Part shown: one piece after another, positions 1 to 64,000 of the stretch
Layout of the letters: the number at the start of each line of letters is the position of its first letter
How positions within the stretch are numbered: the first letter of the stretch is position 1
Source: Solirubrum puertoriconensis
GTDB lineage: Bacteria; Bacteroidota; Bacteroidia; Cytophagales; Hymenobacteraceae
Direction of reading: 5' to 3'
NCBI RefSeq assembly: GCF_001483135.1
Contig: NZ_LNAL01000005.1
Coordinates: 62,001-126,000, forward strand
Length of the DNA: 64,000 bases
Notes under the pieces: generated by a model
Seen by the model: the letters and a program-made list of their open reading frames with translations, nothing else
Databases searched by the model: none
Told to the model about the DNA's origin: nothing
Program-made: the position numbers and the translations under genes

Positions 1-1
1 T

Positions 2-697
2 ACCGGTTATACCTGGAGCCAGTTTGTATTTGGCACCCTCGTGCTGCTCGTCTTGTATTACGCCTACGTGGGCTGGCGCTACTACCGCCCTGAGCTGCGC
101 GCCTGGCTAAGCCGCCGGACCGCCGTGCCTCGCTCCGCAGCGCAGGCTTCGGAGCCGCTCGTGCCACCCAGCCTGGTGTTCGCCCCCGCAGACTCGCCGG
201 CGCCAGCCTTCTCGCCCGGCACTGCGGCAAGCCACGTTTTTTCCGCGCAAGCTGCTGACAACGAAGCAGAAGCCCGACAAAGCGCCGCTGCAAAGACCGC
301 GGAGGCTACCACTGAGGAGAATAGTAGGATCATATCAAATTTTGATTCATTGCATCAAAATGTGATTGATCCCGTTCAAGGCAATCAGACCGACTTACCC
401 CACACCGCCGGTGCGCCGCTTACCCCCGCTAAGCTGCCGCCGCCCGGATCCGACCCTGAAGCCCTGCCCGCGGAGCAGGAGCTGCCGGTGGCGCCCTCCG
501 CACTTGCCCACCCGGCCGAAGCCGACTCGCTGATCGGCGCTGATGATTTAGTTGAGGCCCTGGACTGCCTGGCTGCCGGCCGGGCCCCGGAATCCTTGCA
601 CCCCGCCCTGGAGGGTACCGCCCTGGCCGCCCGGTTTGCTGCCAACAAGCGCCGGCGCAGCGCGGAGATTGATGCCCTGTTCGGGGAAGAGGAATAA
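2..697 (+). CDS. Membrane-anchored protein at head of tra operon (5' partial)
   Basis: The reading frame is open from the left edge, so the true start lies upstream and an internal GTG at 41 is not a convincing start. The visible product begins with a hydrophobic segment (TLVLLVLYYAYVGW), followed by a long Pro/Ala/Ser-rich, probably disordered region and a charged C-terminal tail (ANKRRRSAEIDALFGEEE). It ends 40 bp before traE on the same strand, so it is probably an accessory protein of the conjugation operon. I do not recognise the family. A small AT-rich patch around 320-375 interrupts the otherwise GC-rich gene and includes the odd palindrome ATCAAATTTTGAT (334-346). Confidence 0.6.
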   Translation, partial: TGYTWSQFVFGTLVLLVLYYAYVGWRYYRPELRAWLSRRTAVPRSAAQASEPLVPPSLVFAPADSPAPAFSPGTAASHVFSAQAADNEAEARQSAAAKTAEATTEENSRIISNFDSLHQNVIDPVQGNQTDLPHTAGAPLTPAKLPPPGSDPEALPAEQELPVAPSALAHPAEADSLIGADDLVEALDCLAAGRAPESLHPALEGTALAARFAANKRRRSAEIDALFGEEE

Positions 698-737
698 GCC
701 GGCTCCGGGCCTGTTTATCCCCCAACATCCACCGTCT

Positions 738-1049
738 ATGCGCTTACTTTCTTTCCTTGCCCGCCTGGCGGGCCTGGCCCTGCTGTGGCTGCTGCCCGCC
801 GCGCTGCGGGCCCAGGGCAGCGGCGAAGCCGGCATTGAAGCCGCCACCGAGCAGGTGACCCGCTACTTTGAGCCCGGCACCAACCTCATGTACGCTGTGG
901 GCGCCGTACTGGGCCTGATCGGAGCCGTGAAGGTGTACTCCAAGTGGAACTCCGGCGACCAGGATACCCAGAAGGTAGCCGCCTCCTGGTTTGGCTCCTG
1001 CATCTTCCTCGTCGTGGTGGCCACCATCCTGCGGGCCTTTTTCCTGTAG
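738..1049 (+). CDS. traE: Conjugative transfer protein TraE (DUF4134)
   Basis: 103-residue protein with an N-terminal signal/transmembrane segment ending near LRAQG, then two hydrophobic segments (NLMYAVGAVLGLIGAVKVYSKW and SCIFLVVVATILRAF). The core LMYAVGAVLGLIGAVKVYSKWNSGDQD is typical of the TraE/DUF4134 family of Bacteroidetes conjugative elements, whose size and topology resemble VirB2 pilins. I chose ATG 738 because the signal peptide begins there; the frame extends further upstream without a plausible start. traF follows after 3 bp. The family call is firm; the pilin role is inferred from size and operon position. Confidence 0.85.
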   Translation: MRLLSFLARLAGLALLWLLPAALRAQGSGEAGIEAATEQVTRYFEPGTNLMYAVGAVLGLIGAVKVYSKWNSGDQDTQKVAASWFGSCIFLVVVATILRAFFL

Positions 1050-1052
1050 GCC

Positions 1053-1373
1053 GTGCCCTTGCCCATCAACAAGGGCATCGGCAAACCCGTGGAGTTCAAG
1101 GGCCTGGTCGGCGTGTACCTGGCTTACCTGGCCGCCGGCCTCGGTGCCGTGTTCCTGCTCGCCCTGACATTGCTGGTGGCGGGCGTGAACTCCTACCTCG
1201 TGGTCTTGCTGGCCCTGAGCCTGGGCGGGCTGGTGTTCGCCCGGGTGTTTGCCCTTAACCGCCGCTACGGCGAGTTTGGAGCCTTGAAAGCGCGGGCGCG
1301 CCGCCGGCAGCCCCGCCGCATCGTCAGCCGCCGCCCGCGGCTGTTTCTCACCTTAACGTCCGAGCGCACATGA
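1053..1373 (+). CDS. traF: Conjugative transfer protein TraF (DUF4133)
   Basis: 106-residue protein starting at GTG 1053. It opens with PINKGIGKPVEFKGL, typical of TraF/DUF4133 proteins, followed by two adjacent hydrophobic helices (about residues 19-65) and a basic C-terminal tail. TraF is a VirB3-like inner-membrane component that usually sits immediately before the VirB4-type ATPase, as here. Its stop overlaps the traG start as ATGA at 1370-1373, indicating translational coupling. Confidence 0.85.
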   Translation: MPLPINKGIGKPVEFKGLVGVYLAYLAAGLGAVFLLALTLLVAGVNSYLVVLLALSLGGLVFARVFALNRRYGEFGALKARARRRQPRRIVSRRPRLFLTLTSERT

Positions 1374-3865
1374 GCCCACCTCTCGTGCTGCCGTCGGCCA
1401 CGCTCGAGCAGCTGCAGCCCATCTACCGCGTTGAGCGGGGCTGCTTGATCAGCAAGAACGCCGACCTGACCGTAGCCTTCCGCCTCGAGCTACCGGAGCT
1501 GTTTACCCTCTCACCGGCCGAGTACCAGTCCCTGCACGCCGCGGTCGTCAAGGCCCTGCGGGTGCTGCCCACCCCGGCGGTGGTCCACAAGCAGGACTGG
1601 TTTGTGGAGGAGCGCTACTGCCCCGACTTTAATTCCCCGCGGCTGGAAAGCTCCCTGCTCGGCCGCGCCTACGAGCGCCACTTCTGCGAGCGGCCCTTTC
1701 TGCGGCACGTGTGCTACCTGTTCATTTCCCGCACGGCCACCGAGCGGGCCCACTACCGCAGCCCGGCCTCCCTGCTGGGCCGTCGGCACCTGGTGCCGCG
1801 CACCCAGCTCGACGCGCAGCAGCAAAGCGCTTTCTTCGACGCGGTCGGGCAGTTCAAGCGACTGGTCGAAGACGGCAGCCCCCTGCGCTTGCAGCAGCTC
1901 AGTGAGGACGAGCTCGTGGGCACCGAAACGCAGGCAGGGCTGCTGGAGCAGTACCTCGCCCTGGAGCTCAGCTCCACGGCCCCGCTCGTAGACCTCGACT
2001 TTTCCCGGGGCCTGCAGGTGGGCCATAAGCACTGCCAGCTGTTCTCCCTGACGGCGGTAGATGACCTGCCCGCCGAAGTGGACCCAGCCGTGCGCTACGA
2101 GCGCCTGTCCACCGACCGCTCTCCGTTGGCCGTCGGCCTGGCCGCCCCGCTGGGCTTGCTGCTCAGCTGCAACCACCTTTACAATCAGTACATCTTCCTC
2201 GACGATCCGGCTCAAGCCTTGCGGCGCTTTGAAAAGCGCAAGGACAACCTGAATGCCCTCGCCCTGTATTCCCGCCAGAACGCCATTAACCGGCAGTGGT
2301 ACGAGCAGTACCTGAACGAGGCGCACGCGGAGCAGAAGCAGCCCGTGCGCGCCCACTTCAACGTGCTGGCTTGGACCGAGCGGGAAAGCGAGCTGCCGGA
2401 GCTGCGCAACCAAGTAAGTGCGGCCATCGCCCGGCTTGGCGCCCGTCCCCGGGAAAACACCGTGGATGCGCCCGTTATCTACTGGGCAGGCATTCCGGGC
2501 AACGCCGGGGATTTTCCGGCCGAGGACACCTTTCCCACCTTCGCGGCCCAGGCCGCCTGCTTCTGGAACGTGGAAACGAACTACCGCGACGCCGCCTCGC
2601 CCTTCGGGCTGAAGCTTTCGGACCGGCTTACCGGCCGCCCGGTGCTGGTAGACCTCTCGGACGAGCCGATGCGGCGGGGCGTGATCACCAACCGCAACAA
2701 GTTTATCCTGGGCCCCTCGGGCAGTGGGAAGTCGTTTTTCACCAACGCCATGGTACGCCAGTATTACGAACAGGGCACCCACGTGCTGCTGGTGGACACG
2801 GGCAATTCCTACCAGGGTCTATGCGCCTTGCTGGGCGGGGTGTACCTAACCTACGAGGAGCACGACCCCATTGCCTTCAACCCTTTCCTGGTGAGCGGGG
2901 GCGGGGCGCCCGACGCGGAGAAAAAGGAAAGCCTGAAGGTGCTGCTGCAGACGCTCTGGAAAAAGGACGACGAGCATGCCACCCGGGCCGAGTACGTAAG
3001 CCTGACCAACGCCGTGGAGCTGTACTACGAGCAGCTGGGGCGGGAGCCGGAGCGGCGGCCTTGCTTTAATACCTTTTACGAGTTCGTGCAGGGTCCCTAC
3101 GCCGCCGTGCTGCGAAAGCAGGGGGTGCGGGAAAAGGACTTTGACCTGCACAACTTCCTCTACGTGCTCAAGCCCTACTACCGCGGCGGCGCCTACGAGT
3201 ACCTGCTTAACGCCGAGCGGGAGCTCGACCTCGTGGCCGAGCCTTTTATCGTCTTTGAGCTGGACAACATCAAGGATAACCCCATCCTGTTTCCGGTCGT
3301 GACGCTCATCATCATGGAAACCTTTATTGCCAAGATGCGGCGGCTGAAGGGCACCCGGAAGATGATTCTGATCGAGGAAGCGTGGAAGGCCATCGCTACC
3401 GCCGGGATGGCCGAGTACATCCGTTACCTGTTCAAAACGGTGCGCAAGTTTTTCGGGGAAGCCGTCATCGTGACCCAGGAAGTGGACGACATCGTTGGTA
3501 ACGCCATCGTGAAGAACACCATCATCAACAACTCGGACTGCAAGATCCTGCTCGACCAGCGCAAGTACGCCCACCGCTTCGAGGAGATTCAGCAACTGCT
3601 CTCGCTTTCCGATAAGGAAAAAGCCCAGGCGCTGTCCATCAACCTGGACTTACAGCCCGGCCGTTACTACAAGGAAGTGTTTATCTCCCTGGGCGGGACG
3701 GCTTCCAAAGTGTACGCTACGGAAGTCTCCCCCGAGGAGTACGTGACCTACACCACGGAGGAAAAAGAAAAGCTGCGTCTGCAAACGCTGGCGCAGGAAC
3801 GAGCCGGTGATCTAGCCGGCGCCATTAAAGTTTACGCCCAGGAGCTGCGCGAGCAGCGTGCGTGA
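1370..3865 (+). CDS. traG: TraG-type VirB4-like conjugation ATPase
   Basis: 831-residue cytoplasmic ATPase that energises the type IV secretion channel for DNA transfer and pilus assembly. The Walker A motif GPSGSGKS is at residues 448-455 and the Walker B motif MILIEE at 665-670, followed by the conserved W and a downstream VTQEVDD segment as in VirB4/TraG proteins. The N-terminal half (about 1-430) matches the TraG N-terminal domain. Length is normal for the family and no frame disruption is visible. It overlaps traF by 4 bp. Confidence 0.92.
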   Translation: MSPPLVLPSATLEQLQPIYRVERGCLISKNADLTVAFRLELPELFTLSPAEYQSLHAAVVKALRVLPTPAVVHKQDWFVEERYCPDFNSPRLESSLLGRAYERHFCERPFLRHVCYLFISRTATERAHYRSPASLLGRRHLVPRTQLDAQQQSAFFDAVGQFKRLVEDGSPLRLQQLSEDELVGTETQAGLLEQYLALELSSTAPLVDLDFSRGLQVGHKHCQLFSLTAVDDLPAEVDPAVRYERLSTDRSPLAVGLAAPLGLLLSCNHLYNQYIFLDDPAQALRRFEKRKDNLNALALYSRQNAINRQWYEQYLNEAHAEQKQPVRAHFNVLAWTERESELPELRNQVSAAIARLGARPRENTVDAPVIYWAGIPGNAGDFPAEDTFPTFAAQAACFWNVETNYRDAASPFGLKLSDRLTGRPVLVDLSDEPMRRGVITNRNKFILGPSGSGKSFFTNAMVRQYYEQGTHVLLVDTGNSYQGLCALLGGVYLTYEEHDPIAFNPFLVSGGGAPDAEKKESLKVLLQTLWKKDDEHATRAEYVSLTNAVELYYEQLGREPERRPCFNTFYEFVQGPYAAVLRKQGVREKDFDLHNFLYVLKPYYRGGAYEYLLNAERELDLVAEPFIVFELDNIKDNPILFPVVTLIIMETFIAKMRRLKGTRKMILIEEAWKAIATAGMAEYIRYLFKTVRKFFGEAVIVTQEVDDIVGNAIVKNTIINNSDCKILLDQRKYAHRFEEIQQLLSLSDKEKAQALSINLDLQPGRYYKEVFISLGGTASKVYATEVSPEEYVTYTTEEKEKLRLQTLAQERAGDLAGAIKVYAQELREQRA

Positions 3866-3895
3866 TGCTGACCACCTCAACCAAACCACTCAACC

Positions 3896-4459
3896 ATGAC
3901 CAGACCTCTTGTCCTGCTGCTGACTTGCTTGCTTGGCGCCTCCTGCGGTGAGCAAGTAACAACCCAAACTCAGGCGGTAATTAGCACTGCTCAACCCCGC
4001 TTGATTGTGGAAGTTAAAGCCAGACTTGATACCCTACCAAAGCAGAACAGGCACCGATATCAGGAGCTGCTTCAAGCGATGGAAAACTGGTACGGCAGTG
4101 ATTTGAAGATGGACCAGAAGCAAAAGGCAGAACCAATTTTTCTAGGCCACCTGGAAGTAATCGACCAACGTGAAAACAAACTTAATAAACTACTGATATC
4201 AAGCAAATTAGACGATAACGAAAAGCAGTTAATAACAAAGCTGTACGATCAGTGCACAATTGAAAGTCTTGCCAATGTGCGTTCTCTCTCCATGCTTGCT
4301 AAACATGATGAAAGGATTCTTAAGGGCGAAATTGATCGACTAAGCGCTATTCAAACTAACAAGGTTAGGATAGCTCAAGCCATCATAAAGGAAGGAGCTG
4401 AAAAGGATCAGAGAAAGGTAAACAGAGAGCTTAAAAAAAGATTGATGGCAACTTATTAG
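3896..4459 (+). CDS. Small lipoprotein inside the tra operon
   Basis: 187-residue predicted lipoprotein. The signal sequence ends in lipobox LGASC with the acylated Cys at residue 17. The mature part is highly charged and Lys/Glu-rich, probably helical or coiled coil. It lies between traG and the first traI-like gene, where Bacteroidetes transfer operons often carry a variable small gene. Base composition is clearly AT-richer than both flanks, which suggests later acquisition. A VirB7-like or entry-exclusion lipoprotein would fit the position, but nothing in the sequence proves this and I do not recognise the family. Confidence 0.75.
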   Translation: MTRPLVLLLTCLLGASCGEQVTTQTQAVISTAQPRLIVEVKARLDTLPKQNRHRYQELLQAMENWYGSDLKMDQKQKAEPIFLGHLEVIDQRENKLNKLLISSKLDDNEKQLITKLYDQCTIESLANVRSLSMLAKHDERILKGEIDRLSAIQTNKVRIAQAIIKEGAEKDQRKVNRELKKRLMATY

Positions 4460-4469
4460 ACGCTTAGTG

Positions 4470-5120
4470 ATGCTCTTAAGATCCCTGATCTTCTTTATAT
4501 CTATCTGGTTAATAGCTAGCAATAAAGCTGTTGCGCAAGCCATTGTTTCAGCACCAGTCTTGGAGGGCCAAAGCTTCATGCAAACCGGCTTGCAGGCAAC
4601 CATGAAGGGTCTGGAAGCGAAGGCCAATGTGTTGATTGATAAGGGCGTGGTGGAGCAGACCTTAACCAAGACTTACAGCCAGCAGAACATGCTGCTGCAC
4701 AAGGAATGGTACGAGGGCCTACTCAGGATCAGTCAGGCAGTGCGCAGCTACCGGCGGGTACAGCACATCTTCGAGCGGCAGGCGGCCATGATCAAGATCT
4801 ACTCGGACTACATCACACGGTTTACCACCGACAAACACCTGAGTCCCCAGCAGCGCGCGGCTATCGTCAGGGCTTACGCCGGTTTGCTCGAAGAGGGCGC
4901 AGGCATGCTGGCTGAACTCAAGGTGGTGGTCAATCCCGTCGGGGCGAAGATGACCGATGCCGAGCGCCTGGAGTTGATCGACGCCTTGGATGAGCGGGTA
5001 ACCCACCACTACGATCTGCTGGTGTACTTCACCCGACGCAGCCTGGCCCTCTCTCGGCAGCAGGCCGTGCGGGCCGCGGACCGGCGCATGGTGGAAAAGC
5101 TCTACGGCCTGGCTGAATAA
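4470..5120 (+). CDS. TraI-like conjugation protein, copy 1
   Basis: Secreted protein of 216 residues with a signal peptide ending near KAVAQ, followed by a helical body. It resembles the TraI/DUF4141-type proteins that precede traJ in Bacteroidetes transfer operons, where they are thought to act as VirB5-like periplasmic components. GTG 4467 and ATG 4470 are both possible starts; ATG is preferred. The first roughly 100 bp are AT-rich like the preceding lipoprotein gene, and the rest returns to the GC-rich background. The next gene is a clear paralogue starting 3 bp later. Confidence 0.7.
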   Translation: MLLRSLIFFISIWLIASNKAVAQAIVSAPVLEGQSFMQTGLQATMKGLEAKANVLIDKGVVEQTLTKTYSQQNMLLHKEWYEGLLRISQAVRSYRRVQHIFERQAAMIKIYSDYITRFTTDKHLSPQQRAAIVRAYAGLLEEGAGMLAELKVVVNPVGAKMTDAERLELIDALDERVTHHYDLLVYFTRRSLALSRQQAVRAADRRMVEKLYGLAE

Positions 5121-5123
5121 CCC

Positions 5124-5774
5124 ATGAAATACCTGCGGTTAACCTTATTGGGCCTGGCACTGCTGCTCGGCCCCGGGAATGCTGCGGCCCAGCTGATCGT
5201 TTCGGCCCCCATTGCCGAGCGCAGCTCCCGCAGGCAGATCAGTCACCAGACGACCATGAGCAAGCTTAAAAGCCGCGCCCGGCAACTCCTGGACCGCGGA
5301 GTAAAGGAACAGGCGCTCACCACCAAGCTGGTTGACCAAAACCTGAACCTGCACCGGGAGTGGTACGCTAGCCTGCGGGAAGTAAGTGCCACGGTCCGGC
5401 AGTACGAGCGGGTGCGCCGCATCTTTGAAAACCAGGGGCGCATCATTGAGCTCTACGCCCGCAACGTTTCGCGGCTGCACCAGCAACCCGGACTTAGACC
5501 GGAGCAGATCCAGGCCACGCAGCGCGCCTACGCCGGGCTAATCGAAGAAAGCGTTGGCATTCTCGATGACCTGCAGGTAGTACTGCAGCCTGGGCACGCG
5601 CAAATGACCGACGCGCAACGCCTTAAATACATCAACCGGATTGACGAGCGCATGCAGCACCACCTCGCCCTGGTCATCTACTTCACCCGCCGCAACACAG
5701 CCCTGGCAGCTGAACAGGCCCGGCAGGCCGCCGAGCGGCGAAAGATCCACGAACTCTACGGCGCAAGCCCCTAA
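5124..5774 (+). CDS. TraI-like conjugation protein, copy 2
   Basis: 216-residue secreted protein with a signal peptide ending near NAAAQ. It aligns along its whole length with the upstream gene: both have IVSAP after the signal, a KEWY/REWY segment, RAYAGL(L/I)EE, (A/M)QMTDA or AKMTDA, DER, YFTRR and a final LYG. The copies are well diverged, so the duplication is not recent. Being adjacent to traJ, this copy is in the usual traI position. Separate roles for the two copies, for example two different pilus-tip or channel partners, are possible but not shown. Confidence 0.72.
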   Translation: MKYLRLTLLGLALLLGPGNAAAQLIVSAPIAERSSRRQISHQTTMSKLKSRARQLLDRGVKEQALTTKLVDQNLNLHREWYASLREVSATVRQYERVRRIFENQGRIIELYARNVSRLHQQPGLRPEQIQATQRAYAGLIEESVGILDDLQVVLQPGHAQMTDAQRLKYINRIDERMQHHLALVIYFTRRNTALAAEQARQAAERRKIHELYGASP

Positions 5775-5785
5775 GCTCATTGCCT

Positions 5786-6850
5786 ATGCTATTGCTTATT
5801 CTGCTGCAGGTTACTTCCACCTTTAAGTCGCTGCAGGACCTGCTGGACACGCTCTACCGGGAGATGTACCCGCTGTGCAAGGATTTTATTAACGTAGGTC
5901 GGGCGCTGGGTGGGCTGGGTGCCCTAGCCTACGTAAGCGTATCGATCTGGCGCTCGCTGGCAAACGCCGAGCCCATTGACTTTTTCCCCCTGCTGAGACC
6001 TTTTGCGATTGGCTTAGCTATCGCACTGTTCCCACTGCTTCTGGATACGCTAAATGGAGTGATGAGCCCTCTTTCAGGAGCAACCAAGGGATTGGTTCAG
6101 GCTCAAAATGAAGTGATCATTGATTTACAAGATCGAAAGCAGAAGGTACTCGCTTCCAAAGCCGAAAATCAACCTTTTGAAAATGATGTCGCCTTTGAGC
6201 GAGAATTGGAAAAGAAGCCATACTGGGACTTAGAATCTAAGACCGGTCTCTATATGGATCGAATGGCCTACAACGTCCAGAAGAACTTTCGGGAGTGGCT
6301 GAAGGAGGCGCTGGAACTGGCTTACAACGCAGCCGCGCTGGTCATCAATACCATTCGCACCTTCTTTCTGATCGTGCTGAGCATTATCGGCCCGATCTCC
6401 TTTGGCTTTGCCATCTGGCCGGGCTTTGAAGGCACGCTGAGCGGCTGGTTTGCGCGCTACGTCAACGTCTTCCTGTGGCTGCCCGTCGCCAACATCTACG
6501 GGGCCATCATCGCCCGCATCCAGGTGCTGATGCTGCAACAGGACCTGGACAACATCGCCGCCGGCGCGGACGCGAGCACGGCCGATTACGGCTACATGAT
6601 CTTTCTGCTGATCGCCATCGCCGGCTACTTCACCGTACCCACGGTAGCGGGCTGGATTATCCAAGCCACCGGCATGCAAACGGCCATTGCCCGCCTGCAG
6701 GGCGCCTGGAGCGTGACGAACACCGCCGCGGCGGGGGCGGGCGCCCTAACGGGCCGGGTCACGGGCAGCGCCCAGGCCCTGGGCAGTACGCTGCTGCCCA
6801 ACCTCAACCGGCAGACCTCCGCCGGCTACCGCAACTCCACTAATTCTTAA
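5786..6850 (+). CDS. traJ: Conjugative transfer membrane protein TraJ (VirB6-like)
   Basis: 354-residue polytopic inner-membrane protein. ATG 5786 gives a good N-terminus (MLLLILLQVTSTF); a TTG two codons upstream is less likely. Hydrophobic segments cluster near residues 30-60, 70-95, 175-215, 225-255 and 265-295, as expected for the TraJ family, which forms the inner-membrane pore of the channel as VirB6 does. Codons from about 6050 to 6250 are distinctly AT-rich although the frame stays open. A Gly/Ala-rich C-terminal tail is typical. Confidence 0.85.
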   Translation: MLLLILLQVTSTFKSLQDLLDTLYREMYPLCKDFINVGRALGGLGALAYVSVSIWRSLANAEPIDFFPLLRPFAIGLAIALFPLLLDTLNGVMSPLSGATKGLVQAQNEVIIDLQDRKQKVLASKAENQPFENDVAFERELEKKPYWDLESKTGLYMDRMAYNVQKNFREWLKEALELAYNAAALVINTIRTFFLIVLSIIGPISFGFAIWPGFEGTLSGWFARYVNVFLWLPVANIYGAIIARIQVLMLQQDLDNIAAGADASTADYGYMIFLLIAIAGYFTVPTVAGWIIQATGMQTAIARLQGAWSVTNTAAAGAGALTGRVTGSAQALGSTLLPNLNRQTSAGYRNSTNS

Positions 6851-6862
6851 TCTGCCTCCGCC

Positions 6863-7474
6863 ATGCTGCGCAGCCTAAAAAACGTGGACACCGCCTTTCA
6901 GCAGGTGAAAACCCTGGCCCTGGTGTTCGGGGTACTCTGCCTGCTGCTGACGGGCTTTACCCTATTCGCCTGCCTGCGGGCGGTCAGCGCCGCCCAGAAC
7001 CGGGTGTACCTGCTGGCCGACGGGCAGCTGCTCACGGCCGCGGCCCGGGACGTGCGCGACAACCGCCCGGTGGAAGCCCGCGAGCACGTGCGCCGCTTTC
7101 ACGAGCTGTTCTTTACCCTCGACCCGGACGAGAAAGCCATTGAGGACAACGTGGGGCGGGCCCTGTACCTGGCCGACGCGAGCGCGCGGCGCATGTACGA
7201 CAACCTGCGCGAGAAGGGCTACTACAACGACCTGATCGCGGCCAACATCAGCCAGAAGCTGCGGGTGGACTCGGTGGTGGTCGACCGCGACGCCCGCACG
7301 GCCCGCTGCTACGCCACCCAGCAGATTATCCGCACTTCCTCCGTGACTACCCGCAACCTGGTGTCGGAGTGCACCCTGCGGCCGGTTACCCGCTCGGAAA
7401 ACAACCCCCACGGCTTTCTGATGGAGCGCTGGCGCGTGCTGCACAACCAGGACCTGCGCACCGAACCCCGCTAA
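6863..7474 (+). CDS. traK: Conjugative transfer protein TraK (VirB8-like)
   Basis: 203-residue protein with a short cytoplasmic N-terminus, one transmembrane helix (about residues 18-42, LALVFGVLCLLLTGFTLFACL) and a periplasmic domain. The opening MLRSLKNVDTAFQQVK and the RFHELFFTLDPDEKAIEDN region are characteristic of TraK of Bacteroidetes conjugative elements, which corresponds to the VirB8 scaffold of type IV secretion systems. It lies 12 bp after traJ and 12 bp before traM in the same operon. Confidence 0.87.
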   Translation: MLRSLKNVDTAFQQVKTLALVFGVLCLLLTGFTLFACLRAVSAAQNRVYLLADGQLLTAAARDVRDNRPVEAREHVRRFHELFFTLDPDEKAIEDNVGRALYLADASARRMYDNLREKGYYNDLIAANISQKLRVDSVVVDRDARTARCYATQQIIRTSSVTTRNLVSECTLRPVTRSENNPHGFLMERWRVLHNQDLRTEPR

Positions 7475-7486
7475 GCTGATTTTCCG

Positions 7487-8644
7487 ATGAGCACCGTAAC
7501 CCATACCGCCTCTTTTCTGCACGAGCGCCGGCTGGCGGTGGTCTTACCCGGCTTCGTGGTGCCCTGCGCCGCCCTGGTCTTCTGGCTGCTGGGCGGCGGG
7601 CGGCCGGCATCAGCCCCGGTAGATCAGTCGGGTCTGGGTGGGCTTAACACCGAGCTGCCCGGCGCCGCCGTCAGCCGGGGCCGCAACCTGGGCAGCAAGC
7701 TCAACGCCCGGCTTTCTGCCGACTCCGCCCGCGGCTCCGAGCTCGCCTTCACGCCCCGCCGCCAGCTGGCCGGGCCCGGCCTCAACTACGGCCTGCAGCC
7801 CGGAGAAGCGGCACCCGACAGCAGCCGGCCGGATGCCCGAGCCACGGCCGCCGCACGCCAGCTCATGGCCCTGCAGCGGCAGACTTACGCCGAGCCTGCA
7901 CCCGCTTCAACTTTCCACCCCATCGATAGGGGAGGGGAGGAGCGGCCGCAGCGCAGCGCCGAGCAGGACGAGTTGGATCGCTCCCTGGCCGAGCTGGAGC
8001 TGCTGAAGGCGGAGTACGAGCGGCGTTTGCGCTCAAGCCCCGCTGCCAGTGCCCCACCGGCCGCCCGAAGGCGGTTAAAGCCCACAGTGCTGCAGCCGCC
8101 CAGTCCCAACGTTGTTTCCTCCCTGGCTGGCAGCCCAAGCCGGGCAAGCCGGTCGGGCTTCCACACCCTGAGCGACGCCGTTCCCGACGAAACCGCCAAC
8201 GCTTTGCCGGCGGTGGTGCACACCGACCAGGCCGTCGTCAGCGGGGGCACGGTCAAGCTCCGGCTAAGCGAGGAGGCCCGGGTTAATGGGCAGCTACTGC
8301 CCCGCCACACCCTGGTGCACGGGCAGTGCCGCCTGACCGGGGAGCGCCTGCGCATTGAAGTGCGGGGCGTGCAGGTAAACAACCGCCTGCTGCCGGTGAG
8401 CCTGCGGGCCTACGACCTGGACGGCACCGAAGGCCTGTTCGTGCCTGGGGTGCCCACCGGCGACGCCTTGCGCCAGAGCGTGCAGCCCGGCCTGAACGCC
8501 GCGGAGGCGTTAGCCCTTACTTCCCACGCCGGCGCCGCCGCGGCGGGCGTAGCCCTGCAAACCGGCAAAAGCCTGCTCGGGCGCCGGGCCCGGCAGGTGC
8601 GCATTACCCTCAAAGCCAACCACCAGATTCTGCTTAAGCCATGA
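7487..8644 (+). CDS. traM: Conjugative transfer protein TraM (VirB10-like)
   Basis: 385-residue protein with a single N-terminal membrane helix (about residues 20-37, VVLPGFVVPCAALVFWLLGG), a long Pro/Ala/Arg-rich periplasmic linker (about 40-235) and a C-terminal beta-rich domain containing VVHTDQAVVSGGTVKLRL and YDLDGTEGLFVPG, as in TraM proteins. TraM corresponds to VirB10, which spans the envelope. It overlaps traN by ATGA at 8641-8644. No separate traL gene is visible between traK and traM. Confidence 0.85.
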   Translation: MSTVTHTASFLHERRLAVVLPGFVVPCAALVFWLLGGGRPASAPVDQSGLGGLNTELPGAAVSRGRNLGSKLNARLSADSARGSELAFTPRRQLAGPGLNYGLQPGEAAPDSSRPDARATAAARQLMALQRQTYAEPAPASTFHPIDRGGEERPQRSAEQDELDRSLAELELLKAEYERRLRSSPAASAPPAARRRLKPTVLQPPSPNVVSSLAGSPSRASRSGFHTLSDAVPDETANALPAVVHTDQAVVSGGTVKLRLSEEARVNGQLLPRHTLVHGQCRLTGERLRIEVRGVQVNNRLLPVSLRAYDLDGTEGLFVPGVPTGDALRQSVQPGLNAAEALALTSHAGAAAAGVALQTGKSLLGRRARQVRITLKANHQILLKP

Positions 8645-9531
8645 CCTACCGTCCGCTACTTTCCCTGCTGCTGTTGCTTGCTGCCCTGGCCCGTCCTGCT
8701 TTAAGTCAGCAGCCCGTGCTGAGTTTTGAGTCCCGGCAGGCCGTCGCCGCCTACCGCCTGGGGGTGGGGCAGCAGAAAACCACCCACCTGGTGTTTCCTT
8801 ACGCCGTCACCTACGTGGATCTGGGCAGCCGCGACATCATCGCCGCCCGGGCGGAAAGCGCCACCAACATCGTAAAAGTGAAAGCCAACCGGGCCGGCTT
8901 TCCCGAAACCAACATGACGGTGCTGGCCGCCGACGGTAAGCTGTATTCCTTTCTGGTGCACTACGAGCGCAATCCCCGGCTGCTAACCCTGGATCTCGGA
9001 GCCGGCGCCGGGCCGGGTGCCCCGCGGGTGCAGCTGCGCAACCAACCGGCCACCCAGCCCCAGCTGGAGCGGGCCGCCCGTCTTGCCCTGGCCAGAGCGC
9101 CGCGGGGCCGGGGTCGCACCCGGCAGGACATCCAGCTGCGGGCCGGGGAGCTGTACACCGACGGGCAGTCCTTTTTCCTGCCCCTGCACGCCCGCAACAA
9201 CTCGCGCGTTCCCTTCGACGTGGACTTTGTGCGCCTGTACCTGCAGGACCGCCGCCGGGTACGCCGGACGGCCGAGCAGCAGCGCTCCCTGCAGCCCTAC
9301 TACGTTTACAACGCTAGCCAGATCCAGCTGCCCGGGGGTGGGAAGCTAAGCCAGGTGCATGTGCTGCGCAAGTTTACTTTTCCGCCCAGCCAGCAGTTAA
9401 TGGTGGAGCTCTTCGAAAAAGGGGGCGGCCGCCACGTGACCCTGCCGCTGTCGCACCGGCGCGTGCTTCGTGCCCGGCCGGTGCCCGCTGAAACCCCGGA
9501 GCTGGCCAGCACGGCCGAGGGCCGCTTATAA
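8641..9531 (+). CDS. traN: Conjugative transfer protein TraN (VirB9-like, DUF4138)
   Basis: 296-residue secreted protein with a signal peptide ending near ALSQQ. The segment TTHLVFPYAVTYVDLGSRDIIA is the hallmark of TraN/DUF4138 proteins, the outer-membrane core components equivalent to VirB9. It is the last tra gene visible. Its stop codon TAA (9529-9531) lies inside the first iteron of the replication origin (9524-9543), so the transfer operon and the origin are fused with no spacer. Confidence 0.87.
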   Translation: MTYRPLLSLLLLLAALARPALSQQPVLSFESRQAVAAYRLGVGQQKTTHLVFPYAVTYVDLGSRDIIAARAESATNIVKVKANRAGFPETNMTVLAADGKLYSFLVHYERNPRLLTLDLGAGAGPGAPRVQLRNQPATQPQLERAARLALARAPRGRGRTRQDIQLRAGELYTDGQSFFLPLHARNNSRVPFDVDFVRLYLQDRRRVRRTAEQQRSLQPYYVYNASQIQLPGGGKLSQVHVLRKFTFPPSQQLMVELFEKGGGRHVTLPLSHRRVLRARPVPAETPELASTAEGRL

Positions 9532-9995
9532 AACCTTTCCTTTCAGATGAGCCCCTAGGAGCTTCGGGTTGACGCCCGCTTATAAAACCTTTCCTTTGGA
9601 GTGTTAGGGTAAGCTGTGCTCCAACCGTGCTGCAGCTTATAAAACCTTTCCTTTAGCGGGTAAGGCAGCGGCCCCGGCGCGTCCGGCTCGTGGCTTATAA
9701 AACCTTTCCTTTAAAGCATAATAGTCGTCTGCGCGCTGCAAAGGGCTTATGATTTCTTTCCTTTGGCTGCGGCACGCGCGGGCAGCATGCTCATGTTCCC
9801 AACCAGCGGCCTTTCCGGCCAGCCGCCAGCGGGCTTATAAAACCTTTCCTTTCAGTTATCCAGCTGTCGCTGGCACCTCCTGTCGGGCTTGTGCTAGTTG
9901 CCGGGCGCTTAGATGGTCGGCCCACGCTTATAAAACCTTTCCTTTTGCCCATATGCCGTTAAGGCGCTTACACAGGCTTATAAAACCTTTCCTTT
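9524..9995 (+). repeat. Iteron array A: eight direct repeats (probable oriV part)
   Basis: The 20-bp unit GCTTATAAAACCTTTCCTTT occurs seven times without mismatch, at 9524, 9578, 9635, 9693, 9833, 9926 and 9976. A degenerate copy (GCTTATGATTTCTTTCCTTT) is at 9745. Start-to-start distances are 54, 57, 58, 52, 88, 93 and 50 bp. Perfect short direct repeats beside a Rep_3-type initiator gene are the classical structure of an iteron-controlled plasmid origin. The intervening DNA is GC-rich and unrelated between units. No open frame here looks coding. Confidence 0.9.
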
Positions 9996-10133
9996 GGAGG
10001 TGCTGGTCTTAAGGCCCAGATGAAAGCTAATGGGGCACTGGTGAGGAGCAGAGGAGCAAATGGCTGCTAATAGGCGCTGTCTTAGGTAACATTGGAGGAT
10101 GACCACGCTTCGCCTTGGTAGGATCATTAGGTT

Positions 10134-10381
10134 AAAGGAAAGGGATTATAAGTCAATTATTAAATATATTGAAACATATATTGAAAAAGTGCAATCCCTT
10201 AGGTTGGCTGCGCATTTTTGCTGTGTTTTTGTTTTTTTCTTGTTGATCGGCCCTGCTTTGGCTATCCCCCCACCTTAATATACCCTTTTGCTGGAGCTTG
10301 ACACAATTTGTGAAGTATTTGTATTGTTTGTCTTATTTGCAGGGCTTGTAAGTTATTGATAAATAAGGAGCTGCGGGCGTT
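10134..10381. other. AT-rich candidate DNA-unwinding region
   Basis: This stretch is strikingly AT-rich against a GC-rich background. It starts with an inverted single iteron (rev. comp. CTTATAATCCCTTTCCTTT, 10134-10152) and contains ATATATTGAAA twice (10164-10174 and 10176-10186, a 12-bp period). Together with the flanking iteron arrays it is the best candidate for the melting region of the origin. I see no perfect DnaA box. Nothing in the 9996-10564 interval looks protein-coding. Confidence 0.6.
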
Positions 10382-10487
10382 TTGGGAAAGCTTTTATAAG
10401 CGAAAAGAAAGGGATTATAAGCCCTGCGGAAAGGTTTCATAAGCGAAAGGGAAGGGATCATAAGCGCTTGGGAAAGGTTTCATAAGC
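10382..10487 (-). repeat. Iteron array B: five phased inverted copies upstream of rep
   Basis: Five related 20-mers in the opposite orientation to array A start at 10382, 10403, 10425, 10446 and 10468, that is every 21 or 22 bp, two helical turns. On the minus strand they read GCTTATAAAAGCTTTCCCAA, GCTTATAATCCCTTTCTTTT, GCTTATGAAACCTTTCCGCA, GCTTATGATCCCTTCCCTTT and GCTTATGAAACCTTTCCCAA. A decayed sixth copy may continue to about 10508. The array ends about 77 bp before the rep ATG, so it probably serves both initiation and Rep autorepression. Confidence 0.85.
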
Positions 10488-10564
10488 GAAAGGAAAGAAT
10501 ATAGGGAAAAACTTTCCTTAGCTCTTTCCGTTTGCTTAGCTTAGCTCGTCTTTTCCCCTCTACT

Positions 10565-11491
10565 ATGAAGCAAAGCGACTCGGCCGCCATTGAGATCCGG
10601 CAGCACAACGCCATCACCACGGCCCGTTACGAGATGACGGCCTGCGAGATGGACGTGGTCTTCTATCTGCTTTCCCTGCTGAAAAAAGAAGACCGCACGG
10701 GGACGCTTTACAAGGTGCGGGTAAAGGATCTGGAAAGCCTGACCGGCCGGCAGTGGAACTACCAGCAGTTTCTCGAGGCGACATCCTCGCTGCGCACCCG
10801 CGAGTACGTGATCGAGGACAAAAAGCGCCTGTTGCAGGTAGGCTTGCTGGCTTCGGCCGAATACCTCAAGGGTGAAGGGGTAATTGAGCTGGAAATTTCG
10901 GAAAAGATCCGGCCTTACCTCATCGACCTGAAAAACAACTTTACTTCCTACCGCCTGCAGGCGGCCTTCTCCCTGTCGAGCAAGTACGCCAAGCGCATCT
11001 ACCAGATTGCCTCGCAGTGGAAGGACGTGGGTGAGAGCAAGACCTTTACTATCTCGGACTTCAAGGTGATGCTGCACCTCAAGGACCCCAAGGGCATCGA
11101 GTCGGAGCAGTACACCAAGGTGTCCATGTTCCAGAAGTTCGTGCTCGATGTCGCGGTTAAGCAGATCAACCAGCACACCGACCTGCAGATTCAGTACGAG
11201 CTTATCAAGAAGGGCCGCTCGTTTGAAAGCATCCGCTTTTTCATCAAGCAGCAGACCCCGCACCAGCTGCCCCTGCAGTTTGAGCGCCCCGCCGAGGACG
11301 GCAAGGTAGAGCTGGCCCGCCAGCACCTCAAAACCCTGGGCATCGTCGATCCCCAGCTGGTTGACCGCATTCTGGGCGAGGACCGGCTGGTCGGCGAAGT
11401 CAACGCTTTTGCCTACAAGCTGAAAACCCAGAAGATCAAGGCCGAGAAAAACCCCGCCGGCCTGCTGCTCAAGGTGCTGGGCTTGCGCTAA
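10565..11491 (+). CDS. Plasmid replication initiator, Rep_3 family
   Basis: 308-residue initiator that should bind the adjacent iterons and start plasmid replication. The N-terminal winged-helix part contains IRQHNAITTARYEMTACEMDV and FYLLSLL followed by KVRVKDLESLTGR; the second winged helix contains SFSLSSKYAKRIYQIASQWK-like sequence (AAFSLSSKYAKRIYQIASQW) with FTISDFKVMLHL. This is the two-winged-helix layout of RepB/RepE (PF01051) proteins. ATG 10565 is chosen because the upstream in-frame extension (TTG 10532) has no homologous character. It converges with the downstream hydrolase gene, leaving 12 bp between stops. Confidence 0.9.
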   Translation: MKQSDSAAIEIRQHNAITTARYEMTACEMDVVFYLLSLLKKEDRTGTLYKVRVKDLESLTGRQWNYQQFLEATSSLRTREYVIEDKKRLLQVGLLASAEYLKGEGVIELEISEKIRPYLIDLKNNFTSYRLQAAFSLSSKYAKRIYQIASQWKDVGESKTFTISDFKVMLHLKDPKGIESEQYTKVSMFQKFVLDVAVKQINQHTDLQIQYELIKKGRSFESIRFFIKQQTPHQLPLQFERPAEDGKVELARQHLKTLGIVDPQLVDRILGEDRLVGEVNAFAYKLKTQKIKAEKNPAGLLLKVLGLR

Positions 11492-11503
11492 GCCGCCCTC
11501 ACC

Positions 11504-12514
11504 CTAGCGCAGCGGCGCCAGAAAGGCATCTACCCTGGCCGCAAAGTCCGGGTGGGTGTGCACCCCGTGGTGGTCCCGGCCCTCGTAACGAAAGTATTCC
11601 ACCTCCGTTTCCCGGCCCAGCGAACGCAACGCCTCGTGCAGCCGCTCGCCTTCCGCCGGCGGCACGATGTAATCCCGGCTGCCGAGGTGAAGCTGCACCC
11701 GGGGCAACCGCGCGGCAAAGTATAACGGGGAGCTGGCCAGCAGGCGGTGGCGGGCCTGGGCCAGCGTGATGCGCCCCTCCCGGAGCTCCTGCAGAAACTG
11801 CAGCTGGTAGGTAGGATCGTTCACGTGAGACCTGGTCAAACCCAGCAGGTCGGTGGGGCCTACCACGTCGATGGCCCGCCGTACCCGGGCGTCGCGCTCC
11901 GCCAGCAGCAAAGCCACCGTGCCGCCCCGGCTGCCCCCGCGCAGGGCAATGCGCCCGGTGTCGGCACCCGGTACGGTGGCAAGCACGACGTTCAGCAGGG
12001 CCTGCGCATCGTCGGCTGCGCCATCAAACGCTTCGCCGAGCGGGCCCTCCGATACGGGCCGGTCGTAGCTGCGGCCGTCGACGATCACCCGCAGGCCTTG
12101 CCCCCGAAAGGCTATCCAAGCCTGGATAAAAGGCGAAGGTGCCGCCGTGGCGCTGCCGGCTGGCCGTAGCTCGATTGCCTGGGACTCGGCTGTAAACCCG
12201 CCAAAGTGCAGCTGCACCGGGTGAGGCCCCAACCCGCCCGGCACGAATACGGCCGCCTGGGTGCGGTAAGCTCCGGTTAGAAACGAGATAAAGCGCAGCT
12301 CCGCCCCCGCGGAAAGCGGTATGGTCTGCTCCAGCTGGTAACCCTTGGGGGCTAGATTACGGGCTGCCCAGTCGGTTTGCACCGCGGCCAGCTCAGCGGG
12401 GGTAGGTGGGGCAAACAAAGCGTTCTTGTCGATGCCCTCCAGGTAGTCGTCTTTTTTACAAGCCACCGCGGCCAGCAGCAGGGCGGCGGAAAGGTAAAGG
12501 CGCAGTTGTTTCAT
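11504..12514 (-). CDS. Lipoprotein alpha/beta hydrolase
   Basis: 336-residue lipoprotein with lipobox AAVAC near residue 19 followed by KKDD. The alpha/beta-hydrolase fold is indicated by the nucleophile elbow GGSRGG at residues 193-198 (Ser195), a following VVGPTDLLGLT segment, DYIVPP (acid loop) and the terminal GRDHHGVHT with the likely catalytic His. It resembles prolyl oligopeptidase-type or carboxylesterase-type peptidases; the substrate cannot be told. ATG at 12514 is preferred over the longer frame because the lipoprotein signal begins there. Confidence 0.75.
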   Translation of the reverse strand: MKQLRLYLSAALLLAAVACKKDDYLEGIDKNALFAPPTPAELAAVQTDWAARNLAPKGYQLEQTIPLSAGAELRFISFLTGAYRTQAAVFVPGGLGPHPVQLHFGGFTAESQAIELRPAGSATAAPSPFIQAWIAFRGQGLRVIVDGRSYDRPVSEGPLGEAFDGAADDAQALLNVVLATVPGADTGRIALRGGSRGGTVALLLAERDARVRRAIDVVGPTDLLGLTRSHVNDPTYQLQFLQELREGRITLAQARHRLLASSPLYFAARLPRVQLHLGSRDYIVPPAEGERLHEALRSLGRETEVEYFRYEGRDHHGVHTHPDFAARVDAFLAPLR

Positions 12515-12634
12515 TAATCGAGGGAGCCTCGGGTTAAGCCAGGGGTTGCAAAGAACTGTCCCGCGCCCGGGCCAGGTAAACCGAAGCCGGATCACGCTTA
12601 ACCCGTTAAAATCTTAGCTTGCCGCGCCGCGAGC

Positions 12635-13069
12635 TTACGAGTTCTCTACCCGCTCGCGAATCTGCGCCAGCCAGATCAAGGCCGAGTCCGGGGTAGCAAA
12701 CCACTCGGTGCGCACCCCGGGCCGCAGCACATCCAGGGGCTGCACGTAGCCTTGGGCATCGAGGTCCACCTCCTGTCCCGGAGGCAGCAGCATGGCGATG
12801 GCCACGATGCCGGGCAGCGTTTCCTCTACCCGTGGAAAGTAATCTTCCCGCATCCAGGTGTGCAAGGCATCCGAATAGCCCTGCAGGGGCAGCTCGCCCG
12901 CCAGCAGCCAGTACCGGCAGCCGTGCTGCTGCGCCTGAACCAGCACCAGCTCCACGCTGGCGGTAATCTCCTCTTCCGTGAGCAGGCGCCGGGTCGTGCC
13001 CCGCAGCAGGGGCGGGTTTGCGGTGTACTCGACCGTGTAGAAGTCCAGCAGGGTGTAAGCCGATTCCAT
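12635..13069 (-). CDS. Orphan cytoplasmic protein, paralogue of the gene at 47110
   Basis: 144-residue soluble protein without signal peptide or membrane segment (MESAYTLLDFYTVEYTANPP start). I do not recognise a named domain. Its plan resembles the orphan protein at 47110-47544: a Cys plus hydrophobic strand (CRYWLLAGE), a loop containing a WMREDYFPR motif against CARDWAPR, a central hydrophobic strand, and a terminal ALIWLAQIRER against AQAWLRERRE. ATG 13069 is chosen because a TACTTTTG promoter box lies just upstream inside the longer frame. Function unknown. Confidence 0.6.
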   Translation of the reverse strand: MESAYTLLDFYTVEYTANPPLLRGTTRRLLTEEEITASVELVLVQAQQHGCRYWLLAGELPLQGYSDALHTWMREDYFPRVEETLPGIVAIAMLLPPGQEVDLDAQGYVQPLDVLRPGVRTEWFATPDSALIWLAQIRERVENS

Positions 13070-13075
13070 AATTGG

Positions 13076-13083
13076 CAAAAGTA
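13076..13083 (-). promoter_or_regulatory. Bacteroidetes -7 promoter box (TACTTTTG)
   Basis: On the minus strand TACTTTTGCC is followed by four bases and then ATG at 13069. This matches the TAnnTTTG -7 consensus of Bacteroidetes sigma factors and would place the transcript start within a few bases of the ATG. No good -33 TTG is seen at the usual spacing. Confidence 0.4.
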
Positions 13084-13222
13084 AACTCATTCTTGGCCAG
13101 GTGCCGATTCTCGGAGCGCGGCCGTAATAAATCGAGACTGATCTTTGGTGAGTTATTGCTGATAATCAATGCGTAGCTGCGGAAATCTTTTCATCTTATA
13201 GCTCTAACATGCTGCTAGGGTT

Positions 13223-13585
13223 ATGGTCACGACAACGCAGGTTAAGCTGGAGCTGGAGCAGGAGCTGCGCCTGCGTTCGCGCGGCAGTATGCCAATGCCG
13301 GTATTGGACGCTCTGCTCGACCAGCTCCATCCCGCGGTGGAGGCCGTTGCGGGCTACGGACCCCGCGGGCTTAAGCCCGCCGCCGCGCCCTGGCCGGAGC
13401 CTGCCCTGGCCTTCGAGGCAACCTGGCCGGATACCCGCACGCTCACCGTGGCATTGCGGCAGTGCCCCCGCCAGGGATCCCAGGCCCAGGTAACTCTATA
13501 CCAATCGGGCAAGCTGGCCATGGCCCTGGGCTGCCAGCCCGAACAGCTGGCTTCCACGGTGACCCTGTGCCTGAGCAGGCAGTAA
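13223..13585 (+). CDS. Hypothetical protein
   Basis: 120-residue soluble protein with no signal peptide or membrane helix. The N-terminal half is helical and charged (KLELEQELRLRSRGSMPMPVLDALLDQLHP); the C-terminal half is predicted beta-rich (TLTVALRQ, QVTLYQSGKLAMALG). It is transcribed divergently from the orphan gene at 12635-13069, with 150 bp between them, and ends about 50 bp before a strong hairpin. No family recognised. GC-rich codon use agrees with the neighbours, so I regard it as a real gene. Confidence 0.5.
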   Translation: MVTTTQVKLELEQELRLRSRGSMPMPVLDALLDQLHPAVEAVAGYGPRGLKPAAAPWPEPALAFEATWPDTRTLTVALRQCPRQGSQAQVTLYQSGKLAMALGCQPEQLASTVTLCLSRQ

Positions 13586-13633
13586 GCTTACCCGTTTAGA
13601 CCGGCCTTTTTAATTAGTTCATGCTCACTACGT

Positions 13634-13660
13634 GACCCGGCGGGCATTGCCCGCCGGGTC
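13634..13660. terminator. Perfect 12-bp hairpin between convergent genes
   Basis: GACCCGGCGGGC and GCCCGCCGGGTC form a perfect 12-bp stem with the three-base loop ATT. It lies between the convergent genes ending at 13585 and 13755. Neither side has a T-tract, so it may be a weak bidirectional terminator or a protein-binding palindrome. Confidence 0.5.
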
Positions 13661-13754
13661 AGTGGCTTGGGGGAGCTTAGGTTGCCTAGCCGGAAAATAC
13701 GGGTCCGACGGGCGCGACGTCGAAGCGCATTTGCCCCTTGGGCGGCACAATGTC

Positions 13755-14219
13755 TTAGCCGGGGTTAGCTGCGGGCCGCTTACGGCTGCGGCGGACGGGA
13801 ACCGGGGTGGGAGGCGTGGCGGGGCCTTCAGCCGCGGAAGCGACCTCCTCCGGAACCAGGGACTGCTCAGCCCGGCTTTTTTCCTGCCGGGCCCGCAGCT
13901 TGGCTGCCTTGTCGGCCAGTTCGGCGGCGCTTTGCTGCAGGCGATCGGCCGAGCGATCGTCGGCGGGCGCATCCTCGCCCAGGTAGGTGTTAACTACGCC
14001 CAGCAGCTCCTCGGTCAGCCGCTGCCGCGCGGCCTGGGGCCCGGCCTTGGCTTCGCGCCGGGCCAGCTTGGCTTGCTGCAGCTGAATCTGTTCAGCTAAT
14101 CGGCGAATGGCCTTGGCCACGCCCCGGGGCACGTCCCCGCCGGCGGGGGTTATGGGTTGGATTAGCGGCGACAGGCAACTGAGCAGGTCAGCCAAGAGCT
14201 CTTTCTTTTTAGTTGACAT
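13755..14219 (-). CDS. Hypothetical helical protein
   Basis: 154-residue soluble protein rich in Ala, Lys, Arg, Glu and Gln. The middle (about residues 35-115) is a predicted long helix or coiled coil (LAEQIQLQQAKLARREAKAGP...SAAELADKAAKLRARQEKSRAE) and the C-terminus is a Pro/Arg-rich basic tail (VPVRRSRKRPAANPG), which could bind nucleic acid. There is no signal peptide. A DNA-associated or plasmid-maintenance role is conceivable but unproven. Confidence 0.55.
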   Translation of the reverse strand: MSTKKKELLADLLSCLSPLIQPITPAGGDVPRGVAKAIRRLAEQIQLQQAKLARREAKAGPQAARQRLTEELLGVVNTYLGEDAPADDRSADRLQQSAAELADKAAKLRARQEKSRAEQSLVPEEVASAAEGPATPPTPVPVRRSRKRPAANPG

Positions 14220-14485
14220 AGGTGTGGGGGGTAGCTTGGGCGGTGCGGCATAGCCGACCGCAGGGCAAGATTACGCAATCGCCAAGCCCTTCCGGTTAAG
14301 CCAGGATTAAGGGAACCCGGCAATCACCAGACTGCTTAGCAAAATTATTCCGGTTACTAAACCCAACTGTATGACAATCAGGCATATGAATTTATAAGTT
14401 GCGCTGTTTTATTAATGGTTTGGTAATGCTGGCGACACGCTCAAGCAACACTGTCCGGGGAATTTTGCGGCATAGTTTCTTGATC

Positions 14486-17359
14486 ATGGTACAGCAATTT
14501 TCCCGGGCCACCTTGGCCGCCCTGCTGGTGTCGGGCAGCAGCGTAGCCGCCGTCGCCCAAACCGGAACCATCAAAGGCACCATCCGGGACGAGGCAACTC
14601 AGGAGCCGGTTATCGGAGCCAGCATCGGCGTCGCCGGAACCACCATCGGCACCGCTACGGACCTGGATGGTAACTTCACGCTGACCAAGATTCCAGCCGG
14701 AACCCACTCGCTGGTAGTGTCCTACATCTCCTACGAAAAGAAAACCCTGCCGGGACTGGTCGTTGAACCGGGCAGGGTGGTGGTGGTCAACACCGGCCTG
14801 AAAAGCGCTTCTTCCCAGATCGCGGAAGTTGTCGTCACCGGCCAGCGCCAGACGTACACGGACATCGCCGTAATCAGCGAGGTGCGCAATGCCCAGCTCG
14901 TAGCCTCCGGGGTATCCTCCGAGCAGATCGTCAAGTCCCAGGACCGGGACGCCGCCCAGATCGCTCGTCGCGTGCCCGGCGTGTCCATCCAGGACAACCG
15001 CTTCGTGCTGGTGCGTGGCCTGACCCAGCGCTACAACGCCGTTATGCTCAACGACGTGCTCACTCCCAGCTCGGAAGTGGACACCCGTGCCTTTGCCTTC
15101 GACATGGTGCCCAGCAACGTGATCGACCGCATGCTCATCTTCAAGTCCGGCTCGGCCGAGCTCCCCGGCGACTTTGCCGGCGGGGTAATCAAGCTGTACA
15201 CCAAGCGGGCCCCGGCGGAGAACTTTGCCAACTTCAGCCTGGCGGGCGGCTACCGCGCCGGCACGAGCCTGCAGACCGTGCAGCAGTACCAGGGGGGCAA
15301 GTATGACTGGCTGGGCGTAGACTCGGGCAAGCGCACCATTCCCGATAACTGGCCCGACCGCCTAAGCGACGAGTACTCCGCCCCGCTGCGCGCCGCCTTC
15401 GGGCGGCAGCTGCCCAACCGCTGGCAGGTGCGCTCCCGCACCGCCGCCCCGGATTTGCGCTTAAGCTTTAACCTGGGCCGCCGTTTTGACCTCGGTCCCC
15501 TCGAGGCCGGTACGCTGACCAGCCTGAACTACGGCAACTACCACGTGGCCAACACGGCGCGGCTTAAGTTTTTCGAAAACGGCCAGGACCGCAACCAGCT
15601 GGCTTCCTACTACGATGACCACGTCTACAACAACGAAGTGCGGCTGGGGCTGGTGCAGAACTTCTGGCTGCGTCTGAACCCGCGCCACACCTTCGAGTTC
15701 AAGAACCTGTTCAACCAGCTGGGCGCGGCCGAAACGGTAGTGCGGGAAGGCCAGGACATCACCCAGACCAGCAACGACGTGCGCGCTTACTCCCAGCGCT
15801 TTGAAAGCCGGAGCATCTACTCCGGCCAGCTGCTGGGCACCCACGAGCTGGGCAACGACAAAACCTCGGTTAACTGGGCGGCGGGCTTTGCCTACACCCA
15901 CCGCACCGAGCCAGACTGGCGCCGGGTGCGCTACATCCGCCCCATCGGCGGCATCAACGGCGACGGCAGCCCGGCCCCCTACGGCGTTTCCACCCCGGCC
16001 GACCCCAGCCTGACCGAATCAGGGCGCTACTTCTCCAAGCTCAACGAGCGGGTCAGCACCCTGGCCGTGAACCTGGTGCACGCATTCACCGGCGACAGCA
16101 CCCGGGAGGAAGGCGGCATCAAGCTGAAAGCCGGCCTCTACGCCGAGCGCAAGGACCGCGACTTCAACGCCCGCTTTTTCGGCTACACCAGCGTCGGCAA
16201 CACCAGCGTCATCCGCACGCTGCCGGTCGGGGAGGTGTTCGCCCCGGAAAACCTGACCGGGCAGCCGGGCTTCTTTACCCTGGAGGAAGGAACCGACCCA
16301 AACGACTCCTACTCGGCTCTTAACAACCAGCTCGCCGGCTACGCGAGCCTGACGGTACCGGTGGGCAAGTTTACCGGCACGGCCGGCCTGCGCGCCGAGC
16401 TCAACGACCAGCAGGTAAGCAGCGCCCTGCGGGGTGGGGGCCTCACCAACGGCGGCCGCCGCGTGCTCTCGCCGCTGCCCTCGCTGAACGTGGCCTACAA
16501 CCTCAGCGACCGCGCCCTGGTGCGGGCGGCCTACGCGGCGACCATCAACCGCCCGGAGTTCCGCGAGCTGGCGCCCTTCCGCTTCTACGACTTCAACCTC
16601 AACGCCGACATTCAAGGCAACTACGACCTGAGAACGGCCCGGGTCCAGAACCTGGATCTGCGCTGGGAGCTCTACCCCAGCACCGGGGAATCTGTTTCAA
16701 TCGGGGCCTTCTACAAGCGCTTCCGCAACCCGATTGAAAACTACCTGCTCACCACCGCTACCGGCGCAAACTCCCTGAGCTACGCTTTCGTGAACACGCA
16801 GTCCGCCCAGAACTACGGGGTGGAGGTAGAAGTGCGCAAGTCGCTGAGCACGCTGACCAGCCTGCCCTGGCTGCAGCGCTTCTCGCTCGTGGGCAACGCC
16901 TCCTACATCTTCAGCCGCATCGATTTGGGCGAAGTGGTTAACGTACCGGACGCGAGCGGCCGGGTGACCCCGCAAAACGTAAGCGACACGCAGACCCGGC
17001 GCCGTCCTCTGCAAAACCAGTCGCCCTACCTGATCAACCTCGGCGCCTACTACGCCAACGAGGAGCGCGGCACCCAGGTCTCGCTGCTTTACAACGTAGC
17101 CGGCCCGCGCATCTACGCCGTGGGCACGGTGGTCAACCCCACCGTTTTCGAAGCCTCGCGCAACGTGCTGGACCTGGTCGCTACCAAGCGCCTGGCCAAG
17201 CACTGGGAGCTGCGCGCCGCCTGGCAGGACATCTTCAACCAGCCCGTGCGCCTGGCCCAGGACAGCAACCGCGACGGCAAGTTCACCAGTGGGGACCAGA
17301 CCGTGCGCACTTTCCGCCGGGGCTCCAACACCACCCTGGGCTTGACCTTCAGCTGGTAA
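14486..17359 (+). CDS. TonB-dependent outer-membrane receptor
   Basis: 957-residue outer-membrane receptor. The signal peptide (about 1-24, ending VAAVAQ) is followed by a carboxypeptidase-regulatory-like domain (about 27-112, GTIRDEATQEPVIGASI), a plug domain (about 150-235, IARRVPGVSIQDNRFVLVRGL) and a beta-barrel running to the terminal Trp (LGLTFSW). ATG 14486 is preferred to the ORF start at 14399, which would place 29 residues before the signal peptide. It is followed after 42 bp by a beta-helix-like lipoprotein gene, an arrangement suggesting a receptor with a surface-exposed partner. The ligand cannot be predicted; the plug has the RGL/RY type seen in many Bacteroidetes receptors. Confidence 0.88.
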   Translation: MVQQFSRATLAALLVSGSSVAAVAQTGTIKGTIRDEATQEPVIGASIGVAGTTIGTATDLDGNFTLTKIPAGTHSLVVSYISYEKKTLPGLVVEPGRVVVVNTGLKSASSQIAEVVVTGQRQTYTDIAVISEVRNAQLVASGVSSEQIVKSQDRDAAQIARRVPGVSIQDNRFVLVRGLTQRYNAVMLNDVLTPSSEVDTRAFAFDMVPSNVIDRMLIFKSGSAELPGDFAGGVIKLYTKRAPAENFANFSLAGGYRAGTSLQTVQQYQGGKYDWLGVDSGKRTIPDNWPDRLSDEYSAPLRAAFGRQLPNRWQVRSRTAAPDLRLSFNLGRRFDLGPLEAGTLTSLNYGNYHVANTARLKFFENGQDRNQLASYYDDHVYNNEVRLGLVQNFWLRLNPRHTFEFKNLFNQLGAAETVVREGQDITQTSNDVRAYSQRFESRSIYSGQLLGTHELGNDKTSVNWAAGFAYTHRTEPDWRRVRYIRPIGGINGDGSPAPYGVSTPADPSLTESGRYFSKLNERVSTLAVNLVHAFTGDSTREEGGIKLKAGLYAERKDRDFNARFFGYTSVGNTSVIRTLPVGEVFAPENLTGQPGFFTLEEGTDPNDSYSALNNQLAGYASLTVPVGKFTGTAGLRAELNDQQVSSALRGGGLTNGGRRVLSPLPSLNVAYNLSDRALVRAAYAATINRPEFRELAPFRFYDFNLNADIQGNYDLRTARVQNLDLRWELYPSTGESVSIGAFYKRFRNPIENYLLTTATGANSLSYAFVNTQSAQNYGVEVEVRKSLSTLTSLPWLQRFSLVGNASYIFSRIDLGEVVNVPDASGRVTPQNVSDTQTRRRPLQNQSPYLINLGAYYANEERGTQVSLLYNVAGPRIYAVGTVVNPTVFEASRNVLDLVATKRLAKHWELRAAWQDIFNQPVRLAQDSNRDGKFTSGDQTVRTFRRGSNTTLGLTFSW

Positions 17360-17401
17360 GCGCCCCGGCTTTCCCCCGTCATCCATCTACCCTTTTCGCT
17401 T

Positions 17402-18835
17402 ATGCAACGTTTCCCTAAGCTGCTGCTGCTGGCTATGCTGGCGGCAGCAACCGGCACCTCATTGACCAGCTGCGAGGACAACAACGACAACGCCCCGGGC
17501 GTCGAGCAGCCCAGCGGCCCGACCGACTCAGCGGGCCGGGTAATCCTAAGCGGAGAGATCACCGCCAGCCGAACCCTGAAGGCAAGCGAAAAGTACCTGC
17601 TGCAGGGCTTCGTGTACGTCCGCAGCGGCGCCACCCTGACCATTGAGCCCGGCACGAAGATCTTCGGCGACCAGGCCAGCAAGGGCACGCTCATCATCGA
17701 CAAGGGGGCCAGGATCCAAGCGGTGGGCACCGCCGCCAACCCCATCGTGTTCACCTCGGCCAAAGCCCCGGGCACGCGCAACTACGGCGACTGGGGCGGG
17801 GTGGTGCTGATCGGCTCCGCGCCAATCAACCAATCCCTGAGCACCCAGCCCGAGGGCGGCATCGGCGGCACTTTCGGCGGCACCAACCCGACCGATAATT
17901 CCGGCACGCTCAAGTACGTGCGCATCGAGTTCGCCGGCATTCCCCTCTCGTCCGGCGCCAACAGCGAAATCAACGGCCTGACCCTCTACGGAGTGGGCTC
18001 GGGCACGCAGATTGACTACGTGCAGGTGTCTTACTCCGGTGACGACTCCTTTGAGTGGTTTGGCGGCACGGCCAACGCCAAGCACCTGGTGGCCTTCCGC
18101 GGCTTCGACGATGACTTCGACACCGACTTTGGCTTCACGGGCAAGGTGCAGTACGCCCTGTCCCTGCGCGACCCGCAGTACGCCGACCAATCGGGTTCGA
18201 ACGGCTTTGAGTCGGACAACTTCAACCCCGGCACCCCGGCCACCGGCGACAACGCCGGCCTGCCCCTGACGGCGCCGGTGTTCAGCAACGTAAGCGTGTT
18301 TGTAACCGGCGGTACGCCGCCGGCCAGCCAGCAGTCCGGCAGCGGGGTCTACCAATCGGCCCTGCACCTGCGCCGCAACACGGCCATCAGCATCTTCAAC
18401 GCCGTATTCGTCGGCTACCCCGAGGGCCTGCGCCTCGACGGCACCCCAACCTGGGCCAACCTGCGCGGCGGGGAGCTGGACCTGCGCGGCGTCACCCTGG
18501 CTAACGTGACCCGGCCGCTGCGCGCGGCCAACAATACTACCGGTGATGCCTTCACCGACAGCGACGTGGAAAACTGGTTTAACGGTGCCGGCAAAAACAA
18601 CGCCGTGGTCAGCGCCGCCAACCTCGGTACCCTGGGCCTGAATGCCGCTCAGTTCACCCTGAACGCGCCGGGTTTGCTGCTGCAGGGCAGCTCCCCGCTG
18701 CTCACCGGGGCGGTGTTCACGGGCAAGGCCAGCGACGCCTTCTTTGACAAGGTTAGCTACCGCGGTGCCTTCGGCGCCAGCGACAACTGGGCCCAGGGCT
18801 GGACCAACTTCGATCCGCAGAATACCGTCTACTAA
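17402..18835 (+). CDS. Beta-helix-like surface lipoprotein, partner of the TonB receptor
   Basis: 477-residue lipoprotein with lipobox LTSC followed by an acidic EDNNDN spacer typical of surface-exported Bacteroidetes lipoproteins. The body has parallel beta-helix character (YVRSGATLTIEPGTKIFGD, GTLIIDKGARIQAVGTAANPIVFTSA) and contains the conserved NYGDWGGVVLIG and SGDDSFEWFGG segments of a family often encoded beside TonB receptors. It probably binds ligand or surface polymer for the upstream receptor. A strong terminator follows its stop, closing the two-gene operon. Confidence 0.75.
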   Translation: MQRFPKLLLLAMLAAATGTSLTSCEDNNDNAPGVEQPSGPTDSAGRVILSGEITASRTLKASEKYLLQGFVYVRSGATLTIEPGTKIFGDQASKGTLIIDKGARIQAVGTAANPIVFTSAKAPGTRNYGDWGGVVLIGSAPINQSLSTQPEGGIGGTFGGTNPTDNSGTLKYVRIEFAGIPLSSGANSEINGLTLYGVGSGTQIDYVQVSYSGDDSFEWFGGTANAKHLVAFRGFDDDFDTDFGFTGKVQYALSLRDPQYADQSGSNGFESDNFNPGTPATGDNAGLPLTAPVFSNVSVFVTGGTPPASQQSGSGVYQSALHLRRNTAISIFNAVFVGYPEGLRLDGTPTWANLRGGELDLRGVTLANVTRPLRAANNTTGDAFTDSDVENWFNGAGKNNAVVSAANLGTLGLNAAQFTLNAPGLLLQGSSPLLTGAVFTGKASDAFFDKVSYRGAFGASDNWAQGWTNFDPQNTVY

Positions 18836-18860
18836 CCCGCGCCATCGGCCGCAAAGAAAA

Positions 18861-18893
18861 AACCGGGGCTGCTGTTCAGCCCCGGTTTTTTTG
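18861..18893 (+). terminator. Intrinsic terminator
   Basis: AACCGGGGCTG (18861-18871), loop CTGTT and CAGCCCCGGTT (18877-18887), followed by a run of T. It closes the TonB receptor/lipoprotein operon. Confidence 0.9.
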
Positions 18894-18918
18894 GCCCGTC
18901 TGCTTACGTTTCACCTTT

Positions 18919-19722
18919 ATGCTGCGACTGCTGGTGTTGGTGGCCGCCGATCAGCCCCCGGCCTACCTGGCAACCTATTTCCGTTGGCTTACTGCTCCCG
19001 CGGGCGGGCGGGCGGTTGTGCTGCCGCTGCCAACCGATCTGGAGCCGCTAAGTAACCCGCTGCGCGCTTCCGCGGCTTTGAAAGAGGCTTTTGCCGGGGA
19101 GCCGGCCGGGACGGCGCAGGTGGCAGACTGGCCGGCGGGACTGCCGTTCATGACCGCGCTGCAGTACTTGCTTGAGCAGCACCGGGCCAGTGCAATCGTG
19201 CTGGGCAGCCCCTTCACCGGCCAGACGATGGCGGCGAAAGTAGAGCTTACGCCGACGCTGAGCATACTGGTGCGCCCGCCTTGTCCCGTCCTGGTCATGC
19301 CGCTCGGAAAGAGCTTTGCCGGGCAGCCGTCGCGAGCCGTGCTGGCCGTTAGCAACGGCCGGGCACTGGTGCACCCATGGATTGGGGCCACCGCCCGGGA
19401 TCTGCTGCGGGGCTGGAGCCCCGGCATTCGCCTGCTGCAGCTCAGTACCCTGCGTTGCCGCGCGGCCGTCGGCGAGCCCGCCTGCGTGTGGAAAACCGTG
19501 CTGCCGGAAAAGTCGGGCTTGCCCCCCCTGGAGGCGCAGGCCGCCCAGCCCGGCAAGCGGGTGGAGGGCCTGCTTGCCACGGCGGAGCACCAGCAGGCCG
19601 GCCTGCTGGTGCTGCTGCTCCGCGCGCGGGACCAGACGCACCTGCCGCTTACCCGGCGCGATACCATCCACGTTGCCCTCCAGGCCCCGGTACCAACCCT
19701 GCTGCTGCCCACGCTGCCATAA
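18919..19722 (+). CDS. UspA-like protein
   Basis: 267-residue soluble protein resembling a tandem universal-stress-protein: it starts with a hydrophobic strand (MLRLLVLVAADQPP) and has RASAIVLGSPFTGQ, RPPCPVLVMPLG and a second similar block ending HVALQAPVPTLLLP, equivalent to the strand pattern VPVLVVP. The usual nucleotide-binding GxxG(x9)GS signature is not clear, so ATP binding is doubtful. The assignment rests on strand pattern only and is tentative. Confidence 0.5.
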   Translation: MLRLLVLVAADQPPAYLATYFRWLTAPAGGRAVVLPLPTDLEPLSNPLRASAALKEAFAGEPAGTAQVADWPAGLPFMTALQYLLEQHRASAIVLGSPFTGQTMAAKVELTPTLSILVRPPCPVLVMPLGKSFAGQPSRAVLAVSNGRALVHPWIGATARDLLRGWSPGIRLLQLSTLRCRAAVGEPACVWKTVLPEKSGLPPLEAQAAQPGKRVEGLLATAEHQQAGLLVLLLRARDQTHLPLTRRDTIHVALQAPVPTLLLPTLP

Positions 19723-20124
19723 AACGGTCCATTCCTCGCTGCCCAGTGAAATGACGACTAAGCACGGTCAAAAGTAACGCACGTATAATGTCGCATTAAA
19801 GCCCAGCACCCAGCTGCGCCGGAATTTTGCCGGTAGTGAAGTGAATGCCCGTAGGTGCTTGCGCGACGCTTTTGCCCGGACCTTTCTGCCTTACCTCCGC
19901 AGCGCAGACGCGCCGCGGCAGCTTTCCGAAAGTGCGCAGCGTCAGATACTGTGTTCGAAAGCAAATAAAAAACCTAGCCCTTCGGCTAGGTTAGTGTAAA
20001 GTGAGTGACGGCTAATGGGTGAAGAATAGCTGGTACTGGCCGCCTCGATTCGGTCCGTTTTTTTCAGTGTTCGAGTTAAATATTTGGTCCGAACTTTTAC
20101 CCAGCCTCCCCCTTCCACCCTGAA
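19723..20124. other. Intergenic region
   Basis: About 400 bp between the convergent UspA-like and SDR genes. I see no coding signal. It contains the terminator of the minus-strand operon (19961-19992); the remainder shows no clear repeat or promoter. Confidence 0.6.
19961..19992 (-). terminator. Intrinsic terminator of the efflux/oxidoreductase operon
   Basis: The stem AACCTAGCC (19971-19979) with GGCTAGGTT (19984-19992) and loop CTTC is preceded on the plus strand by an A-rich stretch, giving a T-rich tail on the minus strand. Confidence 0.8.
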
Positions 20125-20991
20125 TTAGTCAGCATGCGCGAGTCCGGTCGATAGCTCACTAAAAGCCGTGGCGTCGGCGATGAGTTGCCGTCCTTTGGCG
20201 GTAATGCCCTCGACCGCATCTGTGCCGGCGACCCAGCGCTTGGGCGGTTGCTCCATATCCACGACCGTGACGAACACCGCCGCCAGCTTCTTCCGGTCGC
20301 CCGGCTCGTTCCCGTTGAACGCCTTTACGCTGGCAGTACTTTGTTCGGTGGCTTCCGCGTAGTCCTCGATGGCAATATCGGGGAAGACCGTGCGGCCGCG
20401 GTCTTTCGGGGGCTTGGTACGGAAGGCCCCCGGCTCGACAATGGTGGTAGTGATACCAAAGGGCGCTACTTCAGGTGCCAAGGATTCCATCCACCCTTCC
20501 AGCGCAAACTTCGAGGCCGAGAAGATGGAAACGAAGGGCGCGCCCACGATGCCCAGCAGGGCACTGACGGTGACGACATGCCCGCTACGCTGCGCCCGCA
20601 TCACCGGCAGGACTGCCCGGGTGATGTTAAGCGTCCCGAAGAAGTTGACTTCCATCTGGGCTCGCACCTGCTCCGGGGACAGCGTCTCGAAAAAGCCGGT
20701 GTAGAACCGGCCGGCGTTGTTAATCAGCACGTCGATGCGCCCAAAACGGTCCAGGGCCTGGCCAACGGCGGCATCGACTGCCGCCAGGTCGGTAACGTCT
20801 AGAGGAAGCGGGAGCAACCGCTCGTGCTCCCCGACCTCATCCGTCACCGCGGCGGCGTCACGGGCAGTGGCCACGACGTAGTGCCCCGCTTCCAGCGCGG
20901 CCGTGACCAAGTCGCTGCCGATGCCGCGCCCTGCGCCGGTGACAAACCAGACCTTCTGACCCGGCAGGGCCTCTTTTTCCTGTGTGCTCAT
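20125..20991 (-). CDS. Short-chain dehydrogenase/reductase with Tyr-to-Phe active site
   Basis: 288-residue classical SDR with a Rossmann fold. The cofactor motif TGAGRGIG is at residues 18-25, NNAG at 91-94 and the catalytic-site Ser at about 143 (VTVSALLG). The normally invariant YxxxK motif reads FSASK (Phe157, Lys161); the codon is TTC. The rest of the protein, including the PGAFRT loop, is intact. Without the catalytic Tyr it may have lost or altered redox activity, or act as a binding protein. It is the last gene before the terminator at 19961-19992, 32 bp after the F420/NADP-type oxidoreductase gene. Confidence 0.85.
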   Translation of the reverse strand: MSTQEKEALPGQKVWFVTGAGRGIGSDLVTAALEAGHYVVATARDAAAVTDEVGEHERLLPLPLDVTDLAAVDAAVGQALDRFGRIDVLINNAGRFYTGFFETLSPEQVRAQMEVNFFGTLNITRAVLPVMRAQRSGHVVTVSALLGIVGAPFVSIFSASKFALEGWMESLAPEVAPFGITTTIVEPGAFRTKPPKDRGRTVFPDIAIEDYAEATEQSTASVKAFNGNEPGDRKKLAAVFVTVVDMEQPPKRWVAGTDAVEGITAKGRQLIADATAFSELSTGLAHAD

Positions 20992-21023
20992 GATGTTGTC
21001 CTTTTTTTATCTACGTGTTACGT

Positions 21024-21800
21024 TCAACGTCCGCTCTGGTGCTGCTGGGCGTTCTGCAGGACCGAGCGCTCGATGGCCACGATGGCTTTGTGCGTCCGTT
21101 CAACCTCGGGTAGCCGAAAAATCTCCGTGAAAACCCGCTCGCGCTCCTGGGCCATCACGTCTGGGTTGGCCAGGGCCAGCGCTTTCACCAGCTCCGGAGC
21201 CGTGAGTTCGGTGCAATAGGCGGGCGTGCCGGGCTGCTGTCGCCAGGAGTCGGCCAGGCTGCCGGCGTCCACCGCGTCAAAACCAATGTCGTTGCTCAGC
21301 GTCGTGAGCACCTGCTTGGCCCGCTGGTCGTCGCCGGCCAGGGCTAGGGCCAGGCGGCCGGGCGTGCCAGGGGGCGTGCCGCCGGTGGCAATCGTCTCGG
21401 CCAGCAGGTTATTGAGGAACTTGGTAACGGGGCGGCCCAATTGCTCCGCCACCCACAGGCCCTCCACCTGGCCCTGCTCCAGCGCCTCGATGCGGCCGTC
21501 GCGGAAGGGGATGTAGTTGCCGGTGTCCGCCACAATGACGTCGGCGGGCAAGGACCGGAACAGGTCTTGCAGGTCTTGGGGCAGGGCCGCCAGCACGTTG
21601 AAGTTCAAGCTGGAAACCAACACATCGACGCCTTGTCCGACTTCTTGTAGGGTGGCGGGGGCAGCGCCCAGCGCCTGCGCCATGCGGGCCAATTCCTCCG
21701 GCGGGCGAGTATTGGTCACTTTTACCTGGTGGCCGGCGGCAACTAAGTGCTTGGCTAGGGGAGCACCGACGAAACCGATGCCAATGATGCCGATTTTCAT
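21024..21800 (-). CDS. NADP/F420-binding oxidoreductase-like protein
   Basis: 258-residue protein with an N-terminal Rossmann motif GIGFVG (residues 6-11) and MKIGIIGIGFVGAPLAKHLVAAGHQV, as in NADPH-dependent F420 reductase-like and 6-phosphogluconate dehydrogenase-like proteins. Further features are VIVADTGNYIPFRDGR and a C-terminal helical part. In Bacteroidetes, proteins of this group usually act as NAD(P)-dependent reductases of unknown substrate. It sits between arsR-2 (56 bp upstream) and the SDR gene in the same probable operon. Confidence 0.75.
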   Translation of the reverse strand: MKIGIIGIGFVGAPLAKHLVAAGHQVKVTNTRPPEELARMAQALGAAPATLQEVGQGVDVLVSSLNFNVLAALPQDLQDLFRSLPADVIVADTGNYIPFRDGRIEALEQGQVEGLWVAEQLGRPVTKFLNNLLAETIATGGTPPGTPGRLALALAGDDQRAKQVLTTLSNDIGFDAVDAGSLADSWRQQPGTPAYCTELTAPELVKALALANPDVMAQERERVFTEIFRLPEVERTHKAIVAIERSVLQNAQQHQSGR

Positions 21801-21856
21801 GGGAGTAAGAAGTAAGTGAAACAGTTAGTGAGTGGGTGCAACGGCTGCCGTCGTGG

Positions 21857-22138
21857 TCACGAATGAGGCTTTAGCCCTTGTAGAAAGCTTTCCAGTTCTT
21901 GCAGCTTGATAGGATTGATGACCAGGTATACACAGCGCCCTTCCTTGCGCGACTCGACCAGGCCCGACTCGACCAGGGCTTTGACGTGCTGCGACATGGA
22001 GGGCTGGCTGATGGGCACCAGCTCGAAGAGCTGAGCGCAGCCTACTTGCTGGCTGCTCTGGGCGATGCCTTGCAGCAGGTGCAGGCGGTTGGGGTCGCTC
22101 AGGGACTTGGCGAGCTTAACTAAGGACGTGGTATTCAC
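21857..22138 (-). CDS. ArsR-family regulator (copy 2)
   Basis: 93-residue winged-helix repressor of the ArsR family: KLAKSLSDPNRLHLLQGIAQ, recognition helix ISQPSMSQHVKALVESGLVESRKEGR and a C-terminal dimer helix. The CVC metal motif of classical ArsR is absent; one Cys lies at the same site (VGCAQLF) and a second in the wing (GRCVYL). It is clearly paralogous to the gene at 29005-29292. It lies inside the operon, between nitroreductase and the F420/NADP-type oxidoreductase, so it may be an internal regulator of the distal genes. Confidence 0.88.
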   Translation of the reverse strand: MNTTSLVKLAKSLSDPNRLHLLQGIAQSSQQVGCAQLFELVPISQPSMSQHVKALVESGLVESRKEGRCVYLVINPIKLQELESFLQGLKPHS

Positions 22139-22200
22139 AAGAAAGGGGTGGGAAGATAGCGAGAGGGGTACGCAGCGGCAGCGGGGCCACGCCCTGGGCG

Positions 22201-22917
22201 TTAGCTGTGAAAAACGACCGAGTTGGTCAGCGGGTCGCGGCGCGACTCGCGGTAGTAGTGCAAGGCAGTAGGGTCGACGTAGCCAAACGAGATGCCGAAC
22301 AGGAGCTTCAGTTCGGCCGGTACGTGCAGTACTTCCCGGATGGTAGCGGCGAAGTAGCCCAGCGCCGTTTGCGGCACGCCCCCTAGCCCGTGGTCGGTCA
22401 GCGACAGCAAAAACGTTTGGCCATACATGCCGACGTCGCCTGCCACGCGCACATTATCCCCGACCGAGGGCATGAACAAAAACGCCGCCTGGGGTGCCCC
22501 GAAAAACGTGTAGTTCAGCTCAGCGGCGGCCCGGCGCCCGGCCTCGTCTTCGCGCGCCACGCCCAGGCTGCCATAATAGTGCTTGCCCTCCTCCTGCGCC
22601 CGCTCCTGAAAACGGCCGCGAAAATCGCTCATAGCAAAGGAAAAATCGGGCGTGTGGTGGCCGGCAGCATTGGCCGCTAGAATGGCGGCTGACAGCTCCT
22701 GTAGTTTAGCGCCCGTCACGATGTGCGTCACCCAGGGCTGGGTGTTGGAGTTGGAGGGAGCCTGCTGGGCATCGTCCAGCACCGCGTTGATGACATCAGC
22801 CGGTACCGGCTTGGGCAAAAACTTTCGGTACGAGGTGCGCAGGCGCACGACCTCCTGAAAGGAGTGGCCGGCGCGTTCGGACGGGCGGGCGTTTTCGGCT
22901 AGCATGGGAGTTTCCAT
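22201..22917 (-). CDS. Nitroreductase family protein
   Basis: 238-residue FMN-dependent nitroreductase. The N-terminal RTSYRKFLPKPVPADVINAVLDDAQQAPSNSNTQPW holds the phosphate-binding RxSxRxF region and the conserved APSNSNTQPW motif. Later LLSLTDHGLGGVPQTALGYF and KLLFGISFGYVDP are the usual C-terminal motifs. Such enzymes reduce nitroaromatics, quinones or other electrophiles with NAD(P)H. It is 58 bp downstream of the efflux outer-membrane gene, suggesting joint detoxification by chemical reduction and export. Confidence 0.9.
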   Translation of the reverse strand: METPMLAENARPSERAGHSFQEVVRLRTSYRKFLPKPVPADVINAVLDDAQQAPSNSNTQPWVTHIVTGAKLQELSAAILAANAAGHHTPDFSFAMSDFRGRFQERAQEEGKHYYGSLGVAREDEAGRRAAAELNYTFFGAPQAAFLFMPSVGDNVRVAGDVGMYGQTFLLSLTDHGLGGVPQTALGYFAATIREVLHVPAELKLLFGISFGYVDPTALHYYRESRRDPLTNSVVFHS

Positions 22918-22975
22918 AAAGTAGGTTCAATGAGTTCCGGTAAGAAAAGGAGAACTGGCGGGTGGCTGGTTCAAC

Positions 22976-24406
22976 CTACTGCCAGCCGCCCCCCACGGCC
23001 CGGTACAGCTCCACGTTGGCTTCGAGCTGGGTGCGCTTGAGCGAGGCCAACTCCAGCTCGCTTTGCAGGGCGTTGCTTTGGGCCGTGATGACTTCGAGGT
23101 AGCTCGCCAGGCCGCTGCCGAACAGCAGGTTGGCGTTCTTGGTGGCCTCACGCAGCGTCCACACGCGGTCGGTGGCCAGGACCTGTTGGGTCTGGGTGCG
23201 CTCGACCTGCCCGAGGGCATCCGACACCTCGCTCACGGCCACCAGCACCTGCTGCCGGAACTGGATGACGGTCCGCTCCCGCTCAATCTGGGCCTGCTGG
23301 TACTGGGTGCGCAAGGCCCCACGCTGAAACAGCGGCTGCGTGAGTCCCCCGAAGGCGGTACCGAACAGGGAAGCCGGCAAACTAAACCAGTTGCTGGCCT
23401 GAAAAGCGTTTAGGCCGCCTTGGGCCGTGATGGTCAGCGCGGGGTAGAGCTGGGCCTTGGTGTAGCCCACCGTGGCATTGGCGCGGTCCAAGGCCAGCTC
23501 GGCGCTGCGCACATCGGGCCGCCGGGCCAGGAGCGCGGCTGGCACCCCGGCCGCGGCCACCACGGGCACCTGCAGAGCCAGCAGGTTGCCGGTGCGGCGG
23601 ATGTCGCCAGGCAGGCGCCCGGCCAGGATGCTCAGGGCGTCTTCCTGCACCGTGATGGCCTGCTCCAGTTGCGGCACAAGCCCGGCCGCCGTCAGGCGCT
23701 GCGCTTCCACCTGCTGCACGGCCAGAACCGTGACCTGACCCGCCGTGAATTGAAGCCGAGTGAAGCGCAAGGTGCTGTCAGTGAGGGCCACGTTGCGCCG
23801 GGCTACTTCCAATTGGGTATCCAGCATCAGCAGGTTGTAGTAGCCCTGGGCCACTTGCGCCACCACCTGGGTTTGCACGGCCTTGCGGGCTTCCTGACTT
23901 TGCAGGTAGGCCGCCAGGGCTTCCTGCTTGCGGCTGCGGATTTTGCCCCAGATGTCGGCTTCCCAGCTTAGGGCCGCCGCCAAGTTGTAGTCCTCGATGT
24001 GCTTGGCCCCGAGAAACTGGGTGAGGGAAATGCCGTTCAAGCTGTTGCCCGAAGGCCGGTTGGTGGTCACGCCCGCTTGTAGCGTGGCGGCCGGCAGGTA
24101 GGCCAGGCGAGCCTGCCGGAGGGTGGCCTGGGCCGAGGCGATGTTCTGGATGGCCAGCTGCAAGTCGTTGTTGCGCACAGTGGCGCTGTCGAGTAACTGC
24201 TGCAAGGCCGGCTCGGTGAAGAAGCTCCGCCACGGCAGGCTCCCTACTGAGGTCGTATCCGCGTTTGGGGCGGTGCGGTACGTGGCCGGCAAGGGCAACG
24301 TGGGCAACGGCACGTCTTTCGAGACCTTACACGAGGCGGCCAGGACCAGCAGAGAAACGAGCCCCAGCGCCAGGCGGCGCCAGGGGGTAGTAGAAATAGT
24401 AGTCAT
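22976..24406 (-). CDS. RND efflux outer-membrane lipoprotein (TolC/OprM type)
   Basis: 476-residue outer-membrane factor. ATG 24406 is chosen because a lipoprotein signal (LVLAASC) follows; the longer frame is out of place. Two OEP repeats are present, with SWEADIWGKIRSRKQEALAAYLQSQEARKA and later LLARRPDVRSAELALDRANATVGYTKAQLYPALTITAQGG, the typical OprM-class signature. It is the outer-membrane channel for the adjacent RND pump and starts 4 bp after the pump gene's stop. Confidence 0.92.
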   Translation of the reverse strand: MTTISTTPWRRLALGLVSLLVLAASCKVSKDVPLPTLPLPATYRTAPNADTTSVGSLPWRSFFTEPALQQLLDSATVRNNDLQLAIQNIASAQATLRQARLAYLPAATLQAGVTTNRPSGNSLNGISLTQFLGAKHIEDYNLAAALSWEADIWGKIRSRKQEALAAYLQSQEARKAVQTQVVAQVAQGYYNLLMLDTQLEVARRNVALTDSTLRFTRLQFTAGQVTVLAVQQVEAQRLTAAGLVPQLEQAITVQEDALSILAGRLPGDIRRTGNLLALQVPVVAAAGVPAALLARRPDVRSAELALDRANATVGYTKAQLYPALTITAQGGLNAFQASNWFSLPASLFGTAFGGLTQPLFQRGALRTQYQQAQIERERTVIQFRQQVLVAVSEVSDALGQVERTQTQQVLATDRVWTLREATKNANLLFGSGLASYLEVITAQSNALQSELELASLKRTQLEANVELYRAVGGGWQ

Positions 24407-24410
24407 GGGG

Positions 24411-27400
24411 TTAACTAGCTGTGGCGTGGGCCAGCACCCGGGCCGGCTCGGCCGGGGCGGGGTGGGGCATGCCACTGAGGCGCTCGTTCAAACGTTGGAA
24501 AATCACGAATAGCAGCGGGATGAAAAACAAACCCAGCAGCACGCCCGTGAGCATGCCACCGGCGGCCCCGATGCTGATGGAGTGGTTGCCTTGCGCTGAA
24601 GGGCCCTGCGCGCCCATCATGGGTAGCATACCGGCTATAAAGGCCAGCGAGGTCATCAGGATGGGGCGTAGGCGCGAGGCCGAGGCATTCAGGGCGGCCC
24701 GCACTAGCGGCTCGCCCGCGTGGCGACGCTGCAGGGCAAACTCCACGATAAGGATGGCGTTCTTGGCCAGCAGGCCGATGAGCATAATCAGAGCCACCTG
24801 CACGTAGATGTTGTTGGTGATACCGGCAAAGCCGATGGCGGCAAACACGCCTACCATGCCCGCCGGCAGCGAGAGCAGCACGGCAAACGGCAGAATGTAG
24901 CTTTCATACTGGGCCGCCAGCAGGAAGTACACGAACACCAGGCACATCAGAAAGACGACGGTCGACTGACTGCCCGACGAAGTTTCCTCGCGGGTCAGAC
25001 CCGAAAACTCGTAGGTGTAGCCCGAGGGCAGGTGCCGCGCGGCCACTGCCTCCACCGCCCGAATGGCGTCGCCGGAGCTGTAGCCCGGCTTAGGCACGGC
25101 ATTGATGGTCAGGGAATTGAAAAGATTGAAGCGCGAGGCCGTTTCCGGCCCGAACACCCGCTTAAGGCGCACCAGTGTGCGTAGGGGCACCATCTCGCCC
25201 CGGTCGTTTTTCACGAAGGCCCCGTTGAGCGCCGTCAGGTCGGCCCGGTTGCCCTGTTCGGCCTGCACAATCACGCGGTAATACTTGCCGAAGCGATTGA
25301 AGTCCGAGGCCTGGGCGCTGCCGAAGTAGGCCTGCATGGTTTGCAGTACGGCTTTCACGCTCACGCCCAACTGGGCCGCTTTCACCTCGTCTACCTCGGC
25401 TTCCAACTGCGGGAAGTCGGCCCGGAAGGAGGTGAAGGCGACGCCAATGGCGGGCTGCTTCATCAGCTCGCCGATAAACTCTTGCCCCACCTGCCCAAGT
25501 TTAGGCAGCGGGCCGCCATTCCGGTCTTGCAACACCATTTCCAGGCCTTCCACGTTGCCGAAGCCCGGCACGGTGGGCGTGGTAAACACGAAGGTATCGG
25601 CTCCTTTAATCGCCGCCGCCTTTTCGCGCATGGTCGCCATAATGGCGTTGATGTCCTGCACTGCTCCGCGCTCCTGGATGGGCTTGAGGATGACGAACAG
25701 GGTAATAGCCGACGAGCTGCTTGATGAGGTCAGAATGTTGAAGCCCGAGAGCAGATTGATTTTGTCGACGGCCGGCATAGCCAGCAGTTGCTGCTCAATC
25801 TGCTGGGCAATCTGGTTGGAGCGGTCCAGGGACGAGCCCGCCGGCAGCGCCATCGAGATGGCCACAAAGCCCTGGTCTTCGGAGGGGATAAAGGCCGAGG
25901 GCGTGCGCTTGGCCAGCCAGCCGGTGAGCACAACTACCAGCACCAGGCTACTCAGGCCCACCCACTTGTGGCGCACCAGAAACTTGATGCTGCCTACGTA
26001 GCGGTCGGTGAGCCGCTCGAAGCTGCGGTTGAAGCCGGCAAAAAAGCGGATCTTGAACGTGCTGGGCGTGGGGTGCTCCCCGTCGTGCTCGTGCGGGCTA
26101 TGCTTGAGAAACAGGGCCGCCAGAGCCGGGCTCAGCGTCAGCGCGTTCACGGCCGAGATGAGAATGGCAATGGCCATCGTAAAGGCAAACTGCCGGTAGA
26201 ATACCCCGGTCGAACCTTCCAGAAAGCCCACCGGCAGGAACACGGCAGCCATGACCAGGGTAATCGAAATAATGGCCCCGGTAATCTCGCTCATGGCGCT
26301 GGTGGTGGCTGATTTCACCGAGTGGCCGCCCTCTTCGAGCTTGCTGTGCACGGCCTCGACCACCACAATGGCATCATCGACCACGATGCCAATGGCCAGC
26401 ACCAGGGCAAAGAGGGTGAGCAGGTTAATGGAAAAGCCCACCAACTGCATGAAGAAGAACGTGCCCACGATGGCCACCGGCACGGCAATGGCCGGAATCA
26501 GGGTGGAGCGGAAATCCTGCAGGAACAGGTACACCACCAGAAACACCAGGATGAAGGCCTCGATGAGGGTGTGTTCCACTTGCTCGATGGAGGCGTCCAG
26601 CGCCGTTTTGGTGCTGTACATCGTTTGCTGCTTGATACCCTTGGGCAGGTTTTTTTCCAGCTTCTGCATGGTCTTCGCCACGGCAATCTGCAGCTCGTTG
26701 GCATTGGAGCCCGCTGACTGGAACACCCCGATATTAATGCCCGGCTTACCCGAAACCCGGACGTGGCTGTTATAAGTAGTCGAGCCCAGCTCGACCCGGG
26801 CCACGTCCTTGAGGCGCAGCATCGAGCCGTCAGCATTGGCCCGGAGTATCACGTTTTCGTAGTCCAGGGGCTGGGTGCGCTTGCCTTTGAACTTGATGAC
26901 GTATTCGAACGCTTCCTGGCTGCTTTCGCCCAGGCGACCGGGGGCGGCCTCCAGATTCTTGTCCTGAATGGCAGCCATCACTTCGCCTGGGGTGAGGTTG
27001 TAGCTGGCCAACTGGGCTGGCTTGAGCCAGATGCGCATGGAATAGGCGCGGTTGCCGCCGAACAGCGCCGTCGACCCGACGCCCGGAATGCGCTTGAGCT
27101 CGGGCACCAGGTTGATTTGGGCGTAGTTGTCCAGAAACGTCTGGTCGTACTGCTTGGGGTCCTCGGAGTAGAGGTTGAGCAGCACGACAAAGCTGGTCTG
27201 CTGCTTGGCTACCGTCACGCCCTGCTGCACCACTTCGGCCGGCAGCTGGCTGGTAGCCTGCGCCACGCGGTTCTGCACGTTCACGGCCGCCTGGTCGGGG
27301 TCGGTGCCCTGCTGGAAGTTGACGGCGATGACCAGCGAGCCGTCGTTGCTGGCCGTCGAGCTCATGTACATCATGTGCTCGACGCCGTTGATGGACTCTT

Positions 27401-27596
27401 CCAGCGACGGGGCCACCGAGCGTAGCAGCGTTTCCGCGTTGGCGCCGGGATAAATCGCCGTCACCTGCACCACGGGGGGGGCAATGTCGGGAAACTGCTG
27501 GAGCGGTAGCTTCCACAACGCTAGCGCACCCATGATCACCAGCAGAATGGAGATGACGGTCGAGAGGACGGGCCGCTCAATAAATACCTTAAGCAT
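24411..27596 (-). CDS. RND efflux transporter, HAE1/AcrB type
   Basis: 1061-residue inner-membrane proton-driven multidrug exporter. The N-terminus MLKVFIERPVLSTVISILLVIMGALAL is typical. The proton-relay pair Asp407-Asp408 is intact in TM4 (AIGIVVDDAIVVVEAVH) and the conserved Lys is in LLAKNAILIVEFA (about residue 945). Twelve hydrophobic segments in two halves and porter-domain features are visible, with normal length. It belongs to a three-gene pump operon with membrane fusion protein (12 bp upstream) and outer-membrane factor (4 bp downstream). Confidence 0.95.
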   Translation of the reverse strand: MLKVFIERPVLSTVISILLVIMGALALWKLPLQQFPDIAPPVVQVTAIYPGANAETLLRSVAPSLEESINGVEHMMYMSSTASNDGSLVIAVNFQQGTDPDQAAVNVQNRVAQATSQLPAEVVQQGVTVAKQQTSFVVLLNLYSEDPKQYDQTFLDNYAQINLVPELKRIPGVGSTALFGGNRAYSMRIWLKPAQLASYNLTPGEVMAAIQDKNLEAAPGRLGESSQEAFEYVIKFKGKRTQPLDYENVILRANADGSMLRLKDVARVELGSTTYNSHVRVSGKPGINIGVFQSAGSNANELQIAVAKTMQKLEKNLPKGIKQQTMYSTKTALDASIEQVEHTLIEAFILVFLVVYLFLQDFRSTLIPAIAVPVAIVGTFFFMQLVGFSINLLTLFALVLAIGIVVDDAIVVVEAVHSKLEEGGHSVKSATTSAMSEITGAIISITLVMAAVFLPVGFLEGSTGVFYRQFAFTMAIAILISAVNALTLSPALAALFLKHSPHEHDGEHPTPSTFKIRFFAGFNRSFERLTDRYVGSIKFLVRHKWVGLSSLVLVVVLTGWLAKRTPSAFIPSEDQGFVAISMALPAGSSLDRSNQIAQQIEQQLLAMPAVDKINLLSGFNILTSSSSSSAITLFVILKPIQERGAVQDINAIMATMREKAAAIKGADTFVFTTPTVPGFGNVEGLEMVLQDRNGGPLPKLGQVGQEFIGELMKQPAIGVAFTSFRADFPQLEAEVDEVKAAQLGVSVKAVLQTMQAYFGSAQASDFNRFGKYYRVIVQAEQGNRADLTALNGAFVKNDRGEMVPLRTLVRLKRVFGPETASRFNLFNSLTINAVPKPGYSSGDAIRAVEAVAARHLPSGYTYEFSGLTREETSSGSQSTVVFLMCLVFVYFLLAAQYESYILPFAVLLSLPAGMVGVFAAIGFAGITNNIYVQVALIMLIGLLAKNAILIVEFALQRRHAGEPLVRAALNASASRLRPILMTSLAFIAGMLPMMGAQGPSAQGNHSISIGAAGGMLTGVLLGLFFIPLLFVIFQRLNERLSGMPHPAPAEPARVLAHATAS

Positions 27597-27608
27597 ACAA
27601 AGAGGAGA

Positions 27609-28763
27609 TTAATTCTGAGCGGCTGAAGCGGTGGACTTGCTCGGCGCGACGGCCACGCTCGGCTGGGTCGGCTGGATGACCTGGCCTTCCTGCAAGTGGT
27701 CCACGCCTTGCAGCACGATGCGCTCGCCCTCTTGCAAGCCCTCGCTCACCAGGTAGTTGGCGCCGCTCTTGCCCTGAATGGTGAGGGCCCGGCGGCTGAC
27801 TTTGTTGCTGTCGCCGAGCGCGTACACGAACACTTTATCCTGCAGCTCGACGGTGGCCGCGACCGGTACCGTAAGCACGCCCGGGTGCGTCATGGCCAGC
27901 CGGATGGTGCCCGTGTTGCCCGAGCGCAGCAGACCGTCGGCGTTGGGAAAAGTGGCCCGCAACGTTACGGCGCCCGTCGTGCGGTCAAACTGCCCGGCCA
28001 CCACGTCCACCTTGCCCTGGGTGGGGTAGGTGCTCTGGTCGGAGAGCACCAGCGTTACCGGGGGCAGGTTGCGAAGCTTTTCGGGTATCGTGCGGCCCGC
28101 GTACTGGCGGCGAAAGGTGCTGAAGTCATCCTCCCCCAGGGCGAAATACGTGTGCACCTCGTGCACGTCAGAAAGCTGGGTCAGGGCCTGAGCATCGGTT
28201 GGACCGACTAGGCTGCCCTGCTTGGTTTGCAGCCGCCCCAGGTAGCCGCTGACCGGAGCCGTAATGGTAGTGTAACCCAGGTTGATGCGAGCGCTGCGGA
28301 CCGCCGCCTTGGCGCGCTGCAGATTCGCCTGGGCCACCGTGAGGGCTGCCTGAGCCGTTTGCAGCTGCACCGGCGAGACGACCTTATGTTGCACCAGCGG
28401 GGCGTAGCGGTCCACTTCGACCTGGGCGCTGGTCACGGCGCCGGCCGCGGCTTGCTGGGCCGCCAGGGCATTGTTGAGCTGCTCGCGGTAGGGTGCGTCG
28501 TTGATTTTAAACAGGGGCTGGCCTTTGCGCACCGCCGCGCCCTCCTCGACTAAGATGCGCTCGAGCACCCCCGTTACCTGCGGCCGGATCTCCACATTCA
28601 CTACGCCTTCAATCGAGGCCGGGTACTCCTGGTAGGTGGTCTGGGTGCCGGTGCGCACCGGAGCTACCGGCAGGGCTGGCGGAGACAGGGGTTGTTGCGA
28701 GGCTTGCGGCTCGGCGCAACCTGCCAGCAGCAGGGTGCCGGCCAACAAAGAAAATACTTTCAT
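27609..28763 (-). CDS. RND efflux membrane fusion lipoprotein
   Basis: 384-residue periplasmic adaptor with a lipobox (LLAGC, Cys16) that links the RND pump to its outer-membrane channel. The barrel-sandwich/lipoyl part begins EYPASIEGVVNVEIRPQVTGVLERILVEEGAAVRKGQPLFKI, followed by a coiled-coil hairpin (about residues 90-160) and a returning strand YTTITAPVSGYLG, as in AcrA. ATG 28763 is preferred over the upstream extension because the lipoprotein signal begins there. It is the first gene of the efflux operon. Confidence 0.93.
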   Translation of the reverse strand: MKVFSLLAGTLLLAGCAEPQASQQPLSPPALPVAPVRTGTQTTYQEYPASIEGVVNVEIRPQVTGVLERILVEEGAAVRKGQPLFKINDAPYREQLNNALAAQQAAAGAVTSAQVEVDRYAPLVQHKVVSPVQLQTAQAALTVAQANLQRAKAAVRSARINLGYTTITAPVSGYLGRLQTKQGSLVGPTDAQALTQLSDVHEVHTYFALGEDDFSTFRRQYAGRTIPEKLRNLPPVTLVLSDQSTYPTQGKVDVVAGQFDRTTGAVTLRATFPNADGLLRSGNTGTIRLAMTHPGVLTVPVAATVELQDKVFVYALGDSNKVSRRALTIQGKSGANYLVSEGLQEGERIVLQGVDHLQEGQVIQPTQPSVAVAPSKSTASAAQN

Positions 28764-28908
28764 GAGAGGGGAGCCCGGCTGACGATAGCGGGCGTGATTG
28801 CAGGTGAAAAAGGAAGCGATGAAAGTCCGCAATACATTAACTAATAATTAAGAGATTATGTATAAAGGCAAAAAAAAGCGCCCCGGGGGACAGATAATTA
28901 AGAGGCGG

Positions 28909-28938
28909 CAAAGGTATCAACCATAAATTGATAAGCAA
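28909..28938 (-). promoter_or_regulatory. Promoter of the efflux operon
   Basis: On the minus strand TTG (28938-28936) is followed after 19 bases by TACCTTTG (28916-28909). This is the Bacteroidetes consensus TTG-N19-TAnnTTTG and lies about 150 bp upstream of the membrane fusion gene. The 15-mers AAGAGATTATGTATA (28850-28864) and AAGTGATTATGTATA (28937-28951) flank it, one overlapping the -33 region, and may be operator sites. Confidence 0.7.
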
Positions 28939-28960
28939 GTGATTATGTATAGAAATTCTA

Positions 28961-28990
28961 AAAAACCCGTCAACGGGGCCAACGGGTTTT
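28961..28990 (-). terminator. Terminator after arsR copy 1
   Basis: AAAACCCGT (28962-28970) and ACGGGTTTT (28982-28990) pair, leaving a T-rich tail on the minus strand. It separates arsR transcription from the efflux promoter. Confidence 0.75.
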
Positions 28991-29004
28991 GAACGAAAGG
29001 CTGC

Positions 29005-29292
29005 TTAGGAAGAAGGAGAAGCTGGCCGGAGCAGGTGCAGGAAGTCTTCCAATTCCTGGAGCTTTTCCAAGTTGATGGACATGCACATGTTCCGCCCTTC
29101 CTTGTGCGACTCAATCAGACCGGCGTCACCCAGGGCCTTCAGGTGCTGGGACATGGAGGGCTGGCTGATGGGTACGTGCTGAAACAAATCGGCGCACACC
29201 GTAATCTGCCCCTTGGCAATCTCCTGTAACAACCGGAGCCGGGTCGGATCGCTCAGCGATTTGGCTAACTTGACGAGGGACTTGGTATCCAT
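29005..29292 (-). CDS. ArsR-family regulator (copy 1)
   Basis: 95-residue winged-helix repressor: MDTKSLVKLAKSLSDPTRLRLLQ, recognition helix ISQPSMSQHLKALGDAGLIESHKEGR and a C-terminal helix. It shares most residues with the copy at 21857-22138. Like it, it lacks the CVC metal site but keeps one Cys at the same place (TVCADLF) and one in the wing (NMCMSI), which would suit a thiol-based sensor. The ATG at 29292 is preferred because it lies just after a promoter box. It probably represses itself and the efflux operon. Confidence 0.9.
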   Translation of the reverse strand: MDTKSLVKLAKSLSDPTRLRLLQEIAKGQITVCADLFQHVPISQPSMSQHLKALGDAGLIESHKEGRNMCMSINLEKLQELEDFLHLLRPASPSS

Positions 29293-29298
29293 AGGAGG

Positions 29299-29306
29299 CA
29301 AAAGTA
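29299..29306 (-). promoter_or_regulatory. arsR -7 promoter box (TACTTTTG)
   Basis: TACTTTTGCC plus four bases precedes the ATG at 29292, identical in layout to the box at 13076-13083. The transcript would start at or within a few bases of the start codon. Confidence 0.5.
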
Positions 29307-29317
29307 CGCATTTTTCA

Positions 29318-29337
29318 AAACTCATGCGCATGAGTTT
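29318..29337. promoter_or_regulatory. 20-bp perfect palindrome, probable ArsR operator
   Basis: AAACTCATGCGCATGAGTTT is a perfect palindrome immediately upstream of the arsR -7 box, in the place of a dimeric repressor site. Winged-helix ArsR proteins bind such inverted repeats. Confidence 0.75.
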
Positions 29338-29640
29338 ATGTGTACTAACCCACCGTCAAGGGAAAGAGTTCGGCAACGGGTGCCGCCGGACACGGTCCGT
29401 TGGAGCGAAGCGACACCGGCAGCCTGCCCGCATGGTTACTTGGGGGCTGTTGCTGAAGGTGGCTTCGCGAAGTGCTTCCGTACTGCGTTGGCACGCCCCG
29501 GTATTCCGCGATGAAAACCTTCTGGCGATATGAAACAGCCGCCGCGGTGGACACGCGATAGGGGAGCGTTGGGCACACGTGTGCAGACTAGCCTGCATAC
29601 CACAGAGCAGCCACCTTACGTAATAGGATAGCTTACTTAC
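29338..29640. other. Intergenic region before IS110-type element
   Basis: About 300 bp upstream of arsR and downstream of the transposase. The overlapping minus-strand frames here have no recognisable protein character. It should contain the downstream end of the IS110-type element, but no terminal repeat is obvious. Confidence 0.4.
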
Positions 29641-30662
29641 TCAGTTCACCCGCCGGACATAGGTTGCATCGTAGAGCTGGTCTCGCTTCCACAACGCGTA
29701 GCAGAGCAACAGCAGTTTGCGCATTACGGCAATTACGCCCGGTTTTCCGTTCGGCTGCCGTGCCCGCAGCCGTGCGTAAAAGACGCGAAGTTGTGGATTG
29801 CAGCGCAGCCCGCTGATGGCCGGCAGGTACAGCGCCGTGCGCAGGCGCACGTTCCCTCGGCGCGAAATAGTGGTGGCCCGGGCGCTGGTGCCGCTCTGGC
29901 GTTGCACCACGTCAAGGCCCGCGTACGAGGCCAGTTGCCGCTCGTTCTCCGTCAAGGAAAACCCGGCCGTTTCGGCCACCAGCACCACGGCCGTGGTCAG
30001 GCCGATGCCGGGAATACTGGTGAGCAACGCCAACTTGCGCCGTAGTTCGGGTTCAACGTCCAACAAAGCGGCAATGTCTGCGTCGACGTTGCAGAGCTGT
30101 TGCTGGATGAGCTGTTGCTGCGCTGCCAGCCGCGCCAGCGTACGCTCCTCGGGCTGGTAGCTGTGCTGGTAGGCATGAAGCCGGGTTTTCAGCCGTGCCC
30201 CCTGCTGGGTGGCACCTGCCGCTCGCGCTCCAATACTCGCAACCGGCGCAGGGCGGGCGTCGGCGGTGCCCACGCGGGCAGTGCCCGCTCCAGGCCCAAG
30301 CGGCACAACAGGCGGGCATCCAGTTGGTCGGTCTTGCTTTTCTGCTCCGTGCTTTGGGCAAAATGCTTGACTTTGTTGGGCAGCAGCACGCTCAACTGTT
30401 GCTGCTGGTCAGCCAGGAAGTAGGCCAATTCTTCGTAGTAGACGCCCGTGGCCTCGACCACGAACCACAGCGGCGCCGTAGCCGTGCACTGGGCCGTGAC
30501 CCAGCGCAGTAAGGCCGCGAAGCCCGGCAAGTCATTGGCAAAGGTGGCCGGTTTACTAGAGCGTACACGCTGGTGGGCATCGAGCGAACCGAAGCAGGCG
30601 ACAAAGCTGTCTTTGGCGATGTCGATGCCGACCACATACTTCAGAAGGGTAGTAATGGACAT
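29641..30662 (-). pseudogene. IS110-family transposase, frameshifted
   Basis: Two frames together give a full-length IS110 transposase. The N-terminal part (start ATG 30662, MSITTLLKYVVGIDIAKDSF) has the RuvC-like DEDD domain: GIDIAKD, VVEATGVYYEELA and KSKTDQLDARLLCRL. The C-terminal part (to 29641) has the transposase_20 domain: LTSIPGIGLTTAVVLVAET, ASYAGLDVVQRQSGT and RRGNVRLRTALYL. The frames join at about 30211-30218, where one base appears missing after ERERQV. A sequencing error or true inactivation are both possible; programmed frameshifting is not usual in this family. Confidence 0.85.
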
Positions 30663-30792
30663 GCAGAGAGGAAAAAGAGGTGGAACCATATGTACCGCCC
30701 CTGCTGCTGCCACAACTCTCCTCGTCCAGATGCGGGATGCCGCAGGCCAGTAGCTGGCTCCCTCTATACTGTTCAGTCTTCAGGCAACAACG

Positions 30793-30870
30793 GGAAGCAG
30801 GGCACAGGCTCTAACGCACAAGGTCGAAGCTGGCGCCCCGCCTTTAGGGATGGATGGTGTCCCTGCTTCC
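30793..30870. ncRNA. Candidate bridge-RNA stem of the IS110 element
   Basis: GGAAGCAGGG (30793-30802) and CCCTGCTTCC (30861-30870) are perfectly complementary, enclosing 58 bases; the stem can extend by CAC/GTG with one bulge. It lies 130-210 bp upstream of the transposase start, within the kind of non-coding end where IS110 elements encode a bridge RNA. The identification rests on position and stem only. Confidence 0.35.
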
Positions 30871-30941
30871 TTGGGTTGGCTACGCGGTAAAATAACCAGT
30901 GCAATCATACGAGGGACGGGCCGGCAACCATCGCCGTTCCT

Positions 30942-30984
30942 AAACGAGCACCGCCCGGCACACTGCGCCGGGGGTGCTCGTTTT
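30942..30984. terminator. Long hairpin with T-tail
   Basis: AAACGAGCACC (30942-30952) pairs with GGTGCTCGTTT (30973-30983); inside, CCCGG (30954-30958) pairs with CCGGG (30968-30972). TTTT follows on the plus strand. No gene obviously reads into it. It may be a terminator of a lost gene or a palindromic target used by the IS110 element. Confidence 0.5.
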
Positions 30985-31670
30985 GCTGGAAGCCAGCTTA
31001 GGGCAGGGGGTAGCGCAAGCCGCACTGGGCGCCCCAGCGGCGGCATTGGTTGTTGGCGAAGATTTAATTGCCCCGGCTAAGGGGTGCACAGGGTCACCGC
31101 GTCGGCTGATGAGCACGGGCTGTATGGACCGCTGCCGATGCCAGAAGGCAAAGCGAGCAGCAACTTTTAAGCGCTCCTGTCCTGCAACGAACAAGCCAGT
31201 CTCAGGCGGCCTGACGAACCTTGATGGCCGGGATTTTCGCCGCTTTACGCGGCAAGAGGGGCAGGGCAGCAACTTCGGCTGGGGAAGTAACCCGCAGCTT
31301 TGGCGGGTTAACGAAGGCTTCCCGGCGGTAGCCAGAGCGCCCGGGACGTTAAGCAAATGCGCTCATCATACAAATAAGTGCACTTCGGGCTTTTTGCCGG
31401 GACGAAGCACGGTGGCCAGCTGACGCAGGCAGCGGGAAAGCAGGTTTTTCATCGCGGAATGAGGTTCAGGGAGCTTGCAAGGGCAAAGTTCGCCTGCTGC
31501 CAAGACCGTAAAGTCACCCCCACGTCACGCTTGTATTAAATCCAGGCGCCGGCTGAGCATTTCACCAAGACGCCTTCGGTTAAGCGGATTGCTGCCTGTT
31601 GGGCATCTAGGTAACGCATCGTTCCGCCAGCTTACTGCTTACCGGTTGTCCAGGGTGCCGATCTTGATGA
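30985..31670. other. Non-coding region
   Basis: About 690 bp without a convincing gene. A minus-strand open frame (31356-30940) is basic and Pro/Ser-rich with no domain and runs through the 30942 hairpin, so I leave it out. A 28-codon minus-strand frame (ATG 31452 to stop 31366, MKNLLSRCLRQL start) is also possible but unsupported. Confidence 0.4.
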
Positions 31671-31701
31671 AAAAGGTCCCCGGCTGCTGCAGCCGGGGAC
31701 C
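31671..31701 (-). terminator. Intrinsic terminator
   Basis: GGTCCCCGGCTG, loop CTG and CAGCCGGGGACC (31675-31701) form a perfect 12-bp stem; the A-run at 31670-31674 gives a T-tail on the minus strand. It ends the choice-of-anchor protein gene. Confidence 0.9.
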
Positions 31702-31725
31702 TGAGAACACCTGCAAAAATGCAGC

Positions 31726-33924
31726 TTAGCGCACAATCAGCTTGCTGGTCGCACCGGTATCGGTGCGGAGCAGGTACAGGCCAGCGGGCAGGCCCGCTAG
31801 CTCGATTTCCGCCGCGCGCTGCAGGTGGCGTACCGGGCGGCCCAAGGCATTGCACAAGGTGCCCGTTACCGGGCGGCTCAGGCGCACGCGGCCGCCCTGC
31901 GCCGGATTGGGGTAGATGTACAATGGCTCGGGCTGCTGACCTCGCGGGCGGTTAGCCAGCACGCGGCCATTCAGCTGCACCCCATACACGGATACCGTGC
32001 TGCTGACTTCGTTGGCGAGCACTACCAGCGGCTGCCCGGTGGGGCTGTTCGTGGCCGGGATAAACACAATGCCCTCCGGGCCCTGATCGCCGCTGCCGCT
32101 GCTAGCGGAGCGGTTGTTCACGTACTGCACCAGGCGCGGCTGCGCCGGATCATTCAGGTCGAAAACGGCTACGCCGCCCATGCGCTCCAGCGACACGAAA
32201 GCGTACACGGTATCGCGCAGAACGGCCGTGGTAACGCCTTCCGGCTCCGGTCCTTTGTCGTCGGAGCGGTTTTTGCGCACGGGCGCCCCGGTGGAATTGC
32301 TGGCGTTGAAGATGCCGCCGAAGGTAGGATCGGTGGCCGTAAGGCGCTCGAGCAGGTCGCCGCTGTCGTGCACCACGGTGCCCGACGCAGCGTCCACTAC
32401 GCTAAAGGAGCGTCCGCCGAAAGCGTAGATCTCGTCAAAGTCCCCGTCGCCGTCGGTGTCGCCCAGCTTGTTGGTGACATTAAGGCGGCCGAGCACGTGG
32501 GTGTCCTTGAGCAGCGCCGCGTTCGGAAAGGCCGTGGGGTCGAGCACGTAGCCCGTGCTGCCCAGGCGCACCGCCTCGGTGAGGGCGGTGTACTCGCGGG
32601 CGTCCCCTTCGTTGGCGGTAATCAGGTAGGTAGCGCTGCTGCCGGGCAGCTGAAACGCGGCCAGCGCATCAGGCTGGCGCATGCCCCGGATTGGCCAGTT
32701 GGCCAGCAGGATGTCCGGGGCCTGGTCCGACGCGTCCAAGGCAAACCCCGCCTGGCGGTGGTCCTGGTAGCCCAGGCTGCGCAGGGAGGTAAACTGCTTG
32801 GTTTGCAGGTCCAGGGCAGCGATGGCGTTGTTTTCCTGCAGCGTAACGTAAGCCGTCCGGGAGTCGGGGCTGACGGCAATGTATTCGGGCTCGAGGTCCT
32901 GCGCCACGGAGGATGGGGAGGCCGCGGTTCCGCCGTACAGGCGGATGCCCGCCGCGCGCAGGCTCGCGGCCTGGGCGTTGTAGCTGCCAAAGCCCAAGGT
33001 GCTCACGCTGGCCTGCGTTACGCCGGCCAGGCCGCCGGCGAAATCGATGATGGACACGGAGCCCTCGGGGTCCGAGCTGTAATCCTGACTGGGTTCGCCT
33101 TCGTTGGCAGTGAGCAGGTAGCGGCCGTCGGGGGAGAAGGCAATCATGTCGGGCATGGCCCCCACGCTCACCTGCTTCTGAAATACTCCGTTGGCGTCGA
33201 AGAACACCACCGCGCCATTGCTTTGAGGCGCCACGTTTTCCACCGCGCAGGCGACAACGCCGTTGCGCACCGCCACCGAGTTAATGCCGCCGTAGGACGT
33301 GAGGTTGATGGAAGTTACCGGGGTGATGGCGGCCGGGTTGGCCAGGCTCAGGATATCCAGCTTGCCGCCCACGGAGTTGGCGACGTACAGCCGCTGGGTG
33401 CTGGGGTCGTGCGCCACAATCTCGGCCGAGTTGCTGCCCGCGGTTCCGTTCTGGTAGCTGCCGAGGAAGTTCAGGCGCAGGCTGCGGTTCTGCGCGGGAG
33501 CTTGCGCATCGTTGTCCTTGATGTACACCAGCACGTCGCTGGCATTGCTGGCCACGGTGCCGTTGGAGGAATTCTGCAGGCGCAGCGTAAAATACTCCGT
33601 TGCTTCGGCCGCCGCATCATCCGCGAGGGGAATGGTTAGCGTTTGAGAGGCGCTGCTTCCGGCCGGAAAGGTGAGTGTCTGCGCGGCCGCGTACGTGAAG
33701 TCGGTGCCGGCGGTAGCCGTGCTCAGGGCCGGGACAAGCACGGCCTCCACGGTGGTGGCCGCAGCGTTGCCGTTCTGCAGGCTGACGGTCACGCTCGCGC
33801 TGCTCGTGCCTTCCTGGACGATAACCGTAGCGGACGCTACCCGCAGGGTTTGCGCAAGGCTTGGGGAAGCGAGGGCGGTAAAGCCGCCCACCGCCGTAGA
33901 CAACAAGTAAAAGTTTAAACGCAT
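31726..33924 (-). CDS. Choice-of-anchor I family protein with Calx-beta and T9SS domains
   Basis: 732-residue secreted protein. After the signal peptide (about 1-24) there is a Calx-beta-like domain (about 28-140, GTSSASVTVSLQNGNAAATTVEAVL). A large beta-propeller-type region follows (about 145-640) carrying MPDMIAFSPDGRYLLTANEGEPSQDYSSDPEGSVSI and ITANEGDAREY, hallmarks of the choice-of-anchor I family related to alkaline-phosphatase-like proteins. The C-terminal roughly 75 residues (YIYPNPAQGGRVRLSRP...LYLLRTDTGATSKLIVR) are a type-A T9SS sorting domain, so it should be exported and surface-attached. A TAGCTTTG promoter box lies at 33957-33950. Confidence 0.85.
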   Translation of the reverse strand: MRLNFYLLSTAVGGFTALASPSLAQTLRVASATVIVQEGTSSASVTVSLQNGNAAATTVEAVLVPALSTATAGTDFTYAAAQTLTFPAGSSASQTLTIPLADDAAAEATEYFTLRLQNSSNGTVASNASDVLVYIKDNDAQAPAQNRSLRLNFLGSYQNGTAGSNSAEIVAHDPSTQRLYVANSVGGKLDILSLANPAAITPVTSINLTSYGGINSVAVRNGVVACAVENVAPQSNGAVVFFDANGVFQKQVSVGAMPDMIAFSPDGRYLLTANEGEPSQDYSSDPEGSVSIIDFAGGLAGVTQASVSTLGFGSYNAQAASLRAAGIRLYGGTAASPSSVAQDLEPEYIAVSPDSRTAYVTLQENNAIAALDLQTKQFTSLRSLGYQDHRQAGFALDASDQAPDILLANWPIRGMRQPDALAAFQLPGSSATYLITANEGDAREYTALTEAVRLGSTGYVLDPTAFPNAALLKDTHVLGRLNVTNKLGDTDGDGDFDEIYAFGGRSFSVVDAASGTVVHDSGDLLERLTATDPTFGGIFNASNSTGAPVRKNRSDDKGPEPEGVTTAVLRDTVYAFVSLERMGGVAVFDLNDPAQPRLVQYVNNRSASSGSGDQGPEGIVFIPATNSPTGQPLVVLANEVSSTVSVYGVQLNGRVLANRPRGQQPEPLYIYPNPAQGGRVRLSRPVTGTLCNALGRPVRHLQRAAEIELAGLPAGLYLLRTDTGATSKLIVR

Positions 33925-34020
33925 CAGCAGGGGTTAATAGATGATGCGCCAAAGCTAGAGTTGGCAGAAGACCCCAGTTTTATCCCTTGATTACCCTATT
34001 ATGTCCTGGGTCAGGCGGTG

Positions 34021-35469
34021 CTAGTGGCTGTGAGCAGGAAAATGCCGTTCCGCTGCCGTCAGCTCAGCTTCGCTCCGCAGCAGCTGCTGGTACCAGCGGC
34101 CGGAGTCCTTGACGGTGCGCTGCTGGGTGGGGTAGTCCACGTGCACCAGCCCAAAGCGGGGGCGGTAGCCTTCGGCCCACTCAAAGTTGTCGGTAAACGA
34201 CCAGGCAAAGTACCCGTCCACGGGCAGGCCTTCGCGGCGGGCGCGCAGTACTTGGCCCAGGCAGGCCTGCAGGTAAGCCTGACGCGCCGGATCAGTTACC
34301 CGCCCGTTTGCGGGCGGGGGATCCGGAAACGCGGCGCCGTTCTCGGTAACGACCAGCCGGGGCGCGTTGGGATAGGAAGCAAACTGCCGCAGCATGTAAT
34401 ACAGGCTTTCCGGGAAAACCTCCCAGCCCATGGTGGTGAAGGGCACGCCGCGGCGCTCGGCCTTGATCAGGGTGGCCCAGAGCAAGGGCACCCAGGGGGA
34501 GAACCGCACCACCTCTCGGGTGTAGTTCTGCACGCCCAGAAAATCAAAGGCGAAGGGCAGGCGGGCCTCGTCGCCGGCCAGTCCGTAGCGCTCAAGCCAG
34601 CGCAGCACCGGCAGGTCCGCCATTGGGTAACCCAGCCCAAGGGCCGGCTCGACGAATAGGCGGTTAAGCAGGGCGTCGGCCCGGCGGGTGGCGGCGACAT
34701 CGCGGGGATGGTCCGCCCGGGCGGGCGTGAGGTAGGAGCAGGAAAAGGTGGTGCCGATCTGCGCCCCCGCGGGCAGGGCGGCGCGCAGGGCCCGGCCGCC
34801 CTCGGCCTGAGCCAGCGCCGCGTGGTGAGTAGCGGCCAGAAAAGCCCCCAGCGAGCGCCGCCCCGGGGCGTGCACGCCGAGCAGGTGGCCCGCGCCGGTA
34901 AACACCATGGGCTCGTTGAGCACCATCCAGTAGGGTACCCGATCACCGAGGCGCCGGGCCAGCAAATCCGCGTACTCGCTAAGCCAGCCCACAACGGCCC
35001 GGTTGGTCCAGCCGCCCCGGCGCTCCAGCGCCAGGGGCAGATCCCAGTGGTACAGGGTAAGCCAGGGGGTAATTCCCCGCGCCAGGCAGCCGTCCACGAG
35101 CTGCTCGTAATAGTCCAGCCCGGCCTGGTTTACCCGGCCGGTGCCGGCGGGTAGCACCCGGGACCAGGCCGCGGAAAAACGGAGGTGGGGCACACCCAAG
35201 GCGGCGAGCAAATCTAGGTCGGCGGGCCAGCGCCGGTAGAACTCACAGGCCGCGCCCCCGTGCTCCCCGCCCCGGATTCGGCCGCGCCGGGTGACGAAGG
35301 CATCCCAGATGCTGGGCCCCTTGCCTTCGCAATCTCCGAAGCCCTCGATCTGGTAGGCCGCGCTGGCGACGCCCCAGCGGAAGTCAGCGCCGAAATCCGC
35401 CCGGCAGAAAGAAGCGGGGCTCGTGGTCGGGTAAAAGGCAGGCGGCAGGGCTAGGTCGGAAGTGGGCAC
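34021..35469 (-). CDS. Glycoside hydrolase family 1 beta-glucosidase-like enzyme
   Basis: 482-residue GH1 enzyme that hydrolyses beta-linked glucosides or related sugars. The N-terminus has FRWGVASAAYQIEG; the acid/base is Glu186 in LNEP (185-187) and the nucleophile Glu376 in VTENGAAF. FSAAWSRVLP and the C-terminal DGYFAWSFTDNFEWAEGY are also standard. There is no signal peptide, so it is probably cytoplasmic. It ends about 60 bp before a run of other minus-strand genes involved in glycan metabolism. Confidence 0.95.
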   Translation of the reverse strand: MPTSDLALPPAFYPTTSPASFCRADFGADFRWGVASAAYQIEGFGDCEGKGPSIWDAFVTRRGRIRGGEHGGAACEFYRRWPADLDLLAALGVPHLRFSAAWSRVLPAGTGRVNQAGLDYYEQLVDGCLARGITPWLTLYHWDLPLALERRGGWTNRAVVGWLSEYADLLARRLGDRVPYWMVLNEPMVFTGAGHLLGVHAPGRRSLGAFLAATHHAALAQAEGGRALRAALPAGAQIGTTFSCSYLTPARADHPRDVAATRRADALLNRLFVEPALGLGYPMADLPVLRWLERYGLAGDEARLPFAFDFLGVQNYTREVVRFSPWVPLLWATLIKAERRGVPFTTMGWEVFPESLYYMLRQFASYPNAPRLVVTENGAAFPDPPPANGRVTDPARQAYLQACLGQVLRARREGLPVDGYFAWSFTDNFEWAEGYRPRFGLVHVDYPTQQRTVKDSGRWYQQLLRSEAELTAAERHFPAHSH

Positions 35470-35481
35470 GCAGCAATTCGC

Positions 35482-36567
35482 TTAAACGGAAGCATCATAA
35501 GCTGGGGGCGGTCCCGCGGCTAGCTGGTGCCGGATTGGGCGCACCCCGGACGGCAGCTGTTCGAGCAAAAGCTGATCGAGCAGGCCTGCGGTCTGGTCGG
35601 GATAGTTCACGGCCAGCGGCCGTCCGTGCTGCAGCCAGGCATCGAGCGCGGGCAGGTGCTTATCCTTGAGGCTGGCCACGACGGGTACGCCCAGCCCGGC
35701 GAGAGCCGCCGCGTTGCACTGCTGCTCGAACTGGTTTTTCATGGGCACAACCAGCAGCTTCTTGCCCAGAAACAAGGCCTCTGCGGGCGTCTCAAACCCC
35801 GCCCCGCAGAGCACGCCGGCGCTGCTGGCCAAACTCAGTAGAAAGTCGTCGCCGCTAATCGGCCGCACGTGCACGTTGCCAAAGCGGGCCGGCCGGCTGC
35901 TGTGCTTGCTGAACACCTCCCAGCGCAGCGTACGGGAAAGAAAGCGTAGACGGCTTACCAGCGCTTCTTCGGCGTAGGCGGGCAGGTAAACCGTGTAGTG
36001 CCCCTGGTTTACGGGCGTCAGCTCGCGCACCTGCCGGCGGATTACCGGGGTGCTGATGCCCGGGGCGTAGGACTGGAAGTGAAAGCCGTAGTGGGCGGTA
36101 GCCGGGGCGTAGTGGCGCAGCACCGCCCGGCCCAGGTAGTCTTCCCGTTGGGGTGCGGGCGCGGCGGGGTGCAGCACCGCGCACTGGTGGCTGAGCGCCA
36201 CGCAGGGCAAGCCCCGGAGCCGGCAGGCCCAGGCTGACACGGGCTCAAAGTCGCTGATCACCAAATCGTAGTCGCGGACGGGCAGCCGCTCAATCTCCCG
36301 CAGCAGGCGGGTGGAGTTCAGCTGCAGGTAGGTGCGGGCCAGGTCCACGCCCCCTTTTTTACCGAAGATGAAGCCCAGGCCCTGACGACGGTAGCGCACG
36401 GGGAAGGGCAGGGGCAGATCGGCCGGGGGGCCGCTGACCAGCACGTCCACCCGGTCGGCGCGCTGTTGCAGCAGGGGCACTATGTCTCGGGCCCGGCTCA
36501 GGTGCCCGTTGCCGGTGCCCTGAATGGCGTAAAGTATGCGCGGCACTGCGGGAAAGTTAAGGGGCAA
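35482..36567 (-). CDS. MurG-like glycosyltransferase
   Basis: 361-residue GT-B glycosyltransferase. The N-terminal loop ILYAIQGTGNGHLSRA matches the GTGxGH nucleotide-sugar transferase loop of MurG-like enzymes, and the C-terminal donor site is CGAGFETPAEALFLGKKLLVVPMKNQFEQQCNAAAL. The acceptor is unknown. It overlaps the upstream LpxH-like phosphoesterase by 11 bp, so the two are co-translated, and both may act on a lipid-linked or lipopolysaccharide precursor. Confidence 0.8.
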   Translation of the reverse strand: MPLNFPAVPRILYAIQGTGNGHLSRARDIVPLLQQRADRVDVLVSGPPADLPLPFPVRYRRQGLGFIFGKKGGVDLARTYLQLNSTRLLREIERLPVRDYDLVISDFEPVSAWACRLRGLPCVALSHQCAVLHPAAPAPQREDYLGRAVLRHYAPATAHYGFHFQSYAPGISTPVIRRQVRELTPVNQGHYTVYLPAYAEEALVSRLRFLSRTLRWEVFSKHSSRPARFGNVHVRPISGDDFLLSLASSAGVLCGAGFETPAEALFLGKKLLVVPMKNQFEQQCNAAALAGLGVPVVASLKDKHLPALDAWLQHGRPLAVNYPDQTAGLLDQLLLEQLPSGVRPIRHQLAAGPPPAYDASV

Positions 36568-37435
36568 GAGGGCCCGGCCGGGGAATTCGCAGCTCGGCGA
36601 GCAGGTCTTCCATCAGCGCCGCGGCGGAGGCGTCGCTGACGTCGGGCTGGGCGGTTGGCGCATACGCCCGCATGCGCGGGTCCTCGGCGTAGCGGTACAA
36701 GCTCCACCCGCGGGCGCGGGTGTACTCCAGGGCGGTAAGGTTTTCCACCCAATCGCCGGAATTAAGGTAAGTGACCCGGCGGCCGTTGACCGTGCGGCTG
36801 CGCACGGCCGGGCAGTGAATGTGGCCCACGGCCACGTAGCGGTAGCCGGAGTCGGCGGCAATGGTAGTGGCGGTCTGCTCGAAGTCGCTGACCAGGGAAA
36901 CGGCGCTTTTCACCCGGTCCTTGACGGCCTTGGACAGCTGCACGCGGGGGCGGCCCAGGCGCAGCAGCCCCCAGTTCACGAGGCGGTTAAGCAGGATGAG
37001 CAGGTCGTAGCCGTGCGCCCCCAGGCGGGCCAGCCAGCGGGAGTGCCGCATGGTAAGGTCGAACACATCCCCGTGGAAAAGCCAGGTGGAGCCGTGCGGT
37101 AAATCCAGCACCAGCTTGTTTTCAATGCTGACCGAGCCGAGGCGGGTGCCGGCAAACTTGCGCAGCAGCTCGTCGTGGTTGCCGGTCAGGTAGTGAATCC
37201 GGGTGCCCTTAGCAGCTAGGCGGGCGAGGTAGCGCACCACCCGCATATGGGCGGCGGGCCAGTAGCTTTTGCTGAACTGCCAGATATCGATGATGTCGCC
37301 GTTGAGCACCAGCACCTGGGGCTTGATGCTCTTGAGGTAGCGCAGCAGCTCAGTGGCGTGGCAGCCATAGGTGCCCAGGTGCACGTCGGAGACCACGGCC
37401 ACGTCCACCCGGCGCTTTTTGCGGATTTTAGCCAT
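36557..37435 (-). CDS. LpxH-like metallophosphoesterase
   Basis: 292-residue calcineurin-like phosphoesterase. The metal-binding motifs are present: DVHLG (17-21), NGDIID (Gly46-Asp47), TGNHDEL (GNHD 85-88), HGD (about 119) and GHIH (about 208). This is the UDP-2,3-diacylglucosamine diphosphatase (LpxH)-type subgroup; actual substrate is uncertain because Bacteroidetes genomes carry several paralogues. It lacks a signal peptide. Its start overlaps the stop of a small upstream frame and its end overlaps the glycosyltransferase gene. Confidence 0.82.
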   Translation of the reverse strand: MAKIRKKRRVDVAVVSDVHLGTYGCHATELLRYLKSIKPQVLVLNGDIIDIWQFSKSYWPAAHMRVVRYLARLAAKGTRIHYLTGNHDELLRKFAGTRLGSVSIENKLVLDLPHGSTWLFHGDVFDLTMRHSRWLARLGAHGYDLLILLNRLVNWGLLRLGRPRVQLSKAVKDRVKSAVSLVSDFEQTATTIAADSGYRYVAVGHIHCPAVRSRTVNGRRVTYLNSGDWVENLTALEYTRARGWSLYRYAEDPRMRAYAPTAQPDVSDASAAALMEDLLAELRIPRPGPLAP

Positions 37436-37616
37436 GGCTGGGGCGGGGGTAAGCGGGGGTGGAGCTTAGGCGCGGGCGCGCGGCGTGCAGGGGCTGCTGC
37501 CAGGCGGACAGCCGGCCGAGCAGAAAGGCCAGCAGCACCAGGGCTTCGAGGGCGGTGAAGGTGGCGCGGCGCCGGCAAGAGGCAAGCAGCAGCCGCAGGC
37601 AGGTAAGCTGTTTCAT
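37428..37616 (-). CDS. Small possible membrane peptide coupled to the phosphoesterase
   Basis: 62-residue frame from ATG 37616 with a basic N-terminus and one hydrophobic helix (LEALVLLAFLLGRL). Its TAA stop (37430-37428) overlaps the phosphoesterase ATG, which suggests translational coupling. No family is recognised and it may be only a translated leader, so the call is weak. Confidence 0.35.
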   Translation of the reverse strand: MKQLTCLRLLLASCRRRATFTALEALVLLAFLLGRLSAWQQPLHAARPRLSSTPAYPRPSHG

Positions 37617-37703
37617 CCGGAACAAGTAGGCTTATCCGAAATTCCGAACCCAGTGTTACTTGCTGATGATGCGCGGGTTATCCTTTCTTCACGCTTGGCA
37701 GCC

Positions 37704-37747
37704 TAAAAAAAGCAAGCCCCACGGATCAGCGTCCGCGGGGCTTGCTT
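37704..37747 (-). terminator. Intrinsic terminator of the nuclease/T9SS operon
   Basis: AAGCAAGCCCC (37710-37720) pairs with GGGGCTTGCTT (37737-37747); inner CGGA/TCCG extends the stem across one mismatch. The A-run before it gives a T-tail on the minus strand, just after the giant T9SS gene. Confidence 0.9.
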
Positions 37748-37760
37748 GGGGGTGATCCGG

Positions 37761-40700
37761 CTAGCGGGTCAGCAGCAGGCGGGTGTGCTGGGTTTGCCCC
37801 CCGGCCTGTACGCTTACCCCGTAGGCGCCCGCGGGCAAGGCCGTGGGTAGCGGCAGCGGCAGCTCGGCCTCTGCCGTAGCGGGCGTCAGCGACCGGGTCC
37901 AAACTACCTGACCCAAGACGTTGCGCACCTGCACGGTAAGGGACTGGCCCTGGTAGCCCCGCAGCTGCAGCGTGGCCTGGGCGCCGTTGGTGGGGTTGGG
38001 GAATACCCGCAGCGTCCGGGTTACCACACCCAGGGGGCTTACCGTGCGCACCGGACTCAGCTCGGCTTTGCCATCCTGGTCAAGCTGGCGCAGGCGGTAG
38101 TACGTCAGGCCCGCCAGGGGCTGCGGGTCAACCCACTCATAATGGCGAAGTATGGTGCTCTGGCCGGCGGCGGCCACCCGGCCGGCTTCGGTGAAGCTGC
38201 GGCCATCGGTGGAGCGCTCAACGGCAAAGCTCTGGCTGTTGCGCTCCTGGGCGGTAATCCAACCCAACACGGCGCGGTTACCCCCGCCGAGCGCGGCCTC
38301 AAAGCGGGTCAGTACCACCGGCAGCGGACTGCCCGTCGGGCGGGCCAGGGCGTAGGCCGAAGCCACGCGGATGCCGTCAGCCGTAAGCACCTGCGCCGAG
38401 CCCTGGCGCAGGGCTACCGCGCCGATGCTGGCCGGAGCGGAAGAGGCATCTTCCACTTTGCTTAAGTCCGCCGTGGCCGGCTCCACCAGCCCCGGGTTTA
38501 CGTACAGCCGGGTTTCGGTGCCGCTCGGGCCGAACACGTACTTAAGCACCAGCAGGTAAGTGGTATTGGCGTCGTACTCGGTGCTTGTCCAGGCCGAGGC
38601 CGTGCTCGTGCTGCCGGACACCCCGAACTGCACTTTGCCGGCCGTCGCCGCCGCGCGCACGAACAGGCGGGCGCGGAAGGTGTTGTCCAGCGGATCCGGT
38701 GCCAGGTGGAAGAAGTAGTCGCCACCGGCGGTGGCTGAGCTTACATTAACCAGCAGGGAGGCGTACATCGCGGTGCCCGGCGGCTGCGGGGCAAAGGTGC
38801 GGTGCACGTCCTGGCCGTTGGCCGTCAGGGCAGCGCCCCGGCCGGCGCGTGGGCCGTAGCCGCCGTAGGAGAGGCCCTGGCTGCTGACCTGGATGGCGGC
38901 CGTGGTGCCGCCGCTGTGTGCCGTCCAACCGTGGGCCGTAAGCAACTCCCCGGCGGGGTAATCAAAGTCCTCCGCTAACAGCAGCTGGGTGGGCTGGGGA
39001 GGAGTGGACAGGGTCAGTGTCCCCGGGGCGGCTTGCCGGTAGTTTTCGGCCCCGGTAGTGTTGTCGTCGTTGTAGTCATAGACGGCGAAGGTATATTCCG
39101 TCTCGGGCAGTAAGCCCGTGACCGTCAGCGTCGAGGCGCTCCCCGCCAGCACCACGTAATTGCCGGTAGGAATCTGATCACCCTGGCCGAAGCGCAGGTT
39201 GGCGGAGTAGGTGATCGCGTCAACCGGGGCTCCGGTTTCGGCCGGCCCCTGGGTTACCGTCAGCAGCTTCTTCGCCCCGGTACCCCCGCTGATGCTCAGC
39301 GTCACCGTGGTGGGGTTAACGGTCGTAGCGGTAAGAATAGCCGACTCGGTTGGCTCGGCGGCCAGGGCGGCCGGCAAGGAGGTAAAGCTGTGCTCTTCCC
39401 CGTAGACGGTGCCTACCTCGTTCGTGGCGTAGGCGCGCACGTAATAGCGGGTATTGGGCAGCAGGCCGCTCAGCGTGCTGGCAAAGGCACCCAGACCGCT
39501 GCCGTCCTGGGTGAAGTCGTCGTTGATGGTTGGTGCGGGCGTAAGGGAGTATACGACTCCGCGGGCAGTTACAAGGGTATTTCCGTCTTCCAGCACCGTT
39601 CCGCCGGTTGTGGCCCCGTTCGGGGTGATGTTCGAAACCGGGGCGCTGCTTACAGCAGCCGGGTAGACGGGCGCTGCGCCGCTGCCGGAAACGTTGACGG
39701 GGGGCTGGGCGGGTTTATCAGCGGTATTGATGGTCAGCTGGGCCGAGTAGCCCTGAACCATTGTAGGGACAAAGCGCACGTCAATGGTGCTGTTCACGGC
39801 GCCTCCGTTGGGCGCGAGGACGATGGCGCAGCAGGCGAAGGCATTCGTGCCGGTGCGGATCTCAAAGCCCGGGGCGGGGGTAATGGTGATCTCCGACGTG
39901 AGATTGCTGCCGGTAACCGAGACGGGCGAGGAGGCCGAAGCGGAACCGATAAACACGCGACCGAAGTCGGGCACGGTCAGCGGCGTGATGTCCAGGGTGG
40001 CCACCGGGGCAGTGATGGTAACCTTTACCGGGGAGCTGGTGCCAATTACACTACCGCAGGAGCTGGTTGCCCGCGCGACGAGGTAATAGGTGCCGGCCCC
40101 GGGAAAGTCCGTGCCCCGCGGGGTGTAGGCGGCGGAATTCGCGCCGCTCACCGCGGAGCTGAACAAACCGTTTTCGCTCGGGCCGAAATACCAGGCAAAC
40201 GAGGAAGCCGCCCCGGCGGTGGCCGTTAACGCGACACCGGTGCCGGTAGTCGTAAGCGTCTGCTCAGCGGTTGAGTTAAGGCTTACCGAGTTGGTAGCCG
40301 GCGGGGTGTTAAGGACCAGCAAGGATGAGCTTTGCGTGGCGGCCGTTGCCGAGCCCGGGTGCACAACCCGGACCCGGTAGTTGCTGCCGGCCGGGGTTTC
40401 CGCCGGAATGACCGCGGCGAGGGGGGAGGCACTGCCCGCACCGATCAGATTCAGGCTTAGGTCGCTGGGGAAGCCGCCCTGCCCGTCGGAGAGCTGGACG
40501 GCAAATGAGTTGCTTAGTTCCGCCGGCGCCGAGTAGGGAACGGAAATGGTAGCGCCGGTTCCGGGCGAAAGGCACAAGGGGCTACCGGCTACCGCGCCGG
40601 TGGTAAAGGAAGACGCGCCGAAGGGCTTGATGTCAAACTGGTCGATGTTCAGGCGGGCAGTTCCGCCGCTGAGCTTCCGCACCTGAAAGCGCACGTTGCC

Positions 40701-41195
40701 GCTTTGGTTGACGGTAAAAGTCGCGGTTTCCAGCGTGCCCAAGGAGGTCGTTATGGAGCTGCCTACGCGGGTGAAGCTGGCGCCGTTATCCGTCGACATC
40801 ACCAATTCCCAGCTCGAGGGGGCATCCAGCGTGGCTACGTTGGTGGAAGAATAGGAAGTGTAGACGGCATGAGACACGCTAACCGTGCTGGCACCCGTGC
40901 TCACGTCAAAGTTCATGGCAAGGATGCCCGTATTACGAATCCGCACGGATTTGGTGCCCACTTTGGCATCGCTGGTGCTGGTACCGATCAGCGCGTCGTT
41001 CAGGTTCCAGGACCCCGAGCCCAGGGTGACGTTACCGGCCGCATAGCCCGTTTTGCTGCCCGCTTCAAAGCCCTCGGGGAAGTTTGGCGTTTGGGCCCGC
41101 ACCAGGCTAATGCATACGAGGCAAACAAGCAGGCTCAGGGTGAGCTTAAGCGCAAGCAAGTAACCTGCCCGCGGAGAAGATTGATTCGTGATCAT
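37761..41195 (-). CDS. Giant secreted protein with T9SS sorting domain
   Basis: 1144-residue secreted protein. After the signal peptide (ending LVRAQ) an N-terminal module (about 40-195, FEAGSKTGYAAGNVTLGSGSWNLNDALIG) matches that of the upstream nuclease. The middle comprises several Ig/Fn3-like and IPT-like segments (for example VPDFGRVFIGSASASSPVSVTG and ARGVVYSLTPAPTIN), then a LamG-like region (about 740-940). The C-terminal segment (LRVFPNPTNGAQATLQLRG...SVQAGGQTQHTRLLLTR) is a T9SS type-A sorting domain. Start ATG 41195 overlaps the nuclease stop as ATGA. Probably an adhesin or cell-surface structural protein. Confidence 0.85.
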   Translation of the reverse strand: MITNQSSPRAGYLLALKLTLSLLVCLVCISLVRAQTPNFPEGFEAGSKTGYAAGNVTLGSGSWNLNDALIGTSTSDAKVGTKSVRIRNTGILAMNFDVSTGASTVSVSHAVYTSYSSTNVATLDAPSSWELVMSTDNGASFTRVGSSITTSLGTLETATFTVNQSGNVRFQVRKLSGGTARLNIDQFDIKPFGASSFTTGAVAGSPLCLSPGTGATISVPYSAPAELSNSFAVQLSDGQGGFPSDLSLNLIGAGSASPLAAVIPAETPAGSNYRVRVVHPGSATAATQSSSLLVLNTPPATNSVSLNSTAEQTLTTTGTGVALTATAGAASSFAWYFGPSENGLFSSAVSGANSAAYTPRGTDFPGAGTYYLVARATSSCGSVIGTSSPVKVTITAPVATLDITPLTVPDFGRVFIGSASASSPVSVTGSNLTSEITITPAPGFEIRTGTNAFACCAIVLAPNGGAVNSTIDVRFVPTMVQGYSAQLTINTADKPAQPPVNVSGSGAAPVYPAAVSSAPVSNITPNGATTGGTVLEDGNTLVTARGVVYSLTPAPTINDDFTQDGSGLGAFASTLSGLLPNTRYYVRAYATNEVGTVYGEEHSFTSLPAALAAEPTESAILTATTVNPTTVTLSISGGTGAKKLLTVTQGPAETGAPVDAITYSANLRFGQGDQIPTGNYVVLAGSASTLTVTGLLPETEYTFAVYDYNDDNTTGAENYRQAAPGTLTLSTPPQPTQLLLAEDFDYPAGELLTAHGWTAHSGGTTAAIQVSSQGLSYGGYGPRAGRGAALTANGQDVHRTFAPQPPGTAMYASLLVNVSSATAGGDYFFHLAPDPLDNTFRARLFVRAAATAGKVQFGVSGSTSTASAWTSTEYDANTTYLLVLKYVFGPSGTETRLYVNPGLVEPATADLSKVEDASSAPASIGAVALRQGSAQVLTADGIRVASAYALARPTGSPLPVVLTRFEAALGGGNRAVLGWITAQERNSQSFAVERSTDGRSFTEAGRVAAAGQSTILRHYEWVDPQPLAGLTYYRLRQLDQDGKAELSPVRTVSPLGVVTRTLRVFPNPTNGAQATLQLRGYQGQSLTVQVRNVLGQVVWTRSLTPATAEAELPLPLPTALPAGAYGVSVQAGGQTQHTRLLLTR

Positions 41196-42529
41196 TGCGT
41201 CGGGCCGTTATCAACTTTGGATTCCACGAGTTGCTGCACGCTCACGGGCAGAGCCGAAAGCAAATCCAGGCCGGTGGCGGCCTCGATCGCATCCACGGAA
41301 GTGCGGTACTGCCCCCAGTTAGTGGTCATGCCGTTCTGGTTGGGCGTGTCAATGGCAATGATGCGGGTACCGGCGTTTACCCGCGATACGTCGCCGGTGC
41401 CCGTGGGCAGGACCACGATAACCTTCCAGACGCGGGCGGGAACAGTAACTCGCCCGTTGTCGATGGTCGTAGCCGAGACCGGGCGGTCAGGCTGGCCGGT
41501 GCTGCGGATCACGCCCTCGCCGCCAACGCCATACTGACCCATGATGACGTAAAGCTCATTGCCCGCGTCAACCAGGGTGCGCGAGTAGTTTTCCAGTGCC
41601 GCCCAGGTTTGCTGGTTGTTGGAGGGCGACTGCGGAATCATGTTGGTCATCAGGAAAGTAGCCGAGTTGTCCGCCACCGAGCTGGTGCGGTCGGCGGAAG
41701 GGCAGTTGTGTCCGCGGTCAAAGCCCGAGCCGGAGTAGCTGGTGGTGCTCACCTGGTACCAGCCGGCGGGCAGGGCCGGGTCGGCGCGGAAGTCGTCCTG
41801 GCGCCTGGTTGATCCCAGCCACTTCGGGGCCAGGTACCAGGAAACCCAGTTGGGCGTGCCCTTATCGCGGTGGTAAGAGAGCGCAAACTGGAGTTTCTGC
41901 ATCAGGTAGTTGGTCGGCTGACTGACGTCGGCGACCGCGCCCGAGGGGTTGCCCATGGTCAGGTGGTCGTCGTCCCCCGCCACCGGCAGTACCGGCGCGG
42001 CGTTGTAGGGCGCTACCGTAAACTCGTCGAGGTTGAGGCGGTAAGCGCTGCCCGATACCTTGCGCAGCTCAAAGCGTACCGGACCCGGTACGTTCACGGC
42101 AAAACTTGCCTGGGCCGGCGTGGCCGAGGAGCTGATCACGGTGCCGCCGGCCTTGATCCAGGTGTTGCAGTTGCATGCCTGGGACTGGTAATAAAGCTCG
42201 AAGCCGCTGCTGGCATCCTGCCCGTAGGCCGCGTGCTGCACGGTCACGGTGCTGGCCCCGGCAGACAGGTAGAAGTCCATGGTCAACTTCCCGCGGTTCT
42301 GCAGGCGGGCGGCCTGCGCGCCGCTTTTGTGGTCTTCGCTGCTGGTGCCAATCAGGGCATCCTCAAAAGTCCAGCTGCCGGTGCTTAGGGTAACGGCTCC
42401 CGATTGGTAGTCGGCTTTGGTGCCGGACTCAAAGGATTCCACCGCGTTTTGGGCCTGGGCTGCTCCGCCAGCCAAGCCAAACCAGGCCAGCACCAGCAGT
42501 CGCCGCGCCGAAAAGTAAAGGTGTTGCAT
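41192..42529 (-). CDS. Secreted DNA/RNA non-specific endonuclease
   Basis: 445-residue secreted nuclease of the NucA/Serratia-nuclease superfamily. The signal peptide ends near GAAQAQ. An N-terminal module (about 30-180, FESGTKADYQSGAVTLSTGSWTFEDALIG) equals that at the start of the downstream giant protein. The catalytic DRGH motif is at residues 271-274 (DRGHNCPSADR), followed by FLMTNMIPQSPSNNQQTW with the metal-binding Asn. It lacks a T9SS sorting domain itself. It starts the two-gene operon. An external role in scavenging nucleic acid or attacking DNA is inferred. Confidence 0.88.
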   Translation of the reverse strand: MQHLYFSARRLLVLAWFGLAGGAAQAQNAVESFESGTKADYQSGAVTLSTGSWTFEDALIGTSSEDHKSGAQAARLQNRGKLTMDFYLSAGASTVTVQHAAYGQDASSGFELYYQSQACNCNTWIKAGGTVISSSATPAQASFAVNVPGPVRFELRKVSGSAYRLNLDEFTVAPYNAAPVLPVAGDDDHLTMGNPSGAVADVSQPTNYLMQKLQFALSYHRDKGTPNWVSWYLAPKWLGSTRRQDDFRADPALPAGWYQVSTTSYSGSGFDRGHNCPSADRTSSVADNSATFLMTNMIPQSPSNNQQTWAALENYSRTLVDAGNELYVIMGQYGVGGEGVIRSTGQPDRPVSATTIDNGRVTVPARVWKVIVVLPTGTGDVSRVNAGTRIIAIDTPNQNGMTTNWGQYRTSVDAIEAATGLDLLSALPVSVQQLVESKVDNGPTQ

Positions 42530-42841
42530 GTGGTTGGGTAAGGAGAGAAATATGCTCGCGCAAATCTCCTTACCGCCACTCCATGAACTGACCTGTTTAG
42601 TGTTATGCTTGTGTTACCAAAGTACTATCGAGCGTATATAGTTATATTATTACTCGTTTATATACTTGGATAAATTTTACAAGAGTGAAATAGCCCCTGC
42701 CGTATCTGCTCACGTAAAGCAGGCAGCTCGGGTCAGCGGCTAAACCTGCCCTATGCTTTTATGGTTGTTAGTGCTTCGAGGCAAATTTCCTGTTCGCCAC
42801 GACGGCCGAATCTACTTATAGCTTACGTTAATCTATCCCCA
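42530..42841. other. AT-rich intergenic region
   Basis: About 310 bp upstream of the nuclease operon, more AT-rich than surrounding genes (notably 42600-42680). It probably holds the promoters of the divergent nuclease operon and the small protein at 42842. No coding signal or consensus promoter is clear. Confidence 0.5.
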
Positions 42842-42976
42842 ATGATGAACCGGTGGCTAATTCAGGTGGATAACTGGCTGGCACTGTATCCGTGGTGGGC
42901 GCAGCCTCTGGTAGTCACCATGGTGAGTCTGCTGGCTTGGCTGCTGTTGGGCGGCTGGATTGTGTTGCACCCTTAG
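42842..42976 (+). CDS. Small single-helix membrane protein
   Basis: 44-residue protein (MMNRWLIQVDNWLALYPWWAQP then a hydrophobic helix VVTMVSLLAWLLLGGWIVL). The tandem ATG at 42842/42845 gives the start. No homologue is recognised and conservation was not tested, so it may be spurious. Confidence 0.35.
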   Translation: MMNRWLIQVDNWLALYPWWAQPLVVTMVSLLAWLLLGGWIVLHP

Positions 42977-43099
42977 GCTTAACTCCCTCGCTTCGGCAGA
43001 GTTGGATACCAAACGGGAGGCCGTATACCGACGAAAGACAATGGCGCCGGAAAAATTATATCTTGAGCCGCCGCTATCCTTAACTATTCGCTTGTCTTT

Positions 43100-43657
43100 A
43101 TGCCTAAGTCTAACCCCCAAGCCATTAGTACTGCCGGCTCTTACGACTTAAACGCGGAGCTTAGCTCGGAGTGCGTACAGTTAGTGCAGGCAGTTATGCC
43201 GGTTTCTCAACAAGCTGGGGTGCTGCTGCGCCGGCATAACCTGCCCGAGAAAGTATTGCCCGGGCAATGGGTGCCCCTGAGTGCCTGGCTAAACCTGCTG
43301 GAGGAGCTATCGGGAAGCGGCGGCGAGCAAACGGTTTACTCGGTGGGCTTGCGGGTGTTGGAGCAAAAATGCTGGCCCACCAGCGCGATTAGTCTGGCGG
43401 AAGCCGTCAAGCAGCTGAATCGCACCTACGGCGAACGGGTACGGGGTGGCTACGGCTACTACCGTACCGAATCCCAGTCTCCCCACCGCCTGCTGGTGGA
43501 GTGCCTGACTCCTTTTCCGGCCGCCTTCGATCTGGGGGTAATTACCGGGCTGGCCCGGCGCTACAAGCCGGCCGAGGCCCTGCGGGTGCGGGTGGAAACG
43601 CAGGCTTCGCTGGTTGTTTCGCCAACCGCCGTTAAGCGCTTGCTGGTCAGCTGGTAA
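43100..43657 (+). CDS. Hypothetical protein
   Basis: 185-residue soluble protein without signal or membrane segment. It contains helical stretches (SECVQLVQAVMPVSQQAGVLLRRHNLPEKVLPGQWVPLSAWLNLLEEL) and a KQLNRTYGERVRGGYGYYRTES segment followed by beta-type sequence. The layout is reminiscent of small sensory or ligand-binding domains, but I cannot assign a family. It stands alone between the small membrane protein and the next orphan gene; GC-rich codon use agrees with neighbours. Confidence 0.55.
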   Translation: MPKSNPQAISTAGSYDLNAELSSECVQLVQAVMPVSQQAGVLLRRHNLPEKVLPGQWVPLSAWLNLLEELSGSGGEQTVYSVGLRVLEQKCWPTSAISLAEAVKQLNRTYGERVRGGYGYYRTESQSPHRLLVECLTPFPAAFDLGVITGLARRYKPAEALRVRVETQASLVVSPTAVKRLLVSW

Positions 43658-43779
43658 GCTAAAGAAGTGCGGGCCAAAATCTGCGTGCTCGGCTGTAACT
43701 TCCCTGGATTATACGCCGTTAAAAACCTGAGCGCCCGCAGTTGTAGGCGCTTGTTTTCTTTATAAACCCCGTTAGTCTC

Positions 43780-44082
43780 ATGCCACAACGTACTTTGCCC
43801 AAGTTCCGGCCTTTCCCGTCGGACTTGCCAATGGAGGAGTTAGCGGCACGGCAGCGGCGGCAATCCCACGCCGAGTGGGGCCTGGCCGTAGCTGCGCTTG
43901 GGGGCGCGCTGCCAACCATCCACGTACTGGAGGAGCTGCAGCGTTACATCGACGGTGATCTTAGCCTGGCCGAGCTGGCCCGGTTGCCCAACGCTTACCC
44001 CGCGGATAAACCCGTGGCCGAGGCGGTGGTTCGCCGCCATCAGCTTGCCGAGTTTCAGGTGCCCGACGCAAACGCTGCCTAG
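43780..44082 (+). CDS. Small orphan protein, VbhA-antitoxin-like pattern
   Basis: 100-residue soluble protein. The central TIHVLEELQRYIDGDLSLAELARL resembles the helical G-(x)n-ryidGeis-eEL pattern of VbhA-type antitoxins, but no Fic toxin or other partner lies next to it, so a toxin-antitoxin role is only a suggestion. The gene is followed directly by a strong terminator, showing it is a separate transcription unit. Confidence 0.5.
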   Translation: MPQRTLPKFRPFPSDLPMEELAARQRRQSHAEWGLAVAALGGALPTIHVLEELQRYIDGDLSLAELARLPNAYPADKPVAEAVVRRHQLAEFQVPDANAA

Positions 44083-44087
44083 CCCGC

Positions 44088-44118
44088 AACCCCAGCCCAA
44101 TAGGCCGGGGTTTTTTTT
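44088..44118 (+). terminator. Intrinsic terminator
   Basis: AACCCC (44088-44093) pairs with GGGGTT (44107-44112), with GCC/GGC inside, followed by eight T. It ends the orphan gene at 43780-44082. Confidence 0.85.
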
Positions 44119-44500
44119 ACTTGCCGGCTTGCTTTAGCCCCCGGGTCAGCTAAGGTGAGTACCCCACCTGCCCTCGGCTACTTCGCCCCGTAGCCCGAAT
44201 TTAAATTAACCTTCTTTTCGACCGCCTGCGGCCCCTTTAGCCGAGCAGCCGCGCTCGGACAATGCCCCAGGCGCGGCCACTTAACGCGCCGCCCGCATCC
44301 CCGTTGACTTGGCGCCAACGGCCCAATCCGCACAAAGCGTTGCCGAACCGCTGAGCGTTCTAGCCGCGGCAAATACGCCCCCCGATGTTTTATCCGGCAG
44401 CGCTCCGGGCCCGGTAACGGCCTTCCAAAGCCCCAGCGATAGGAACGCTACCGCAAATACCTGTCCGACCCGCAGGCCCGCAGAAAGAGGGCAGTCGCGC
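44119..44500. other. Intergenic region
   Basis: About 380 bp between convergent transcription units. I see no coding signal, strong hairpin or repeat in it. Confidence 0.5.
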
Positions 44501-45061
44501 CTAGGACTGCTTTTCCAGCTTCATGCCGCACTTGGGGCAGGTGCCAGGCTTGGCACTGGGACTGTCGGCGCAGGCCATGGGACAGTGGTAAGCCAAGGTG
44601 TTGGCACCCACTTTTAGCACCTCCAGCTTTTCGTAGCGCGCGCTCAGGGAGCGGCCATTGGTTTTCAAGTACACGACCGCCGTGCGCATACTGGTACCCG
44701 CCGGTAGCGCGGCCGCGAACCCGCCCCCGCCCGTAGCCGTCAGGGGTAGCTGCAGGGATTTGCCCGTTCGGGTATGCAGGACAACCGACCCGCTGGTGCG
44801 CTCGCTCAGCACGGGTTCCATGTCCCGGTTCAGCAGAAATACCTGCACCTGCGTAGGCTGCACGAGCAGCTCCACGTGGTAGGCGTGGTTGGTTCCGGCT
44901 GTGCGCACGATGCCGCCGTGGGGCGAGCGGTGGGCGTGGGTTTCCCCGGGCGCGCGGTGCCCCTGCGGGGCCCGGCCGGGTTGGGGCACTTGTTGGGCGC
45001 CCGAATCCGGCGAAAGGACGAGCAAGCATCCGGAGAGCAGGAGCAGGGTAAGCGGTTTCAT
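44501..45061 (-). CDS. Periplasmic heavy-metal-binding-domain protein
   Basis: 186-residue secreted protein with signal peptide (MKPLTLLLLSGCLLVL). A His-rich stretch (GHRAPGETHAHRSPHGG) and a C-terminal YHCPMAC...PGTCPKCGMKL heavy-metal-binding motif (the CPM/CPKCGM pattern seen beside Cu/Ag exporters) suggest copper or similar metal handling. The middle resembles a beta-sandwich (VELLVQPTQVQVFLLNRDMEPV). ATG 45061 is chosen for the signal peptide. No metal exporter lies next to it in this window, so it may be a stand-alone chaperone. Confidence 0.7.
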   Translation of the reverse strand: MKPLTLLLLSGCLLVLSPDSGAQQVPQPGRAPQGHRAPGETHAHRSPHGGIVRTAGTNHAYHVELLVQPTQVQVFLLNRDMEPVLSERTSGSVVLHTRTGKSLQLPLTATGGGGFAAALPAGTSMRTAVVYLKTNGRSLSARYEKLEVLKVGANTLAYHCPMACADSPSAKPGTCPKCGMKLEKQS

Positions 45062-45202
45062 AAAGGAAAAGTGAAATGTCAACATTCAACGGTAAGCGTA
45101 GCGGCGCTCACGCGTTGGCCCGTTGCCAATAGCACATTCCGGACCAATTGCCTGAAGCTCAGCAGCTAGGTTAACAGTAAGTCCCAGTCTGTAACTTCCA
45201 GG

Positions 45203-45234
45203 AATAAAAAAAGCCGCAGCCCGAAAGCTGCGGC
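45203..45234 (-). terminator. Intrinsic terminator
   Basis: GCCGCAGC (45213-45220) pairs with GCTGCGGC (45227-45234), preceded by seven A on the plus strand, giving a T-tail on the minus strand. It ends the LytTR gene transcript and any small RNA. Confidence 0.85.
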
Positions 45235-45325
45235 ATTCAACCGGCGTGGCGTTTCACTTCAACCAATCTCCTTGCCCCGCCGGTTGGGAGTGCAGTCCGC
45301 TTGCACCACCAGGGGGACTGCGGGG
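45203..45325 (-). ncRNA. Candidate small RNA
   Basis: A TATCTTTG -7 box (45333-45326, minus strand) is followed about 120 bases later by a strong terminator (45203-45234), with no open frame of note. Inside, GCAGTCC (45292-45298) pairs with GGACTGC (45315-45321) in a perfect 7-bp stem. The promoter lacks a clear -33 element, so it may instead be the 3' trailer of the LytTR gene. Confidence 0.35.
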
Positions 45326-45442
45326 CAAAGATACCTGGGCTTGGTGGTTTATCCGGCGGGTAGGAATAAAACCGGTTAACCTTCTGCAGGATAGGCCCGA
45401 AAATTTCCTTTAAGGTATCCTTTGCCGGCCTGCAGGGTACGC

Positions 45443-46405
45443 TTAAATGGTATTCAGCCGGCTAAGCAGGGCAATGCGGTGGCTAGGTCCAATGGGTACT
45501 TTGACGGGTTGCGGGCCGGCGAGGCTAAGGAAGTCGCCGGCTATGGTGTGGATGCAGCTTTGCCGCACAATGTATTTGCGGTGAACCTGCACGAACTCGC
45601 GGGCCGGCAACCGCGCCAGTAAGCTCTTAAGCGTGGCGTAGACCGTGTAGCGCTGGCTGTTGGCGTGAATGTGCACGTAGTCGCCTAAGGCCTCGAGGTA
45701 CACGACATCGGCGGTATTAACGCGCACAAACCGGCCGTCCTGCTTGAGGAACAGCTCCTGGTCGCCCCCGCTTATACCCGCTTCGCCGCCTTCGTTGATC
45801 TGATGCAGAAGCTCTTCGAGCTGCTTCTGCTCCTGCTCAAGCTGAACTTTGGCCCGCCGCAGCTCCAGGTTGAGGACGGCCTCGTGGGCTAGGGCTCGCA
45901 GCCCGTCGCGCTGCGCCTCGCTGAGCCGGTGGGGCTTGAAGTCAAAAGCGCAGATGGAACCAATGGTGTGGCCTTCGGCCGTGACCAGCGGGGCGCTGGC
46001 GTAAAACCGCACGTGGGGCTGCTCGGCTACGAAGGGGTTGTCCCGGAAGCGGGCGTCCGTGGTGGTATCTTCCACTTCAATCAGATCCGACGCCAGGAGC
46101 AGGTGCTGGCAGAAGGTCATTTCCATGGGCAGGCTGCCGGGCAGCTCGTAGCCGTGCGTGGCCTTGAAGAACTGCTGCTGCTCATCAAGCAGGGTTACCA
46201 GGGTAACCGGGGCTTGGCAGACGTAAGCCGCCAGCCGGGCCAGGTTATCGAATGCTTCTTCCGGATCCGTATCAAGCACGGAATAAGCACGCAGGGCCGT
46301 CAGCCGTCCCTGGTCACTTATGGCCCGTAGCAGTTGCGCCGTGTAGGCAGCGGGCAGCTGCTGGAAGGGGTTGGATGAAGTAATAGGCTGAGTTGGTTGC
46401 GGCAT
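45443..46405 (-). CDS. GAF-LytTR DNA-binding regulator
   Basis: 320-residue cytoplasmic regulator. A GAF sensor domain spans about residues 40-180 (FDNLARLAAYVCQAPVTLVTLLDEQQQFFKATHGYELPG, SAPLVTAEGHTIGSICAFD). A helical linker follows, then a C-terminal LytTR DNA-binding domain (about 220-320, FVRVNTADVVYLEALGDYVHIHANSQRYTVYATLKSLLARLP and FVQVHRKYIV). It lacks a receiver domain, so it should sense a small molecule or redox state directly through GAF. Target genes are unknown. Confidence 0.9.
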   Translation of the reverse strand: MPQPTQPITSSNPFQQLPAAYTAQLLRAISDQGRLTALRAYSVLDTDPEEAFDNLARLAAYVCQAPVTLVTLLDEQQQFFKATHGYELPGSLPMEMTFCQHLLLASDLIEVEDTTTDARFRDNPFVAEQPHVRFYASAPLVTAEGHTIGSICAFDFKPHRLSEAQRDGLRALAHEAVLNLELRRAKVQLEQEQKQLEELLHQINEGGEAGISGGDQELFLKQDGRFVRVNTADVVYLEALGDYVHIHANSQRYTVYATLKSLLARLPAREFVQVHRKYIVRQSCIHTIAGDFLSLAGPQPVKVPIGPSHRIALLSRLNTI

Positions 46406-46674
46406 AGGGGGGTAGGGCCACTGAATTTATGGCGACCGCGGTATCGGCGGCAGGCGATCAGGTAGAAAAATCCAAACGAAGATGCCTGTGCCCGTCATCC
46501 TTCGGCAGTCTGAAGTTACACCGATGCCGCCTCTTTTTGTTTTAACGGCGCTACCATAACCCTTGATGCTGCTTAAAGAAGTACGACGTCTCCTTCCCCA
46601 ATTAACGCGCAGGAGCTCCGTAAACCAGTTTGTGATGGTGCAAGCCAACCCGCAGCTTTGTGCTCCAAACCTAC

Positions 46675-46899
46675 TTACCAAACAATGCGGATTGCCCGGG
46701 CGCGGCAGAAGTCGTGCACGTTGCAGTCTACTTCGTGCCAGGGGCCGATAATCCTGTCTTCCTGCGGCAAGGTGCCCTGAAGAATTAGCTGGTGCTGACT
46801 GGGTACGCCTTGAATAAAAATTGCTTGTTCCAGCAGATAAACGCGCTGCAATGGGTTCGCTTCGCTTGGAAGCGGAACGGTAAACGTCTTATGATGCAT
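46675..46899 (-). CDS. Small hypothetical protein
   Basis: 74-residue soluble protein from ATG 46899 (MHHKTFTVPLPSEANPLQRVYLL). The start is preferred because a promoter lies just upstream and overlaps the longer frame. No known domain; predicted strands and a terminal basic CRARAIRIVW. Confidence 0.45.
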   Translation of the reverse strand: MHHKTFTVPLPSEANPLQRVYLLEQAIFIQGVPSQHQLILQGTLPQEDRIIGPWHEVDCNVHDFCRARAIRIVW

Positions 46900-46926
46900 T
46901 ACTGATTGTTCACCCAAATAGGAGTA

Positions 46927-46958
46927 CAAAGGTAAGCGCGGTCCGCGGTACGGTCCAA
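46927..46958 (-). promoter_or_regulatory. Promoter of the small gene at 46675
   Basis: On the minus strand TTG (46958-46956) is followed after 21 bases by TACCTTTG (46934-46927), close to the Bacteroidetes consensus. It starts transcription about 25 bases before ATG 46899. Confidence 0.6.
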
Positions 46959-47109
46959 TTTTTAAAGTTCAAGCGGAACTGTGCAGCGTCGGTGTAGGCC
47001 AGGCGAAAGCTGCGATGGTAATGATATAGAAGTATGCTTAAACTCTGCCGGACAGCCTCGTTCTTGCCGGCAAATCCTGCGGTTATGAAGGGCCGTTTTC
47101 AATTGGCCT

Positions 47110-47544
47110 TTAAGCCACGGCCCGGATGGTTGATTGCTCCCGGCGCTCACGCAGCCAGGCCTGCGCCTCGGCCGGCCCAGTGAATGCCGCCACTTCAAAA
47201 TAGGATTGCAGGCAGGCGAGCAGGTTGATGCCGGACTGGGCTGCGCGTTCTTCCGGGCTCAGCACGTGGGCAAAGTGGGTAAGCCCGGCCGCCGCCGCCC
47301 GCGGGGCCCAGTCGCGGGCGCAGTACTCTACGGCATGGTTCCAGGTGCCGGTAACCAGGGAATTGTCGTTGAGCAGGAAGGGACAGTGGTGACGGGCCAG
47401 CAGGTCCAGGGAAGTTTCGGCGGCGTAGATAATGCCGCTGTGGGTTTGGTAGCCCGTCCACGCGTTGCGGACTACGTGCTCGGTGGCCAGGTAGCATCCC
47501 GCAAAGTAGACCTCTCCGTACGAGTTGCGAAGGATCTGTTCCAT
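47110..47544 (-). CDS. Orphan cytoplasmic protein, paralogue of the gene at 12635
   Basis: 144-residue soluble protein with no signal or membrane segment. The body has CPFLLNDNSLVTGTWNHAVEYCARDWAPRAAAAGLTHFAHVLSPEE and a terminal AQAWLRERREQS. The same order of a hydrophobic Cys strand, a helix with W/PR, a central strand and a WL helix occurs in the protein at 12635-13069. Possibly a STAS/SpoIIAA-like fold, but this is only a pattern-based guess. Confidence 0.6.
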   Translation of the reverse strand: MEQILRNSYGEVYFAGCYLATEHVVRNAWTGYQTHSGIIYAAETSLDLLARHHCPFLLNDNSLVTGTWNHAVEYCARDWAPRAAAAGLTHFAHVLSPEERAAQSGINLLACLQSYFEVAAFTGPAEAQAWLRERREQSTIRAVA

Positions 47545-48048
47545 GATGGTAATGGGTAGTAGGTTAGCAAATCAATGGCTGCCCAACGCAAGCCACTAGC
47601 GTGCGGTCCGGAACAGCGGGAGCGATAACGTGTGCCGCCCAGCGGCCGAGGTTAGATCGGGAGCGGGAAGCTGAATAACCGGGAGAGGTGCCAACCCGGG
47701 ACGAGGATATGCGGAGCGGTAACGAGTAAGCTGCCGTGCCCCAGGGTGGAGCGGCGGCCAAACAACCTGCGTGTGGTTTACAGAAAAGTAAGCTCCACCG
47801 CCGGGAATAGCAGCTAATTTAGCTCAGGGCTGACAATAGCTGGCCGAATGCCCGCTTTTTCTCGCTGAACGGAATCGCGTCCCAGCACCAGGCCCAGGCA
47901 GTCCATCTTAAAGCAGCTACTCCTGGCTGACAGCCCAACGTTGCCCAAGGATTTTAGCAGCCCAGTTATTTGGTACCGATCGTCACCGGGCGCAGTTTAG
48001 CCTCGCGGGGATGTACCAAGCTCAGGCGCAGGCTTACAAACCAAGGCT
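47545..48048. other. Intergenic region
   Basis: About 500 bp between two minus-strand genes. No open frame with coding character, repeat or terminator stands out. Confidence 0.5.
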
Positions 48049-49473
48049 TTATTTGGGGTTCGTTGCCGAAGCCCGGGATTCCAGCAGCGCCGGCAGGATA
48101 AACCGGGGCATAAGCTCGTTTGGGGGCGTGTCCCGGGTTGAGTTGTAGTTGCCTCCGGTAAATACCGCGACCGCATCCAGGCCAGGAATGATGAACACCT
48201 TTTGCCCGCCGTTCCCGGTGGCCAGGTAGGTGTCCACTGCTTTACCCGCAAGCTGAAAGCGTTGGTGCCACCATAAATAGCCGTACGCCTTGCTGCCGAG
48301 CCGGCTGTACTGCGCCAGGGACTTTTCCACCCACTGGGCGGGCAGCACCTGTTGGTTTGCCCAACGCCCACCCTGCAGGTAGAGCACCCCAAACTTAAGC
48401 AGGTCCCGCGGGGCCAGGTAAAGCTGGGCTACGGTCGGGTTGGAGTTGTCGAGCCGGTAGTTCCACTTGTAGCTGTCTATGCCGAGGGGGCGGAACAGCT
48501 GCGCCTCCGCAAAAGCCGGCAGGGGCTGCCGGGTGGCGTTTTCCACCGCCTTGCCGAGCACAGCCACCGCGCCCGAGCAGTAGGAGCCCTGCTGGCCGGG
48601 ACTGCTGGTTAACGGCAGGTCCAGGATAAACTTAACCCAGTCTGCCTGCGGATACATCTTTTCCTCGTTGCCGGCCGAGCGCGCATCGTCATCATTGCAG
48701 TCCAGGCCCGTGCGCATGGTCAGAAAATCCCTGAACGTCCACGCCTGCTTGCGTATATCCGGATGCGCGTACGTTGGATACCGGAAAAAGGGCAGTACGC
48801 GGGCGGTGTCGCTTGGAATGTGCCCCTGCTGAATGGCCGCGCCCACTAAAGCTGAGACAAAGCTTTTGGATGCCGAGCGTAGCTGCTGCAGGGTTTGCCG
48901 GTCGTAGCCGTAGAAGTACTCTTCGAGTACCAGCCGGCCCCGGTACCAGAGCAGCACGCTGTGCACACCGGGGTACTGCTCGTCGATAATGCCCTGCACC
49001 ATGCGCTGCAGGGGGGCGGGTGGAAGATTTACCGATGCCAGGGTGCCGGTGGGCAGGCCGTCCCCAACTGCGGCGGGAGTCTGGTAGCGGTAGCGTACCG
49101 GGCGCCCGTCGGCCTGCCTGCGGGCGTAAAGGGCCGCTACCGGAAGGGCGGTTGTTTTGCGCAGGCGGCGGTAAAACGTCGAGCCTTCCACAAAGCCGGT
49201 CAGCTCGCCCGCCTCGTCGCGCCGGAACGGAATGGTATCTCCCAACGCATTCAGGAAAACGTCCCGACGAATCCAGCGCAAAGGATACTTGGCTTCGTCG
49301 ATGATGGCCAGGAGCTGGTTGTTCTTGGGCAGTAGCTGCAAGGTGCCGTACTCAGGCCGGTATTCGTAGGTCCCCGTGTATTCCGCCAGCGGTGGGACCG
49401 GGGCGGAGTTGGTTTGGGCCCGGGCAACTCCAGTAATGGCCGATAAACCCAGCAGCAGCAAAGTAATTTTCAT
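48049..49473 (-). CDS. Serine hydrolase of the beta-lactamase/penicillin-binding fold
   Basis: 474-residue exported protein with signal peptide ending near GVARAQ. A small N-terminal domain (about 28-105) precedes a class-C beta-lactamase-like serine hydrolase. The SxxK catalytic motif is SASK (Ser200-Lys203, LRSASKSFVSALVG). YCSGA is the probable YxN/YxS element and the C-terminal GNGGQK is the equivalent of the KTG/HxG loop. Such proteins are esterases or peptidases rather than true beta-lactamases in most cases. Substrate unknown. Confidence 0.85.
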   Translation of the reverse strand: MKITLLLLGLSAITGVARAQTNSAPVPPLAEYTGTYEYRPEYGTLQLLPKNNQLLAIIDEAKYPLRWIRRDVFLNALGDTIPFRRDEAGELTGFVEGSTFYRRLRKTTALPVAALYARRQADGRPVRYRYQTPAAVGDGLPTGTLASVNLPPAPLQRMVQGIIDEQYPGVHSVLLWYRGRLVLEEYFYGYDRQTLQQLRSASKSFVSALVGAAIQQGHIPSDTARVLPFFRYPTYAHPDIRKQAWTFRDFLTMRTGLDCNDDDARSAGNEEKMYPQADWVKFILDLPLTSSPGQQGSYCSGAVAVLGKAVENATRQPLPAFAEAQLFRPLGIDSYKWNYRLDNSNPTVAQLYLAPRDLLKFGVLYLQGGRWANQQVLPAQWVEKSLAQYSRLGSKAYGYLWWHQRFQLAGKAVDTYLATGNGGQKVFIIPGLDAVAVFTGGNYNSTRDTPPNELMPRFILPALLESRASATNPK

Positions 49474-49808
49474 GGTGTATCGGCCGCTGGTGAAGGAAAT
49501 GGTTGAGACGCGCGGTTAAACGGCTGGTGCTTGCTCTTCAACTTAGGGGACTGCCAGCATTCCCCCAGCAACCAAATTTGGGGGCTAACTCAAGCAGCTG
49601 ATCGGCTTACGGCAAGGCATATAAGGTAGGACTTTGTTTTCAGCTGAGCGGTAAACGTGATTGCCTTCCCGAAGAGCATTGCTTATCGTCGCTGAGCCTG
49701 TACTTCCCGGCGCGTAAAATATTTGATAGCATTAATGCTTATAGTTGTGTTTCTCCGCATTTTAAGGTTCGGTTTGCCGCCCGGCATACGCGGCTTGCCC
49801 GACCCGCT
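49474..49808. other. Divergent intergenic region
   Basis: About 335 bp between the divergent serine hydrolase and acylase genes. It probably contains both promoters, but no full TAnnTTTG consensus is obvious. Slightly AT-richer at its centre. Confidence 0.5.
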
Positions 49809-52004
49809 ATGAAGCTCTGCTACCTGCTGCTATTGCCCTTTTCCGTTGCCGCGCAATCCAGCTTCCCGGCTGAAACCGCCCGCTGGCGCGAACAGGCCCA
49901 GGCCGTAACCATCATTCGCGACGAGTGGGGCGTGCCGCACATCTACGGCCGCACGGATGCCGACGCCGTGTTTGGTTTACTCTACGCCCAGGGCGAGGAC
50001 AACTACTGGCAGGTGGAGGAGAGCGTCATCAAAAAGCTGGGCCGCATGGCCGAGCTTTACGGAGAAAAGGAGTTGGGCAGCGACGCTAACATGGCCCTGC
50101 GGCAAACGGCCGAGCAGGCCCGCCGGGCCTACCAGCGCGGTTCTGCCCCCTTCCGAAAGCTCTGCGAAGCCGCGGCCGCCGGGCTAAACTATTACCTGCT
50201 CACCCACCCCCAGGTACCCCGCCGGCTGCTGACCCGCTACGAACCCTGGCACGTGCTGCTTTATGCCGGACCTGACGGCACCACCCACGGCATCACCGCG
50301 GGCGAGCGGCGCCGCCTCGGCCTGGGCGGCAGCGGCGGCCCGGGGGAAGGCGCCGAGGGCTGGGCCCAGCAGCAGGAAAGCGGCTCCAATGCCGTCGCGT
50401 TGGCCCCCGCCAAATCAGCTTCGGGCCACAGCCTGCTGCTCATCAACCCGCACGTAGGGTTCTTCGGCGACAACCAACGCTACGAAGCGCACCTGGTCAG
50501 CGAGCAGGGACTGAACGCATCGGGCTTTGCCATGCTGGGGCAGTTCTGGATCTGGTCCGGCTTTACCGCTACCACGGCCTGGGCCCACACCAACACCGCC
50601 GCGGACGGGGACGACGTTTACCTTGAAAACTTTGATCACCCCCGCGACTCTACCCTTTACCGCTACGGGCGCGGCTACCGGACCGCGGTAACCTGGACGG
50701 ATACCCTGGCTTACCGCACGCCCACGGGCCTGCAGCGGCGGGCCTTCCGCTTTCGCCGCACCCACCATGGACCCGTAATAGCCCAGCGCGGCCGCACCCT
50801 GTTAACCATCCGGCACGCAACCCCGGACTTCGGGGGAGTCGCCTGGCAGGCCTGGCGGATGAGCAAAGCGGCCACGCTGGGTGAGTTTCAGGCGGCCTTG
50901 CGGATGCGGCAGCTGCCTACGAACACCATGTACGCCGATGCCCGGGGCAACATTGCCTATTGGCACGGCAACGCCGTGCCCCGGCGCGACCCCCGTTTCA
51001 ACTGGATGAATCCCGTGGATGGCAGCACGTCCGCTACTGAATGGCGCGGCCGTCACCGCCTGCGTCAACTCGTGCACCTGCTTAACCCGGCCTCCAACTG
51101 GCTGCAGAACTGCAACTCCACCCCGTACCAAGCGGCCGGCGCGGCCAGCCCCGCGGCGGCCCGTTACCCCGCTTACCTGGCCTACGATCCGCAGACTTTC
51201 CGCGCACTCGAAGCCCTGCGTCAGCTGGAAGCCACGGGGCCGCTAACGGCCGACGGCCTGCGGCAGCTGGCCTTTAGCCCCCGCCTGTCGATGTACGCGG
51301 CCTGGCTGCCCCAGGTACTGGCCGCCTACGAGCGCGAAGCTACCCGGCAGCCGGCCTTGCGCGGCGAGCTGCAAGCCGTGGCGGATACCCTGCGCCGGTG
51401 GAACTACTGTTCCGCCGTGGGCAGCCGCGCTACCACCCTGGCCTATGCCTGGGGGCGGCAGTACAGCAGCCACATAAACCAGCGCTTTGCATCCAGCGTG
51501 CCTTACTTCGCCCCAGCCATTGCGCCCTACCTCCACGGAACCAGCCTGCCGGTGCCGGACAGCGTGGCCTTGGCCTTGCTGCGGGCCGGAACGAAGGACC
51601 TGACCCAGCGCTACGGCACACCTTGGGTGGCCTGGGGGGACGTAAACCGGCTGCAGCGCATTCATAGCAGCGGGTCGCAGGAAAAGTTTGCCGACGACAA
51701 ACCTAGCCTGCCAGTAGGCGCCTTTACCGGCGGGGCCGGCTCCCTTTTTGCTTTTGCTACCCGGCCCGAAGTAGGGCAGCAGCGTCAGTACGGGGTTGGC
51801 GGCAACACCTACGTAGCCGTAGTGGAGCTTGGGCCCCGGGTGCGGGCGCAGTCCGTAGTAAACTTCGGCCAGAGCGCGGACCCAAACTCCCCGCATTATT
51901 TCGATCAGGCCCTGCTCTACGCCGGCTACCAGCTCAAGCAGGCCTGGTTTTACCGGGAGGATGTGCTCGCCCTCGCCAAGCGCACCTACCACCCCGGCGA
52001 GTAA
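49809..52004 (+). CDS. Penicillin acylase family (Ntn hydrolase)
   Basis: 731-residue secreted Ntn hydrolase that probably cleaves amide bonds of acylated substrates. A short signal peptide (MKLCYLLLLPFSVAAQ) is followed by the alpha chain (VTIIRDEWGVPHIYGRTDADAVFGLLYAQGEDN), a spacer, and the beta chain beginning with the nucleophile Ser193 in ESGSNAVALAP. NPHVGFFGDNQRYEAHL is also typical. Acyl-homoserine lactone acylases have this architecture, but specificity cannot be read from sequence. Confidence 0.88.
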   Translation: MKLCYLLLLPFSVAAQSSFPAETARWREQAQAVTIIRDEWGVPHIYGRTDADAVFGLLYAQGEDNYWQVEESVIKKLGRMAELYGEKELGSDANMALRQTAEQARRAYQRGSAPFRKLCEAAAAGLNYYLLTHPQVPRRLLTRYEPWHVLLYAGPDGTTHGITAGERRRLGLGGSGGPGEGAEGWAQQQESGSNAVALAPAKSASGHSLLLINPHVGFFGDNQRYEAHLVSEQGLNASGFAMLGQFWIWSGFTATTAWAHTNTAADGDDVYLENFDHPRDSTLYRYGRGYRTAVTWTDTLAYRTPTGLQRRAFRFRRTHHGPVIAQRGRTLLTIRHATPDFGGVAWQAWRMSKAATLGEFQAALRMRQLPTNTMYADARGNIAYWHGNAVPRRDPRFNWMNPVDGSTSATEWRGRHRLRQLVHLLNPASNWLQNCNSTPYQAAGAASPAAARYPAYLAYDPQTFRALEALRQLEATGPLTADGLRQLAFSPRLSMYAAWLPQVLAAYEREATRQPALRGELQAVADTLRRWNYCSAVGSRATTLAYAWGRQYSSHINQRFASSVPYFAPAIAPYLHGTSLPVPDSVALALLRAGTKDLTQRYGTPWVAWGDVNRLQRIHSSGSQEKFADDKPSLPVGAFTGGAGSLFAFATRPEVGQQRQYGVGGNTYVAVVELGPRVRAQSVVNFGQSADPNSPHYFDQALLYAGYQLKQAWFYREDVLALAKRTYHPGE

Positions 52005-52338
52005 GCCGCGGCTCCGCTCGCTTAGCCAGAGCACCTGAAACGTAACCGCGGGGCTCATCGGACTTGATCGACCATAGAAGTAGGTAGCTGCAGGCAAAAC
52101 ACCATCAAACACCTATCCATGGTGACAAATAAGGAGAACACTATTCAAGCCATTACAGCTAAATAATCCTATCGCAACTTCAATTGAATAAGCCAGAGAG
52201 CAAGCAGTTTCCAACTTTCAAGGCTTTTATGAGTTCTTCGCCAACTGAGAGTGGTGACCAACAATTCAACGGTTGGATAAATGGCGAGGGGAACAAAAAG
52301 ATAATATTACGGATGTGTTACGGATGATGACAATGCCT
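52005..52338. other. AT-rich boundary upstream of the pyrimidine genes
   Basis: About 330 bp of markedly lower GC than the genes on either side, with no coding frame. It may mark the left edge of the nucleotide-biosynthesis islet. Confidence 0.4.
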
Positions 52339-52346
52339 TAATTTTG
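52339..52346 (+). promoter_or_regulatory. Candidate pyrB promoter box (TAATTTTG)
   Basis: TAATTTTG matches TAnnTTTG and would start a leader of about 390 bases before pyrB. The -33 element is weak. Confidence 0.45.
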
Positions 52347-52439
52347 CACCGTGCTGCAACCAAAAGACTTGTTGCTGAAGCGCGGGCTCCTGCTCGGCAA
52401 GGAACCGCGGGTAGACCAGAAGGTCTTCGCCACCATCGG

Positions 52440-52523
52440 TTTTCCCGATTTTGCCTCCAGCATTTCCATCGTTTTTTCTGGGTGTTGCCCCGCCACCGTT
52501 TCGGATTTCGAAACGGTTTTTTT
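52440..52523 (+). promoter_or_regulatory. Candidate transcription attenuator upstream of pyrB
   Basis: ACCGTTTCG (52495-52503), loop GATTT and CGAAACGGT (52509-52517) form a perfect 9-bp stem, then T7 (52517-52523). It is preceded by several T-tracts (52440-52443, 52449-52452, 52472-52477). An open frame starting at GTG 52351 reads through the hairpin. The layout recalls UTP-sensing attenuation of the enteric pyrBI leader; a protein-dependent or simple terminator is equally possible. Confidence 0.55.
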
Positions 52524-52741
52524 ATGTCCATGGAGTTGGACGACTGCCGTCCCGCAGCCAATGCATGGCACTAGTGCTGAGCCTAACTCTCTTCCGGCCA
52601 ACAACACCTTCGTCCTTGATCGTGGCTGCGGCCACCAGTGCCCCAGCCCGCACCTGCAGCTCATTGTTTCATCGTGGGCAGCGCCAGATAGGATCTCACC
52701 TTGTGCGTTTTAGCTAGACCTAACTTTTCCTTAACTCCGGA

Positions 52742-53722
52742 ATGGCACGTAAAGACCTGCTCGACATTGCATCCCTTCACCGCGAGGAAATCGAGTTCCT
52801 GCTCGACCAATCCACGTCTTTTAAGGAAGTCTTCACCCAATCGGTGAAAAAGGTCCCCGCCCTCGAGGGCAAGTCGGTGCTCATGCTCTTCTACGAGCCC
52901 AGCACCCGAACGCACACCTCCTTCGAAGTCGCGGCCAAGCGCCTTTCCGCTGAGGTGACGAATTTCGATGTCGCCCAATCCTCCATCACCAAGGGAGAGT
53001 CAGTCCGCGAAACGATTGAGACATTACAGGCCATGCGCACCGATTACATCGTCGTGCGCCACGGTCGGTCGGGCCTGCCCGGCATGATTGCCCGCCAAAC
53101 CAAGGCTTCGGTTATCAACGCCGGCGACGGGGCGCACGCCCATCCCACCCAAGCCCTGCTGGATGCTTTCACCATCAAGGAGAAGTTTCCCGACCCCACA
53201 GGCAAGAAAGTCCTCATCATCGGGGATATTCTTCATTCCCGGGTGGCCCGCTCCACCAGCACCCTGCTTCAAAAGCTGGGCGTCCAAGTCGCGTACCTCG
53301 GACCGGGCTCCTTGGTACCCAAGTATGGGCCGGCATCCATCCGCCGCTTCACGGACTACGATGCGGCCATGGCCTGGGCGCCGGATTTTGTGTACCTGCT
53401 CCGCGTGCAGATGGAACGCCAGGACGTGCAGTTTTTCCCCAGCCTGCGTGAATACCACCGCCTCTATGGCATTACCAACACCCGGCTCGAGGAAATACGT
53501 CAGCGCGGGCTTTACCTTATGCACCCCGGCCCAGTGAACCGGGGAGTTGAACTGTGCGACGCCGTAATGGACTATGAGCGATGCCTGATCAATAACCAGG
53601 TTGAAAACGGCATTGCCGTGCGTATGGCCGTACTCGACTGGCTTACGCCGGGTGGGGAAGCACCAAGACCGGAACCTACTTTCGGGCGTTCCGCTGCCGA
53701 GCTTTCGCACTTGATTGTCTAA
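52742..53722 (+). CDS. pyrB: Aspartate carbamoyltransferase catalytic chain
   Basis: 326-residue enzyme that joins carbamoyl phosphate and aspartate in pyrimidine synthesis. The phosphate-binding motif EPSTRT is at residues 52-57, followed by SSITKGES (Lys84), with HPTQALLDAF (His about 134) and IGDILHSRVARS in the second half. Length and motifs are normal and the enzyme should be active. It follows an attenuator-like leader and precedes pyrC. Confidence 0.95.
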   Translation: MARKDLLDIASLHREEIEFLLDQSTSFKEVFTQSVKKVPALEGKSVLMLFYEPSTRTHTSFEVAAKRLSAEVTNFDVAQSSITKGESVRETIETLQAMRTDYIVVRHGRSGLPGMIARQTKASVINAGDGAHAHPTQALLDAFTIKEKFPDPTGKKVLIIGDILHSRVARSTSTLLQKLGVQVAYLGPGSLVPKYGPASIRRFTDYDAAMAWAPDFVYLLRVQMERQDVQFFPSLREYHRLYGITNTRLEEIRQRGLYLMHPGPVNRGVELCDAVMDYERCLINNQVENGIAVRMAVLDWLTPGGEAPRPEPTFGRSAAELSHLIV

Positions 53723-53844
53723 CAGCGAGCTAGCACCCCAATGCCGTGCGCGCCCAAAGCGACGGCGGAATCCATTGTTTATTTACAACTCCAATCGTCC
53801 GGAACACCCAATTTTGGTTTCCGGATTGAAATAATCATCAACCC

Positions 53845-55167
53845 ATGTTTCTCCTTCAAAACGCCCGCATCGCCTCCGAACATTCACCCGTGCTGCTCGA
53901 GGGCGATGTCCTGATTGCCGAAGGAAAAATTCAGGCCATCGGTACCAACCTAGCCGTTCCCGAGGGGGCCCGGGTTATCGAGGCGCGCGGCCGGATTCTG
54001 ATGCCGGCCATGTTTGATGCCCACGTTCATTTCCGCGCCCCGGGCTTTGAGAACAAAGAGACTATTACCACCGGCAGCGAAGCAGCCATCAACGGTGGCG
54101 TTACCGGCGTGGTGATGATGCCCAACACGCGCCCGGCCATCGACTCGGCGGCGGTAGTGGCGACCGTGCTGGACAGTGCCGCGCGCAAGGCCCGCATTCC
54201 GGTGTACACCTCGGGCTGCGTGACCAAGAACCGCGAGGGCAAGGAGCTGGCCGAAATCGACGGCATGCGCCTGCACGGGGTGAAAATGCTGACCGACGAC
54301 GGCGACACCACCAACGACCCGGCCGTGCTGCTGCGGGCCATGCAGTACGCTACGGAGTTCGGAATGTTTTTCGCCAGCCACTGCGAGGTGCCGGAACTTG
54401 CCGGGCCGCGGGCGCTCAACGAGGGCGTGATGAGCTACCGGCTCGGCATCAAAGGCTCGCCGGCCTGCGCCGAGGAAATTATCATCGACCGCGACATCCG
54501 CCTGGCGCGGGCCGCGGGCGCGCACATTCACATCCAACACGTGTCGAGCAAGATGGGCATGGAGACCATCCGCTGGTGGAAATCCCGCGGCGACGTGAAA
54601 GTGACCGCAGAAGTGGCTCCGCACCACTTGTTGTTCACCGACGAGCACATCGGCGACTACGACACGAACTACAAGATGAACCCGCCGCTGCGCACGCAGC
54701 AGGATTGTGACGCGCTGCTCGAAGGGCTCAAGGAAGGCGTATTTGACATCATCGCCACGGACCACGCGCCGCATACGCCGTTTGAAAAAGCCCAGGATTT
54801 TATCAGCGCGCCCAATGGCATCACCGGCCTGGAGACGGCGCTGGTTTCGCTCTATCACTACTTCGTGCGGGCCGGGAAATTTGGTTGGGACCTAGTAGTG
54901 AAGCGCTACTCGGCGGAACCCCGCCGCCTGATGGGCCTGCCGGTACCCACCATCGAAGTTGGTCAGGCAGCCGATTGCCTTTTGTTTGATACGGAGGCGG
55001 AGACGACGTTCACGAAAGAGTTCATGAAGTCCAAGTCCCAGAACACGCCCTTTATCAACCAAACGCTGCAGGGTCGGGTCGACATGGTGATCTTGGGTTC
55101 GGAAATCCTGCTGGAGCGCGAAGCGCAAGTGGAGCCGAAGCCGGGATTAGCCGGGATCACCCTATAA
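53845..55167 (+). CDS. pyrC: Dihydroorotase
   Basis: 440-residue amidohydrolase that makes dihydroorotate from carbamoyl aspartate. The metal-binding DAHVHFR motif is at residues 58-64; FASHCE, HIQHVSS and ATDHAPH supply the other metal and catalytic residues. The first conserved segment reads PAMFDAHVHFRAPG where PGxxDxHVHFRxPG is usual. It lies 122 bp after pyrB and together they give two successive pyrimidine steps. Confidence 0.93.
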   Translation: MFLLQNARIASEHSPVLLEGDVLIAEGKIQAIGTNLAVPEGARVIEARGRILMPAMFDAHVHFRAPGFENKETITTGSEAAINGGVTGVVMMPNTRPAIDSAAVVATVLDSAARKARIPVYTSGCVTKNREGKELAEIDGMRLHGVKMLTDDGDTTNDPAVLLRAMQYATEFGMFFASHCEVPELAGPRALNEGVMSYRLGIKGSPACAEEIIIDRDIRLARAAGAHIHIQHVSSKMGMETIRWWKSRGDVKVTAEVAPHHLLFTDEHIGDYDTNYKMNPPLRTQQDCDALLEGLKEGVFDIIATDHAPHTPFEKAQDFISAPNGITGLETALVSLYHYFVRAGKFGWDLVVKRYSAEPRRLMGLPVPTIEVGQAADCLLFDTEAETTFTKEFMKSKSQNTPFINQTLQGRVDMVILGSEILLEREAQVEPKPGLAGITL

Positions 55168-55279
55168 TTCTAGGCTTCGCTTTAGCAGTATTTAATTTGT
55201 TTTCAGGCTAAAGGGTGTCCAACCGGATATCTATTCCCAGGTGACCCCCGGGATACCCAGTCCCCGATTCTACGCATAA

Positions 55280-55813
55280 ATGAGTACCCATATCGCATCC
55301 AACCCCTCCAATCCTGATTCTACCTCGGACAAGCCACTAGTGGGCGTGGTCATGGGCTCCAGCAGCGACTGGAACACCATGCAGCACGCCGTGCAGATTC
55401 TTACCCGTTTTGGCGTGGCTCATGAAGCGCGTGTGGTATCGGCCCACCGCATGCCCGACGACTTGTTTGCCTACGCCGAACAAGCCGGTCCGCGCGGCCT
55501 GCAGGCCATTATCGCCGGCGCGGGTGGGGCTGCCCACCTGCCGGGCATGATGGCTGCCAAAACCACGGTGCCCGTGCTGGGGGTGCCGGTAGCCAGCCGT
55601 CATCTGCAAGGGGTGGATTCGTTGCACAGCATTGTGCAGATGCCCAAAGGGGTGCCCGTGGCCACGTTTGCCATCGGCGATGCCGGAGCGGCTAATGCGG
55701 CGCTGTTCGCCGTTAGCATGCTGGCCCTGCACGATGCGGACCTGGCGGCCAAGCTACAGGCGTTTCGCGCCGAACAAACCGAGGCCGCTCGCGCTATGGA
55801 GCTGCCCGTATGA
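55280..55813 (+). CDS. purE: N5-carboxyaminoimidazole ribonucleotide mutase
   Basis: 177-residue PurE. The family motifs [22 protein letters not shown] and [13 protein letters not shown] are intact, as are VPVLGVPV and [13 protein letters not shown]. It converts N5-CAIR to CAIR in purine synthesis together with PurK, whose gene overlaps it by four bases at 55810-55813. Confidence 0.95.
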
Positions 55814-57060
55814 GCCCAAGTACTGACGTCGCGACGATGAATCCTGTTTTCCCCGGTAGCGTGAACGCCGCCGGACAGATGGCTACCCTAGGAGTGATGG
55901 GCGGTGGCCAATTGGGCCGAATGTTTGTGCATGCTGCCCAGCGCCTAGGTTATCTCACCGCCGTGCTGGACCCCGACGCGCAAAGCCCCGCCGGCTTGGT
56001 GAGCCACCACCACATTCAGACCGACTATAACGACCCGGCCGGCCTGTCGCAGCTATCCGACCTTTGCCAGGCCATTACCACCGAGTTTGAAAACGTGCCC
56101 GCCCAGGCCCTGCAAACGCTGGCGCAAGCCCGGCCTGTGGCACCGGGCGCGGCCGTGGTGGGCATTGCCCAAAACCGCATCGAGGAAAAAGCGCACTTCG
56201 CTGCTTGCGCCGACGTGTCAGGAGTTACCTGCGCGCCCTACGCGGTGATTGAAACCCAGGCCCAGCTACAGGCCGTGCAGGACGAGCGGCCTGATTTGCT
56301 GCCCGGCATTCTGAAAACTGCCCGCCTGGGTTACGACGGCAAGGGCCAGGTCCGCGTAAAGAACGCCGCGGAGCTGGCGGCCGCCTGGGCAGAGTTGGGC
56401 GGCGTTGCCTGCGTACTGGAAAAGATGCTGCCGCTTACGGCTGAGTGTTCGGTGCTGGTGGCGCGCGGCTGGGACGGGCAAGTCGTCAGCTTCGCCCCGC
56501 AGCGCAACGTGCACGTCGATGGTATTCTGGCCGTGACCCACGCTTACGAAGGCAATATGCCGACTGCTCTGGCAACTAGGGCCTGCGACGCGGCCGTTGC
56601 CATTGCGCATCATCTCGGTTACGTTGGGATGCTGTGCGTAGAGTTCTTTGTGGTGGACGACGGCAGCGAGCATGGCGGCTTGGTAGTCAACGAAATGGCT
56701 CCGCGCCCGCACAACAGCGGCCACTACACCCTCAACGCCTGCGACGTGTCGCAGTTTGACCTGCAGGTCCATGCCATGGCGGGCTTGCCTTTACCGCAGC
56801 CACGTCAGCATTCTCCGGCTATTATGCTCAACTTGCTAGGCGACGTGTGGTTTGACGCCAACGGCCAGCCGCGGGAACCGGATTGGCAGGCCGTGCTGCG
56901 CCTGCCAGGAACGCACCTGCATCTGTACGGCAAGGTGCAGGCACGCACCGGCCGCAAGATGGGCCACCTGACCATCACCGGCCCGGATGTAGCCAGCGTC
57001 AAAACTGTAGCGCGCCGCACCGCTGATTTGCTCCATCTGCCCGGGCTGGAAGCCATCTAG
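55810..57060 (+). CDS. purK: 5-(carboxyamino)imidazole ribonucleotide synthase
   Basis: 416-residue ATP-grasp enzyme. The N-terminal [22 protein letters not shown] and the ATP-grasp segments ([33 protein letters not shown]) are intact. It carboxylates AIR and feeds PurE. The start overlaps purE by ATGA, which shows coupling. A decayed carA remnant begins 10 bp downstream. Confidence 0.95.
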
Positions 57061-57070
57061 TTGATCGTGG

Positions 57071-57480
57071 CTGAACTTCACCAGGGAAGAGCACAGCCAC
57101 CGGCACTCTGCCAAGAGCCGCAAAAACTTGCTGGCTGAGTCTATGATCTGCGGCAGCTACGACGTGGACACGCGCATGCTCACCAAGAAGCTGCGCAAAT
57201 GAAAAGGGCACTTCCTGCTCGACAAACTCATGGCTGAGCAGGAAGTGCCCTTTTACGAATCCAACCAGGACAAGCTGGTGGCGCAGCTGAGCCCCGCCGG
57301 CGGGCAGCGCTACGGCCTGAGCAAACCTAAACCGTGCTGGTGGACTGCGGCACCAAGACCAACATCCTGCGTCGCTTTCTTGAGCGTGACGTGGAGCTCA
57401 TCCGCGTGCCCCGGGATAACGACATCACCCGGCTCGAGTAAGACGGTTTGTTCCGCTCGAACAGCCCTACTTTTACATAG
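57071..57480 (+). pseudogene. carA: carA remnant (carbamoyl-phosphate synthase small chain)
   Basis: About 135 codons of CarA sequence survive between purK and the next gene. Segment 1 reads NFTREEHSHRHSAKSRKN and ICGSYDVDTRMLTKKLRK, then a stop (TGA at 57200) replaces a Glu codon; the same frame continues LLDKLMAEQEVPFYESNQ. After LSKPK a frameshift leads to TVLVDCGTKTNILRRFLERD and VPRDNDITRLE, another in-frame stop, then DGLFRSN. Both ends of the gene are absent. These are classic CarA segments (YDVDTR, VDCGxKxNILR, LSNGPGDP equivalent), so the assignment is firm despite the decay. Confidence 0.8.
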
Positions 57481-57514
57481 GCTGCGAAGGTTAGGTAGCC
57501 GGATAGTGATTTTT

Positions 57515-60457
57515 ATGGTTTTTTTCCCAATAGGCCGCCTGGTACAAACCGGGCTAATTGCTTGGCTATTCTTGGCCGCTGCCGGTACGCAGGCGCAGGC
57601 CCCCCGCTGGGACTGGGTACGTCCCTGGCAAACGCCGGGACACGACGGCTTGATCAGGGGCGAAGTGCTTGCCCGGGACCGGGAGGGCAACCTGTATCTG
57701 AGCGGGCAGTGCCAGGGAACCGTGGCTCTCGGCGATCACTGGTTAAAAGCCGAAGAGCCACAAGCCTACGTAGCTAAAATAAGCCCCACGGGAAAATGCC
57801 GCTGGGCGCGCCTGCTCCCCGGGGGCGATACCGTGCGCAGCCGGGGCGAAAGCTTAGCGGTAGACGCGCAGGGCAATGTCTGGTTTAGCGCGCGAAAGCG
57901 GGCCGTTGCACCGCTAGTTTTCGACGGGGAAAGTCAAGCCAGCCTTCAACCAAATTTCCGATCTGCGCCCCGGCCGCGGCACTTGATAGCTCGCCTGGAC
58001 TCGGCTGGCAACTGGCAATGGCAGCGGGAGCTGCGCTTGCTGCCCGGGCAAGAAAGCCGGGTGGCAGTGGACAAGCAAGGCTACGCCTACGTCAATGGCA
58101 GCGTTGAAGCGGAGCGTTCCGGTCTGCTGGCAACCAAGTTGGATGCGGCCGGCAAGCCGCTGTGGCGGCTCGCGCAACAAGCCGGTCGGCAAGAGCGCGT
58201 ACACGCCCTGGCTGTAACGACAGAGGGTCAGCTTTACTTAGCCGGCAGCCAGCAGCCCGAGCTGAGAGTTGCGGGTAAGCAGACAGCCCGCTTGGACACT
58301 GCCCGAAAGGGGATGGTACTCCAGCTGCACCCCGACGGCCGGCGGTCCTGGGTAAGCATTTCGCCCGCCCTTTCCGCTTACCGGTTTCTGCTGCTTGCCT
58401 CGGATAATTCCCTTTTCACCCTGGGGCAAAAGGAACACCCCCTGATCCACCGCGGTCAAACCCGGAATTTTGATAGACTGGGTACGCGCGGTAGCCTGCT
58501 GGTAGCAGAGAGGCTGACACCGCAAGGAAAGCGTCGTTGGACGGCCCAGGCCCAGGCCCAGGGCAGGTACTTTCCCGGACCCGGCTTGGAAAGCGAATCC
58601 AACCTGCTGGTGCTGGGTTGCTCACTGGGCGCCGGCGACGAGCTGCTGCTAACCCTGGCACTTACCGGCCGGGCCGTTTTCGGCGCTGCCCCCCGCCCCC
58701 TTGAAGTGAAAACCCGGGGCGAAGATCCGGAACTGACGCGTCCCGTCATCGCCCGCTTAAGCAGTGCAGGCCGCTGGCGGAGCGCGGCGCTGGCGAAGCT
58801 GCCAATGCTTCTTGCCAGGGAAGGAACCGGCTCAGCCGCGCTGGCTTCCGTCGGTTCCCTGAATTACCTGCTGCACCTCACGCCAGCTATAACGCAATCC
58901 GAGAACACCTTTACCAGCGATGATCCTGAGTTGGGGGTGATGCAGCTGACCCGCCTGGGCGATATCGAAACCGGGCAATACACACCGCTGCTGACGCCTG
59001 ACCTTGGCGGCAGCTCGCATCCCGGGCTTTCCTTTCATCACCAGGACAGCAGCCTGCTGGTAACCGGTATGTTTGAAGGAGTTTTGCCCCCGCCCGGGCC
59101 CGTGCTGCACACTCCCTTGGGCGAAAAGCACCACCTGGTCGGGGTGTTAAGTACCGCCGGAAGCTGGCGCTGGCGCCGCGCCTTACCGAACTTTCCAGCC
59201 ATTGCAATCCGTAAATCCCTGGCCACGCCCGCTGGTGCCACCCTGCAATTGGGCTACCAGCGCGACGGTGCCATGCAGCTGCTGCAGTTCAGCCCGGAGG
59301 GAACCCTGCGCTGGCTGCAAGCTCCTGGGTTTACGGTACCCCGGGAATCGGACTTTGGGTACGATGGCTTCAACGCCGTGCTAGCCTTGGCGGGTAATGG
59401 TGAGAGCTGGCTGGCAGGCTCACCGGCAGCTGGTCAAAGCGGCGCGCAGCTGCAGCACCGCGACGAAGCGGGCCGACTGCGCTGGCAGCGGGAACTGGCC
59501 CGCGGAAAGCTAACCCACGGGAGGCTAGTTCTGGTGGGCGAGGCGGTGCGGTACTACCTGGGGTATTTTGCCGAGCCGGTCACCTTTTTAACCCGCACTG
59601 GATCGGTTGACTTGGCCCCAGCTCAGCTGGGCAGTACGGAAGCCGCGCTGGCGCAGCTAAACGCGGATGGTACCGTGGAATCGGTCCGCTCCTTGGGAGC
59701 TTTGTCGCTGATCGACGTGCTGCCCGCCCCCGACGGGGGACTGTGGGTTAGCTGCGCGCTTAGCTCGGACTCCATTCGCCTGCCGACCCTCAAGGGAGAT
59801 GTCCGCTTCCGCACCGGTGATGGTAAGCCAAACACGCTGCTCGCGCGCCTGCATGCGGATGGCAGCTGGGCATGGGGCAAACGCGTGGGGGAGTTCATCG
59901 ATGATCCGTTGCTGTCGTCGGAGCCGGGTGGGCGGGTGCTGCTGCACGGGCGAATACTGCCGGAGAGTTACGTAAGCCCAGCGACCGACTCCATGGGCTT
60001 CCTGCCCACTCCCCAGGTGGTCCACTTCAGCCGGCTGGGAAGTGGGGGCGAGCTGCTGGAGGAGCTAGCGGCTCCGCGGCTGTGGCCGGACCAGTCGGTG
60101 GAAACCGCAGTATCCGGAAAAGACGGGAGCATCTATCTGGCGGGCAGCTTTGGAATCAACCAGCGCAAAGGATCGGCGTTCACCGCCCGCCTGGTGCCCG
60201 CAGCTGGGCGCCCCCCAGAGCTGCGGCGCTTAACAAGCGGCCGGGTCCGGGCAGGCAGCTGGCTGCCCCTCGAAGGGCAGCACCTGGGCCGGGTTAGCGA
60301 GGTGCAGATTGACGGCCAACCCACCGCATTTGAGGTAATTTCCTCCACCCGCCTGCTGGTTCAGATTCCCGCCCGGGTTTCCGGTAAAAAAGTCCTGCTG
60401 CGTTTGCTTTCTCAGGACGGATCGGTGAGTGCTTCGCGCCCCTTACGCATCAGGTAG
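57515..60457 (+). CDS. Large secreted protein with IPT/TIG C-terminus
   Basis: 980-residue secreted protein. ATG 57515 is chosen because a signal peptide follows (ending GTQAQ); the longer open frame begins inside the carA remnant and is not part of this gene. The body carries repeated SBBP/NHL-like segments (DREGNLYLSGQC, DAQGNVWFSARK, VDKQGYAYVNGS, HADGSWAWGKRV). The C-terminal about 75 residues (PPELRRLTSGRVRAGSWLPLEGQHLG...PLRIR) form an IPT/TIG-like domain and no T9SS sorting domain is seen. It probably acts at the cell surface. A hairpin follows before the convergent neighbour. Confidence 0.75.
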   Translation: MVFFPIGRLVQTGLIAWLFLAAAGTQAQAPRWDWVRPWQTPGHDGLIRGEVLARDREGNLYLSGQCQGTVALGDHWLKAEEPQAYVAKISPTGKCRWARLLPGGDTVRSRGESLAVDAQGNVWFSARKRAVAPLVFDGESQASLQPNFRSAPRPRHLIARLDSAGNWQWQRELRLLPGQESRVAVDKQGYAYVNGSVEAERSGLLATKLDAAGKPLWRLAQQAGRQERVHALAVTTEGQLYLAGSQQPELRVAGKQTARLDTARKGMVLQLHPDGRRSWVSISPALSAYRFLLLASDNSLFTLGQKEHPLIHRGQTRNFDRLGTRGSLLVAERLTPQGKRRWTAQAQAQGRYFPGPGLESESNLLVLGCSLGAGDELLLTLALTGRAVFGAAPRPLEVKTRGEDPELTRPVIARLSSAGRWRSAALAKLPMLLAREGTGSAALASVGSLNYLLHLTPAITQSENTFTSDDPELGVMQLTRLGDIETGQYTPLLTPDLGGSSHPGLSFHHQDSSLLVTGMFEGVLPPPGPVLHTPLGEKHHLVGVLSTAGSWRWRRALPNFPAIAIRKSLATPAGATLQLGYQRDGAMQLLQFSPEGTLRWLQAPGFTVPRESDFGYDGFNAVLALAGNGESWLAGSPAAGQSGAQLQHRDEAGRLRWQRELARGKLTHGRLVLVGEAVRYYLGYFAEPVTFLTRTGSVDLAPAQLGSTEAALAQLNADGTVESVRSLGALSLIDVLPAPDGGLWVSCALSSDSIRLPTLKGDVRFRTGDGKPNTLLARLHADGSWAWGKRVGEFIDDPLLSSEPGGRVLLHGRILPESYVSPATDSMGFLPTPQVVHFSRLGSGGELLEELAAPRLWPDQSVETAVSGKDGSIYLAGSFGINQRKGSAFTARLVPAAGRPPELRRLTSGRVRAGSWLPLEGQHLGRVSEVQIDGQPTAFEVISSTRLLVQIPARVSGKKVLLRLLSQDGSVSASRPLRIR

Positions 60458-60583
60458 CCCGGATGGCTTGGCGGTAGGCCCGTAGGCCAAAAGGTCAATG
60501 GATATTTACGTGAGCGGCTGACGGCCGAGCGGAGCTGAAAAGCCACCCAAATCGTGCCCGCTTAGCTTTAGAAACCCGCTTAA

Positions 60584-60624
60584 AACCAGCAAGCCCCAGC
60601 GCGAAACGCCGGGGCTTGCTGGTT
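60584..60624. terminator. Bidirectional terminator between convergent giant genes
   Basis: AACCAGCAAGCCCC (60584-60597) pairs with GGGGCTTGCTGGTT (60611-60624) in a perfect 14-bp stem; GCG/CGC adds an inner stem. The T-tail is on the minus-strand side. Confidence 0.85.
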
Positions 60625-60639
60625 CAGTGGCTCAGGTGC

Positions 60640-63600
60640 TTACTCGAGAATGTATCGGTTAACCTGCGCACCGCTACGTACGAGGTATACGCCCGCGGGC
60701 CGCCCACCGGAAAATTGAAGCTGAGCAGTGCCGGATTCGTCGGCCGTAGTGGTCAGCACCAGGCGTCCCGTAGCGTCATAGACCTGCACCGGTGCTCCGG
60801 GCGCCGCCCCGGTCAGGGTAGCCCGGCTGCGGGCCGGATTCGGCAGTACTTGCAGCTTTGCCCGGGTTGAGGCGCTGAGCCGCACCGCTTGCACCGGAGA
60901 ATAGGCCGTGCGGCTGTCCTGGTCTACTTGGCGCAGGCGGTAGTACAGCAGACCGGCAATGGGCAGCTGATCATCCACGTAGGCGTATGCGAGCAGGCCG
61001 GTGCTGCTGCCCGCGGCGGGCACAGTGCCCACGGAAGCAAAGGAACGACCATCCAGGCTGCGCTCTACGGCAAAAAAAGCGCTGTTTTTTTCCTGAGCCG
61101 TGCTCCAGCGCAGGCGCACCGCGCCTGCGGATTCGGCTACCGCTGTGAAGGTGGCAAGCTCCACCGGCAATGGGGTTGCGGCGACAGCCGTGGCGGAATA
61201 CCCGCCCTGATCGGGGGTTGGCAAGCCGGCGTTCAGGGCGCGCACCCGGTAGTAGTAGGTACGGCCGTTGGTCAGCCCCGACACGGCAGCGCTCGTGGCG
61301 CTGGCGCTAAGCGCAAACGGGGAGTTGCTTACCGGCGCGGTAAAGGCCTGGTCGGTGGCCACGTCCAAAAGGTAGCCGGTGACGCGCCCTTCCACCGGGG
61401 CCGTCCAGGTGGCGGTAAAGGAATTGGGTTGCCGGTCCGCGGCGGCTCCGCTTTCGGGCACGGCCAGGGCGTAGCTTTCCACCCAGTTGGACGTGGTGTT
61501 GCCGCTGCTCAGGGCGAAGTTGCTGAGGGTAACGGCCGTGCCGCTTACCACCTCCCGCATGGAGGTCACGCCGGTATTGCTGCCGGTGCTGGCCGTAGCG
61601 GGCACGCCCACGTCGAAGTTGTAGTAGGCTTGCAGGCCGGTTTGCGGCAGGGCCGGCAGCTGGCGGTAGGAAGCCTGGATGTCGGTTAGCGAGCGCACCG
61701 TCGACCAGATACGCAGCTCGTCCAGGCGGCCGGCAAAGTACGACACGCCCGTTTGCATGGCCCCGAGCGCGAGCTGGGTTGGGCTGCGGTTAGCCGTGCC
61801 CGCGCCGGTGCCGGTAGCTTCCAGGCGACCGTCGATGTACAGCCGAAAGATGCCCGTGGCCGCTTCACGCGTGGCCGCGACGTGGTGCCAGCGGCCGTCG
61901 TTGATGGACGTAGTCGAGTGAATGGTTCGGTCCGGGTTGCCCATTCCAAAAGCCAGCTTGCCCGCCATCAGGGCCGTGCCGAAATCATTCTGAACATTGG
62001 GCTGCTCCCCGTCCACAATGCCGGTGCCCAAGTACCAGGGGCCCCCCGCGCTGCCCTGGCCGGCCTGGGTAGTATTAACCCAGTACTCCAGGGTAAAGTC
62101 TCCGCTGATGGGGCTGGGAATCCGCACCACGTCGTTGGTGCCGTCAAAAGCCAAGGCATTGCCCGGCCCGCTCATCAGCGTAAAGTTCGTAACCGTGGCC
62201 GTTCCACCCGCCGTGGTGATGCTCACGCTGCCGCTGGCGGCCGCCGTAGCCGGAACGCGCACCAGCAGGCTGGTGCCGGAGTTGCTCACGATGTGATTCA
62301 AGGCACTGGCGCCGTTAATGGTCAGGGCGGTGGGGGAGCCGAGGTTAGTGCCCGTCAAGGTTAGGCTCTGGCCCCGCCCGCCGGGGTTGGGCGCTACGCT
62401 CGTGAGGGTTGGTGCCGGCAGCTGGTAGGTAATGGTGAAAGGGGCGGCGGCGCTGTTTCCGTTGCCGGCGGCGTCCACTGCGGCGTTGGCGGCGATGTTT
62501 ACCGTCACGGCACCGGGAGCCGTGGGCGTAAGGCTAACGCTATAGGTAGCGCCCGCCCCGGATACGGCACCGGGGGTAGCGTTGGTAACGGTTAGGTCGG
62601 CCGTTGAAAAGCCTGATACGCTTTCCGAGAACGTGATGAAAACCGGAATGGGCGTGGTGCTGGTCGGGTTGCTTGCAGTCGAGCTCATGCTTACCGTTGG
62701 CGCGGTGGTGTCCAGCGTAAACGAATTGGTGTTGCTGTTGGCGCTCTGGCTCGCGCCGCTGCTTTGCGCCCGGGCGTAAACCGCGTGCGGGCCGCTGCTT
62801 AGGGGAGCAGACTGCGTTAAACTCCAGGTGCCGGCCACTGTTGCCGTGGTCGTGCCGATGCTTGCCCCGTCCACGTACACGGTGACGGTGCTATTCGCCG
62901 CGGCGGAGCCCTGGTACGTGGGGGTGTTGTCGTTGATGCTCGCGTTGTTGGCCGGGCTCGTGACAACCGGCGTCGCCGTGGCCGGCTGGTTGTAGGTGAT
63001 GCGGAACTGCGCGGCGGCGGTGTTGCCGTTGCCGGCCGCATCCGCCGCCACGTTAGCGGCGATGTTTACTGTGACGTTCCCGTTGGCAGTGGGAACGATG
63101 CTCAGGGAGTAGGTGGTCCCCGAGCCCGACAGCGACGCGACTGAACCGTTGCCTACCGTGACGTCAGCAATGCTAAAGCCGGTGACCGCCTCCGAGAAAG
63201 TGGCCGTAACCGGAATGGGGGAAGTGCTGGTGGGGTTGGCAGCGGTGGAGCTTAACACCACCGACGGGGCCGTGTCGTCCACGTCGGTTACGGTGATGGT
63301 GAACACCTTCTCAAACGTCAACCCCGGCGTGCCGCTGTCGGTGGTGCGCACGCGGATGCTGTAGCTGCTTTTAGCTTCGTAATCAAACGCGGCGGAAGCG
63401 CGCAGGCTGCTGCCCGCGATGTTAAAGGCGGCGTTGTCCGTGCTGCCCGCGCCCGTAACCAGGGCGTAGGTGAACGTGTTGCCGGCATCCGGATCGGTTG
63501 AGCTTAGGGTGCCCACCACGGTGTTGACGGGCTGGTTTTCGGCCACGGCCGCCGCGCTCAGCGCAATGTTGGTGGGGGGGCTGTTGGGGGGCGGTACAAC

Positions 63601-64000
63601 GCCGGCTTTGGCCACGTACATCATCCCGACCGGGGAAGCGGTGCGGTTAAGGCTGCCAAAGTTGACGGAACCACTAGAATAGGTGCCCGCCACGTAAGCC
63701 GAGCCGTTGTCGTCGGCGGCAATGCTCAAGCCTTCCTCGAAGTCGCTTCCCCCGGCTTGCAGGGCCCAGAGCCATTCGCCCTGGTCGTTGAGCTTGGCCA
63801 CGAAGATATCGTTGCTGCCGGTGTGGCTCAGGCCGTGAGTGCCGAAGGTGGCGCTGCCCGCAATGGCGCCCGTCACGTACACGTTGCCGCTCGCGTCGGC
63901 ATCAATGTCAAAACCCGTGTCGTCGTTAGTCCCCGTCGAGCCCCCGCGCACGGCCCAGCGCCAAACCCCGGCGCCGCTGGCCTTGGCTACGAATACGTCT
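60640..64000 (-). CDS. Giant multi-domain T9SS surface protein (5' partial)
   Basis: The frame is open to the right edge of the window, so the N-terminus and signal peptide lie outside; ATG 63951 is internal to the repeat. At least 1119 residues are visible. SBBP-type repeats (DASGNVYVTGAIAGSATFG, DNGSAYVAGTYSSGSV) come first, then a cadherin-like domain, two copies of an Ig-like domain (VVLSSTAANPTSTSPIPVTATFSEAV and VSMSSTASNPTSTTPIPVFITFSESV) around a Big-like domain, an IPT/TIG domain, a LamG-like region, an Fn3 domain and a C-terminal T9SS sorting domain (LQVLPNPARSRATLTG...RSGAQVNRYILE). Probably an adhesin. Confidence 0.88.
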   Translation of the reverse strand, partial: DVFVAKASGAGVWRWAVRGGSTGTNDDTGFDIDADASGNVYVTGAIAGSATFGTHGLSHTGSNDIFVAKLNDQGEWLWALQAGGSDFEEGLSIAADDNGSAYVAGTYSSGSVNFGSLNRTASPVGMMYVAKAGVVPPPNSPPTNIALSAAAVAENQPVNTVVGTLSSTDPDAGNTFTYALVTGAGSTDNAAFNIAGSSLRASAAFDYEAKSSYSIRVRTTDSGTPGLTFEKVFTITVTDVDDTAPSVVLSSTAANPTSTSPIPVTATFSEAVTGFSIADVTVGNGSVASLSGSGTTYSLSIVPTANGNVTVNIAANVAADAAGNGNTAAAQFRITYNQPATATPVVTSPANNASINDNTPTYQGSAAANSTVTVYVDGASIGTTTATVAGTWSLTQSAPLSSGPHAVYARAQSSGASQSANSNTNSFTLDTTAPTVSMSSTASNPTSTTPIPVFITFSESVSGFSTADLTVTNATPGAVSGAGATYSVSLTPTAPGAVTVNIAANAAVDAAGNGNSAAAPFTITYQLPAPTLTSVAPNPGGRGQSLTLTGTNLGSPTALTINGASALNHIVSNSGTSLLVRVPATAAASGSVSITTAGGTATVTNFTLMSGPGNALAFDGTNDVVRIPSPISGDFTLEYWVNTTQAGQGSAGGPWYLGTGIVDGEQPNVQNDFGTALMAGKLAFGMGNPDRTIHSTTSINDGRWHHVAATREAATGIFRLYIDGRLEATGTGAGTANRSPTQLALGAMQTGVSYFAGRLDELRIWSTVRSLTDIQASYRQLPALPQTGLQAYYNFDVGVPATASTGSNTGVTSMREVVSGTAVTLSNFALSSGNTTSNWVESYALAVPESGAAADRQPNSFTATWTAPVEGRVTGYLLDVATDQAFTAPVSNSPFALSASATSAAVSGLTNGRTYYYRVRALNAGLPTPDQGGYSATAVAATPLPVELATFTAVAESAGAVRLRWSTAQEKNSAFFAVERSLDGRSFASVGTVPAAGSSTGLLAYAYVDDQLPIAGLLYYRLRQVDQDSRTAYSPVQAVRLSASTRAKLQVLPNPARSRATLTGAAPGAPVQVYDATGRLVLTTTADESGTAQLQFSGGRPAGVYLVRSGAQVNRYILE

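Follow-up and report, generated by a model that had tools for sequence, protein, structure and literature searches.

Why should a plasmid origin carry one repeat in two arrays, a tight one directly before the replication gene and a loose one farther upstream that faces it? The question is raised by the window, by which we mean the whole 64,000-nucleotide stretch of DNA analyzed here, corresponding to bases 62001-126000 of contig C5. The ends of this contig overlap by 174 bp, and C5 is therefore probably circular, a plasmid of about 258.9 kb (rounded, 259 kb). A sequence-only reading of the window had described the two arrays, termed A (upstream) and B (next to rep) herein, as one origin and had left the role of array A between copy control, handcuffing, and partition. 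We consider it likely, from sequence comparison and by analogy with known iteron plasmids, that 9524-10564 is a replication control region in which array B would initiate replication, the inverted repeat at 10490-10519 would serve as operator, and array A would control copy number by handcuffing or by Rep titration.

Repeats and initiator gene in the window

A pattern scan recovered seven perfect copies of the 20-mer GCTTATAAAACCTTTCCTTT and one degenerate copy, all on the forward strand (Table 1), at intervals of 54, 57, 58, 52, 88, 93, and 50 bp, which confirmed the counts, coordinates, and spacing (50 to 93 bp, 9524-9995) given earlier for array A. The isolated inverted copy and the five inverted copies 21 to 22 bp apart before rep were likewise recovered; the 20-mer of the former extends over 10134-10153, the 17-bp cores of the latter span 10385-10487, and the previously given start at 10382 is the edge of the 20-mer. 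Array A and the isolated inverted copy together are termed the outlying sites of the window. With up to three mismatches, nine matches to the 20-mer occur in the window (mean and maximum of 0 in 100 dinucleotide shuffles), and the whole 4.8-Mb genome contains 10, the nine at the window origin and one on contig C4. Array A begins within the final codons of a traN-like gene that closes a row of conjugation genes and whose counterpart in a sister plasmid, NZ_CP110137.1, is annotated as traN.

Table 1. Positions of repeats, elements, and genes (window coordinates, except for the last two rows, which give positions on contig C5)
Feature	Position	Strand	Remarks
traN-like gene (DUF4138)	8641..9531	+	Pfam PF13595, 190.8 bits
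Array A site 1	9524..9543	+	perfect 20-mer
Array A site 2	9578..9597	+	perfect
Array A site 3	9635..9654	+	perfect
Array A site 4	9693..9712	+	perfect
Array A site 5	9745..9764	+	degenerate copy GCTTATGATTTCTTTCCTTT, core GATTTC
Array A site 6	9833..9852	+	perfect
Array A site 7	9926..9945	+	perfect
Array A site 8	9976..9995	+	perfect
Isolated inverted site	10134..10153	-	3 mismatches
AAAGTGCAATC-like element	10185..10200	+	conserved, few changes, in nine aligned loci
CACAA..TTGTG inverted repeat, then TATTTG-like repeats	10302..10340	+	nine-locus alignment, same iteron class
Array B site 5	10385..10401	-	17-bp core
Array B site 4	10406..10422	-	17-bp core
Array B site 3	10428..10444	-	17-bp core
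Array B site 2	10449..10465	-	17-bp core
Array B site 1	10471..10487	-	17-bp core
Inverted repeat AAGGAAAG-n14-CTTTCCTT	10490..10519	.	iteron right halves
rep, Rep_3 replication initiator	10565..11491	+	PF01051, 114.7 bits (cut-off 22.4); PF21205, 54 bits (cut-off 21.1)
ParA-like gene	C5:508-1341		
DUF3408 gene	C5:1371-2012		

The two arrays differ in their phasing. The cores of array B are spaced by 21, 22, 21, and 22 bp and thus form helically phased direct repeats before rep, as do the arrays of relatives, and two core types alternate among them (AAA or AAAG-like versus ATCCC) with a period of 43 bp, in the sister plasmid as well. Array A shows no helical phasing at 10.5 bp (Rayleigh P = 0.86; 14 spacings, window and sister plasmid pooled), and phasing of A sites in other plasmids is borderline (R = 0.19, P = 0.06, n = 74). 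The variant fifth A site also occurs in the sister plasmid (GATTCC there), and in plasmids with CTTAC iterons, ATTTC is the usual core of A sites and the majority of B sites carry other cores; arrays A and B may perhaps be distinct subtypes.

The gene after array B encodes a Rep_3 initiator, as had been proposed: both Pfam models exceed their cut-offs, the protein has a WH1 domain match above cut-off and a WH2 domain, and it matches RepE-type and pi chains of solved structures (E values of 3e-9 to 1e-7). Just left of array B stands the conserved CACAA..TTGTG/TATTTG block, which recurs in two other iteron classes, in small plasmids, and in the coresident plasmid C4; a simple pattern for its first part was found in 54 of 70 loci. 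The AT content is 60% in 10261-10384 and 67% in 10155-10260, versus 46% in 9501-10000. By composition and conservation, the block is the AT-rich element that iteron plasmids have beside their iterons; it is likely the DNA unwinding element, its melting being predicted. The AAAGTGCAATC-like element borders the stretch of 67% AT.

A scan of 9401-10600 with the Escherichia coli-type DnaA box pattern gave no match. TTATCCACA (at most one mismatch) occurs in 3 of 70 loci, and plasmid C4 carries one perfect copy. No Rfam match reached the gathering score in 8500-11600. A sigma-70-type scan of 9400-10700, whose model does not cover Bacteroidota promoters, gave two promoter-like sites (0.9 expected), and the same approach gave one terminator-like site against 2.2 expected.

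The short stretch between array B and rep contains an inverted repeat of iteron right halves, whose first arm continues the 21-bp register of array B. Both half-sites are free of mismatches in the window, where none of 10 foreign half-sites fits equally well. Across 53 distinct related loci, a search for inverted pairs of the half-site belonging to each plasmid gave a best pair with no more than one mismatch in 29 and no pair in 3, and the second arm is poor in the CTATCC class. This repeat is likely the rep operator. The sequence-only reading had rightly seen phased iterons in array B, ahead of a Rep_3 gene; it had also assigned autoregulation to the inverted B copies; for the latter role the separate half-site repeat is the likelier site, and the B copies look like the origin core because a phased array is present in small plasmids too.

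Outlying sites in related plasmids

The closest relatives among the matches listed are Hymenobacter plasmids, as had been guessed. In the sister plasmid (NZ_CP110137.1 of Hymenobacter sp. YIM 151858-1), Rep is 97% identical and the entire layout recurs, with a counterpart of the isolated inverted site at the same place. The nine outlying sites are 93% identical and the B sites 92%, versus 41% for the spacers between A sites and 53% for the stretch from A to B, where nonhomologous spacers align at a baseline of 28%. DNA identities of genes are 92% for rep (856/927), 81% for traN (715/888), 75% for traM, and 87% for traG. The spacers thus appear to be nearly worn out, while the sites and their rough distances have been kept.

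Rep homologues were collected from 58 genomes (28 with a match), a genome collection (34 loci), and plasmid records. From 74 loci, we dropped L095 and L105 (no anchor) as well as L009 and L078 (upstream DNA too short) and excluded L079, L101, L104, and L106 as duplicates, leaving 66. Merging 11 near-identical loci and removing L048 and L071, in which the B pattern was not recognized, gave the 53 distinct loci. Outlying sites were sought with a separate matrix for every plasmid, derived from its array B, and the best score of 60 shuffles served as the threshold. The survey found outlying copies in 49 of the 53 loci, at least two in 45, and at least two upstream in 40. The sites are concentrated at the origin, with 215 matches in the 900 bp left of array B (47.7 kb in total) compared with 3 in the other 671 kb of the loci fetched. 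Judged by these pattern matches, the two-array layout is not peculiar to the window plasmid.

The four loci without any outlying copy (L068, L070, L080, and L081) lie on contigs of 6 to 16 kb. Downstream matches occur in eight loci (L052, L061, L062, L064, L065, L066, L097, and L100), and in L064-L066 the bulk of the second array lies downstream of rep. L049, L050, L113, L114, and L115 (four copies in the last) have another phased array, oriented like B. Among the upstream outlying sites located -860 to -560 from the Rep anchor, 90 of 117 run against array B, so that the two face each other, and orientation is mixed for the sites nearer to the anchor (26/60 opposite) and farther from it (17/41). 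L044 (G023:C11) has three pairs of outlying sites, each with a distance of 34 bp within the pair, which looks like the repetition of a block several hundred bases long.

An automatic array finder scored 38 of 40 further loci and reported upstream outlying sites in 34; those without were L153, L157, L159, and L160, the last two with overlapping contig ends. Its counts agreed with those of the first method to within one site in no more than 44 of 53 loci, and in L043 and L044 it recovered no site at all; we therefore used its results just for L159, L160, and two contigs of 156 kb, L169 and L170.

The presence of outlying sites was then compared with plasmid size in 29 plasmid records, and in 34 plasmids once C5, C4, and three contigs with overlapping ends were included; the counts cover part of the known plasmids only, 27 records having been fetched from 60 listed among 4,979 with a match. 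Seventeen plasmid loci had been added, of which L126 (212 kb, no clear array) was unscored and 16 were scored, L137 being excluded afterwards (short upstream DNA); L107 and L112 enter the counts through their near-identical counterparts L072 and L086. Upstream outlying sites were found in 0 of 13 scored plasmids of <20 kb (11 plus L159 and L160), among which the record of L121 is marked linear and L124 was scanned for 541 bp upstream only; two of the 13 have one downstream match each, one weak and one strong. All 23 scored plasmids of ≥38 kb, the window's included, have one to nine outlying sites, the large records L048 and L126 standing outside this scoring. The contrast can be seen within one cell: the coresident plasmid C4 (L009, G000:C4; 12.3 kb, contig ends overlapping), whose Rep is 49% identical, has an origin of the same kind with the unwinding block and five perfect 17-bp iterons of another sequence, and no outlying site was found anywhere in its whole circle.

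Site number correlates with plasmid size (Spearman coefficient of 0.86 for the 34 plasmids and 0.58 for 22 of ≥38 kb), and a graded scaling was considered and rejected, there being only two independent changes of size class on the Rep tree and hence no power. Array class shifts alike in both of these changes, which constitutes no test. In the clade of L131 and L132, the 38-kb plasmids have two sites, and so do the two 156-kb contigs. Because the size split is clustered on the tree and the count is flat within this clade, we limit the claim to presence versus absence, which fits a control of low copy number if, as we assume, the small plasmids of this Rep family are multicopy.

The small plasmids also bear on the initiation of replication. 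As they have related Reps and a phased array with no upstream copies, array A is probably not needed to initiate, and the earlier description of both arrays as one origin was too strong. That array A helps initiation as an enhancer or a Rep-loading element would suit its conserved sites and its place just upstream of the likely unwinding element, but we regard this as most improbable in view of the 13 small plasmids and of L064-L066, where the second array is mostly downstream of rep.

Rep specificity and the proposed working of array A

If one Rep is to read both arrays, their sequences should change together across plasmids, and they do so. Of 264 sites found by the left half alone, 180 carry the right half of their own plasmid within one letter; given a foreign right half differing in at least three letters, 0.7 sites fit on average. 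Arrays A and B would thus be read by the same protein. The Rep sequences offer some indication of how this might occur. WH1 residue 68 is R in all 14 plasmids with CTTAC iterons and in none of 39 others, and at residue 65, H occurs in 6 of 7 CTGAT plasmids (the exception is L044) and N in the 46 others. On the tree, this corresponds to one change for CTTAC and to three for CTGAT, two of which are forced by well-supported branches. The pattern agrees with WH1 reading the left half of the iteron and is confounded with ancestry. WH2 columns 184, 185, and 188 track the right half, but WH1 columns 106, 88, and 114 rank higher, so that a division of labor between WH1 and WH2 over the two half-sites can be suggested only tentatively. 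Iterons of coresident plasmids tend to differ (1 close pair of 23 versus 3.8 expected; P for 1 or fewer, 0.064), which is the direction expected from incompatibility and is not significant as proof of it.

The joint change of sites and Rep also weighs on partition, one of the roles offered earlier for array A. As a partition site or centromere, array A would be bound by Rep or by another partner; its several dispersed copies, the lack of upstream copies in the scored small plasmids, and ParA genes within a few kilobases of rep in some relatives are in keeping with this. However, the outlying sites follow Rep specificity, and about 71 kb from the origin C5 has a ParA-like gene paired with a DUF3408 gene (locus L141, C5:508-2012), which is accompanied by another repeat: six copies of TGATAACAT lie in about 0.65 kb around the contig junction, and none was found in the 64-kb window. 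For these two reasons partition is the less likely role, and we hold it to be very unlikely; an extra array of the same site is best read as copy control. The ParA-like/DUF3408 pair may itself serve partition or conjugation, and with its TGATAACAT repeats it is a candidate centromere or transfer site. No PF02195 ParB was found on C5, the sole match of the genome being on C8, so that the pair does not make up a ParABS system by this mark. It may also belong to conjugation, like TraA/TraB of conjugative transposons.

We propose that the region works as follows. Rep monomers would occupy the five phased sites of array B and cause strand opening in the AT-rich element (10302-10340), sites and element forming the origin core, and Rep bound to the inverted half-sites at 10490-10519 would repress rep. 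The dispersed, oppositely oriented A sites would bind the same Rep and act negatively, both by titrating it and by pairing with Rep-loaded B sites. Pairing could occur in trans between sister plasmids or in cis, where the facing arrays would come together and loop the DNA over the unwinding element that separates them, and such a handcuff would bend the DNA over that element. Origins would stay shut until growth lowers the concentrations of Rep and plasmid. From sequence comparison come the shared site, the joint change, the conservation of sites over spacers, the position next to the origin, and the lack of upstream copies in the scored plasmids of <20 kb; Rep binding, strand opening, repression, looping or handcuffing, and a lower copy number are expected from the behavior of known iteron plasmids.

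Pairing and titration are indistinguishable from sequence, and array A might be a pure Rep sink or buffer that titrates Rep without pairing with B and so sets the threshold for initiation. Seven of the eight A sites in the window match the common consensus without a mismatch, versus one to four mismatches in the B sites, and A might thus fill first. But the better fit of A is clear in the window only and weak in the sister plasmid, and in most other plasmids of the window's class the B sites match the consensus as well as the A sites or better, so that we rejected it as a general feature; in addition, a sink has no need of facing the unwinding element. We consider a pure sink unlikely and retain copy control by handcuffing or titration. 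A bolder form of this copy-control reading, which we put forward tentatively and with some doubt, is that the dispersed array of this Rep_3 family is a separable governor added to an unchanged origin core, with which the plasmid would be large and low-copy and without which it would be small and multicopy, Rep bridges clamping the unwinding element in a closed loop. If this were true, growing plasmids would tune their copy number and incompatibility by gaining, losing, or resetting the string.

Relation to known two-array origins

Control by a second group of iterons has precedents. Plasmid P1 has in incA a second iteron group that controls copy number, resembling the window in this and differing in its position downstream of repA. 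In RK2, iteron 10 has an outlying place. Removing iteron 10 from the IncP-1 (RK2) oriV raises the copy number (PMC11983097); this is a single iteron, compared with eight A sites and one isolated site in the window. A negative correlation between iterons outside the initiation site and copy number is also stated, with reference to other work, in PMC9602619. In pPS10, RepA binds the operator as dimers and the iterons as monomers, forming separate complexes (PMC4857107).

The FIA replicon of F has four iterons in oriS and five in IncC, the latter limiting copy number, such that deletion of IncC raises it (PMC13028717). F resembles the window in its initiator family (by the sequence match to RepE), its two iteron arrays, its AT-rich opening region, and the autoregulatory inverted repeats before repE (PMC13028717). 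It differs in the place of IncC, which lies downstream of repE, whereas array A is found upstream, on the far side of the likely unwinding element, and has sites 50 to 93 bp apart that face B. It differs also in having two DnaA boxes, whereas the scan of 9401-10600 with the E. coli-type pattern gave none. The FIB replicon likewise has two sets of Rep sites, the upstream BCDD' and the downstream E-K iterons, of which the outer set is tied to replication control and inhibits a target replicon (PMC11983097). As in these replicons, the site of the origin core recurs in the window in a further set beyond that core; the control set of FIB is downstream of rep, and that of the window is upstream and dispersed. 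L064-L066, with the second array mostly downstream of rep, resemble F and FIB in this respect. By analogy, the window array would work like IncC or the outer FIB set, and we do not file it as one of them.

In Vibrio cholerae ori2, regularly spaced iterons (ori2-min) adjoin further iterons in the regulatory ori2-inc (PMC6090056), and the likeness to the window is one of site layout, initiation iterons with further iterons next to them. The system differs in its initiator, RctB, in its additional 39-mer and 29-mer sites, and in its control by methylation (PMC6090056). Its extra iterons are dual, titrating the initiator and also restraining another inhibitor (PMC6090056); that they are not purely negative speaks against too simple a copy-control reading of array A.

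Two-array control is thus already known, and the upstream, dispersed, facing layout common to a family is a variant of it. A literature search joining iterons, Hymenobacter, and plasmid, with most subscription journals outside its reach, found no paper, and no such layout in this group was found among the papers listed, as far as their titles and the openings of their abstracts go. Across the family, one Rep type and a phased core are combined in nature with a second array that varies, and these variants let the number and layout of outer Rep sites be tested against copy number and incompatibility in large Bacteroidota plasmids.

Two further sequences were noted in the survey. L063 (G035:C1:1730581-1731477) places a Rep_3 gene with five phased iterons on a 4.8-Mb contig and may represent an integrated plasmid or the second origin of a chromosome. 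On G146:C4, two Rep genes with equal scores are separated by about 100 kb (45632-46540 and 146177-147085), perhaps a cointegrate or an effect of assembly.
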